37,886 nucleotides of DNA, from the NCBI RefSeq assembly GCF_014490445.1, contig NZ_JACTUZ010000028.1:1-37886 (forward strand), read 5' to 3'. Positions 1-37,886 of the stretch are shown here, piece after piece; positions within the stretch are counted from its first letter, which is position 1; each line of letters begins with the position of its first letter. The position numbers and the translations under genes were made by a program. The stretch comes from Pseudoroseomonas ludipueritiae (GTDB taxonomy: Bacteria > Pseudomonadota > Alphaproteobacteria > Acetobacterales > Acetobacteraceae). The notes under the pieces are model-generated. The model saw only the letters and a program-made list of their open reading frames with translations, searched no databases and was not told the origin of the DNA.

Positions 1-176
1 CGGGCGCGGGCCGCGTGGGCCAGGGCGAAGCCCGGGTCGGCCGCGATCGCCTCCTCCAGCGCCTCGGCGGCGCCGGGCCAGGCCGAAAGCAGGAGGTCGA
101 TGCCGTCGCGGTACCGCCCGGCCGCGAGGTCGGAGCTGGTCGAGAGCGGCAGGCCGCGGCGGTCGAAGCGGGCCAT
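1..176 (-). CDS. TPR-repeat protein, TPR38-like (N-terminal part only)
   Basis: Reading the minus strand from the ATG at 176 gives 58 residues with no stop before the window edge, starting MARFDRRGLPLSTSSD and continuing through LLLSAWPGAAEALEEAIAAD to PGFALAHAARA. The opening 'RGLPLST' followed by a helical-repeat consensus (ALEEAI, DPGFALAHAA) is typical of tetratricopeptide repeat protein 38-like proteins of proteobacteria. These are soluble helical-repeat proteins of unknown role. The gene is cut by the window edge, so its length and C-terminal domains cannot be judged. It is transcribed divergently from the AraC-type regulator at 314, which could control it. The family call rests on a short N-terminal stretch. 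Confidence 0.7.
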   Translation of the reverse strand, partial: MARFDRRGLPLSTSSDLAAGRYRDGIDLLLSAWPGAAEALEEAIAADPGFALAHAARA

Positions 177-313
177 GGCTGGGTCCTTGCGCTGAGAGCC
201 CGGCGGGTGGGCAGCAGCCCACCGATGCCAGTCTCACCCAGAATATCGCCCCGCATACTGGCCGTCTTTCGACGGGATGCCAATCCATGTAGAATTCCGG
301 ACAAGCATCGAGC
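177..313. promoter_or_regulatory. Divergent intergenic region with a hairpin-forming repeat
   Basis: This 137-bp gap separates the divergent TPR-protein and AraC-type genes and must hold both promoters. It contains a perfect inverted repeat, GGTGGGC-agca-GCCCACC, at 206-223. A smaller one, CCGTC-tttc-GACGG, follows further on. Either could be an operator. I could not settle on clear -35/-10 pairs. Confidence 0.35.
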
Positions 314-1132
314 ATGGCCATGATCTGGGAAACGATCACGACGCCGCCTGACGCCGCGCCCCCGAACCCGATGACGGTGCGCGCGCAGTCCATTCCCGCC
401 CGCCATACCTTCCCGGAACACGCGCACGGCTGGAACCAGGTGGTCTACGCCATCTCCGGCGTGCTGACGGTCGCCGTGGAGGGACGCTCCTTCGTGATCT
501 CGCCGGAGCAGGCGGTGTGGCTGCCGACCGGCCTGCCGCACCGGGTCGGCTCGCTGCTGGGGGCGGAGTTCCGCAGCCTCTGGATCGCCGACGAGGCCGG
601 GGCGGGCCTGCCGCAGAGCCCCACGGTCTTCGCCGTCTCGCCCTTGCTCCAGGCCTTGATTGTCGAGGCGGCGGAGATGGAAGGCCGGGACGACCCCGAC
701 GGCTATGCCGGCCGGGTCACCCGGCTGATCCTCGACCAGCTCTGGCGCGCGAAGCCCCTGCCGGGCGCCCTTCCCTGGCCACGTGGCGGCTCCCTGGCGA
801 CAATATGCGAGGCCCTCTACGCCAAGCCGGACGATTCACGCGGCCCGGAGGAATGGGGCCGGCACCTCGGGATGTCGGGACGGACGCTGACCCGGCGCTT
901 CGAGGCGGAGCTGGGCATGAGCCTCCGCTCCTGGCGGCGGAGGCTGCGGCTCTTCAAGGCGGTCGAGTTGCTGGGCGGCGGCCTGGGCGTGACGCGCACG
1001 GCCATGGAGCTCGGCTACGGCTCGACCTCCGCCTTTGTCTATGCCTTCCGCACCGACATGGGATGCAGCCCCCAGGTCTATATGCGCGGCCGCGCGGCGG
1101 AGCGGGACCGCGCGGCGCCGGCACGCGGCTGA
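314..1132 (+). CDS. AraC family transcriptional regulator with cupin sensor domain
   Basis: The 272-residue protein has the usual AraC-type layout. An N-terminal cupin-like sensor domain (about residues 20-90, with HTFPEHAHGWNQVVY and AVWLPTGLPHRVG) is followed by a C-terminal double helix-turn-helix domain (about 160-255). The second DNA-reading helix lies around ELGYGSTSAFVYAFR, the conserved AraC signature region. The His-rich cupin segment matches regulators that use the histidines for ligand or metal binding. An in-frame ATG at 320 is an alternative start, and no strong ribosome site separates the two. The gene is divergent from the TPR-like gene and convergent with the SDR gene. Its effector is not visible from sequence. 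Confidence 0.9.
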   Translation: MAMIWETITTPPDAAPPNPMTVRAQSIPARHTFPEHAHGWNQVVYAISGVLTVAVEGRSFVISPEQAVWLPTGLPHRVGSLLGAEFRSLWIADEAGAGLPQSPTVFAVSPLLQALIVEAAEMEGRDDPDGYAGRVTRLILDQLWRAKPLPGALPWPRGGSLATICEALYAKPDDSRGPEEWGRHLGMSGRTLTRRFEAELGMSLRSWRRRLRLFKAVELLGGGLGVTRTAMELGYGSTSAFVYAFRTDMGCSPQVYMRGRAAERDRAAPARG

Positions 1133-1185
1133 GCATCCTGACGGGCTGCGGGCCACCCGCCGGCGCCGGGGCAGGCTCCGCGTGC

Positions 1186-1968
1186 CTACATCACCGGCGA
1201 CAGGTTGCCGTCCACGTTGATCGCTGTTCCCGTGATGTAGCCGGCGGCATCCGATGCCAGGAAGCAGGCGAGATTGGCGAATTCCTCGGCGGTGCCGACG
1301 CGGCCCATGGGAATGCCCCTGCCCATGTCGGCGAGGAATTCCTCATAGGACTGGCCGTTCCGCGCCTTGGCATGGCGGCGGACCCACTGGTCACTCTCGA
1401 TCAGGCCGACATGGAGCGAGTTGACCAGAATGTTGTGAGGCGCGCCTTCCCCCGCCAGCACCTTGGTGAGGGCCATGCCCGCCGCCCGCGAAACAGCCGT
1501 GGGAGCGCCACCGGCCTTGGGTGCCTTGGCACCGATGTTGAGCACGTTGATGATCCGCCCCCAGCGCCGCTCCGCCATCTGCGGCCAGACCAGCCGCGCC
1601 AGGCGGATGGCGGCGAAGAGCTTGAGGTCGAGATCGGCCTGCCACACCTCGTCCGTGATGGTCGTGAAGGCGCCGGTCTGCGAGGTGCCGGCATTGTTCA
1701 CCAGGATATCGACCCGCCCCAGCCCTGCCATGACCTCTTCATGGGCGCGCGTCACGTCCTCCGCCTTGGAGACATCGCAGGCCACCGTCAGGATGCGGCC
1801 GCGCGCGGTCGCGCCAACCGCTTCCCGCGCTGCTTCGAGCACCTCCTTGCGGCGCGCCAGCAGCGCCACATCCGCGCCGCTGGCCGCCATGCGGGCCGCG
1901 ATCGCCAGCCCGAGGCCCTTGCTGCCGCCCGTCACCACGGCCACGCGGCCGTCGAGCTTGATCTCCAT
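1186..1968 (-). CDS. SDR-fold protein with all four catalytic positions substituted
   Basis: The 260-residue protein has a full short-chain dehydrogenase/reductase fold. The nucleotide-binding TGGSKGLG is at 13-20, CDVS near 65, NNAG at 91-94, and the C-terminal ITGTAINVDGN is present. The catalytic tetrad Asn-Ser-Tyr-Lys is not preserved. By alignment to the family pattern the positions read Lys116, Asn144, Thr157 and Arg161, so the usual YxxxK is TAVSR. The rest of the helix (AAGMALTKVLAGEG) is well conserved, so this is not decay. The protein probably binds NAD(P)(H), but classical SDR chemistry is unlikely. The ATG at 1968 was chosen because the SDR homology begins right there; the open frame extends far upstream without coding likeness. 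It is divergent from the acetamidase gene at 2284. Confidence 0.88.
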   Translation of the reverse strand: MEIKLDGRVAVVTGGSKGLGLAIAARMAASGADVALLARRKEVLEAAREAVGATARGRILTVACDVSKAEDVTRAHEEVMAGLGRVDILVNNAGTSQTGAFTTITDEVWQADLDLKLFAAIRLARLVWPQMAERRWGRIINVLNIGAKAPKAGGAPTAVSRAAGMALTKVLAGEGAPHNILVNSLHVGLIESDQWVRRHAKARNGQSYEEFLADMGRGIPMGRVGTAEEFANLACFLASDAAGYITGTAINVDGNLSPVM

Positions 1969-2181
1969 GGTCGTTCTTTCCCCCATTTCAGCCTGCTGAC
2001 GCGGCAGGAACTCTCGGCGGCAACAGGCATGGTGACAAGAGAGGAAGCCGGTCGCGGCGCCGGGTCCCCTCATCCGGGGCCGGAGCGAGCCCGGCGATGC
2101 ACGGGAATGCCGTCTGATCCGGCGCCATGGCTGCCGATTCCCTGCCCCTGTCCGCTCCCGGACCGCATCCTCTGGCCACTC

Positions 2182-2210
2182 TTGACCACCCCGGGCGCGC
2201 TTCCTAGCGT
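2182..2210 (+). promoter_or_regulatory. Candidate sigma-70 promoter for the acetamidase gene
   Basis: TTGACC at 2182-2187 and TAGCGT at 2205-2210 are separated by exactly 17 bp, upstream of the acetamidase start at 2284. The surrounding 1969-2283 gap between the divergent SDR and acetamidase genes holds no gene. A ribosome site GGGGAG lies at 2273-2278. The hexamer match is good for GC-rich DNA, but the site is predicted by eye only. Confidence 0.45.
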
Positions 2211-2283
2211 GCCGGTTACAGCTTTGGCGTAGGCCGACCGACGACACGCCTGGCATCAGAAGAAGCCTTCCCGGGGAGCCAGC

Positions 2284-3198
2284 ATGGCCACGCACCGCTT
2301 TCGTCCCACCCGCTACTTCAACGTGATCGGCACCGCCGAGCCATGCCTTCGGATCGCCGATGGCGACACGGTGATCACGGACACCATCGACGCTTCCGGC
2401 CTGGATGCGCGCGAGGTGGCCGTCGCGGGGCGGCCGAACCCGATGACGGGGCCGTTCTTCATCGAGGGTGCGGAGCCTGGGGATACGCTCGCCGTCCGCA
2501 TCGACCGGCTGACCCCGAGCCGCGCGACCGGCTGGACCTACTCGCCCCTCGCCCCCACCGTGCTCGACCCCGCCGCCATGGCCGAGCGGCCGCAGCAGCA
2601 GCGCGCCGTCTGGGAGATCGACAGCAAGGCCGGAACCGTGCGGTTGCAGGAGCCTGCCCCGGGCCTGGAGGCCTTCTCCCCACCGCTGCAGCCCATGATC
2701 GGCTGCTTCGGGGTGGCGCCGGCGGGCGGGCAGGCGCTCTCCACCTCCACCAGCGCGCAGAATGGCGGGAACATGGACTACCGCCTCTTCGCGCCGGGAA
2801 CCACAGCCTGGTTCCCGGTCTCGGTGCCCGGCGCGCTCTTCTACCTGGGTGACGGCCATGCCTGCCAGGGCGATGGCGAGATCGTCGGCACCGGCATCGA
2901 GACCTCCTTCGAGATGGAGGTCACCTTCCGTGTCCTGAAGCGGACGATCACCTGGCCCCGGGGCGAGACGGCGGAGGATATATTCACCATCGGCAATGCC
3001 CGGCCGCTGGATCAAGCGCTGCAGCACGCGACAACCGAAATGATGCGGTGGCTGGGCGAGGACTACGGGCTCGATGCCCGTGCCGCCAGCCACCTGATGG
3101 GCCAGGTTGTCCGCTACGATGTCGGCAATGTCTTCAATCCGGCCTTCACGGTTGCCTGCCGCATCTCCAAGCACTGGCTGACCAAGCCGGGGGCGTAA
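2284..3198 (+). CDS. Acetamidase/formamidase family protein
   Basis: The 304-residue protein matches the FmdA/AmdA family, whose members hydrolyse short amides such as formamide or acetamide to ammonia plus the acid. Family features include the N-terminal mixed beta region, GRPNPMTGPFFIEGAEPGD, the central QNGGNMDYRLFAPG segment with the conserved Asn-Gly-Gly-Asn-x-Asp, and GALFYLGDGHACQGDGE. That last segment carries the Asp/His residues expected at the metal and active site. Length is normal for the shorter bacterial branch, and there is no signal peptide, so it should be cytoplasmic. It stands alone on the plus strand behind its own promoter-like sequence. The real substrate may be another small amide. 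Confidence 0.9.
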   Translation: MATHRFRPTRYFNVIGTAEPCLRIADGDTVITDTIDASGLDAREVAVAGRPNPMTGPFFIEGAEPGDTLAVRIDRLTPSRATGWTYSPLAPTVLDPAAMAERPQQQRAVWEIDSKAGTVRLQEPAPGLEAFSPPLQPMIGCFGVAPAGGQALSTSTSAQNGGNMDYRLFAPGTTAWFPVSVPGALFYLGDGHACQGDGEIVGTGIETSFEMEVTFRVLKRTITWPRGETAEDIFTIGNARPLDQALQHATTEMMRWLGEDYGLDARAASHLMGQVVRYDVGNVFNPAFTVACRISKHWLTKPGA

Positions 3199-3271
3199 GG
3201 AGCGGGCTACCTCCACCTCCGCCACCGGCGCTGTTCCATGCCAGGCAGGCAGCCGCCGGTTCTTCTGCCCA

Positions 3272-3304
3272 GGCGGGTGATGTCGCATGACGGCATCACC
3301 CGCC
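3272..3304 (+). terminator. Perfect 11-bp inverted repeat, possible acetamidase terminator
   Basis: GGCGGGTGATG at 3272-3282 and CATCACCCGCC at 3294-3304 are exact inverted copies with an 11-base loop, 74 bases past the acetamidase stop. The position suits a terminator, but no T-run follows. It may instead be a Rho-assisted stop, an mRNA-stabilising stem or an operator. Confidence 0.4.
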
Positions 3305-3631
3305 GGGTGCCGGCGCAGCCCCCTGCCGTCCTGCACAGACTATCCACCCGGTGATCCACAGCTCTGTCCCCGCAATCTGGGGATAAGCATTGATGCGGGA
3401 GAGCGGACTCCCCTGCATCGGAGCCTAAGGCAACTCCGGCAGGACCTGCCCCCGCCAGCCCTGCTGCATGGCGGTACCCTTGCTGTCTCCCCGCGCGCGA
3501 CGCGGGTGAGGATGCTTGAACAGGCAATCGGCCACGGCCTCCAGCCCGCTTGGCGTTCAGCACGGGCCGGAATGCTTCAAACCCATGGCCGCTGCGCTTC
3601 CGGAAAAGCAGAGCCGTGATCCAACGGACCT
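3305..3631. other. Non-coding gap with a cluster of DnaA-box-like 9-mers
   Basis: This is the rest of a 433-bp gap between the convergent acetamidase gene and ABC operon. No credible gene was found in any frame. Three sites resembling the DnaA box TTATCCACA sit within 47 bases: CTATCCACC (3340-3348, two differences), TGATCCACA (3352-3360, one) and TTATCCCCA on the minus strand (3378-3386, one). An imperfect stem follows at 3392-3419 (GATGC-GGGAG paired with CTCCC-GCATC, two bases bulged). No rho-independent terminator for the ABC operon is evident. Its function is unknown. Confidence 0.35.
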
Positions 3632-4435
3632 TCAGCTCCTGGAAAGGGTACGCTCCCGCGCGCGGCGCACCCCCCATTCTAGCAGCAGGGCGATGCAGGT
3701 CAGCGCGATCAGCAGGCTGCTCACGGCCGCGATGGTGGGCTCCACTTCCAGCAGAAGGCTGTTCCAGATCCGCACCGGCAAAGTTTCCGCCCGGATGCCG
3801 GCGAGGAAGAGCGAGATGACCAGTTCGTCGAAAGAGGTGAGGAAGGAGAAGAGCATGGCTGAAACCAGCCCCGGCAGCACCAGCGGCAGCACCACCCGCC
3901 GGAACACCTCCATGCGCGTGCAGCCGAAGATCATGGCCGCGCGCTCCAGATTCGGGTCCACCACCTTCAGCGCGGATTGCAGGATGACCAGCACGATGGG
4001 CAGCGCGACCACGCTATGCGCCACGGCGATCCAGGGCTTGAAGCCGATGAGCCCGAAGCGCGCGGACAGGAAGTAAAGCGCGATGGCCGTCACCACATGC
4101 GGTACGATAAGCGGCATCAGCAGCAGCGCGGTGATGGTCTTGCGGATGCTGAAGGTGCCGCGCGCCATGGCATAGGCCGCCAGGAAGCCGAGCACCGTGG
4201 AAAGCACGCAGGTCATCGCCGCGATCAGGAAGGAGTTCCAGAGCGATGCCAGCCAGCGCGGGTCGCCCAGGAAGCGGACATACCAGCGCAGGGACAGCGT
4301 ATCGGGCGGGAACTTCAGATAACCGTCGCCGCTGAAGGAGGCGATGACGACGATCAGGATGGGCGCCAGCATCGCCGTGCACAGCACAACGACGAGGAGT
4401 TGCAGCGCCGCCGTGCGGAGTGTCGGCCCGATCAT
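3632..4435 (-). CDS. ABC transporter permease, PotC-like
   Basis: The 267-residue inner-membrane protein has about six hydrophobic segments. The EAA loop (AAMIFGCTRMEVFRRVVLPL, near residue 170) contacts the ATPase. It belongs to the spermidine/putrescine-type permease family, and its order after a PotB-like permease matches the standard layout. The ATG at 4435 overlaps the stop of the preceding permease gene (ATGA), so translation is coupled. It is the last gene of the long operon that begins near 11596. The substrate is probably a polyamine, amino acid or related cation, judged only from family and neighbours. Confidence 0.92.
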   Translation of the reverse strand: MIGPTLRTAALQLLVVVLCTAMLAPILIVVIASFSGDGYLKFPPDTLSLRWYVRFLGDPRWLASLWNSFLIAAMTCVLSTVLGFLAAYAMARGTFSIRKTITALLLMPLIVPHVVTAIALYFLSARFGLIGFKPWIAVAHSVVALPIVLVILQSALKVVDPNLERAAMIFGCTRMEVFRRVVLPLVLPGLVSAMLFSFLTSFDELVISLFLAGIRAETLPVRIWNSLLLEVEPTIAAVSSLLIALTCIALLLEWGVRRARERTLSRS

Positions 4436-5274
4436 CGCGCGAAGCCTCCCTCGGCCTTGTCCGAGACACGCCCATAGATGGCATAGAGCGCCAGGGTGAT
4501 GCCCAGCAGCACGATGGTCATCAGCGCCGCGACCGGCCAGTTGTGCGAAAGCTCGATCTCACGCTCGATGAGCATGGCCATCATGACATCGCCCGGACCG
4601 CCCATCAGCGCCGGGGTGATGAAGAAGCCCAGTGCCAGGATGAAGACGATCAGCGACCCGGCGGTAACGCCATGCAGGGTCAGGGGCAGGAAGACCTTGG
4701 CGAAGACCGCCAGCGGCCGCGCGCCCATCCCTTCCGCCGCCTGCAGCAGCCGCTGGTCCACGGCCTTCATGGCGGCGTAGAGCGTCAGCACCATGTAGGG
4801 CAGCAGCACATAGGTCATGCCGATGATGACGCCGGTGCGGTTGTAGAGCAGGTCCACCGGCTCCGAGGCGAAGCCGAGGCCGAGCAGGATCTGGTTGATC
4901 AAACCATTGCGCCCCAGGATCACCATCCAGGCATAGGTGCGGACGATGACACTGGTGAAATAGGGGATGACGATGCAGAGCAGCACGAGGGAGAAGGCAA
5001 GCCCCCTGGCGCGCGACAAGGCATAGGACAGCGGATAGCCGATGACGAGGACCATCACGGTCACTGTCAGCGCGATGCCATTGGTGTTGAGGATGGCGCC
5101 CAGAATGGCGCGCGAGCCCAGCACGGCCCGGGTTTCGAGCCAAACCTCCTCCAGGCTGCCGAGTTCCAGCAGGGATTCCCAGATGAACCAGCCGATGGGC
5201 GTGATGAACAGCAGAAGGAGGAGCGCCAGGGCGGGCGCGATCAGCGCCCATTTGGCGGCATGGCGTAGCGGCAT
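4432..5274 (-). CDS. ABC transporter permease, PotB-like
   Basis: The 280-residue inner-membrane permease starts MPLRHAAKWALIAPALALLL, a charged end followed by the first membrane helix. The EAA loop AAEGMGARPLAVFAKVFLPL is in the C-terminal half. It pairs with the PotC-like permease, whose start overlaps its stop. The ATG at 5274 was chosen because it lies 4 bases after the ATPase stop and directly precedes the first membrane helix; the frame runs 30 codons further upstream without homology. It forms half of the importer's membrane channel. Confidence 0.92.
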   Translation of the reverse strand: MPLRHAAKWALIAPALALLLLLFITPIGWFIWESLLELGSLEEVWLETRAVLGSRAILGAILNTNGIALTVTVMVLVIGYPLSYALSRARGLAFSLVLLCIVIPYFTSVIVRTYAWMVILGRNGLINQILLGLGFASEPVDLLYNRTGVIIGMTYVLLPYMVLTLYAAMKAVDQRLLQAAEGMGARPLAVFAKVFLPLTLHGVTAGSLIVFILALGFFITPALMGGPGDVMMAMLIEREIELSHNWPVAALMTIVLLGITLALYAIYGRVSDKAEGGFAR

Positions 5275-5278
5275 CGGC

Positions 5279-6349
5279 TCACGCCTCCAGAAGCAGGGCG
5301 TCGGCCCTTTGCCAGCCGAGGCGGACCTTCTCCCCGGGCTGCCGCAGAACGGTGCCGGATGCATTGGTCGCGTCGCACAGCACGATCTGCCCGTCAGGAA
5401 GCGTCACCTCATAGCGCACCACATTGCCGAGAAAGGCCGTGTGCCGCACCGTTCCCGCCACCTGGTTGGCGGATGGCTCGCCCTGGTCGGGCAAGACGGA
5501 CACCTTTTCCGGCCGCACGAAGACCTGCCCTTCCGCGGCCTGCCCCGGATCGGACGCCACCTCGAACCAGGCGCCGCTGGCGCCGCGCAGCGCGCCGCCT
5601 TCGCGCCGCGCCCGGATGAGGTTCGCCTCGCCCAGGAACTTGGCGACGAAGGCGCTGCCGGGGCGCTCGTAGACCTCACGCGGCGGGCCCATCTGCGCGA
5701 TGCTGCCGCGGTTCATGATGGCGATGCGGTCCGACATGGTCAGCGCCTCTTCCTGGTCGTGCGTGACATAGATCACGGTCATGCCCAGGCGGCGGGAGAT
5801 CTCCTTGATCTCCACCTGCATGTGGTAGCGGAGGTTCTTGTCGAGCGCGCCGAGCGGCTCATCCATCAGCACCACGCGCGGGTGCCCCACAATGGCGCGG
5901 GCGAGCGCGACGCGCTGCTGCTGGCCGCCCGAAAGCTCCCGCGCGAAGCGTTTCTCGAAGCCGGTCAGCTTCACCATCTCCAGCGCGGCGGCCACGCGCT
6001 TCGCTACCTCCGGCTTCGGCACCTTGCGCACATTCAGCGGAAAGGCGACGTTTCCGAAGACATCGAGATGCGGGAAGATGGCGTAGTTCTGGAACACCAT
6101 GCCAAGCCCACGGTCGCGTGGCGGCGCGCGCGTCGCGTCCTTGCCGTCGATATGGATGCGGCCGCCATCGGGCAGCGTGAAGCCCGCGATCATCGACAGC
6201 GTTGTGGTCTTTCCGCTGCCGGACGGCCCGAGCAGGGTGAAGAACTCGCCCTGCGGAATGGTCAGGGAAATGTCCCTGACCACCGTCTCCAAGCCATAGG
6301 TCTTGCTGACTGACTCCAGGCGGACGCCCTGGGACGCGGATGTGCTCAT
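5279..6349 (-). CDS. ABC transporter ATP-binding protein, PotA-like
   Basis: The 356-residue ATPase carries every nucleotide-binding motif: Walker A GPSGSGKTT at 41-49, Q-loop VFQNYAIFP, signature LSGGQQQR, Walker B VVLMDEPLGALD and the switch His in THDQEEA. The C-terminal third is a TOBE-type regulatory domain, as in PotA and other polyamine or iron importers. The ATG at 6349 overlaps the binding-protein stop (ATGA) and gives a normal family N-terminus (MSTSASQGVRLESVSKTYG); an upstream in-frame start at 6403 would add 18 unrelated residues. It powers uptake through the two permeases encoded next. Confidence 0.94.
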   Translation of the reverse strand: MSTSASQGVRLESVSKTYGLETVVRDISLTIPQGEFFTLLGPSGSGKTTTLSMIAGFTLPDGGRIHIDGKDATRAPPRDRGLGMVFQNYAIFPHLDVFGNVAFPLNVRKVPKPEVAKRVAAALEMVKLTGFEKRFARELSGGQQQRVALARAIVGHPRVVLMDEPLGALDKNLRYHMQVEIKEISRRLGMTVIYVTHDQEEALTMSDRIAIMNRGSIAQMGPPREVYERPGSAFVAKFLGEANLIRARREGGALRGASGAWFEVASDPGQAAEGQVFVRPEKVSVLPDQGEPSANQVAGTVRHTAFLGNVVRYEVTLPDGQIVLCDATNASGTVLRQPGEKVRLGWQRADALLLEA

Positions 6350-7422
6350 CCGAGAATCCAGCGCGACCACTGGCGGTTGACCCGCTCGCGGTTCGATTCC
6401 CACCAGCTTACATCGCGCATGAAGCCGATCTGCTTCGAATTGGGGCCGCCCGGCATGCGCGTGAGATGCTCGGCCGGGACATGCCCGAAGGCCTTCTGGT
6501 TGGTCGGGCCGTATTGCAGGTCCACCGAATACTTCGCCTGCACCTCGGGCTGCATCATGAAATCGATCAGCTTCTGCGCATTGGCCTGGTTGGGGGAGCC
6601 CTTGAACACGCTGAGCGCCTGGACCTGGATCATGTTCTCGTTCCAGTCGAAGCCCAGCGGCGCCCCTTTGTCGATCAGGGTCTGCAGCCGCCCGTTCCAG
6701 ATGGAGCCCAGCACCACCTCCTGGTCCGAGAGCATCTGCGCCGAAAGCGCGCCGGTATCCCAGAACTTGCGGATCTGGGGCCGGATGCGACCGAGGGACT
6801 TGAAGGCGCGGTCAATGTCGATGGGGTAGATCTGGTCGCGCGGCACGCCATCCGCGAGCAGGGCGAGCTCAAGGTCCGGCTGGCCGGAGGCCATGTCCGC
6901 CAGCATGCGCGGGCCGGGGAACTTGCCGGCGTCCCAGAACTCGGCCCAGCTCCTGGGGTGCTGACCTTCGGGGAACTTGGTCTTGTTGAAGGCGAGGACG
7001 GTGGAATAGACGAAGTTGGCGACGCGGGTGTCGTGGCGGTAATCCGCGCCGACATCCTCGGGCTTGCTCCACTTCCAGCTACCGTAGTCGATCGGCGCGA
7101 GGGCACCCATGCGGCCGAGCGTGACCAGGGGGCCGTCGCCGGTGTCGATGAGGTCAAGCTCCACATTGTTGGCGCGGAACATGGCCAGCAGCTTGGCCAC
7201 GGTCGCGGCCACGGGCATCACCGTGACGCCGGTTTCCCGGGTGAAGGGGTCGTAGACATGGCGGCGCATGATGTCGTCATAAGCGCCGCCTGGTGTGCGG
7301 ACGATCACCTGCCCAGCGGCCCGGGCGGGACCGGCGATGACATAGGGCGCGGCCAGGGCGGCACCACCCATGGCAAGGAAGCGGCGCCTGGAGGGGGAAA
7401 GCATCAACCTGTCGTTTCGCAT
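6346..7422 (-). CDS. ABC transporter substrate-binding protein, PotD-like, Tat-exported
   Basis: The 358-residue periplasmic binding protein begins with a twin-arginine type signal (SPSRRRFLAMGGAALAAP, cut near AGPARAA) rather than a plain Sec signal. The mature part resembles extracellular binding proteins of the PotD/polyamine and iron-binding group (IVRTPGGAYDDIMRR, TGVTVMPV, VELDLIDTGDG, FNKTKFP). The ATG at 7422 has AGGAG 7 bases upstream on the minus strand. It lies 59 bases downstream of the FAD oxidoreductase stop, the largest gap inside the operon. Ligand specificity cannot be read from sequence; the neighbouring oxidases and RidA suggest an amine, amino acid or guanidino compound. 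Confidence 0.9.
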   Translation of the reverse strand: MRNDRLMLSPSRRRFLAMGGAALAAPYVIAGPARAAGQVIVRTPGGAYDDIMRRHVYDPFTRETGVTVMPVAATVAKLLAMFRANNVELDLIDTGDGPLVTLGRMGALAPIDYGSWKWSKPEDVGADYRHDTRVANFVYSTVLAFNKTKFPEGQHPRSWAEFWDAGKFPGPRMLADMASGQPDLELALLADGVPRDQIYPIDIDRAFKSLGRIRPQIRKFWDTGALSAQMLSDQEVVLGSIWNGRLQTLIDKGAPLGFDWNENMIQVQALSVFKGSPNQANAQKLIDFMMQPEVQAKYSVDLQYGPTNQKAFGHVPAEHLTRMPGGPNSKQIGFMRDVSWWESNRERVNRQWSRWILG

Positions 7423-7481
7423 GACGGAACTCCTGTCAGGTTTCACGGCATTGGCGTGCGGCGGGCGTTTGGCGCCCATGG

Positions 7482-8732
7482 TCAGAATCGGGCTGCCGAA
7501 TAGGGCGCGGGATCGATGCCCGGGGGCCGCCCGGTGGCGAGCTGCGCCACAAGCTTGCCGCTCGGCGGCCCGCCAGTCATGCCGAAATGGCTGTGGCCGA
7601 AGCAGAGAAAGAGGCCGCGATGGCCCGGCGCGGGCCCGAGCACCGGCAGGCTGTCCGGCGTTGAGGGGCGGTGGCCCATCCACAGCTTCGGCTCCTCCGT
7701 CCGCAGGTCCGGGAAGAGGCGTCTGGCCTGGTCGTAGAGGACCTTGGCACGCCTCTCGTCCGGCGCCGCCTCCAGCCCGGCGATCTCCACCGTGCCGGCG
7801 ACGCGGATGCCCTCTTCCATCGGTGTCATGCCGAAGCTGCGGCTCTTCTGCAGGATCGGGAAGCGCAGGGAGATGGAGGGGCTGGGCAGCATCGCGTGGT
7901 ATCCACGCTCGGTTTCCAGCGGCACCCGCAGCCCCAGGGGCTCCAGCAGCCTGCCCGACCAGGCACCGCCGGCGAGGACCACCTTCTCCGCGCGGTGGTT
8001 GCCCACATTGGTGAAGACCATCCAGCCGCGCCCTTCCTCGGGGATCAGCTTCAGCACGCGCTCGGGCAGCATTGCCCCGCCTTCGGCGCGGAACATCTCC
8101 GCCAGGGTGCGAAGCAGGCGGGGCGGGCTGACGGTATGGCCATTGCCGGGGATGAGGACGCCGCGAACCACTTCCCGCGCCAGGCCGGGGAACATCTGCC
8201 GGAGGTCGTCCGCGCCGAGTTCCTCGCTGCGGATGCCATGTTCCTCGCGCAGGCCGCGCTCGATCCGGCCGGTGGCGGTTTCCGTCGCCGAATCCCACAT
8301 CTGCACCTGCCCGGACTGCCGGATCAGGTCGTGATAGGCGGCGTCGCCCAGCAACTCCTTCCAGTCCTGGAAGGCGTTCACATGCAGGGCGCGCATCGCC
8401 TTCGCGATCTCACGGACGCGCTCCATGCGGCCCGCCCGCACCCACTTCATGAGCCAGGGCGTGGCCTTGGGCATATAGGCCGGGCGGATGGACAGCGGGC
8501 CCAGCGGGTCGTTGAGCCAGCCCGGCACCTGGCGCAGCATGCCCGGCATGGCGATCGGCACCACCGTATCCGCGGAGAGCAGTCCGGCATTGCCGAAGGA
8601 AGCGCCGCCCGGGGAAGGCAGGGGATCGATCAGCGTGACGGCCTGCCCCATCCGCAGCAGGTTCAGCGCCGCGGACAGCCCCGCCACGCCGCCACCCACC
8701 ACGATGACGCCGGAGGGCGCCTCCACGGGCAT
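7482..8732 (-). CDS. FAD-dependent oxidoreductase, D-amino-acid dehydrogenase (DadA)-like
   Basis: The 416-residue flavoprotein of the DAO superfamily has its FAD Rossmann motif at the N-terminus (VIVVGGGVAGLSAALNL). The C-terminal part (GHRPSTPDSLPVLGPAP, then GHSHFGMTGGPPSGKLVAQL) is typical of DadA-type D-amino-acid dehydrogenases. Such enzymes oxidise the amine carbon of a D-amino acid, or a secondary amine, to an imine and pass electrons to the membrane chain. It begins one base after the RidA stop, and RidA would hydrolyse the imine product. It is the second FAD oxidase of this operon. The exact substrate is unknown. Confidence 0.9.
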   Translation of the reverse strand: MPVEAPSGVIVVGGGVAGLSAALNLLRMGQAVTLIDPLPSPGGASFGNAGLLSADTVVPIAMPGMLRQVPGWLNDPLGPLSIRPAYMPKATPWLMKWVRAGRMERVREIAKAMRALHVNAFQDWKELLGDAAYHDLIRQSGQVQMWDSATETATGRIERGLREEHGIRSEELGADDLRQMFPGLAREVVRGVLIPGNGHTVSPPRLLRTLAEMFRAEGGAMLPERVLKLIPEEGRGWMVFTNVGNHRAEKVVLAGGAWSGRLLEPLGLRVPLETERGYHAMLPSPSISLRFPILQKSRSFGMTPMEEGIRVAGTVEIAGLEAAPDERRAKVLYDQARRLFPDLRTEEPKLWMGHRPSTPDSLPVLGPAPGHRGLFLCFGHSHFGMTGGPPSGKLVAQLATGRPPGIDPAPYSAARF

Positions 8733-8733
8733 G

Positions 8734-9117
8734 TCAGGCGGCTCCCAGATGCGCCGTGGCGATCATCTCGATGCGCATGCCCGGCGCCAGCAGTTCCTTC
8801 ACCACCACGGTGGCGCGGCAGGGGAAGGGCTCGGTGAAGACTTCGCGCCACACGGCATTCATCGCGGGGGCGTCGGCGCCATCCACCAGGAACACCTGCA
8901 GCATCATGACATCGGCGAGGGAGCCGCCCGCCCCTTCCATGGCGATCCGCAGGTTCTCCAGCGTGCGGCGGGTCTGCACCGTGATGTCGCCCTGGACGAT
9001 CTCGCCGGTGACAGGGTCCTTTGGGATCTGCGCGGTAAGGACGAGCGGTCCCTTGCGCACCACGCCGGAAATCGGCCCCTTGGAAGCGACCAGCCCGGTC
9101 TTGACGGCTTCGAACAT
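8734..9117 (-). CDS. RidA/YjgF family imine-iminium deaminase
   Basis: The 127-residue protein matches the RidA (YjgF/YER057c/UK114) family, small trimeric enzymes that hydrolyse reactive enamine/imine intermediates. The key Arg (R101, in PCRATVVVKELL) and the downstream Glu (E117, in IEMIAT) are kept, consistent with active deaminase function. It sits between the M24 gene (2-base gap) and the DadA-like oxidase (1-base gap). This suggests that it clears imines made by the two FAD oxidases of the operon. Confidence 0.92.
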   Translation of the reverse strand: MFEAVKTGLVASKGPISGVVRKGPLVLTAQIPKDPVTGEIVQGDITVQTRRTLENLRIAMEGAGGSLADVMMLQVFLVDGADAPAMNAVWREVFTEPFPCRATVVVKELLAPGMRIEMIATAHLGAA

Positions 9118-9119
9118 GC

Positions 9120-10265
9120 TCAGTCTCCGATGTCGTTGATGATGAGGCCGCGCGGGAAGCGGGTCAGGCGTTCTGGCCCGTCTTCCCGCACCAGCACGGT
9201 CTCGCTGATCGAGGCGCCGCCGGCCGAGGCATAGATGTGGAAGACCATGCCGGCCTCGACCTTCCAGCCAGCGCCGGGATGCAGGATGCGGGTGAAGTCG
9301 CTGGTGCGCGGCGTTTGCGGCGCATAGAGGCCCAGCGTGTAGCCGGTGATATTGTCATAAGCGGGCCGCAGGCCGGAGCGGATGACCCCTTCCCGCAGGA
9401 TGGCATCCACCTCGGAAGCGACCGCGCCCGGCCTGAGCGCGGCGATCTGCTCGTCCTGCAAGGCAACAAGCGTTTCCGCCGCCGCCGCCAGGCTGGCCGA
9501 GGGCCGGCCGAGGCTGACGCAGCGCATGATGCGGGCGCTGTAGCCGGCGATGCGCGGCGTCAGCTCGATATGCACCACATCGCCGGCGGAAAGCGGCACG
9601 TCGCTGAGATGGCCATGCAGGAAGTCCCAGCCGGTTCCGGCGCTGATCGGGCCGGGCGGGCCCGGGTCCGCGCCGAGTTCCACATAGGCCGAGACCGCGA
9701 TGCGGGCGGCGTCGCGCTGCGTGCCGCCGGGGATGCAGGCAGCGGCGGCGCGGCGCAGCGCCTCGTCGGCGACCGCGGAGCAGCGGCGCAGCAGCGCGAT
9801 CTCGGCCGGCGACTTGATGAGCCGGAGTTCGTTCACCACCGGGCCCATGTCCGCCAGTTCCATCTCCGGCAGCGCGGCGCGCAATTGCCCGAAGCGGCGG
9901 ACCGACATGGCATAAGAATTGAAGTCGAGGCCAAGCCTAGCGCGCGACAGTCCCCTTTCGGCGAGGGCGGCAGCGAGGACCGGCATCGGGTCCTCCCAGT
10001 CGCGATAGGTCGGGATGTCCTTGATCCAGGTGCGCTGCCGGCAGGGTGCGGCGTCCAGCGCACGGATCAGGAAGAAGGGCTCGGCATCCAGCGGCACCAC
10101 GACGCAGCGCCAGCGGTTGAGCGAGCTGCCATAGCCCGACAGCCAGGTCATCGCCTCGATCTCGTCGAGCAGGGCGACGCCGATGCCGGTAGCCTCCATG
10201 CGATACCGCAGCGCGGCCAGCCGGTCGGCGTATTCCTTGGTGGGGAACGGGGTATCGCCCGTCAT
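9120..10265 (-). CDS. M24 (pita-bread) family protein, creatinase-like, metal site lost
   Basis: The 381-residue protein has an N-terminal creatinase/prolidase domain (residues 1-150) and a C-terminal pita-bread domain. In metal-dependent M24 peptidases the strand reads V-x-Asp-x-G with a second Asp eleven residues on. Here the segment at 228-248 has Glu234 and Arg245, and the usual GHGIG histidine region reads TGYTLGL. The C-terminal SETVLV keeps a Glu. Loss of most metal ligands is known for creatinase and ectoine hydrolase (DoeA), which act without metal, so a hydrolase of that kind is more likely than a peptidase. The ATG at 10265 overlaps the preceding oxidase stop (ATGA). Confidence 0.85.
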   Translation of the reverse strand: MTGDTPFPTKEYADRLAALRYRMEATGIGVALLDEIEAMTWLSGYGSSLNRWRCVVVPLDAEPFFLIRALDAAPCRQRTWIKDIPTYRDWEDPMPVLAAALAERGLSRARLGLDFNSYAMSVRRFGQLRAALPEMELADMGPVVNELRLIKSPAEIALLRRCSAVADEALRRAAAACIPGGTQRDAARIAVSAYVELGADPGPPGPISAGTGWDFLHGHLSDVPLSAGDVVHIELTPRIAGYSARIMRCVSLGRPSASLAAAAETLVALQDEQIAALRPGAVASEVDAILREGVIRSGLRPAYDNITGYTLGLYAPQTPRTSDFTRILHPGAGWKVEAGMVFHIYASAGGASISETVLVREDGPERLTRFPRGLIINDIGD

Positions 10266-11596
10266 TGGCGTGCCTTGGCGGGGGTGGAGCGCCAACCGTC
10301 CATCCGGTCCCGGATCTGGTAGGAAGCGCCCACCAGGGGCAGGAACCAAGGCCGGCCGGAATAGCCGGGCATGGTCGGGAAGGGCATGCGGGAAAAGGCG
10401 GAGGCGCGGTTGGAAGCCCCCAGCATCTGCCGTGCGGCGCAGCGCCCGAGATGGGTCATGGTGACGACGCCGCTGCCATTGCAGCCCAGCGCGTAATGAA
10501 CGCCATCCTGCTGGCCTACATGCGGCAGGTAGTCGAAGGCGAAGGCAACATTGCCCTTCCAGCCATGGGTGATCCGCACCCCAGCGAGGTCCGGCAGCAG
10601 TCCCGTCAGGAAACCATGCAGCCGCGTGGCGGCACGCGTGGCATCGGCATCGATGAAGCTGGCGCGGCCACCGAACAGGATGCGGGTGAAGTCCGGCGAG
10701 GGGCGGAAGTAGTAGAGAACCTTCTTGGTGTCGCCATAGACGCGCAGCCGGGGCAGCAGCCTGCGCACACGCTCCTCACCCAGCGGCTCGGTCGCGATCA
10801 TGTAGCTCGCCACCGGCACCAGGCGGCGGCGGTGCCAGGGCGTCGCTTCCCCGGTATAGCCGTTGGTGGCGACCATGACCTGCGCCGCCGATACATCCCC
10901 AAGGCTGGTGCGGACCCGGTGCCGGGTGCCGTCCTTCTCCAGCCCGGTCACGCTGACCCCGCCGCGCAACTCGGCCCCCAGCCCGGCGGCCGCCTTGGCC
11001 AGCCCCTGGACGTAGAGCCCGGGATGGAGCGATCCGGCCCGCTCGATCAGCAGCCCGCCGTGGTAGAGGTCGGTGGCCACCTCCTCCTGGACACGCGCCC
11101 GCTCCAGGATGGTGGCGGTGTCGCGGCCGGTGCGGTTCAGCATCTCCGCGCGGCGTTTCAGCGTGTCCAGCGCCTTGGGCGCATGCGCGCCGACGAAGCG
11201 CCCCGTCTTGCGAAAGAAGCACTGCACGCCTTCGCGCTGGAGAAAGGTCTCGAACTCGTCGAAGGAGCCCTCCGCTTCCTCCACCATCTCTTTCAGCAGC
11301 CTGGCATCGAGGGTATGCAGGTCGGAGCGTGCGCGCCCAAGGCTGCCCGCCCCGGACAGCGCCCCGCCATTGCGCGAGGATGCGCCCCAGCCGATGGCCT
11401 CGCGGTCCAGGACCAGGGCCTTCACCCCGCTCCGGCCCAGCTCGATGGCGGTGGACAGGCCGGCGATGCCGCCGCCGATGATCACGACATCGGCCGTATC
11501 GGGCAGAGGCTGCGGACTTCCGGCGGGTGGTGGCGGGGCCAGGTCCCACCAATACGGCCGCTCAATGAAGTCAGGGGCGAGGAGGTCGGTTTTCAT
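10262..11596 (-). CDS. FAD-dependent oxidoreductase, PuuB/glycine-oxidase-like (DAO family)
   Basis: The 444-residue flavoprotein has an N-terminal extension with a Trp-rich stretch (RPYWWDLAPP) typical of gamma-glutamylputrescine oxidase-like proteins. The FAD motif (DVVIIGGGIAGLSTAIEL, about residues 34-51) and GASSRNGGALSGAG follow. The C-terminal substrate/FAD region (GWKGNVAFAFDYLPHVG, GCNGSGVVTMTHLG) is complete. Such enzymes oxidise secondary or primary amines to imines, releasing H2O2 or feeding a dehydrogenase chain. The start MKTDLLAPDF at 11596 was preferred over an upstream frame extension of 16 residues lacking homology. It is the first structural gene of the operon, 73 bases after the LysR gene. 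Confidence 0.9.
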   Translation of the reverse strand: MKTDLLAPDFIERPYWWDLAPPPPAGSPQPLPDTADVVIIGGGIAGLSTAIELGRSGVKALVLDREAIGWGASSRNGGALSGAGSLGRARSDLHTLDARLLKEMVEEAEGSFDEFETFLQREGVQCFFRKTGRFVGAHAPKALDTLKRRAEMLNRTGRDTATILERARVQEEVATDLYHGGLLIERAGSLHPGLYVQGLAKAAAGLGAELRGGVSVTGLEKDGTRHRVRTSLGDVSAAQVMVATNGYTGEATPWHRRRLVPVASYMIATEPLGEERVRRLLPRLRVYGDTKKVLYYFRPSPDFTRILFGGRASFIDADATRAATRLHGFLTGLLPDLAGVRITHGWKGNVAFAFDYLPHVGQQDGVHYALGCNGSGVVTMTHLGRCAARQMLGASNRASAFSRMPFPTMPGYSGRPWFLPLVGASYQIRDRMDGWRSTPAKARQ

Positions 11597-11674
11597 GCTC
11601 ACGCCGGAACTCTGGCATGCGCCCGGCGCGGGCATCCATCCCAACTCTGGTTATGCCACCCAGCGCTGGTTATG
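11597..11674 (-). promoter_or_regulatory. Leader of the oxidase/ABC operon with paired repeats
   Basis: The short gap between the LysR stop and the first oxidase gene holds a 9-bp direct repeat CTGGTTATG (11647-11655 and 11666-11674, 19 bp apart) and a 10-bp palindrome CCAGCGCTGG (11660-11669). The second repeat copy overlaps the lysR stop codon. Closely spaced repeats near a LysR gene suggest an operator, but no promoter hexamers could be fixed. Confidence 0.35.
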
Positions 11675-12608
11675 ACAGGCGGGTGACACGTCCAGGCGGC
11701 GTCTCGGACAGGATTTCCTCGGCGCATTGGCCCAGCAGCCTGAGAAAGGCGGCCCGGTCGAACTGGTTGTTCATCCCCTCGGACCAGATCGCCCGGTATT
11801 CGAAGACCAGGGCGGGCTCGAAGTCGCGCAGCACCAGCCCGCGCGGAATGAAGGGACGGGCTGCGAAGGCATCGGTGAAAGCGATGCCCACCCCCGCATG
11901 GGCCATGCCCGCCGCGCCGATGATGAGAGGGCATTCCGCCATCTCCACCGGCCGCACGCCCTCATCCTGCAGCACCCGGTCCACCAGCGCCTGCGGCCCT
12001 TCGTGGCGGGAGATGGCCACGAAGGGCTGGCCGTGGAGGTCGGCCGGCCGGATCGTGTCCCGCTCCGCCAGGGCATGGCCGGGTGGCAGGGCGCAAAGCG
12101 CCCGCGCGCGCGCCAGCAGGAAGGAGCGCATGCCCGGCACCCGCGCCGGCGCGCAGGACAGGCCCAGCTCCGCCCGGCGGGAGGCGGCCATGGCCATCAC
12201 GCCTCCCGCGTCGCGGGTGGTAACCGCCAGCCGCTCCGGCCCGCCATGCCGCAGCCAGCGTCCGGTTACGGGGGGCATCAACTCCTGCGCCAACACCGGG
12301 ATGGAGGCGATCACGGCGCGGCGTGGCTGCTCCGCCCGCAGGCGCTCCACCAGATGCCCGATCTCCTCCATGCCCACGAAAAGGCGCTCGGTTTCCTCGA
12401 ACAGGTTGAGGCCGCGTTGGGTAGGGACCAGCCGGCCATGCAGGCGCTCGAACAGGCAGAAGCCACAGAGATCCTCCGTCTGCGCCAGGATCTTGCTGAC
12501 GCCCGGCTGGCTCATCCCAAGGACCCGGCTGGCCCCGGTGATGCTGCCGGTGCGCACAACCGCGCGAAAGACCTCCAACTGTCGATGCTGCAAACGGAGC
12601 TGTGCCAT
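11670..12608 (-). CDS. LysR family transcriptional regulator
   Basis: The 312-residue regulator has the N-terminal winged helix (RLQHRQLEVFRAVVRTGSIT, then ASRVLGMSQPGVSKILAQTE) and a C-terminal periplasmic-binding-like effector domain (about residues 92-300). It is encoded on the same strand immediately before the oxidase/M24/RidA/ABC operon, so it may be its specific regulator, although LysR genes are more often divergent from their targets. The ATG at 12608 gives the canonical N-terminus; the longer open frame upstream is not homologous. The effector is presumably the imported substrate or a breakdown product. Confidence 0.93.
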   Translation of the reverse strand: MAQLRLQHRQLEVFRAVVRTGSITGASRVLGMSQPGVSKILAQTEDLCGFCLFERLHGRLVPTQRGLNLFEETERLFVGMEEIGHLVERLRAEQPRRAVIASIPVLAQELMPPVTGRWLRHGGPERLAVTTRDAGGVMAMAASRRAELGLSCAPARVPGMRSFLLARARALCALPPGHALAERDTIRPADLHGQPFVAISRHEGPQALVDRVLQDEGVRPVEMAECPLIIGAAGMAHAGVGIAFTDAFAARPFIPRGLVLRDFEPALVFEYRAIWSEGMNNQFDRAAFLRLLGQCAEEILSETPPGRVTRLS

Positions 12609-12694
12609 CCGCGTATTGGAGCAGTCCGGCGGTCCGTGGAGAAGTGGCCCGTGGCCCCAGCTCGGCCCCGCGGCGTGGGACGGCGCGGCGGTCG

Positions 12695-12723
12695 TTGAAA
12701 GATGCGGGCCGATCCTACATATC
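12695..12723 (+). promoter_or_regulatory. Weak promoter candidate for htpG
   Basis: In the divergent gap between lysR and htpG (12609-12760), TTGAAA at 12695-12700 precedes TACATA (12716-12721, spacer 15) or CATATC (12718-12723, spacer 17). The TTGAA core resembles a sigma-32 -35 element, as expected for a heat-shock chaperone, but the -10 does not match well. Confidence 0.25.
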
Positions 12724-12760
12724 GCGCCTCGCTGAGCCTGACCCTTGAGGGAGATGCATT

Positions 12761-14599
12761 GTGAGCGAAGCCTTGGAGCGGCATGAATTCGGCGCCGAAG
12801 TGGGGCGCCTGCTCGATCTCGTTGTCCACGCGCTATACTCGGAACGTGAGATCTTCCTGCGCGAGCTGGTTGCCAATGCCGCCGACGCGGTGGACCGCCG
12901 CCGGTTCGAGGCCCTGACGGAGCCGGGCCTGATGCTGCCGGGCGAAGCCAAGCTGCGCATTGTCCCGGACAAGACCGCCCGCACCCTGACCCTCTCCGAC
13001 CCTGGCATCGGCATGAGCAAGGCGGAGCTGGCGCAGCACCTCGGCACCATCGCGCGCTCCGGCACCCTGGCCTTCGCCAAGTCGCTGGCCGAGGCACCGG
13101 CGGCGGAGAAGCCCAGCCTGATCGGCCAGTTCGGCGTCGGCTTCTATTCGGCCTTCATGGTGGCGGACCGGGTGGAGGTGACCTCCCGCCGCGCCGGCAC
13201 GGAGGAGGCCTGGACCTGGGCCTCCGAAGGCCGGGGAGAATATACCCTGGCCCCCGCCAGCCGCGAGGAAGCCGGCACCGACATCGTGCTGCACATCAAG
13301 CCGGACGCGGAGGAGTTCCTGGAGCCGATCCGGCTGCAGACCATCATCCGCAAATGGGCCGACCACATCACCATCCCCATCACCGTGGTGCGGGACGGGG
13401 AGGAGCAGCCGGCCAACGAGGGCACGGCGCTCTGGCGCAAGCCGAAGTCGGAGATCACAGAGGAACAATACGCCGACTTCTACCGCCATGTGGCCCATGC
13501 CTTCGATGAGCCCTGGGCCACGCTGCACTGGCGCGCCGAAGGCACGGTGGATTTCAGCGCGCTGCTCTTCATCCCCGGCATGAAGCCCTTCCAGGTGGTG
13601 GAAGGGGAGCGGGAGAGCCGCCTGCGCCTGCATGTCCGCCGCATGTTCATCACCGAGGATGCCAAGCTGCTGCCACCCTGGCTGCGCTTCGTGCATGGCG
13701 TGGTGGATACCGAGGACCTGCCGCTGAACGTATCGCGCGAGATGCTGCAGGCGACGCCGGTGCTGGGCCGCATCCGCAAGGCGGTGACCAGCCGCGTGCT
13801 CTCCGAGTTGAAGTCCCGCGCCAAGGATGCCGAGGATTACGCCAAGTTCTGGGAGAACTTCGGCGTGGTGCTGAAGGAAGGCGTCTGGGAGGATGCCGAG
13901 CACCGGCAGGACGTGGCCAGGCTGCTGCGCTTCCGTTCCTCGGCGGTGGAGGGCTGGACCTCGCTGGCCGATTACGTCGGCCGGATGAAGCCGGAACAGG
14001 AAGCGATCTATTTCCTCGCCGGTGACAGCGCGGAGGCTCTGGCCAAATCGCCACAGCTGGAGGGCTTCAAGGCCCGTGGTGTCGAGGTGCTGCTGCTGGC
14101 AGACCAGATCGACGCCTTCTGGCCGGAGCGGGTGGAGAGCTTCGAGGGCAAGAAGCTGCGCAGCATCACCCAGGGCGATATCGACCTCTCCAAGCTGCCG
14201 CTGGAGGGAGAGGCTGCCGCGGAGGCAGCCGACCTCGCCCCGCTCCTGCCATTGCTGAAAGAGGCGCTGAAGGACGAAGTGGCGGACGTGCAGGCCACGG
14301 ATCGGCTGGTGGGCAGCGCGGTGGTGCTGGCGGCCGAGGCTGGCGGGCCGGACCTGCAGATGCAGCGGCTGCTGCGCCGGGCGGGCCGTGCCTTCGGCCC
14401 CGACCGGGCCGTGCTGCAGTTGAACCCGCGCCATCCCCTGATCCGGCGCCTGGCGGAGCGCGCCGGCGCGGGCGCCGACCTGGCGGAGACGGCGGGCCTG
14501 CTCCTGGACCTCGCCCGCGTGCAGGATGGCGACACGCCGCGTGACCCGGTGGCCTTCGCCAGCCGGGTCGCCGCGGCGCTGGCAGCGGAAGCTGGCTGA
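12761..14599 (+). CDS. htpG: Molecular chaperone HtpG (Hsp90)
   Basis: The 612-residue protein is a full-length bacterial Hsp90, a cytoplasmic ATP-driven chaperone dimer. The N-terminal GHKL ATPase has the catalytic Glu35 and Asn39 ([13 protein letters not shown]), DPGIGM at 80-85, GTIARSGT at 95-102 and QFGVGFYS at 123-130. The middle domain carries [11 protein letters not shown] with the arginine that reaches the ATP gamma-phosphate. The C-terminal dimerisation domain is present. Translation starts with GTG at 12761, preceded by GAGGGAG; the ATG at 12754 is out of frame. The usual NASDA is NAADA here, a mild variation. It is monocistronic, divergent from lysR. Confidence 0.97.
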
Positions 14600-14607
14600 G
14601 AGGCCAG

Positions 14608-14643
14608 AGCGCGGGCGTGCTTCGGCTAAGGGCCGCCCGCGCT
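14608..14643 (+). terminator. Stem-loop after htpG
   Basis: AGCGCGGGC (14608-14616) pairs with GCCCGCGCT (14635-14643) across an 18-base loop, 8 bases past the htpG stop, followed by TCTCCT rather than a true T-run. It lies between convergent genes and may act in both directions. Confidence 0.45.
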
Positions 14644-14670
14644 TCTCCTATCGCGGAAGGGCTCCAGCCC

Positions 14671-15045
14671 TCATGGCTCCTGGTATCCCGTGGCGCGGAG
14701 GGAGAGGCTGCAGCAGGCGGGGTCCCGCGTGAACCACAGCCCGCCTCGGGCGGCGGAGCCGCGTGGGGCATAGTCCAACGTCACGCGGCTGGTCTCCACC
14801 ACCTGCCCATCCTCGGAGAGCCGGCCCTCGATATCCACCGCCGCGGCCGTGGCCTGGGAGGCATTAGTCACGGTGAAGCGGACCAGGTGCCCCTCCTCTC
14901 CCGCCACCACATCCGTTGCCCGCACCCGCAGCAGGGGCGGTGCCCCATCCTCCCGTGGGATCTGCAGGGCCACGGTCACCAGCGTCGCGGCCACCAGTGC
15001 CGCCCCGATGGCAGCGCAGATCCATTCCAGCAACGGCCTGCGCAT
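14671..15045 (-). CDS. TIGR02588 family protein, single-anchor
   Basis: The 124-residue protein has one N-terminal membrane helix (WICAAIGAALVAATLVTVAL) and a beta-rich outer domain (FTVTNASQATAAAVDIEGRL, LDYAPRGSAARGGLWF). This resembles TIGR02588, a family of unknown function usually encoded next to the TIGR02587/DUF2391 membrane protein, exactly as here with a 3-base gap. The C-terminus includes a Cys-Cys pair. The immunoglobulin-like domain presumably faces the periplasm. The function is unknown. Confidence 0.82.
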   Translation of the reverse strand: MRRPLLEWICAAIGAALVAATLVTVALQIPREDGAPPLLRVRATDVVAGEEGHLVRFTVTNASQATAAAVDIEGRLSEDGQVVETSRVTLDYAPRGSAARGGLWFTRDPACCSLSLRATGYQEP

Positions 15046-15048
15046 GGC

Positions 15049-15885
15049 TCAAACCACCAGCCGCGCGATGGCCGCGCCCAATGCTGCCGGGAAGCCCAGC
15101 ACCACCGCCATCATCGCCACCAGCGGCAGCGCGGCACCATCCGTGCGGCCGAAGGTCCAAAGCGCCCAGACGCTGACCAGCAGCGCCAGCGCATAGCCCA
15201 CCACCGTGTAGTGCAGGAAGACCGGCCAGAAGCCGACACCCTCCGGCCACTGCTCCTGCCCCGCGAAGCCCACCGTATAGACCAGCAGATGCAGCAGCAG
15301 CAGGGAGAGCGCCGCCAGCCCCAGCACCTGCGCGGCACTCATCTGGTAGGTGATCAGGATCATCTCCTCGGTCGGCGCCACGTTGAAGGCCGTGAACAAG
15401 GCACCGGCCACCATCAGGAACAACTGCGCCGGGTAGCCAGCACGGTCGTCCCGCCCCCGGGATTCGCCGCCCCCGAACTGCTTGCGGGCGGCCCCAGCGC
15501 CCATGCCCGCCGGAATGGCCTGGACGGCGATCATGCCTATCCAGCCGCGCCAGCCCATGTCCTCCGTCCCCACGCCGAGCAGCCACAGGAGCAGCCCCAG
15601 GCCCAGGAAGCCGACGCCATAGGCCGTGAATCCATCCAGCACCGCATCCGAGACACGGTCCGCCGGCTCGAAGCCGCTGTAATAGGCAAGACCGACGAGA
15701 ATGCCGAGGCCCAGCAACAGAAACACCAGAAGCCGTGCCGGCGTGATGGAAAAGCCGATCCACCACATCTCCATCGTCATCACGAGTGGAAAGGCGAAGA
15801 TCAACGCGCCGGCAAAGGCACGCGCCAAGCCGATGGCGTAATCCCGGTTGCTGGCGACGCTTCGGTGCGACGGGTCCGCCGTCAT
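15049..15885 (-). CDS. TIGR02587 / DUF2391 family integral membrane protein
   Basis: The 278-residue protein has about seven hydrophobic segments and the family-typical N-terminal region (DYAIGLARAFAGALIFAFPL, then MTMEMWWIGF). The interior motif AFNVAPTEEMILI carries two conserved acidic residues. It is always reported as a membrane protein of unknown function, typically paired with TIGR02588, which follows here. Its ATG overlaps the stop of the cysteine-hydrolase gene (ATGA). The co-transcription with nadE and a cysteine hydrolase is not explained by known biology. Confidence 0.87.
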   Translation of the reverse strand: MTADPSHRSVASNRDYAIGLARAFAGALIFAFPLVMTMEMWWIGFSITPARLLVFLLLGLGILVGLAYYSGFEPADRVSDAVLDGFTAYGVGFLGLGLLLWLLGVGTEDMGWRGWIGMIAVQAIPAGMGAGAARKQFGGGESRGRDDRAGYPAQLFLMVAGALFTAFNVAPTEEMILITYQMSAAQVLGLAALSLLLLHLLVYTVGFAGQEQWPEGVGFWPVFLHYTVVGYALALLVSVWALWTFGRTDGAALPLVAMMAVVLGFPAALGAAIARLVV

Positions 15886-16493
15886 TTCCAGAGCCGCAGG
15901 ATCTGCTCCACCGTGCCGACTTCCACCTGCCCGCCATAGCGCTGGCTATAAAGGCCGAGCAACGCGTCATGCATCGCGTCGGAGGAGGAGCAGAGCGCAT
16001 CCTTCGGCACCACGATGCGATAACCGCGGTCCACCGCGCCCATCACCGCCGCCAGCACGCAGACATCGGTCTCGGCGCCGCTGATGACCAGCGTGTTGGT
16101 GCCACGCTCCCGCAGCATTTCATCCAGGCCGGTTTCCAGCCACGGCGAATAGACACCCTTGTCGATCACCGTGGCCGGCGGCACGAAGCGTGCGAGCTGC
16201 GGCACCAGATCGACCATGCTGGGCGGCAGGGCCTCCAGCGTCATCTTCGACCAGCGCTGGTAATACTCCTTCCAGGTGCCCTCGCCTTCTCCCGGATGCG
16301 CGACGGGAATGAAGCGGGTGAAAATGGTTTCCGCCGGATGCGCCTCCACCAGTTGCTCCACGAAGGGCAGCACGCGCTTCATCCAGGGCGTATGCCATTC
16401 AGAGCCCTCGGCGAAGAGGTTCTGCATGTCCACGCAAAGATGGACACAATCGGAGCCGAGCGGCTTGTCCCGGAGTCCGTCGCCTCTTGCCAT
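15882..16493 (-). CDS. Isochorismatase-family cysteine hydrolase
   Basis: The 203-residue protein has the isochorismatase/nicotinamidase-like fold with its catalytic triad: Asp in VDMQNLF (D22), Lys in VIDKGVYS and Cys in GAETDVCVLAAV. The zinc-binding D-x-H-x-x-x-x-H of true nicotinamidases is absent (the region reads FTRFIPVAHPGEG). Despite lying next to NAD synthetase it is therefore not clearly a nicotinamidase. Related enzymes hydrolyse amides or ureides. The start at 16493 lies 21 bases after nadE, so the two are probably one transcript. Confidence 0.87.
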   Translation of the reverse strand: MARGDGLRDKPLGSDCVHLCVDMQNLFAEGSEWHTPWMKRVLPFVEQLVEAHPAETIFTRFIPVAHPGEGEGTWKEYYQRWSKMTLEALPPSMVDLVPQLARFVPPATVIDKGVYSPWLETGLDEMLRERGTNTLVISGAETDVCVLAAVMGAVDRGYRIVVPKDALCSSSDAMHDALLGLYSQRYGGQVEVGTVEQILRLWK

Positions 16494-16514
16494 CGCGTTT
16501 TCCTCCTGTCCTGC

Positions 16515-18548
<2,034 letters not shown>

Positions 18549-18578
18549 GCGATACACCACCGGCTGCGGGAGGAAACA

Positions 18579-18610
18579 CACGGGACCGGAGGCCGGCCAC
18601 CAGTCCCGTG
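18579..18610 (-). terminator. Stem-loop between arginase and nadE
   Basis: On the minus strand CACGGGAC (18610-18603) pairs with GTCCCGTG (18586-18579) across a 16-base GC-rich loop, followed by TGTTTCCT. It sits 65 bases downstream of the arginase stop and upstream of nadE, as expected for the end of the ligD-ku-arginase unit. The T-run is short. Confidence 0.5.
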
Positions 18611-18674
18611 ATGTCCTATGCGCCGAAGGGGCGCAAGGTTGCGCGCCAGATCAGAAGGCGTGCATCCGTGATCG

Positions 18675-19649
18675 TCAGAAGGCCCGCATCCGCACCGGCG
18701 GCCGGTCCAGCACCGTGCGGCCGAAGAGGCTGGCCACCAGCTCCACCAGCAGCCGGGCGCTGCGGCCGCGCTCATCCAGGAAGGGATTCAGCTCCACGAT
18801 ATCGAGCGAGCCGACCAGGCCGCTGTCATGCAACATCTCCATGATCAGATGCGCCTCCCGGTAGGTGGCGCCGCCGGGCACCGTGGTGCCGACGCCCGGG
18901 GCCAGCGACGGGTCCAGCATGTCCACGTCCAAGCTGACATGCAGGTGCACGTCCCGCGCCTGCCATTGCTCGATCAACGGCCGCATCAGCGCGGCCACGC
19001 CCTGCTCGTCGATGGCGCGCATGTCGATGGCGCGCACGCCATGCGCCTGCACCTGCCGCCGCTCCTCCGTGTCGATGGAACGCAGGCCGAAGATATGGAT
19101 GGCTTCCGGCGGCAATGGCACCAGCGGGCGGTCGCCCAGCAGCGGGCGCAGGCTTTCCTCGCCGGAAAGGAAAGCCAGCGACATGCCGTGCATGTTGCGC
19201 GAGGGCGTGGTGGCCGGCGTGTTGAAATCGGCATGCGCGTCGATCCAGAGCACCGCCAGTTGCCGCCCCGCATCCTTGCAGTGGCGGGCGATGCCGCTGA
19301 CGCTGCCCATGGAGAGCGCGTGATCGCCGCCCAGGAAGATCGGCAGCCTGCCCTGCTCTGCCAGCGCATGGGCGCGGTCATGGATCGATTGCGTCCAGCC
19401 CGCCACTTCCTCCAGGTTCCGGCAGCCGGCGACATCCTGCGGCGCCATGTCCACGAAGGGGTGTTCCGGCGGCGGCAGGTCGCCGGCATCCTCCACTTCA
19501 TGCCCCAGTTCGCGCAGCAATGTCGTCAGCCCGGCGATCCGCAGCGCCGCAGGCCCCATGCGGGCACCGGGCACGCTGGTGCCCGCATCCATCGGGATGC
19601 CAAGCAAGGTCGTGCGCCGGCGGCTTTCCCGCCCATCGAAATCCGCCAT
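18675..19649 (-). CDS. rocF: Arginase (arginine to ornithine + urea)
   Basis: The 324-residue ureohydrolase has all manganese ligands: His110 (LGGDHALS), Asp137/His139/Asp141 (WIDAHADF) and Asp241/Asp243 (SLDVDMLDP). It also has the arginase-type substrate loop THPSRN-like TPSRNMHG and the C-terminal DIVELNPFLD. These favour arginase over agmatinase. The ATG at 19649 follows GGGAG by 5 bases; a GTG at 19667 is possible. It starts 24 bases after the ku stop and may be read from the same transcript, although no metabolic link with DNA repair is known. Confidence 0.93.
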   Translation of the reverse strand: MADFDGRESRRRTTLLGIPMDAGTSVPGARMGPAALRIAGLTTLLRELGHEVEDAGDLPPPEHPFVDMAPQDVAGCRNLEEVAGWTQSIHDRAHALAEQGRLPIFLGGDHALSMGSVSGIARHCKDAGRQLAVLWIDAHADFNTPATTPSRNMHGMSLAFLSGEESLRPLLGDRPLVPLPPEAIHIFGLRSIDTEERRQVQAHGVRAIDMRAIDEQGVAALMRPLIEQWQARDVHLHVSLDVDMLDPSLAPGVGTTVPGGATYREAHLIMEMLHDSGLVGSLDIVELNPFLDERGRSARLLVELVASLFGRTVLDRPPVRMRAF

Positions 19650-19673
19650 GTAAACTCCCGCCAGCACCTGGGT

Positions 19674-20540
19674 TCAGGCGCGCTTCTTTCTGGCCGGCGT
19701 GGCCTTCCGGGCTGGCGCCTTGCGTGGCGCCGGCTTGCTGGCCGGGGCCTTGCGCGGCGCGCCCTGCTTCAGGCTGTTCAGCAAAGCCGCCATCAGGTCA
19801 ATGACATTGCCACGGTCAGGCTGCTCCTCCGGCTCCGGCTCGGCAGGCTTGCCCTGCTTGCGCGCCTCGATCACCTCGCGCAGCCGCGCCTCGTAGCGGT
19901 CCTCGGTATCGGACGGGTCGAATTCATCCACCTGCCGTTCGATCAACTGGCGGGCGAGTTTCACCATCTCCTTGTCGGGCGCCGCTTTCGGCACATCCTC
20001 GAAGGCGGATTTCGCCGGGCGCAGGTCGCTCTCCTCGTGCAGCGTATGCAGCACCAGCCCCTTGCCCAGGGGAACAATGCCCACCGCCCTTTCCCGCCGG
20101 AACAGCACGAGGCGGGAGAGCGCCATCATGCCGCTTTCCTGCAAGGCATCCCGCAGCACGGCGTAGACATCCGCGCTGTCGTCGTCGTCCGGCACGACGT
20201 AGTAGCTGTTATCGACATACAGCGACCCGACTGAATCCCCCGGCACGAATTTCGCGATGTTCAGCGTGCTGGTGCTTTCCACCCGGGCGCTGTCGAAATC
20301 CTCCTCGGTCAGGATGACATACTCGCCCTTCTCGTATTCGTAGCCGCGCGCGAGGTCGCCGCGCTCCACCTCCTTGCCCGTCTCGGCATCCACCGTCTGG
20401 GTGCGGATGCGGTTGCCGGTCTTGGGGTTGATCAGGTGGAAATGCAGGTTGTTCCGCTCGTGATGCGCGGTCACCAGTGCGATGCGGCAGGAAACCAGCG
20501 CCAGGCGCAGGGTGCCGCGCCAGATCGGGCGTTCGCTCAT
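19674..20540 (-). CDS. ku: Ku protein of non-homologous end joining
   Basis: The 288-residue protein has the bacterial Ku core: the N-terminal beta-barrel segment ([19 protein letters not shown]), then [18 protein letters not shown], and [20 protein letters not shown]. It ends in a Lys/Ala/Pro-rich basic tail, as in Ku proteins that use such tails to hold DNA. Bacterial Ku dimerises on double-strand ends and recruits LigD. Its ATG overlaps the ligD stop (ATGA), so the two are translated together. Confidence 0.96.
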
Positions 20541-23074
20541 GTCTTATCCTTGCTGCGGCGCTTCCTGCCGCCCGGCCGGGGCAGCGGGCGGGCGGCATCG
20601 GCATAGCCGGCCCAGGGGTCAGGGATATCCAGCCGCGCCGGGGCGGTCTCCACGGTGAAGGCCTTGGGGTCCAGCTTCGGGCCCAGTTCCTCCCAGGCCA
20701 GGGGCATGGAGACGGTGGCGCCAGGACGCGCGCGCGGCGACCAAGCGGCCACCGCCGTCGCCGTGCGGTCATTGCGCAGATAGTCGAGGAAGATCTTGCC
20801 CTTCCGCGCGCGCTTGGAGAGCGTGGTGGTGTATTTCTCCGGCGCCGCCTGCGCCATGACGGTGCAGAGCGCCTCGCAGAATACCTTGGCCTCCGGCCAT
20901 CCGGCATCGGGCTTCAGGGGCGCGACCACGTGCAGGCCCTTGCCGCCCGTGGTCTTCACGAAGGCGCCGAGGCCCAGCGCCTCCAATTGCCGCCGCACCT
21001 CCCGAGCCGCCTCGACCACCGCGGCGAAACCCAGTCCCTCATCCGGGTCGATGTCGAAGACCAGCCGGTCCGGCCGCTCGGCATCCCTGGCCAGGGCGCC
21101 GCCGGGGTGGATCTCCAGCACCGCCGATTGCGCCAGGGCCACCAGGGCCTCGGCACTGTCCACGGCCAGGAAAGGTTCCTCCTCGCCCTTCAGCGGCACG
21201 CGCTGGAGCAGGGCGGAAGTGCCGGCGCCGGGGTGGCGTTGCAGGAAGCGCGGTCCTTCGATGCCATCCGGCGCCCGCAGCAGCGCCACCAGCCGGCCGC
21301 CGGCATAATCCAGCAGCTTCGGCGCCACGGTGGCGTAGTACTCGGCCAGTTGGCGCTTCGAGACGCCCTCCTTCGGCCAGAGCAGCTTGTCCGGATGGCT
21401 CAGCCGCACGCCGGCCACGCTGTTGCCGGTGGAAACCACGCGCGGGCGTGTCTCTGGGTTTGGAATGGACGGGTCGTTTTGGCCCGCCAGAGGTCCCGGA
21501 GGGGTCACCGTCTCGGCTGGCTTGTCCTCCCGCAGGCCCTTGAAGGAGGCCTGACGAATGCGGCCTTCCCCGGTCCAGCCGGCGTAATCCACCTCGGCCA
21601 CCAGCTTCGGCTCCACCCATTGGGCGCGGCGGCGGTCGGAAGGGTCGGGCTTGTTGCAGAAGGGCGAGGTGCCGCGCGCCAGTGGCTTCAGCAGCCTCGT
21701 CAGCTCCCGCGTCCGCGCGGCGGAAATGCCGGAGCCGACGCGGCCGAGATACACCAGCCCGCCATCCCGCCAGGCGCCCAGCAGCAGCGTCATATTGCCC
21801 TTGGGGCCGACCCCGTGGCCGCCGATGACGAACTCGTCGTTGCCGCGGCACTTGGTCTTGACCCAGTCCTCGCCCCGCCCGGAACGATAGGGCGCATCCA
21901 GCCGCTTCGAGACCACGCCCTCCAGCCCCACCTGGCAGGCGGAGCGCAGGATGGCCTCACCCGTGGCCTGGAAATGCTCGACATAGGTGATCTCGGGCGG
22001 TGCATCGGCCAGCAATGCCTTCAGGGCCGCCTTGCGGTCCCGCAGGGCCTGCGCACGCCAGTCCTGCCCATTGGCGAAGAGCAGGTCAAAGGCGAAGAAG
22101 CGCAGTTCATCCGTGCGCTTGCGGTCCATGGCGGAGATCAGCGCGGCGAAATCGGGGTGGCCCTCGGCGTCATTGGCCACCAATTCGCCATCCAGCACGC
22201 AATCCGGCAGCTTACCCAGCACGGCAGCGGTTTCCGGGAAGCGATAGGTCCAATCCTGGCCGCTGCGGGTCAGCAGCCTTGCCTTGCCCCCCGCTACATG
22301 CGCCTGCAGGCGATAGCCATCCAGCTTCACCTCATGCGCCCATTCGGCGCCGGACGGTGCCTGGGCGGCGCTGCTGCAAAGCTGCGGCGGAATGAACTCG
22401 CCGGCCTTGGCGGGGGGTTCCGGTGCGGCGGGTTCGCGGCGCGGGGCGCGCTTCTTCGCGGCCTTCCTGGGCTGCGGCTTGGCTGCCGCCTTGCCCGCGA
22501 TCTCCTCCATGGAGCGGCCGGACTGGACGGACGTGGTTTCCGCCTCGATCAGGCTTTCCCCTTCTCCGGGGCGGGCTTCCTCGTCCTTTTCCTTGATCAG
22601 CAGCCATTGCGGCTTGGTCTCGCGTCCGCGCGGCCGCATCTTCACCAGGGTCCAGCCGCCGTGCATCCGTTCCCCATGCAGTTGGAACTTCAGCTTGCCG
22701 GCGGCGAGCGCCCTGCCGGGGTCTTCGTCCAGGCTTTCCCAGGTGCCGCGATCCCACAGCATCACCGTGCCGCCGCCATATTCACCCTGGGGGATGGTGC
22801 CCTCGAATGTGCCGTAATCCAGCGGATGGTCTTCCACCTGCACCGCCAGGCGCTTGTCGGCGGGGTCCAGGCTAGGGCCGCGGGTCACCGCCCAGCTTTT
22901 CAGCGTGCCGTCCAGTTCCAGCCGGAAGTCGAAATGCAGCCGCGTCGCATCGTGCTTCTGCACCACGAAGCTCAGCGCGCCCTTCTTGCGGCGGGTGGCC
23001 TTGCCGCGTGGCTCGGCGGTGCGCGTGAAGTCGCGCTTGGCGTTGTAGCGGTCGAGTGCGCCCTCGGATGGCAT
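20537..23074 (-). CDS. ligD: Multifunctional DNA ligase D
   Basis: The 845-residue protein has three domains in order. The 3'-phosphoesterase domain (about 1-165) has H41, H47, D49, R51 and H83, corresponding to the known catalytic set. The ATP-dependent ligase (about 235-525) has the adenylated Lys250 in EVKLDGYR, then DGELV, EGVVSKR and KTKC. The primase-polymerase (about 550-830) has FDIDPDEG. A Lys/Ala/Pro-rich linker joins the first two domains. The linker between ligase and polymerase is encoded across an orphan copy of the replication-iteron motif (21463-21476). LigD trims, fills and seals ends held by Ku. The start at 23074 gives the normal [16 protein letters not shown]. Confidence 0.96.
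21463..21476 (+). repeat. Orphan iteron-like motif inside ligD
   Basis: GGAATGGACGGGTC matches the motif of the replication origin at about 28-29 kb (GGAAT, four variable bases, then GGGTC). The next bases, GTTTTGGC, also match the copy at 28996-29009. It encodes part of the ligase-polymerase linker (around residues 533-538, read as NDPSIPN). Whether the initiator binds it is unknown. Confidence 0.55.
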
Positions 23075-23136
23075 GGCTCACCCCATGGATGCGGCGGGCG
23101 GTGAAGCCGCCCTTTCCGTTCCCATAGAAAGCGCGG

Positions 23137-23159
23137 GCGCGGCGGCGGTTGCGCCGCGC
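23137..23159 (-). terminator. GC stem-loop just after the MATE gene
   Basis: Minus-strand GCGCGGCG (23159-23152) and CGCCGCGC (23144-23137) form an 8-bp stem with a 7-base loop starting 2 bases past the MATE stop. A weak CTTTC follows. It is a terminator-like structure in the gap before ligD. Confidence 0.4.
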
Positions 23160-23161
23160 GC

Positions 23162-24535
23162 TCAGCCAGGCGCCAGCACCACGAGACGCCTCCAGCGCAG
23201 CGTCATCAGCACCGCGACAACCGCCAGCCCGGCCGCCAGGCCAAACCAGACACCCACCGGCCCCAGCCCAGCCGGAAAGCCCAGCAGCATTCCCACCGGC
23301 AACCCCAGCACCCAGTAGCCCAGGGCGGCGAAGAGCAGCGGCAGGCGTGTGTCCTTCAGCCCGCGCAGCGCGCCGGCCGCCGCCACCTGCACGCCATCGG
23401 CCAGCTGGAACAACCCAGCCACCATCAGCAGCGTCGCGGCCAGCCGACGGGTCTCCCCCAGATCCGGCGGCAAGAAGAGCGCGGCGAGGAAGCCCGGCAC
23501 CAGCAGCAGCACCAGTGCCGTGCTGGCCATGAAGCCGGCGGCAAGGCCGATGGCCATCCAGCCGGCGCGATGAACCCCTTCCGGGTCTTCCGCCCCTGCC
23601 GCCAGGCCAACCCGCGCGGTGGCCGCCTGCCCGATGCCCATGGGCACCATGAAGCAGGAACTGGCCACCTGGAGCGCCACGGCATGGGCGGCGACGGCGG
23701 AAGGGCCGAACCAGCCCATCACCAGGGCCGTGCCGCTGAAGACGCCGATTTCCAGCAGCATGGTGCCGGCGATCGGCAGGCCGATCCGCACGATCTCCAC
23801 CATGCGCCGGAAGTCGGTGCGCCAGAAGCGGCCGGCGAGCTGAAAGCGGGACACGCGCCGGTCCAGCGCCATCACCCCCACCAGCCCCAGGAACATGAAG
23901 AGGTTGGAGCTGGCGCTGGCCACCCCCGCCCCCACCACGCCCAGGGAGGGGACGCCGAAGCCCCCCGCCACCAGCGCGTAATCCAGCACCACATTGATGC
24001 CGATGCAGGCGGTGGAAACCCAGAGCGCGGCATTCGGCCGCTCCAGCGCGGAAAGGAAGCCGCGCAGCAGCAGGAAGCCGTAGAAGGGCACCAGCCCCCA
24101 CATCATGGCGCGCACGAAGGTCTGGGCCGCCTCGGCCAGCTCGGGGTCCTGGCCCGTGGCGCGCAGGAAGATGGCGCTGTGCCACAGCAGCAGGGCGATG
24201 GGCGGGAAGGACAGCAGCCCCAGCCACATCGCCTGGCGGAAGGTGCGGCGCATCTCCCGCACATGGTGGCGCACCCGCCCCTTCTCCTGCGCCATCATGG
24301 CCGAGGCCGCGAAGGCGAGGCCGAAGGGCAGCGACATGGCGATGAAGTAGAGATTGCCGCCCAGCGTGGCCGCCGCCAGCGGGATCTCCCCCAGATGGCC
24401 CAGGAACAGCGTGTCCGTCACCACCAGGGCGACCTGCGACAGATTGGTCAGTGCCAGCGGCCAAGCCAGGGCCAGCATGGCGCGCAGTTCCCGCCCCCAG
24501 CCACCGGCAGTGCCGGCAGCGGCGATGGTGGTCAT
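23162..24535 (-). CDS. MATE family multidrug efflux transporter
   Basis: The 457-residue inner-membrane protein has about twelve hydrophobic segments in two similar halves. The NorM-like N-terminus (ALAWPLALTNLSQVALVVTD, followed by TLFLGHLGEIPLAAATLGGN) and the second-half equivalent (IGLPIAGTMLLEIGVFSGTA) are clear. MATE proteins export cationic drugs and metabolites using sodium or proton gradients. It lies between fhuF and ligD on the same strand, with GC-rich hairpins on both sides, so it is probably transcribed alone or by read-through from the iron-related genes. The substrate is unknown. Confidence 0.94.
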   Translation of the reverse strand: MTTIAAAGTAGGWGRELRAMLALAWPLALTNLSQVALVVTDTLFLGHLGEIPLAAATLGGNLYFIAMSLPFGLAFAASAMMAQEKGRVRHHVREMRRTFRQAMWLGLLSFPPIALLLWHSAIFLRATGQDPELAEAAQTFVRAMMWGLVPFYGFLLLRGFLSALERPNAALWVSTACIGINVVLDYALVAGGFGVPSLGVVGAGVASASSNLFMFLGLVGVMALDRRVSRFQLAGRFWRTDFRRMVEIVRIGLPIAGTMLLEIGVFSGTALVMGWFGPSAVAAHAVALQVASSCFMVPMGIGQAATARVGLAAGAEDPEGVHRAGWMAIGLAAGFMASTALVLLLVPGFLAALFLPPDLGETRRLAATLLMVAGLFQLADGVQVAAAGALRGLKDTRLPLLFAALGYWVLGLPVGMLLGFPAGLGPVGVWFGLAAGLAVVAVLMTLRWRRLVVLAPG

Positions 24536-24580
24536 GCCCTGGGCGCTCCTCGATCAAGGCGCCAGGGTTTATGGGGGGCG

Positions 24581-24601
24581 GGCGCGGCGTGCAACCGCGC
24601 C
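24581..24601 (-). terminator. GC stem-loop just after fhuF
   Basis: GGCGCGG (24581-24587) and CCGCGCC (24595-24601) form a 7-bp stem with a 7-base loop, 5 bases after the fhuF stop on the minus strand. There is no T-run, so this is a Rho-type or mRNA-end structure at best. Confidence 0.35.
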
Positions 24602-24606
24602 GCCGC

Positions 24607-25344
24607 TCAATGCCGCGTCAGCGCCTCGCCCCGCCCGGCCGGCAATGGGCAGGTGCAGCCGCAGCCGGCCATATCCGGCAGCAGGTAGCGCAGGCAGCAG
24701 ACGCGGCGGCGGCGCCCGGCCTCGCCGCAGGGGGCGCCATAGACGCCGCAGATCGGGTTGGGAGAGCCATCGGGCCAGCAGCTCTGCTCCAGCACCGCAT
24801 CTATATCGGCGCGGGCGGCGTCGGAGAGCAGGCCCTGCTGTTCCGCCATCTCGGCGGCGCTGGCGAAGCGCACGCCGATATTGCTCCAGGCCAGGCGGGG
24901 TGCGATGCGGCCTTCCGCGACCACCGCCGCCACCAAGGGGGCGAAATGGCCGCGCAGCAGCGGCGCGAAGCGCTCCACCCCGCCGGCCGCCACCTCACCA
25001 CCCTCATGCGCCAGGCAGAAGCCGCGCGGCTCACCATCGGGGCCCACCAGCAGCAGCGTATCTTCTGGCGCGATCGGCAGGTCGCGCCCCAGCAGCAGGT
25101 TGGCGGCCAACACCGGATAGACCAGACGAACCGCGTAATACTGCGTCCACATGGAGACCACCGCACGGCGGTCGGCGCCGCCGTGGCGGGCAGCGAAACG
25201 GTCCAGCAGCCCGCAGAGCACGCCCGGTTCCGTCAGGGCGGCACAGGGCAGTGCCTCACCTTCCGGCCTGTCGCAGGGCAGGCACAGCGCATCCTGCGCA
25301 AAGGACAGGGGGCCCTGGAGGACGGGGTTGAGACTGTGGATCAC
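24607..25344 (-). CDS. fhuF: FhuF-like siderophore-iron reductase
   Basis: The protein (245 residues from the GTG at 25344) resembles FhuF, a cytoplasmic 2Fe-2S protein that reduces iron in imported ferric siderophores so that it is released. The C-terminal cluster region reads RRVCCLRYLLPDMAG followed by CGCTCP. The Cys-Cys-x10-Cys core is kept, but the last cysteines are spaced Cys-x-Cys-x-Cys instead of the usual Cys-x2-Cys. The chosen GTG overlaps the upstream stop (GTGA) with GGGGAA upstream; a GTG at 25365 would add 7 residues. It is coupled to the FMN dehydrogenase gene and downstream of a Fur-box-like site. Confidence 0.82.
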   Translation of the reverse strand: MIHSLNPVLQGPLSFAQDALCLPCDRPEGEALPCAALTEPGVLCGLLDRFAARHGGADRRAVVSMWTQYYAVRLVYPVLAANLLLGRDLPIAPEDTLLLVGPDGEPRGFCLAHEGGEVAAGGVERFAPLLRGHFAPLVAAVVAEGRIAPRLAWSNIGVRFASAAEMAEQQGLLSDAARADIDAVLEQSCWPDGSPNPICGVYGAPCGEAGRRRRVCCLRYLLPDMAGCGCTCPLPAGRGEALTRH

Positions 25345-26411
25345 TGGCCGTTCCCCGGCTGCCACAGGATATCGGGGGTGATGCTGTCCAGGCGCGGGCA
25401 GCCGGTCTGGGCCATGGCGACCTCAAGCTCAGTGCGCAGCAGCTTCAGCACATGCGCGACACCCGTCGCGCCGGCCAAGGCCAAGCCGTAAAGAACGGGT
25501 CGCCCCACCATCACGGCGCGGGCGCCAAGGGCCAGGGCCTTCAGCACATCGGTGCCGCGGCGAATGCCACCATCCAGCAGCAGCGGCACGCGGCCTGCCA
25601 CCGCCTGAGCCACGGCGGGCAGCACTTCAATGCTGGCGGGCTGGCCGTCCAGCACCCGTCCACCGTGGTTGGAGACCACCAGCCCATCCGCCCCGGCCTC
25701 CAATGCGCGTCGCGCGTCGGCGGGTGTGGTGATGCCCTTCAGCAGCAGCGGCAGGCGCGTCCTCTGGCGCAGCGCCCCGATATCGGCCCAGCTGGCCATG
25801 CCTTGCAGCAGGCCGCCGAAGACGGCGTCGCCGCCCGGCTGCGCTCCGGCGCCGCGCAGGTTCACCGCCTCCACCCCCGGCGGCAGGCGGAAGCCGGCAC
25901 GCTGTTCCCGGTTGCGCAGGCTGACCGGTGCATCGACGGTGACGACAATGGCGGCATAGCCGGCCTCCTCCGCCCTGCGGGCGAGAGACCAGGTGAAATC
26001 GCGGTCAGGCTGGATATAGAGCTGGAACCAGGGGCGTGGCGTGGCACGGGCGGCAATGGCCTCCAGCGGCAGGCTGGCCTGGGCGCTGACCACCATGCCC
26101 GCCTGCATGGCGCTGGCGCCGGTGGCCGTGGCGATCTCCCCTTCCGGGTGCAGCAGGCGGTGGAAGGCCGTGGGCGCCACCAGAACGGGGTGCGCCAGTT
26201 GCTGCCCGAACAGCTCCAGCCCGGTGCTCGCGCCCTCCATATCGGCCAGCACGCCCTGGTTCAGCTTCAGGCGGATAAAGGCGGCGCGGTTCTCGGCCAG
26301 CGTCAGCTCATCCGCGGCGCCGCCGGAGACATAGGCCCAGGCATTCTCCCCCATCCGCCGGCGCGCGTGCGGCTCGTAATCGGTCAGGGTGGCGATATCG
26401 GGCGGGATCAC
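25341..26411 (-). CDS. FMN-dependent alpha-hydroxy-acid dehydrogenase/oxidase
   Basis: The 356-residue TIM-barrel flavoprotein belongs to the lactate/glycolate oxidase family. It has WAYVSGGAADE near residue 25, APTAFHRLLHPEGE, the QLYIQPD segment, LLLKGITTPADA with the FMN-contacting Lys, and the active-site SNHGGRVLDG. It ends with LLDGGIRRGTDVLKALALGA and VGRPVLYG. It oxidises a 2-hydroxy acid to the 2-oxo acid, with oxygen or the electron chain as acceptor. The gene is first in a two-gene unit with fhuF and divergent from the haem monooxygenase. The substrate (lactate, glycolate or mandelate type) cannot be decided from sequence. Confidence 0.93.
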   Translation of the reverse strand: MIPPDIATLTDYEPHARRRMGENAWAYVSGGAADELTLAENRAAFIRLKLNQGVLADMEGASTGLELFGQQLAHPVLVAPTAFHRLLHPEGEIATATGASAMQAGMVVSAQASLPLEAIAARATPRPWFQLYIQPDRDFTWSLARRAEEAGYAAIVVTVDAPVSLRNREQRAGFRLPPGVEAVNLRGAGAQPGGDAVFGGLLQGMASWADIGALRQRTRLPLLLKGITTPADARRALEAGADGLVVSNHGGRVLDGQPASIEVLPAVAQAVAGRVPLLLDGGIRRGTDVLKALALGARAVMVGRPVLYGLALAGATGVAHVLKLLRTELEVAMAQTGCPRLDSITPDILWQPGNGQ

Positions 26412-26443
26412 AGGCGGCTATCCTGGGATGCGGAGGGTCCGGC

Positions 26444-26473
26444 TCGACAGGCCGTGACGCAAGGCCCTACCAT
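26444..26473 (+). promoter_or_regulatory. Candidate promoter of the haem monooxygenase gene
   Basis: TCGACA (26444-26449) and TACCAT (26468-26473) are 18 bp apart, upstream of the gene at 26510. The Fur-box-like site starts at the end of the -10, so bound repressor would block initiation. AGGAG upstream of the ATG serves as ribosome site. Confidence 0.4.
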
Positions 26474-26490
26474 GAATGAGAAGCATTCGC
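26472..26490. promoter_or_regulatory. Fur-box-like operator
   Basis: The 19 bases ATGAATGAGAAGCATTCGC match the classical Fur consensus at 12 of 19 positions, with the core AATGA-AA-CATT intact and internal dyad GAATG-agaag-CATTC. On the other strand it reads TTGCGAATGCTTCTCATT followed by CATG, close to alphaproteobacterial Fur sites. It lies between a haem-degrading enzyme gene and the dehydrogenase-fhuF pair, consistent with iron control of both. Confidence 0.55.
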
Positions 26491-26509
26491 AAACAGCAGG
26501 AGCAGCGCC

Positions 26510-26830
26510 ATGCCCTTCATTGCCATGAACCGCTTCCGTGTCGCCCTGGGGAATGAAGCGGAGTTCGAGCAGGTCTGGGCCAGCCGCGACTCCCGGCTGC
26601 GGGAAGTGCCGGGCTTCGTCGCCTTCCACCTGCTGCGCGGCCCGGCGGCGGAGGACCATGTCCTCTACGCCTCCCACACCACCTGGCGCTCACGCGAGGA
26701 TTTCGAGAACTGGACGCGGTCGGAAGCTTTCCGCGCGGCGCATCGCGGCGCCGGAGAGCGCAAGCCGCTCTATGTCGGCCCACCGCAGTTCGAGGGTTTC
26801 GAAAGCGTCCAGAGCCTCCTGCCGGAATAA
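26510..26830 (+). CDS. Haem-degrading monooxygenase, IsdG/HmoA-like (ABM domain)
   Basis: The 106-residue ferredoxin-like alpha+beta-barrel protein belongs to the antibiotic biosynthesis monooxygenase superfamily. The residues that define haem-degrading IsdG-type enzymes are in place: Asn7 (AMNRFRV), Trp68 (FENWTRSEAF) and His78 (RAAHRGAG), against Asn7, Trp67 and His77 in IsdG. EVPGFVAFHLLRGP and LYASHTTW are typical of the HmoA branch. It would act as a cytoplasmic dimer, opening haem to release iron. The Fur-box-like site upstream and the divergent fhuF unit support an iron-acquisition role. Confidence 0.88.
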   Translation: MPFIAMNRFRVALGNEAEFEQVWASRDSRLREVPGFVAFHLLRGPAAEDHVLYASHTTWRSREDFENWTRSEAFRAAHRGAGERKPLYVGPPQFEGFESVQSLLPE

Positions 26831-26892
26831 GCGGCGGTTCCATCCTGGCGCGGCGGCCCCATCTCAGCCACCAGCCAAGAAGGAGCATACCG

Positions 26893-27912
26893 ATGCCACA
26901 GACCGTCAGCCGCCAGATCCGTCTTGCCGCGCGGCCGGAAGGACGCCCCGGGCCAGAGCATTTCCGCCTGGAGGAACATCCGGTGCCGCCACCGGCGGAG
27001 GGCGAGGTGCTGCTGCAGACGCTCTACCTTTCGCTCGACCCCTATATGCGCGGGCGGATGAATGCCGGGAGATCCTACGCCAAGCCGGTCGGCATCGGTG
27101 AGGTGATGGAGGGCGGCACCGTCTGCCGCGTGCTGGAATCGCGCCACCCAGGCTTCGCGCCGGGCGATACCGTGCTCTCCTATTCCGGCTGGCAGAGCCA
27201 TTCGGTGGCCTCGGGCGAGGGCCTGCGCAAGCTGGCCCCTTCGGTGGCGCCGGTCAGCACCGCACTGGGTGTGCTAGGCATGCCAGGCTTCACCGCCTGG
27301 TCCGGGCTGCTGCTGCTGGGCCAGCCCAAGCCGGGTGAGACGGTGGTGGTAGCCGCCGCGACCGGACCGGTCGGCTCGGCGGTGGGGCAGATCGCGCGGA
27401 TCAAGGGCGCCCGGGCGGTTGGCATCGCCGGCGGGCCGCGCAAATGCGCCGCGCTGCGCGAGGAATTCGGCTTCGATGTTGCCATCGACCACCGCGCGCC
27501 AGATTTCGCCGAGCAACTGGCCGCCGCCTGCCCCGATGGCATTGATGTCTATTTCGAGAATGTTGGCGGCCCGGTCTGGGACGCGGTCTTCCCACTGCTG
27601 AACGAATTCGCCCGCGTGCCGGTCTGCGGGCTGGTGTCGCAATACAACGGCGCCAATACCAGCGGCGCTGACCGCCTGCCCGGCCTGATGCGGGAGGTGC
27701 TGTCCCGCAGCCTGACCATCCGCGGTTTCATTCAGCGGGAGTTCGCCGCGCATCGGCCGGATTTCCTGCGGGAGATGTCGGCCTGGGTGGCGGAAGGGAA
27801 GGTTCGTTATCGGGAGGATGTGGTGGAAGGGCTGGAGAAGGCCCCGGAGGCCTTCGCGGGCCTGCTGGAAGGGCGCAACTTCGGCAAGCTGCTGGTCCGG
27901 GTGGCCAGCTAA
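26893..27912 (+). CDS. NADP-dependent MDR-family oxidoreductase (CurA/YncB-like)
   Basis: The 339-residue zinc-free medium-chain reductase belongs to the leukotriene B4 dehydrogenase/CurA-like group. It has LYLSLDPYMRGRM near residue 45, GWQSHSVASGEGLRKL, the cofactor-binding AAATGPVGSAVGQIARIKGA, and ENVGGPVWDAVFPLLN. These enzymes reduce alkenal/one double bonds with NADPH. AAGGAG 7 bases before the ATG at 26893 is a strong ribosome site. It follows the haem monooxygenase by 62 bases and may be co-transcribed. It ends 37 bases before the convergent replication gene. Confidence 0.93.
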   Translation: MPQTVSRQIRLAARPEGRPGPEHFRLEEHPVPPPAEGEVLLQTLYLSLDPYMRGRMNAGRSYAKPVGIGEVMEGGTVCRVLESRHPGFAPGDTVLSYSGWQSHSVASGEGLRKLAPSVAPVSTALGVLGMPGFTAWSGLLLLGQPKPGETVVVAAATGPVGSAVGQIARIKGARAVGIAGGPRKCAALREEFGFDVAIDHRAPDFAEQLAAACPDGIDVYFENVGGPVWDAVFPLLNEFARVPVCGLVSQYNGANTSGADRLPGLMREVLSRSLTIRGFIQREFAAHRPDFLREMSAWVAEGKVRYREDVVEGLEKAPEAFAGLLEGRNFGKLLVRVAS

Positions 27913-27930
27913 GGCGCCAGCGGCGGAAAC

Positions 27931-27944
27931 GACCCGTTCATTCC
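27931..27944 (-). repeat. Iteron-like motif downstream of the replication gene
   Basis: GACCCGTTCATTCC on the plus strand (minus: GGAATGAACGGGTC), in the short gap between the convergent reductase and replication genes. It has the same 14-bp pattern as the origin repeats. Confidence 0.6.
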
Positions 27945-27949
27945 AACGT

Positions 27950-28927
27950 TCAGGTCGTTTCCGACCCTTCTATTCCGGGTGTCTGCAGGGCGAGCGAACC
28001 CTGCTTCGGCAAGGCATGGACATAGCGGTAGCGGTAGGACTTGGCGCGGCCGCTGCCGGTCTCCTCGCAGGTCCAGGAGGCCAGGCCGCCGGCATTCGTC
28101 ATGTCCTCGAAGGCTTGGCGGCATTCCTCGCGGAATTTCAGGCGCTGGCGCGTGGTCTCGGCCTTGTAGTCACGACCGGCCAGCTCGGCGAGGGTTTCCA
28201 CCGGCACCCAGGTATAGTCCGGCTGGGAATCGATGAAGGGCCAGAAGGCCTTGGCATAGTCCGAGCGCAGCTTGAAATAGGTCTCGCCATCGATGCTGGC
28301 GAGGGTGCGGCTCTCGAACATGTCGCGCACCCATTCGCCATAGGCGACCTTGACCCGGGAATCGAGGGTCACGCCATCCCATTCGATGCGGCCCAGCAGA
28401 TTGTCCGAGTAACCGGCCGCGGCGAGGCGCCCGCTCTGCGTCGCGGCCTCGTATTGCGCGAAGTCGCCCTGGTAGAAGCGGAAGGACACGGAACGCAATT
28501 CTTCAAAGACCCGCAACATGGTGCCGAGGTTGTTCACATGCGCCGTGCGGCCGGTGGCGGCCAGCAGGGCACGCCAGGTCGTCTCGGTATGGTAATAGGG
28601 CAAGGGGCGGGCGCCGTTCTGGGGCGCCATTTCGGTCCGCTTCGCGCGCATGCGGAACAATGCGTAAAGCGCGTCCCGGTGCTGCGAGCCAAGCTCGCGG
28701 CCCCGGACTTCCACCACCGTATGCGGCCGGACGACGTAAAGACGCTGAAAGCCGCTATCGGTGATCAGCCCTTTCTTGCGCGGGGCAAAGGCAGAAGTCC
28801 GTGCGAGACGGGAAGGCATGACGGTTGGCGCCTTGCGGCCACGGCGATTGGCCTTGGCGCGCTCAAAGCGTTCCAGGCGCTTCCGCTCGGCTTCCGTCAG
28901 CTCCTGGCTGCCTGTATTCGTCACCAC
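27950..28927 (-). CDS. Plasmid-type replication initiator protein (RepA-like)
   Basis: The 325-residue protein has a basic N-terminus (KANRRGRKAPTVMPSRLAR), then GLITDSGFQRLYVVRPHTVV and GRELGSQHRDALYALFRM, and two predicted winged-helix regions. It resembles initiators annotated as plasmid replication proteins in Acetobacteraceae and relatives. The clearest support is context: it is embedded in iteron repeats with an AT-rich segment and a DnaA-box-like site upstream. The GTG start at 28927 has AAGGG upstream that is part of an iteron copy, so the protein may repress its own synthesis. A TAGTCT (plus-strand 28961-28966) could be its -10. A further repeat copy lies in its last codons. No parA/parB is in the window. 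Confidence 0.85.
   Translation of the reverse strand: MVTNTGSQELTEAERKRLERFERAKANRRGRKAPTVMPSRLARTSAFAPRKKGLITDSGFQRLYVVRPHTVVEVRGRELGSQHRDALYALFRMRAKRTEMAPQNGARPLPYYHTETTWRALLAATGRTAHVNNLGTMLRVFEELRSVSFRFYQGDFAQYEAATQSGRLAAAGYSDNLLGRIEWDGVTLDSRVKVAYGEWVRDMFESRTLASIDGETYFKLRSDYAKAFWPFIDSQPDYTWVPVETLAELAGRDYKAETTRQRLKFREECRQAFEDMTNAGGLASWTCEETGSGRAKSYRYRYVHALPKQGSLALQTPGIEGSETT
27963..27976 (-). repeat. Iteron-like motif within the 3' end of the replication gene
   Basis: GACCCTTCTATTCC on the plus strand encodes the last residues (GIEGS) of the initiator. With 27931-27944 it forms a pair 32 bp apart in the same direction. Confidence 0.6.
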
Positions 28928-28933
28928 AATATC

Positions 28934-28947
28934 GACCCTTTGATTCC
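28934..28947 (-). repeat. Iteron overlapping the ribosome site of the replication gene
   Basis: GACCCTTTGATTCC on the plus strand (minus: GGAATCAAAGGGTC) ends 6 bases before the GTG start. Its AAAGGG is the best available ribosome-binding sequence, which suggests autoregulation. Confidence 0.65.
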
Positions 28948-28995
28948 GGCGGGTGCAGGCAGACTAGCACCGCGAGACAGCTTTCGCATCATCAG

Positions 28996-29009
28996 GGAAT
29001 CAAGGGGTC
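28996..29009 (+). repeat. Iteron-like motif upstream of the replication gene
   Basis: GGAATCAAGGGGTC, followed by GTTTTGGC. It points opposite to the copy at the ribosome site and lies upstream of the likely promoter. The extended match is shared with the orphan copy in ligD. Confidence 0.65.
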
Positions 29010-29068
29010 GTTTTGGCGGCTGCGGTCCGGCCCCGGCCCCCGCCACGGTGGATGAGACGGGGGAGAAG

Positions 29069-29145
29069 TGAAGCAAGGGGTCGGATTTGGGAATGGCGGG
29101 GTCGGGTTTGGGAGAGAAGAGGTCGGAAACGGGAAGGAAGGGGTC
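29069..29145 (+). repeat. Four tandem iterons with exact 21-bp period
   Basis: Four 14-bp copies end at 29082, 29103, 29124 and 29145: TGAAGCAAGGGGTC, GGAATGGCGGGGTC, GGAGAGAAGAGGTC and GGAAGGAAGGGGTC. The GGTC end is constant and the first three share a following G-G/G-A/G-type spacer (GGATTTG, GGGTTTG, GGAAACG). A spacing of two helical turns places all copies on one face of the helix, as in initiator-binding arrays. Confidence 0.82.
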
Positions 29146-29232
29146 ACTAGGCTGAATTAACTATCTGATTTTAGCCGGTTTTTCTCGGAATAGACTCTTC
29201 TAATAGACTCTGAATCAGACACTGATTGACCG
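29146..29232. other. AT-rich segment with short repeats (probable unwinding element)
   Basis: This segment next to the tandem iterons is clearly AT-rich against its GC-rich surroundings. It contains two copies of AATAGACTCT (29189-29198, 29202-29211, 13 bp apart). CTGATT occurs at 29165-29170 and 29222-29227, the latter forming a dyad with AATCAG at 29213-29218. Position and composition suit the duplex-unwinding element of an iteron origin. Confidence 0.6.
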
Positions 29233-29248
29233 GTCCTGTGGGCTTTTT

Positions 29249-29257
29249 CGTGGATAA
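29249..29257 (-). promoter_or_regulatory. DnaA-box-like 9-mer at the origin
   Basis: Minus-strand TTATCCACG differs from the DnaA box TTATCCACA at one base. It sits about 17 bp beyond the AT-rich segment. A single box beside iterons is common in plasmid origins. Confidence 0.5.
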
Positions 29258-29312
29258 AGCCGAAGCCGGAGGTCGCCAGAGCCCGCAGAGCCTCGCCGAA
29301 CCTCCGAATTGC

Positions 29313-29463
29313 GACCCCTTGATTCCCGTTTCGGCGCGACTCCGGCGCTTTTGGCCTCGATGGAGGCATCGAAAAGCGACCCCTTCATTCCGCCGGCCCC
29401 GCCAGCCGAGCGGCCAGAAAGGTCGGGGGCGGAATCGCCGCCGCAAAGCGACCCTTCCATTCC
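29313..29463 (-). repeat. Three dispersed iteron motifs beyond the AT-rich segment
   Basis: GACCCCTTGATTCC (29313-29326), GACCCCTTCATTCC (29378-29391) and GACCCTTCCATTCC (29450-29463) all run opposite to the tandem array. Their start spacings are 65 and 72 bp. Each is preceded by GC or AGC. These are the best matches to a shared consensus GACCCCTT-x-ATTCC. Confidence 0.7.
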
Positions 29464-29480
29464 GGCTCGCAGGATCTTGA

Positions 29481-29496
29481 GGTCAATGCATTGACC
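29481..29496. promoter_or_regulatory. Perfect 16-bp palindrome, probable operator
   Basis: GGTCAATGCATTGACC is an exact palindrome covering the -35 element of the candidate promoter for the amidohydrolase gene. Its size and symmetry suit a dimeric repressor. No regulator gene is adjacent. Confidence 0.55.
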
Positions 29497-29519
29497 CACC
29501 CCGGCCGCCGGATCACTGT
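29491..29519 (+). promoter_or_regulatory. Candidate promoter for the M20 amidohydrolase operon
   Basis: TTGACC (29491-29496) and CACTGT (29514-29519) are 17 bp apart, ahead of the start at 29554. The -35 matches well and the -10 poorly, as would suit an activated or repressed promoter. Confidence 0.35.
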
Positions 29520-29553
29520 GCGCAACATCCCGCAAGCCTAAGAGGTACCCGTG

Positions 29554-30750
29554 ATGCGGCAGAGCATGCTTGAGGCGATCAAAGAGTTCGAACCGGAACT
29601 CGTCGCCATCCGGCGCGATATCCATGAGCACCCCGAAACCCGTTTCGAGGAGGTGCGCACCGCCGCTCTGGTCGCCAGCAAGCTGCGCGAATGGGGTCTG
29701 ACGGTGGAGGAAGGCATCGGCAAGACCGGCGTGGTCGGCACCCTGCAGGGGCGCCGGCCGGGCCAGCGCGCCATTGGGCTGCGGGCCGACATGGATGCGC
29801 TCTTCATCCAGGAGGAAAATGACTTTCCGCATGCCTCCAAGGTGCCGGGCAAGATGCATGCCTGCGGCCATGACGGGCATACGACCATGCTGCTAGGCGC
29901 CGCCAAGTACCTGGCGCGCAACCCCGATTTCGCCGGCACGGTGCATTTCATCTTCCAGCCGGCCGAGGAGGCCGGCACCGGCGCCGCCGCCATGATCGCC
30001 GACGGGCTCTTCGACCGCTTCCCGGTGGATGCGGTCTACGGCATGCACAATACCCCCGGCCTGCCGGTGGGGCAGTTCGCCACCCGTCCCGGGCCGATCT
30101 TGGCCGGCGCCGACTTCTGGGGCGTCACCTTCACCGGCACCGGTGGCCATGGCGGCTCCGCGCCGCATCTGGCGACCGATGTCACGGTGGTGCTGGGCCA
30201 TTTCCTGCTGGCGGTGCATACCATCCTGCCGCGCAACCTGAAGCCGACCGAACCGGCAGCCCTTTCCGTCGGCCATGTCTCCGGCGGCACCTATGGTTCG
30301 CCCAACGTGATGCCGGCGCGCGTCGTGGTGCGCGGCACCGCGCGCTATTTCCGCCCCGAGGCGCAGGCGGTGATCCGCCAGCGGCTGGAGGAACTGGCCA
30401 GGACCCTCGCGGCCGCGCATGGCTGCGAGGCCGAGCTGACCTACGAGGCGCTTTGCCCGCCCACCGTGAATGCGCCGGAGAAGGTGCCGGTGGCCAATGC
30501 CGCCGCCGCCGCGCTGGTGGGCCAGCAGGCGGTGGGGGACTTCCCGATGAGCACGGGCGGCGAGGATTTCGCCTTCATGCTGCAGCAGAAGCCCGGCGTG
30601 TTCATGCGTATCGGCAATGGCGCCAATGCCGATGGCAGCTTCCACAATGTCCACACGCCGAAATATGACTTCAACGACGATACCCTGGCCCTTGGAGCCG
30701 CCTATTGGGCGAGCCTGGTGCAGCAGGAACTGAGCCTGGAAGACCGATGA
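29554..30750 (+). CDS. M20 family N-acyl-amino-acid amidohydrolase (hippurate hydrolase-like)
   Basis: The 398-residue metallo-amidohydrolase belongs to the M20D group. Metal-site motifs are present: RADMDAL, HACGHDGHTTMLLG (Cys and His ligands), the catalytic Glu-Glu in FQPAEEAGTG, GMHNTPG, and the C-terminal STGGEDFAFMLQ and FHNVHTPKYDFND. A central lid/dimer domain separates the halves. It releases amino acids from N-acyl forms in the cytoplasm. AGAGG at 29541-29545 favours the ATG at 29554, although GTG at 29551 is also possible. The next gene starts inside its stop codon (ATGA), so hydrolase and peptide-type binding protein are coupled. Confidence 0.92.
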   Translation: MRQSMLEAIKEFEPELVAIRRDIHEHPETRFEEVRTAALVASKLREWGLTVEEGIGKTGVVGTLQGRRPGQRAIGLRADMDALFIQEENDFPHASKVPGKMHACGHDGHTTMLLGAAKYLARNPDFAGTVHFIFQPAEEAGTGAAAMIADGLFDRFPVDAVYGMHNTPGLPVGQFATRPGPILAGADFWGVTFTGTGGHGGSAPHLATDVTVVLGHFLLAVHTILPRNLKPTEPAALSVGHVSGGTYGSPNVMPARVVVRGTARYFRPEAQAVIRQRLEELARTLAAAHGCEAELTYEALCPPTVNAPEKVPVANAAAAALVGQQAVGDFPMSTGGEDFAFMLQQKPGVFMRIGNGANADGSFHNVHTPKYDFNDDTLALGAAYWASLVQQELSLEDR

Positions 30751-32333
30751 GCATCATGACCCGTTCCCTCCGCGCGGCCCTGCTGGGCTGCGCCCTGCTG
30801 GCGCCCTTCGCGGCCGCGCAGGCCGAGCCGCTGTCGCTGGCCGTCAGCGCGCCGCCGGCCAGCATCGACCCGCATTACTACACGCTGACGCCGAGCATTC
30901 AGCTTTCCGCCCATATGTTCGAGGGGCTGACGCAGCGCGACGAGAATGCGCGCGTGCAGCCGGCGCTGGCGGAATCCTGGAAGCTGGTGGATGACACCAC
31001 CTGGGAATTCAAGCTGCGGCCCGGCGTGAAGTTCCACAACGGCGCCGATTTCACGGCCGAGGACGTGGCCTTCTCGCTGAAGCGCGTGCCCTGGGTGCAG
31101 AGCCCCAGCTCCTTCGCCGTCTATACCCGTGCCATCACGGACGTGCAGGTGGTGGATGCGCATACGGTTCGCTTCAAGACCGCCGCGCCCTACCCGCTGC
31201 TGCCCAACGACCTGGCCAATGTCTTCATGGTCTCGCGCGGCATCGGCGAGAACACGCCTTCCTCGGACTTCAACTCCGGCAAGGCGGCCATCGGCACCGG
31301 CCCCTTCAAGTTCGTCTCCTACGACCCCAACAACCGGGTCGAGATGGCGCGCAACGAAGCCTATTGGGGCGAGAAGCCGGCCTGGGACCGGGTGAACTAC
31401 CGCATCATCACCAATTCCGGTGCGCGCGTCGCGGCGCTGCTCTCCGGCGACGTGGCGATGATCGACAACGTGCCCACCGCCGATGTCGCCAAGATCCGCA
31501 ACAACGACAAGGTCACCGTCGCGGAAGGCACCAGCCTGCGGCTGATCTTCCTGGGCCTCGACGTGTTCCGCGATGGCCCGACGCCGGATGTGCGCGGCCC
31601 GAATGGCGAGGAACTCGCCAAGAACCCGCTGCAGGACAAGCGTGTTCGCGAGGCGCTCTCGATCGCCATCAACCGCCCCGCCATTGTGCAGCGGATCATG
31701 GAGAATGTCGCGGTGCCGGCCGGGCAGTTCATGCCGGAAGGCTCCTTCGGCTATAACCCCGCGATCCCGGTGCCGAAGTTCGATGCCGACCGCGCCAAGA
31801 AGCTGCTGGCCGAGGCGGGTTACCCGAACGGACTGAGCATCACGCTGCGCGGCCCCAATGACCGTTACATCAATGATTCCCAGGTGCAGCAGGTCATCGC
31901 GCAGATGTGGGCGCGCATCGGCATCAAGACACAGGTTGAGGCGACGCCGCTGGCCACGCTGATCGGCCGCCTGAACCGCTTCGATGCCTCGGCCTATATG
32001 CTGGGCTGGAGCAACAGCACGGGCGAGCCCTCCACCTCGCTGCGTGCCGTGATGGGCACGCGGGCGCAGGGCGGCGGCGGCAGCCTCGGCCTGTCCAACT
32101 ACGGGCGCTATTCCAACCCGGAGATGGATGCGCTGGCGGAGAAGGCGCTGAGCACGCTGGATGACAAGGCGCGCGAGACGATGCTGCAGGATGCCATGAA
32201 GATGGCCATGGATGATGTCGCGATCATCCCGCTGCACACGCAGAAGAGCGTCTGGGCGACCCGGCGCGGCCTGACCTATACGCCGCGGCTGGACGAGCAG
32301 ACCCTGGCCACCGAGGTGCGTCCGGCGCGCTGA
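30747..32333 (+). CDS. Peptide/opine-type ABC substrate-binding protein (DppA family)
   Basis: The 528-residue periplasmic binding protein of the family-5 (dipeptide/oligopeptide/nickel) class has a Sec signal peptide (LRAALLGCALLAPFAAAQA, cleaved near residue 26). The class signature runs from FKLRPGVKFHNGADFTAEDV through IGTGPFKFVSYDP to VREALSIAINRPAIV. The ATG at 30747 overlaps the amidohydrolase stop. No permease or ATPase gene follows; the next genes are convergent, so the transporter core must be encoded elsewhere. Coupling with an N-acyl-amino-acid hydrolase suggests that the ligand is an acylated amino acid or short peptide. Confidence 0.92.
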   Translation: MSIMTRSLRAALLGCALLAPFAAAQAEPLSLAVSAPPASIDPHYYTLTPSIQLSAHMFEGLTQRDENARVQPALAESWKLVDDTTWEFKLRPGVKFHNGADFTAEDVAFSLKRVPWVQSPSSFAVYTRAITDVQVVDAHTVRFKTAAPYPLLPNDLANVFMVSRGIGENTPSSDFNSGKAAIGTGPFKFVSYDPNNRVEMARNEAYWGEKPAWDRVNYRIITNSGARVAALLSGDVAMIDNVPTADVAKIRNNDKVTVAEGTSLRLIFLGLDVFRDGPTPDVRGPNGEELAKNPLQDKRVREALSIAINRPAIVQRIMENVAVPAGQFMPEGSFGYNPAIPVPKFDADRAKKLLAEAGYPNGLSITLRGPNDRYINDSQVQQVIAQMWARIGIKTQVEATPLATLIGRLNRFDASAYMLGWSNSTGEPSTSLRAVMGTRAQGGGGSLGLSNYGRYSNPEMDALAEKALSTLDDKARETMLQDAMKMAMDDVAIIPLHTQKSVWATRRGLTYTPRLDEQTLATEVRPAR

Positions 32334-32358
32334 AGCGACCCGTCTCTTCCGCTCAAAA

Positions 32359-32391
32359 GCGAGCCGATTCAGCGCAGTAGGATCGGCTCGC
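32359..32391 (-). terminator. Rho-independent terminator overlapping the nitrile hydratase operon end
   Basis: A perfect 10-bp stem, GCGAGCCGAT (32359-32368) against ATCGGCTCGC (32382-32391), with a 13-base loop is followed on the minus strand by TTTTGAG. The stop codon of the accessory gene (32369-32371) lies in the loop, so one stem arm is made of its last codons. Confidence 0.7.
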
Positions 32392-32710
32392 CATGCGGGG
32401 TGGCTTCGGCCGCCGCGCGCCATTCCTCGCGCCGGCGCAGCAGGAGGGGGGCATCCAGGATGCCCTTCTCCTCCACCAGGTGTTCCAGCGCCGCCAGCCA
32501 GTGCTCGTAATAGGCGGTCTGCTCGCCGCCCGGCCGGGCGATCTCCCGCCCCAGGGCCTGGGCCCATTCGCTCCAGCTGAAGCAGCCTGCCCCATGCAGC
32601 GCCACGGCCATGGCAAAGGCCTGCGCTTCCCAGGGCTCGCGGAAGACCGGCCCGTCCGGTCCCAGGTCCAGGCCAGGCAGGTCGGCGGGAATGGGGTCAG
32701 AGCGGCTCAA
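32369..32710 (-). CDS. Nitrile hydratase accessory protein
   Basis: The protein (113 residues from the TTG at 32710) matches the small accessory proteins encoded after nitrile hydratase subunits, which help insert cobalt. Its fold resembles the beta-subunit N-terminal region: GPVFREPWEAQAFAMAVALH, FSWSEWAQALGREI and TAYYEHWLAALEHLV parallel the neighbouring beta subunit. The TTG has GGGAG 7 bases upstream and overlaps the beta-subunit end by 14 bases. An ATG at 32728 lacks a ribosome site but is possible and adds 6 residues. It ends inside a terminator stem. Confidence 0.85.
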   Translation of the reverse strand: MSRSDPIPADLPGLDLGPDGPVFREPWEAQAFAMAVALHGAGCFSWSEWAQALGREIARPGGEQTAYYEHWLAALEHLVEEKGILDAPLLLRRREEWRAAAEATPHGEPILLR

Positions 32711-33353
32711 GGTAGGACTCCCAGGCATCGATGGAGATCGCCAGGGTGGGGTCGGATGCCTCACCCCACAATTCCCGCCCCTCGAAACGGATGGTGTAGA
32801 GCCATTGCGGCGCCTCCCCCTGCCCATGCGCCAGGGTATCGGGAAAGACGAAGACGCCACGGACCGCTTCCACCACGCCCTCCTTGTCGCGCGCGTAGCG
32901 CGGCAGGCGGGTATGGCCGGTGGGATGCTCGTTGCGCGTCCGCACGCGGTTACCCACCGCGAAGCGGGCGGGGGTGCTGGCGGGGCGATGATAGGGCGAG
33001 CCGCGCATCAATGCCGGCAGCACATTCTCCGCCTTGATGGGCCGCACCGGCTGCGGCGCCTCCAGGCCGCGGCCCTCCCGCAGCTCGGCCTCGGTGGTGA
33101 GGCCATGAGCCACCAGCAGGCGCTCCAGTGCCGTCAGCCAGATCTCGTAGTAGCTGGCGGAAAGATAGCGGGCCGGCGGAATGCTTTCCCGGGTATGGCG
33201 GGCGGCATCCAGGCTCCAGCGGCCTAGCGCGCCGATGGCCAGGGTCAGCGCGAAGGCGCCCTTTTCCCAATCCGCGTGGAACAGCTCGCCTTCCGGCTCC
33301 GGCACCACGGGGCCGAAGCCCATGGCGCCGCCCAGGTCATGCGGGCCGTTCAT
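32697..33353 (-). CDS. nthB: Nitrile hydratase subunit beta
   Basis: The 218-residue protein begins [20 protein letters not shown], the usual beta-subunit N-terminus. The helical region ([32 protein letters not shown]) and the C-terminal SH3-like barrel ([20 protein letters not shown] and LWGEASDP) follow. It forms the active alpha-beta dimer that hydrates nitriles to amides and supplies the arginines that contact the modified cysteines. Its ATG overlaps the alpha-subunit stop (ATGA). Confidence 0.95.
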
Positions 33354-33979
33354 GCCGCGGGCCGCGCCAGGCCGGTGCCGATCATGGAATCCCGCGTCAC
33401 CAAGGTGGCAAGCCGGGCCTCGTCCCAGCCCTCGGTGCCTTCCGGGCGGCGGGGGATGACCAGGTAGCGGATCTCGGCCGTGGAATCCCAGACGCGGATG
33501 CGGGTGGTTTCCGGCAGCTCCACCCCGAAGTCGCGCAGCACGCCGCGCGGGTCGATCACGGCACGGGAGCGGTAGGCCGGCGACTTGTACCAGGTGGGCG
33601 GCAGCCCCAGCACCGGCCAGGGGTAGCAGGAGCAAAGGGTGCAGACGACCATGTTGTGCTCCTCCGCCGTATTCTCCACGGCCACCATGTGCTCGCCCTG
33701 GCGCCCGGTGAAGCCGAGGGAATGGATGGCGGCGCTGGCGTCGCGCCGCAGCCAGTCGCGGAACCCGGGGTCGGCCCAGGCCTTGGCCACGACCTGCGCG
33801 CCGTTTCGCGGGCCGATACGGGTTTCATAGGTCTCGACGAACTCGTCCAGGGCGGCGGGGTCCACGTAGCCTTTTTCCACCAGCAGCGACTGCAGGGCCC
33901 GCACGCGCAGCTCCATCTCGGAGAGGCTGCTGCCATGGTCGTGATGGTGGTGGTCGTGGTGGTCGTGGTCGTGCGGCAT
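33350..33979 (-). CDS. nthA: Nitrile hydratase subunit alpha, cobalt type, His-rich N-terminus
   Basis: The 209-residue catalytic subunit holds the metal in the claw motif VCTLCSC (C113, C116, C118). Thr114 marks the cobalt type; iron enzymes have Ser there. The N-terminus is unusual: residues 3-15 are almost only His and Asp ([13 protein letters not shown]), a likely metal-binding tail. The rest ([17 protein letters not shown], then [19 protein letters not shown]) is standard. AAGGGA precedes the ATG at 33979. The gene order alpha-beta-accessory is complete, and the enzyme converts nitriles to amides in the cytoplasm. No amidase is adjacent; the acetamidase at 2284 is far away. Confidence 0.95.
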
Positions 33980-34014
33980 GGCGTCCCTTCCCTTCCGCGT
34001 CTGGCCGATCTTCA

Positions 34015-34055
34015 CGCCGGATGCCGCCGCCGCGCAACCATCCCGCGCCGGATGC
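34015..34055. repeat. Direct repeat in the nthA/esterase divergent gap
   Basis: CGCCGGATGC occurs at 34015-34024 and again at 34046-34055, 31 bp apart (about three helical turns), in the 135-bp divergent gap. It may be a regulator site or chance in GC-rich DNA. Confidence 0.25.
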
Positions 34056-34114
34056 AACCCTTGGCAAGCGCGGGCGTCACCTTTCCATTCCCGTGCAAGG
34101 CCACCGCGCAAGCC

Positions 34115-35017
34115 ATGACGCTTCCTCCCAAGCCTGCCCTGCCCTCATCTTCCCGGATGCCAGGGGCCATGGGGCGGCGGATGCTGGGGGTGGCGGGGTT
34201 GCTGCTGGCTTCCGGCTGCTCTCCCGCCAGCCTGCTGAACGGGCTGGCGCCGGAGCGCATGGCGGGCGAGGCCATTCCCTATGGCGATCTGCCCCGGCAG
34301 AAGCTCGACCTTTACCAGCCGCCGCCGGAAACCGCCTCGCCACCCATGGTGGTGTTTCTATATGGTGGCGGCTGGACGGAGGGCAGCCGGGCCATGTACC
34401 GCTTCGTGGGCGCGGCGCTGGCGGAGCGTGGCTGCATCGTCGCTATCCCGGATTACCGGCTTTACCCAGACGCGGCCTTCCCCGCCTTTCTGCGGGACTG
34501 CGCGCTGGCAACGCGCTGGGCCTTCGACAACCGCGCGATGCTGGGCGCCGACCCGGGCCGGCTGTTCCTGATGGGCCATTCCGCCGGCGCCTACAATGCC
34601 GCGATGCTGGCGCTGGACGGGCAATGGCTTGGCGCGGTGGGGATGCGCCCGGCGCGGGACCTCGCCGGGGTCATCGGCATTGCCGGCCCTTACGATTTCC
34701 TGCCGCTGCGGGCGGATCTGCGGCCGATCTTCGGCCCGGCGGAGCAACTGGCGCGGACGCAGCCCATCAGCTTCGCCGATGGCGCCAACCCGCCGATGCT
34801 GCTGTTGCAGGGCGAGGCCGACGAGACCGTGGACCCCGGCAATGCCCGGCGCCTGGCCGGACGCATCCAGGCCAATGGCGGCCCGGTGGAGACGCGCTTC
34901 TACCCCGGCATCGGCCATGCGGCGATCGCAGGCGCGCTGTCCGGCACGCTGCGCTTCCTGGCGCCGACGTTGCGGGACGCGCTGGCCTTCATGCGGGTGG
35001 GTGAGGCGGGCACGTGA
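34115..35017 (+). CDS. Alpha/beta-hydrolase lipoprotein, carboxylesterase-like
   Basis: The 300-residue protein has a basic N-terminus, a hydrophobic stretch and a lipobox-like LLLASGC with Cys35, so it is probably lipid-anchored. The hydrolase domain resembles BD-FAE/arylformamidase-like esterases: oxyanion region VVFLYGGGW, nucleophile in [12 protein letters not shown], Asp in GEADETVDP and His in GIGHAAI form a full triad. The start at 34115 gives the longest sensible signal region; ATGs at 34157 and 34169 are alternatives. It is divergent from the nitrile hydratase operon. The substrate is unknown. Confidence 0.88.
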
Positions 35018-35029
35018 GCCCGCCTGAGG

Positions 35030-35269
35030 TCACCGCCGCTTGGTGGGCTCCTTGGGCGCCGGCGGCAGGTCTTCCTCCAGGATGGTCAGGTGAACCGAAT
35101 AGGAGGTCTCGCCCTCGTCATGGTCCTGGTGCAGAGTGCCGATGACCTCGTCCTCCACCGCCACTTCCACGGACAGGCCTTTGCGCGCCGGCGGCACGAT
35201 GCGGATGCGGTCCGAGCCAAGCAGGCGCCGAAGGTAGGTCTGGACACGGGCGATATCGGTGGGCGTCAT
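35030..35269 (-). CDS. DUF3126 family protein
   Basis: The 79-residue protein matches DUF3126, a small alphaproteobacterial family. It has an N-terminal helix (DIARVQTYLRRLLG), a strand (IRIVPP), a conserved VEVAVEDEVIGTLHQD and an acidic SYSVHLTILEEDL. Its function is unknown. It is usually a housekeeping-type single gene. It is convergent with the esterase gene and divergent from the response regulator. Confidence 0.85.
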   Translation of the reverse strand: MTPTDIARVQTYLRRLLGSDRIRIVPPARKGLSVEVAVEDEVIGTLHQDHDEGETSYSVHLTILEEDLPPAPKEPTKRR

Positions 35270-35379
35270 ACGGGTCTGGTATTCCGTTGCTGGGGATGCT
35301 TCTCCATGCCCCCAATACCCCTATCGGGTCCAGCCACCTCACGGAAAAAGGCGCAGCACCATGCAACCCCTGGGGAGGT

Positions 35380-35398
35380 GGCGGGTTTCTCACCCGCC
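35380..35398. repeat. Inverted repeat in the response-regulator upstream gap
   Basis: GGCGGGT-ttctc-ACCCGCC is a perfect 7-bp stem with a 5-base loop in the 245-bp gap 35270-35514. No T-run follows. Nothing else of note is seen in this gap. Confidence 0.3.
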
Positions 35399-35514
35399 CT
35401 GCACACGTTTCTGTGATGGGCCGCCTTGCTGATCTTGGCAGGCGCTGCATCAACCCATATCCGGGGCGAGCCTCAGGCTCTGCGATGGTCGCATTTGCCC
35501 CGGCGAGAGATCCA

Positions 35515-35907
35515 ATGAGCGTTACCCAGCCGAACGAGTCCCAGCGCCCCACCATTCTCGTGGTGGAGGATGAACCGATTGTGCGCATGGTCACCGTGGC
35601 GATGCTGGAGGACATGGGCTTCCGCGCCACCGAGGCCGCCAATGCCGCTGCCGTGCTGGCCAAGGTGGACCCTGGCGAGGGCGCGCTGGAAGCCGTGCTG
35701 CTGGATATCAATATCCCCGGTGCCCGTGGCCGTGACATGGTGGACGAGATCCGCACCATCCGCCCCAACCTGCCGGTGCTGATCGCCAGTGGCGCGGACA
35801 CGGAGGAATTGCGGCAGCGCTTCATCCAGCACCAGCAGGTGGATTTCCTGCCCAAGCCCTATGCCAACGCCGAGCTGCGCCAGGCGCTGGAGCGCCTGGG
35901 GCTCTGA
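35515..35907 (+). CDS. Single-domain response regulator (CheY-like receiver)
   Basis: The 130-residue protein is a receiver domain only, with the acidic pair D19-E20 (VVEDEP), phosphorylated Asp64 (VLLDINIPG), Ser92 (LIASGAD) and Lys114 (FLPKPYA). There is no output domain, so it would act through protein contact or as a phosphate relay or sink. The start at 35515 places the receiver 10 residues from the N-terminus, behind GAGAGA. No kinase gene is adjacent. Confidence 0.92.
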   Translation: MSVTQPNESQRPTILVVEDEPIVRMVTVAMLEDMGFRATEAANAAAVLAKVDPGEGALEAVLLDINIPGARGRDMVDEIRTIRPNLPVLIASGADTEELRQRFIQHQQVDFLPKPYANAELRQALERLGL

Positions 35908-35990
35908 GGCGCGCCAGCCCGCCGTGGCCTGACCGCCAGCGGCGCCGCAGCTAGGCTGTTGGCGCCTTTCCGAATCCGATCCGGACCTTT

Positions 35991-36719
35991 ATGCCCCCTT
36001 CTCAGGAAACCGAGATCGCGCGCGTCAAGGCGCGCATCCGCGCCCTGGCCGAGCGTACCGTCTCCAACGGCTGCACCGAGGCCGAGGCCATGGCCGCTGC
36101 CGAGATGGTCGGCCGGCTGCTGGAGCGCTACGCCCTCTCCATGGAGGAGATCGACCTGCGGGAAGCCCGCTGTGTTCAGGTCGAGATCCCCCTCCCCGGC
36201 CGGCAGCGGCGGCCGATTGATGGCTGCGTGCCGGCCATCGCCCGCTTCTGCGACTGCAAGGTCTGGCTGGCGCGGGATGGCGTGGGGCCGCGCTATGTCT
36301 TCTTCGGCTTCGAGACGGATACGGCGCTCGCCGCCTATCTGTTCCAGGTGATCGGCCGCGCCATGGTGGTGGAAGTGGAGCATTTCCGCGCCGCCCGCCC
36401 GGCGCTGCGTGGCGTGCCGCTGCGGCAGGCCAGCACCAGCTTCCAGCAGGGCATGGCGGCGCGGCTGGCCGAGCGGCTGGAGGTCATGCATGCGGAGCGC
36501 GAGGCTGGCGTGGCGGCGCAGCGGCAGACCGGCACCGCGCTGATGCTGGTGAAGCACCGGGTGGTGGATGATGCCTTCCGCGAGACCGGCACGCGGCTGG
36601 TTTCCGGCGGCCGCCGCAGCCTGCGCCAGAATGCCGCCTTCCGGCATGGCGAGGCGGCGGGGGAGCGGGTGAACCTGAACCGCCCCGTCTCCGGCAACGG
36701 GCGCGGCCTGCTGGAATGA
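35991..36719 (+). CDS. DUF2786 domain protein
   Basis: The 242-residue protein has the N-terminal DUF2786 helical domain (about residues 8-55: VKARIRALAERTVSNGCTEA, then MVGRLLERYALSMEEIDL). A mixed domain follows that includes FFGFETDTALAAYLFQVI and FQQGMAARLAERL. The family is seen in phages and bacteria and its role is unknown. The C-terminal part is Arg/Gly-rich. Its stop overlaps the start of the HExxH gene (ATGA), so the two products are probably made together. Confidence 0.85.
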   Translation: MPPSQETEIARVKARIRALAERTVSNGCTEAEAMAAAEMVGRLLERYALSMEEIDLREARCVQVEIPLPGRQRRPIDGCVPAIARFCDCKVWLARDGVGPRYVFFGFETDTALAAYLFQVIGRAMVVEVEHFRAARPALRGVPLRQASTSFQQGMAARLAERLEVMHAEREAGVAAQRQTGTALMLVKHRVVDDAFRETGTRLVSGGRRSLRQNAAFRHGEAAGERVNLNRPVSGNGRGLLE

Positions 36720-37153
36720 AGCGCGACCGCCAGCGCGCCCGGGTCTATGCCTGGGAAGACGCGCATGTGGCGCCGCATGGCCAGGACCTGCTGCCCTTCG
36801 CCGCCGCCCGGCCGATGGTGGAGGCGATTTGGGCCGAGATGGGCCTGCGCTACCCCCCGGCGGTGGAGCCGCTGCCGCCGCAATCCCGCCGCGTGCAGGC
36901 CGATGCCAACCGGCTGCGCCTGCGGCTGCCACCGCAATGGCCGAGTTGGCTGCTGCTGCATGAGCTGGCCCATGCCATGACCAGCACCCATGACGGTGCC
37001 TCGGATGGCCATGGGCCGCGCTTCATGGGCCTCTACCTGCAATTGCTGGAGCGTTACCTGCGGCTGCCGGCCGCAGCGCTGGCGCCTTCCCTGGCCGAGG
37101 CCGGCATCGCCTGGGACCCGGCGGCCCGGCCCATCTTCCTGGACCCGGCCTGA
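36716..37153 (+). CDS. Putative zinc metalloprotease-like protein (HExxH)
   Basis: The 145-residue protein contains HELAH at 82-86 and a further His99 (SDGHGPRFMG), a pattern similar to minimal zinc-peptidase or SprT-like cores in which the third ligand follows closely. No signal peptide or membrane helix is present. I do not recognise a named family. Translational coupling to the DUF2786 gene suggests a joint function, which remains unknown. Proteolytic activity is an inference from the motif only. Confidence 0.75.
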   Translation: MKRDRQRARVYAWEDAHVAPHGQDLLPFAAARPMVEAIWAEMGLRYPPAVEPLPPQSRRVQADANRLRLRLPPQWPSWLLLHELAHAMTSTHDGASDGHGPRFMGLYLQLLERYLRLPAAALAPSLAEAGIAWDPAARPIFLDPA

Positions 37154-37157
37154 ATCC

Positions 37158-37760
37158 TCAGCCCGGCAGGCGCAATCCGCGCAGGCTGGCGGGGAGTTGC
37201 AACTGCGGGTAGCCCGGCAGGCGGAAGCGGCCAGGGTCCTGCGGCCCGTAACTCACACGGGTGGCCTCCAGCACTTCCTGCCGCCCGGTCTGTTGCGCGC
37301 GCAGCAGCACGCCATCCTGCGTCAGGCAGGCGGTGCCGCCCTTGCCGTCCCGCCGCTCGATGCGCCAGTCCGTGCAGCCCATGCCGGCGACGGTGCGGCG
37401 CCCCAGCCGTGTGACGCGCCCCTGTGACTCCGGCCGGTCCAGCAGCATGGCGATCTCGGGCGCCTGCGGCAGGCGCATCACCAGCCGCTGGCCTTCCATG
37501 ACCATGAAGGCGCGCTGGCTGGGCTGATCCACCATCAGCCAGCCGGGGGCGGAGGCATTGTCCACCCGCAGCACCCGCTGGCTGGCCAGCCAGGCGGCAT
37601 TGATGTCCCCGGGCATCCGGTCGCTGCCGGTCAGGCGGAAGGTCACGGCCACATCGCGGGTGGGCAGCAGGGTCGGGCTCTGCTGCGCCAGGGCGGGCGC
37701 CGCCAGCAGCGGCAGCGCCAGGATCGAGGATGTCAGGGCCGTGGCGAGGCGCCGCGTCAT
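37158..37760 (-). CDS. Secreted protein of unknown function (DUF4412-like)
   Basis: The protein (200 residues from the ATG at 37760) has a Sec signal peptide (MTRRLATALTSSILALPLLA, cleaved after PALAQ). The beta-rich mature domain resembles small exported DUF4412-type proteins: TFRLTGSDRMPGDINAAWLA, FMVMEGQRLVMRLPQ, and MGCTDWRIER with CLTQDGVLLR. Two cysteines may form a disulfide. The family match is by general pattern and is not strong. The start was chosen because the signal peptide begins there. It is convergent with the HExxH gene. Confidence 0.75.
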   Translation of the reverse strand: MTRRLATALTSSILALPLLAAPALAQQSPTLLPTRDVAVTFRLTGSDRMPGDINAAWLASQRVLRVDNASAPGWLMVDQPSQRAFMVMEGQRLVMRLPQAPEIAMLLDRPESQGRVTRLGRRTVAGMGCTDWRIERRDGKGGTACLTQDGVLLRAQQTGRQEVLEATRVSYGPQDPGRFRLPGYPQLQLPASLRGLRLPG

Positions 37761-37839
37761 GGTTCTTCTCCCGGTCTCTAGCCGCCTTACATGGCGACGC
37801 TGGCTGGGAGCATCACCCCCTGGCGAGGCCATTGCCATC

Positions 37840-37886
37840 TCACAGTCCGTGGAAGAGGTCGGTGGAGAGGTAACGTTCGGCGAAGG
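37840..37886 (-). CDS. C-terminal end of an unidentified gene
   Basis: The minus strand reads FAERYLSTDLFHGL and then TGA at 37842-37840. The reading frame enters from outside the window. Fourteen residues are too few to name the family. It is followed by the secreted-protein gene on the same strand after 79 bases. Confidence 0.45.
   Translation of the reverse strand, partial: FAERYLSTDLFHGL

Follow-up and report, generated by a model that had tools for sequence, protein, structure and literature searches.

Organization of the locus

The window, that is, the whole stretch of DNA analysed, comprises all 37,886 bp of contig C201 (NZ_JACTUZ010000028.1) from a 5.35-Mb draft genome. Its candidate initiator gene, rep, lies on the minus strand (27950–28927) and encodes a 325-aa protein of an unnamed family from a GTG start codon. 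Four short repeats (iterons) are arrayed on the plus strand upstream of rep, at 29069–29083 (the degenerate copy nearest rep), 29090–29104, 29111–29125 (three mismatches) and 29132–29146. An earlier sequence-only reading had placed four 14-bp motifs here, ending at 29082, 29103, 29124 and 29145, which is exactly where they end, and the 21-bp spacing was recovered by Tandem Repeats Finder as a 21-bp period at 29075–29145. The motifs of that reading are thus real and exact, whereas its consensus is better given as the 15-bp GGAATNRANGGGTCG, from which the four array copies of the window differ at 1–3 positions. The three inverted copies that it listed are likewise present, as perfect spaced iterons on the minus strand at 29312–29326, 29377–29391 and 29449–29463.

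Further sites extend that list. A perfect solitary iteron containing GAATC lies between the array and rep (28996–29010, plus strand), and another perfect copy stands just before the predicted rep start (28933–28947, minus strand), where it is a possible autorepression operator of rep. Two more perfect copies on the minus strand mark the other end of the gene, one within the last codons (27962–27976) and one directly after them (27930–27944). The latter overlaps a predicted RNA hairpin at 27924–27963 (z −2.22; 4 of 200 shuffles fold equally well), a structure that may function in termination or as an RNA control element. A distal iteron with one mismatch is found at 32336–32350 (minus strand) in the 3′ end of a solute-binding-protein gene. 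Finally, a perfect copy at 21462–21476 (plus strand) falls in a variable linker inside a LigD reading frame (20537–23074); since it is located in this frame and is absent from the related plasmids p1318-4 and p546-1, it was set aside as possibly a chance occurrence. LigD and Ku end-joining genes are also found a few kb from the origin on both of these plasmids.

Perfect copies of GGAATNRANGGGTCG number eight in the entire draft genome, every one of them on C201, and seven surround rep. When up to three mismatches are allowed, 11 sites start within 27915–29550, where 200 mononucleotide shuffles gave 0.8 on average and never more than 4, and the rest of the window holds 26 further scattered sites, about 17 being expected by simple scaling of the shuffle mean.

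Next to the array, as the sequence-only reading had it, lies an AT-rich block (29148–29227), which is the most AT-rich of all 80-bp stretches of the contig and a candidate unwinding element. The corresponding blocks of p1318-4 and p546-1 rank among the highest 0.04% and 0.11% of all 80-bp stretches, below the record maximum. The block is largely conserved and has its own repeats, two direct copies of AATAGACTCT on the plus strand (29189–29198 and 29202–29211) that carry GANTC sites. It is followed by a DnaA-like box, TTATCCACG, identified by sequence match on the minus strand at 29249–29257, in agreement with the DnaA-box-like motif reported before. No sigma-70-type promoter was matched within 28900–29560.

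A layout shared by seven loci

The layout of the window was compared with that of six close relatives. Together with the window, these make up seven close loci, namely the window, four genome contigs (L002–L005) and the plasmids p1318-4 (L015) and p546-1 (L016). In their upstream DNA, alignment is largely confined to the iterons, the AT block and the ends of the adjacent coding sequences. Each of the seven has three spaced sites that point one way and four that point the other way at 21-bp intervals, together with single sites at about −83 and immediately ahead of the predicted rep start and a pair near the rep 3′ end; the pair of L004 lies ~70–100 bp past the gene, with its second member inverted. 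L003 and L004 each have one additional site beside the array. A distal site 3.37–3.52 kb upstream of rep is also common to all seven (perfect in three, one mismatch in four), and further one-mismatch sites occur elsewhere in L003 (two) and L004 (one). A DnaA-like box with at most one mismatch from TTATCCACA is found at −324 to −333 in six of the seven loci, L016 (p546-1) being the sole exception without it.

The quality of the sites is conserved along with their positions. None of the 28 array copies (four in each of seven loci) is perfect, each having 1–3 mismatches, and the copy nearest rep starts with TGAA in 7/7 loci. All 14 copies of the two solitary sites upstream of rep, one ahead of its start and one at about −83 that contains GAATC in every locus, are perfect. 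Among the spaced sites, the farthest is perfect in 7/7, the middle one in 1/7 and the nearest in 5/7. Such a conserved weak array combined with strong control sites would fit an order in which the sites for repression or titration fill first and those for initiation last.

The probable initiator gene and its family

The start codon of rep is uncertain, as the record of p1318-4 begins its copy (a "hypothetical protein" at 300,627–301,496) 36 codons later, though the residues upstream of that annotated start are conserved across the family. The gene is strongly conserved, with dN/dS values of 0.018–0.031 in six of six comparisons.

The 325-aa protein matched no Pfam or NCBIfam family, and a search of 15 family members at E values up to 5 returned four stray matches only, each to a single member. 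PHROGs gave no significant match for four proteins, PDB gave none to Rep, phage records contained no match to the family, and in viral contigs searched with two peptide patterns, 0 of 47 stretches were confirmed. Comparison of the family profile with RPA (PF10134), RepC and Rep_3 (PF01051) also yielded no significant match, the alignments compared being shallow; as a yardstick, RPA with Rep_3 reached a P of 0.0009. A Rep_3-like winged-helix pattern appears plausible by eye in the C-terminal half of Rep, but the statistics give it no support: the C-terminal domain scored 10.8 against Rep_3, whereas 60 column shuffles averaged 11.5. Structure prediction gave a poor model (mean pLDDT 44.7), in which only residues 11–20 and 241–300 average at least 65 per ten-residue block.

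Relatives of Rep were detected by tblastn on 19 of 72,556 plasmid records, where 18 are annotated as "hypothetical protein" and one is unannotated. The records belong to Roseomonas (9), Methylorubrum (5), Methylobacterium (3), Skermanella (1) and Aureimonas (1), and a search from the distant member of strain AM1 again gave 19 records of the same genera. The family is uncommon in the sampled genomes, occurring in 8 of 150 from the same bacterial family and 3 of 385 from the class, with the own genome counted in both. In MOB-suite typing, pAU20f falls into rep_cluster_61 and the AM1 megaplasmid into rep_cluster_56, so a member of the Rep family may already be present, unnamed, in the typing database. 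No description of this replicon was found in a literature search of titles and the beginnings of abstracts, which mostly left subscription papers aside, and in the available part of the AM1 and DM4 genome paper (PMC2680597), p2META1, p2METDI and the megaplasmid appear without a named initiator. Rep represents a probable initiator family without a name in the libraries searched and without a description found.

Replicon context and other initiators

The sequence-only reading had described the region as chromosome-like, which holds for its composition but probably not for its location. A 22-kb part of the window (15.9–37.9 kb) is collinear with 289–310 kb of p1318-4 (320 kb; NZ_CP061095.1) and with 416–437 kb of p546-1 (441 kb). 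Judged by this collinearity of a draft contig, C201 more likely belongs to a separate replicon, a large plasmid or chromid, than to the main chromosome. On p1318-4, the chromosome-type genes rpoD, hemA, ftsH, fbaA and NAD synthase are present, which suggests a chromid.

Ten of the 19 plasmid records with relatives were tested for other initiators by profile. RPA and RP-C were absent from all ten and Rep_3 from nine, the AM1 megaplasmid having one Rep_3 gene. The whole annotation of p1318-4 includes ParA and ParB but no gene named as an initiator. Its annotation table is incomplete, and 68 ORFs of at least 90 aa were listed in 12 chosen gaps; of the 41 that reach 120 aa, 38 were searched in Pfam, and they included transposases, a transporter and a PLP-enzyme but no initiator. 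The annotations of p2META1 and pAU20f likewise contain no other gene named as an initiator. These negatives refer to gene names and profile matches for p1318-4, p2META1 and pAU20f, and to the RPA, RP-C and Rep_3 profiles for p546-1. A RepABC system was considered for p1318-4 and p546-1, both of whose records start with a long ParA, and was dropped, as RP-C is lacking and p1318-4 has ParA and ParB alone there.

In the own genome, the single RP-C match lies on C257 and not on the window contig, and RPA too is found outside the window contig. In four of four genomes (G000:C257, G001:C121, G002:C50 and G003:C49), an RPA match lies within ~0.5 kb of the RP-C match, placing two initiator families side by side, and in the three genomes tested a ParA match follows 1.1–1.7 kb beyond the pair.

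Two-arc GC-skew fits located the origin of p1318-4 at a distance of 4.6 kb from rep and that of p546-1 at 2.8 kb, with 0 of 200 shuffles as good; the 90% intervals extend ~27–32 kb either side on p1318-4 and ~19 kb on p546-1, and both take in parAB, which is ~19 kb (69–2361) and 13 kb from rep, respectively. On the AM1 megaplasmid, the skew origin is 79 kb from rep within an interval of hundreds of kb. Among six smaller plasmids, only that of pAU20f falls within 2 kb of rep, yet rep lies just outside the interval, and it is far from rep on p2METDI, p2META1, pMRE25, pSR-4 and pSKB0092-3. Given this disagreement of the smaller plasmids and the AM1 megaplasmid, the skew supports the origin for the close relatives p1318-4 and p546-1 only.

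A variable iteron code

Family iterons were sought both by an unseeded repeat search and by a search seeded with GGAA. The clustered sites of the relatives keep GGAA and differ in the second half, with the forms GGAATnRAnGGGTC in the window clade, Skermanella and L029; GGAATnnAnGGAGCA in R. mucosa AD1, L028 and L030; GGAATCGCGCGGG in pSKB0092-3; GGAAnnnCGGCCCCAAATTT in p2META1 and pMRE25; GGAAnnGCAGCCCCACGAA in the AM1 megaplasmid; GGAAnnGCAGCCTACC in Aureimonas; GGAATCGCTGCCGAG in L033; and GGAAnnnnGCTCATCC in L181. As a control, all 256 tetramers served as seeds, with 30 dinucleotide shuffles per locus. In 15 loci, GGAA was unbeaten by other seeds in 11 and beaten in L016, L018, L019 and L020; it scored above all 30 shuffles in 14, and in L018 merely equalled them. 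In a further set of nine loci, it was unbeaten in three (L030, L033 and L181) and beaten in six, including L027 and L028, for which the better seeds include GGGA, overlapping the same sites. The gene of L029 was misplaced in both control runs, and L020, L031 and L032 are weak cases with only about three copies. The division of the iterons into a constant and a variable half would be in keeping with two DNA-reading domains in the protein.

The member on the AM1 megaplasmid (L022; NC_012811.1, 371729–372769) has clustered iterons and coincides with the densest GANTC stretch of that replicon. It is a candidate origin of the 1.26-Mb megaplasmid, for which the Rep_3 gene at 725 kb competes.

GANTC sites at the probable origin

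Eight GANTC sites, the target of CcrM-type methylases, start within the upstream region at 28942, 28997, 29193, 29206, 29212, 29321, 29338 and 29432 (28942–29436 in all). This count of 8 in 536 bp, with origin limits that were set after the sites had been seen, equals the record maximum, against a contig mean of 0.59 per window. The record maximum is equalled at the origin of p1318-4 (9 in 516 bp), p546-1 (6 in 511 bp) and the AM1 megaplasmid (12 in 1,149 bp) as well; the count at pSR-4 is high but below the maximum (5 in 266 bp), and at p2META1 it is not raised (1 in 201 bp). The excess comes partly from GGAATC in the iterons, and 31 of 55 sites over the seven loci remain after iteron masking. 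Five control palindromes were counted on the same three large plasmids; two of them, AGNCT and TCNGA, were raised as well, though less strongly.

CcrM sites within the replicative iterons, in the manner of RctB, were considered and rejected, as the iterons with GANTC are mostly solitary ones. In the array, GANTC is present in 1 of 28 copies (in L003), which gives no support to a mechanism copied directly from RctB. A cell-cycle role through the GANTC of the unwinding block and the strong sites is possible. The genome has one RAMA-domain gene, and among 14 control genomes RAMA matched only Caulobacter. This is in line with a CcrM-type methylase, CcrM being a RAMA-domain protein.

Proposed function and alternative explanations

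With high probability, as far as sequence can tell, the locus comprises the origin and the initiator gene of a Roseomonas-like bacterium's large plasmid or chromid, which replicates in an iteron-controlled theta mode through Rep. The earlier proposal of an iteron-type origin beside its initiator is borne out by the layout common to 7/7 loci, the occurrence of relatives on plasmids, the lack of a rival initiator among those sought on p1318-4, p2META1 and pAU20f, and the nearby skew origins of p1318-4 and p546-1 with their wide intervals; the origin itself is very likely functional. In the proposed mechanism, Rep would bind the 15-bp sites, and its loading on the four phased degenerate copies, together with DnaA at the adjoining box, would open the AT block for theta replication. 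The strong solitary site before rep would repress the gene, and those near its 3′ end, those in the flank and the distal one at 3.4 kb would titrate or pair Rep. The weak array would then fill only once Rep is plentiful, with the solitary sites acting as the control.

An alternative is a once-active plasmid origin that is now carried passively on a larger replicon starting elsewhere. The presence of RPA and RP-C replicon genes on other contigs of the own genome, the Rep_3 gene that accompanies the family member on the AM1 megaplasmid and the inability of GC skew to separate rep from parAB are all compatible with it. Against it stand the dN/dS of 0.018–0.031, the common site layout of the seven loci and the lack of any other annotated or profile-matched initiator on p1318-4. 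This explanation is improbable, though it is the strongest of the alternatives.

Rep might instead be a transcription regulator and the sites its operators; their positions, ahead of the rep start as well as at the 3′ ends of genes, and a protein without a match to any Rep family would allow this. The 21-bp phasing of the array beside an AT block and a DnaA-like box speaks against such a role, as do the plasmid linkage of the relatives and the small plasmids p2META1 and pAU20f, which have no other annotated initiator, so that a mere regulator is very unlikely. Slightly less credible still is a partition function, with the repeats forming a centromere to which a ParB-like or ribbon-helix-helix protein binds. 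ParA and ribbon-helix-helix genes do precede rep on three small plasmids (p2METDI, p2META1 and pMRE25), whereas no par gene is annotated beside rep in L015 or L016, the parAB genes of p1318-4 are far from it, and sites also occur at the rep 3′ end.

With the locus taken as an active iteron origin, a wider proposal can be put forward tentatively, as one that is more doubtful than probable. An undescribed initiator family may run the iteron origins of chromid-size alphaproteobacterial replicons, perhaps including the AM1 megaplasmid; with the GGAA half of the iteron fixed and the other half re-coded, many compatible replicons could arise, and firing may be tied to CcrM, the cell-cycle methylase, via the GANTC sites that the unwinding block and the strong control iterons contain.

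The interpretation would provide an identity and a defined origin for plasmids of up to several hundred kb whose likely replication gene is annotated as a "hypothetical protein", and it proposes an origin for the AM1 megaplasmid. Compatibility groups are predicted by the iteron code, in which GGAA is fixed and the second half varies, and vectors for use in Roseomonas and methylotrophs could follow. Beyond Vibrio, the locus may also be an example of an iteron origin coupled to an adenine-methylation clock.

Comparison with known systems

Iteron-controlled theta plasmids of the pSC101, F, P1 and RK2 type combine phased iterons, an AT-rich block, a DnaA box, an adjacent initiator gene and an operator-like site. 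The present locus resembles them in its phased iterons, AT block, DnaA-like box, adjacent rep, operator-like site and extra sites at the rep end. It differs in that its initiator belongs to no Pfam or NCBIfam family, its array copies are consistently weaker than the solitary ones near rep and one site lies 3.4 kb off. RPA (PF10134) and Rep_3 (PF01051) are plasmid initiators of similar size to Rep, in which a winged-helix C-terminal half is plausible by eye; no significant profile match connects Rep to either.

As far as the available part of one account goes (PMC6090056), chromosome 2 of Vibrio cholerae, with RctB and ori2, is similar in being a secondary replicon with iterons, an AT-rich region, one DnaA site, distant sites and abundant adenine-methylation sites. 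In ori2-min, each 12-mer carries the methylation site GATC (PMC6090056), whereas GANTC occurs here in a single one of the 28 array copies but in several solitary sites. The same partial source describes repABC origins as GANTC-rich (PMC6090056), and the present locus is like the repABC replicons in this respect and in its association with large alphaproteobacterial plasmids. It is unlike them in the absence of RP-C from the ten plasmid records tested, in the presence of iterons and in having its origin beside rep.
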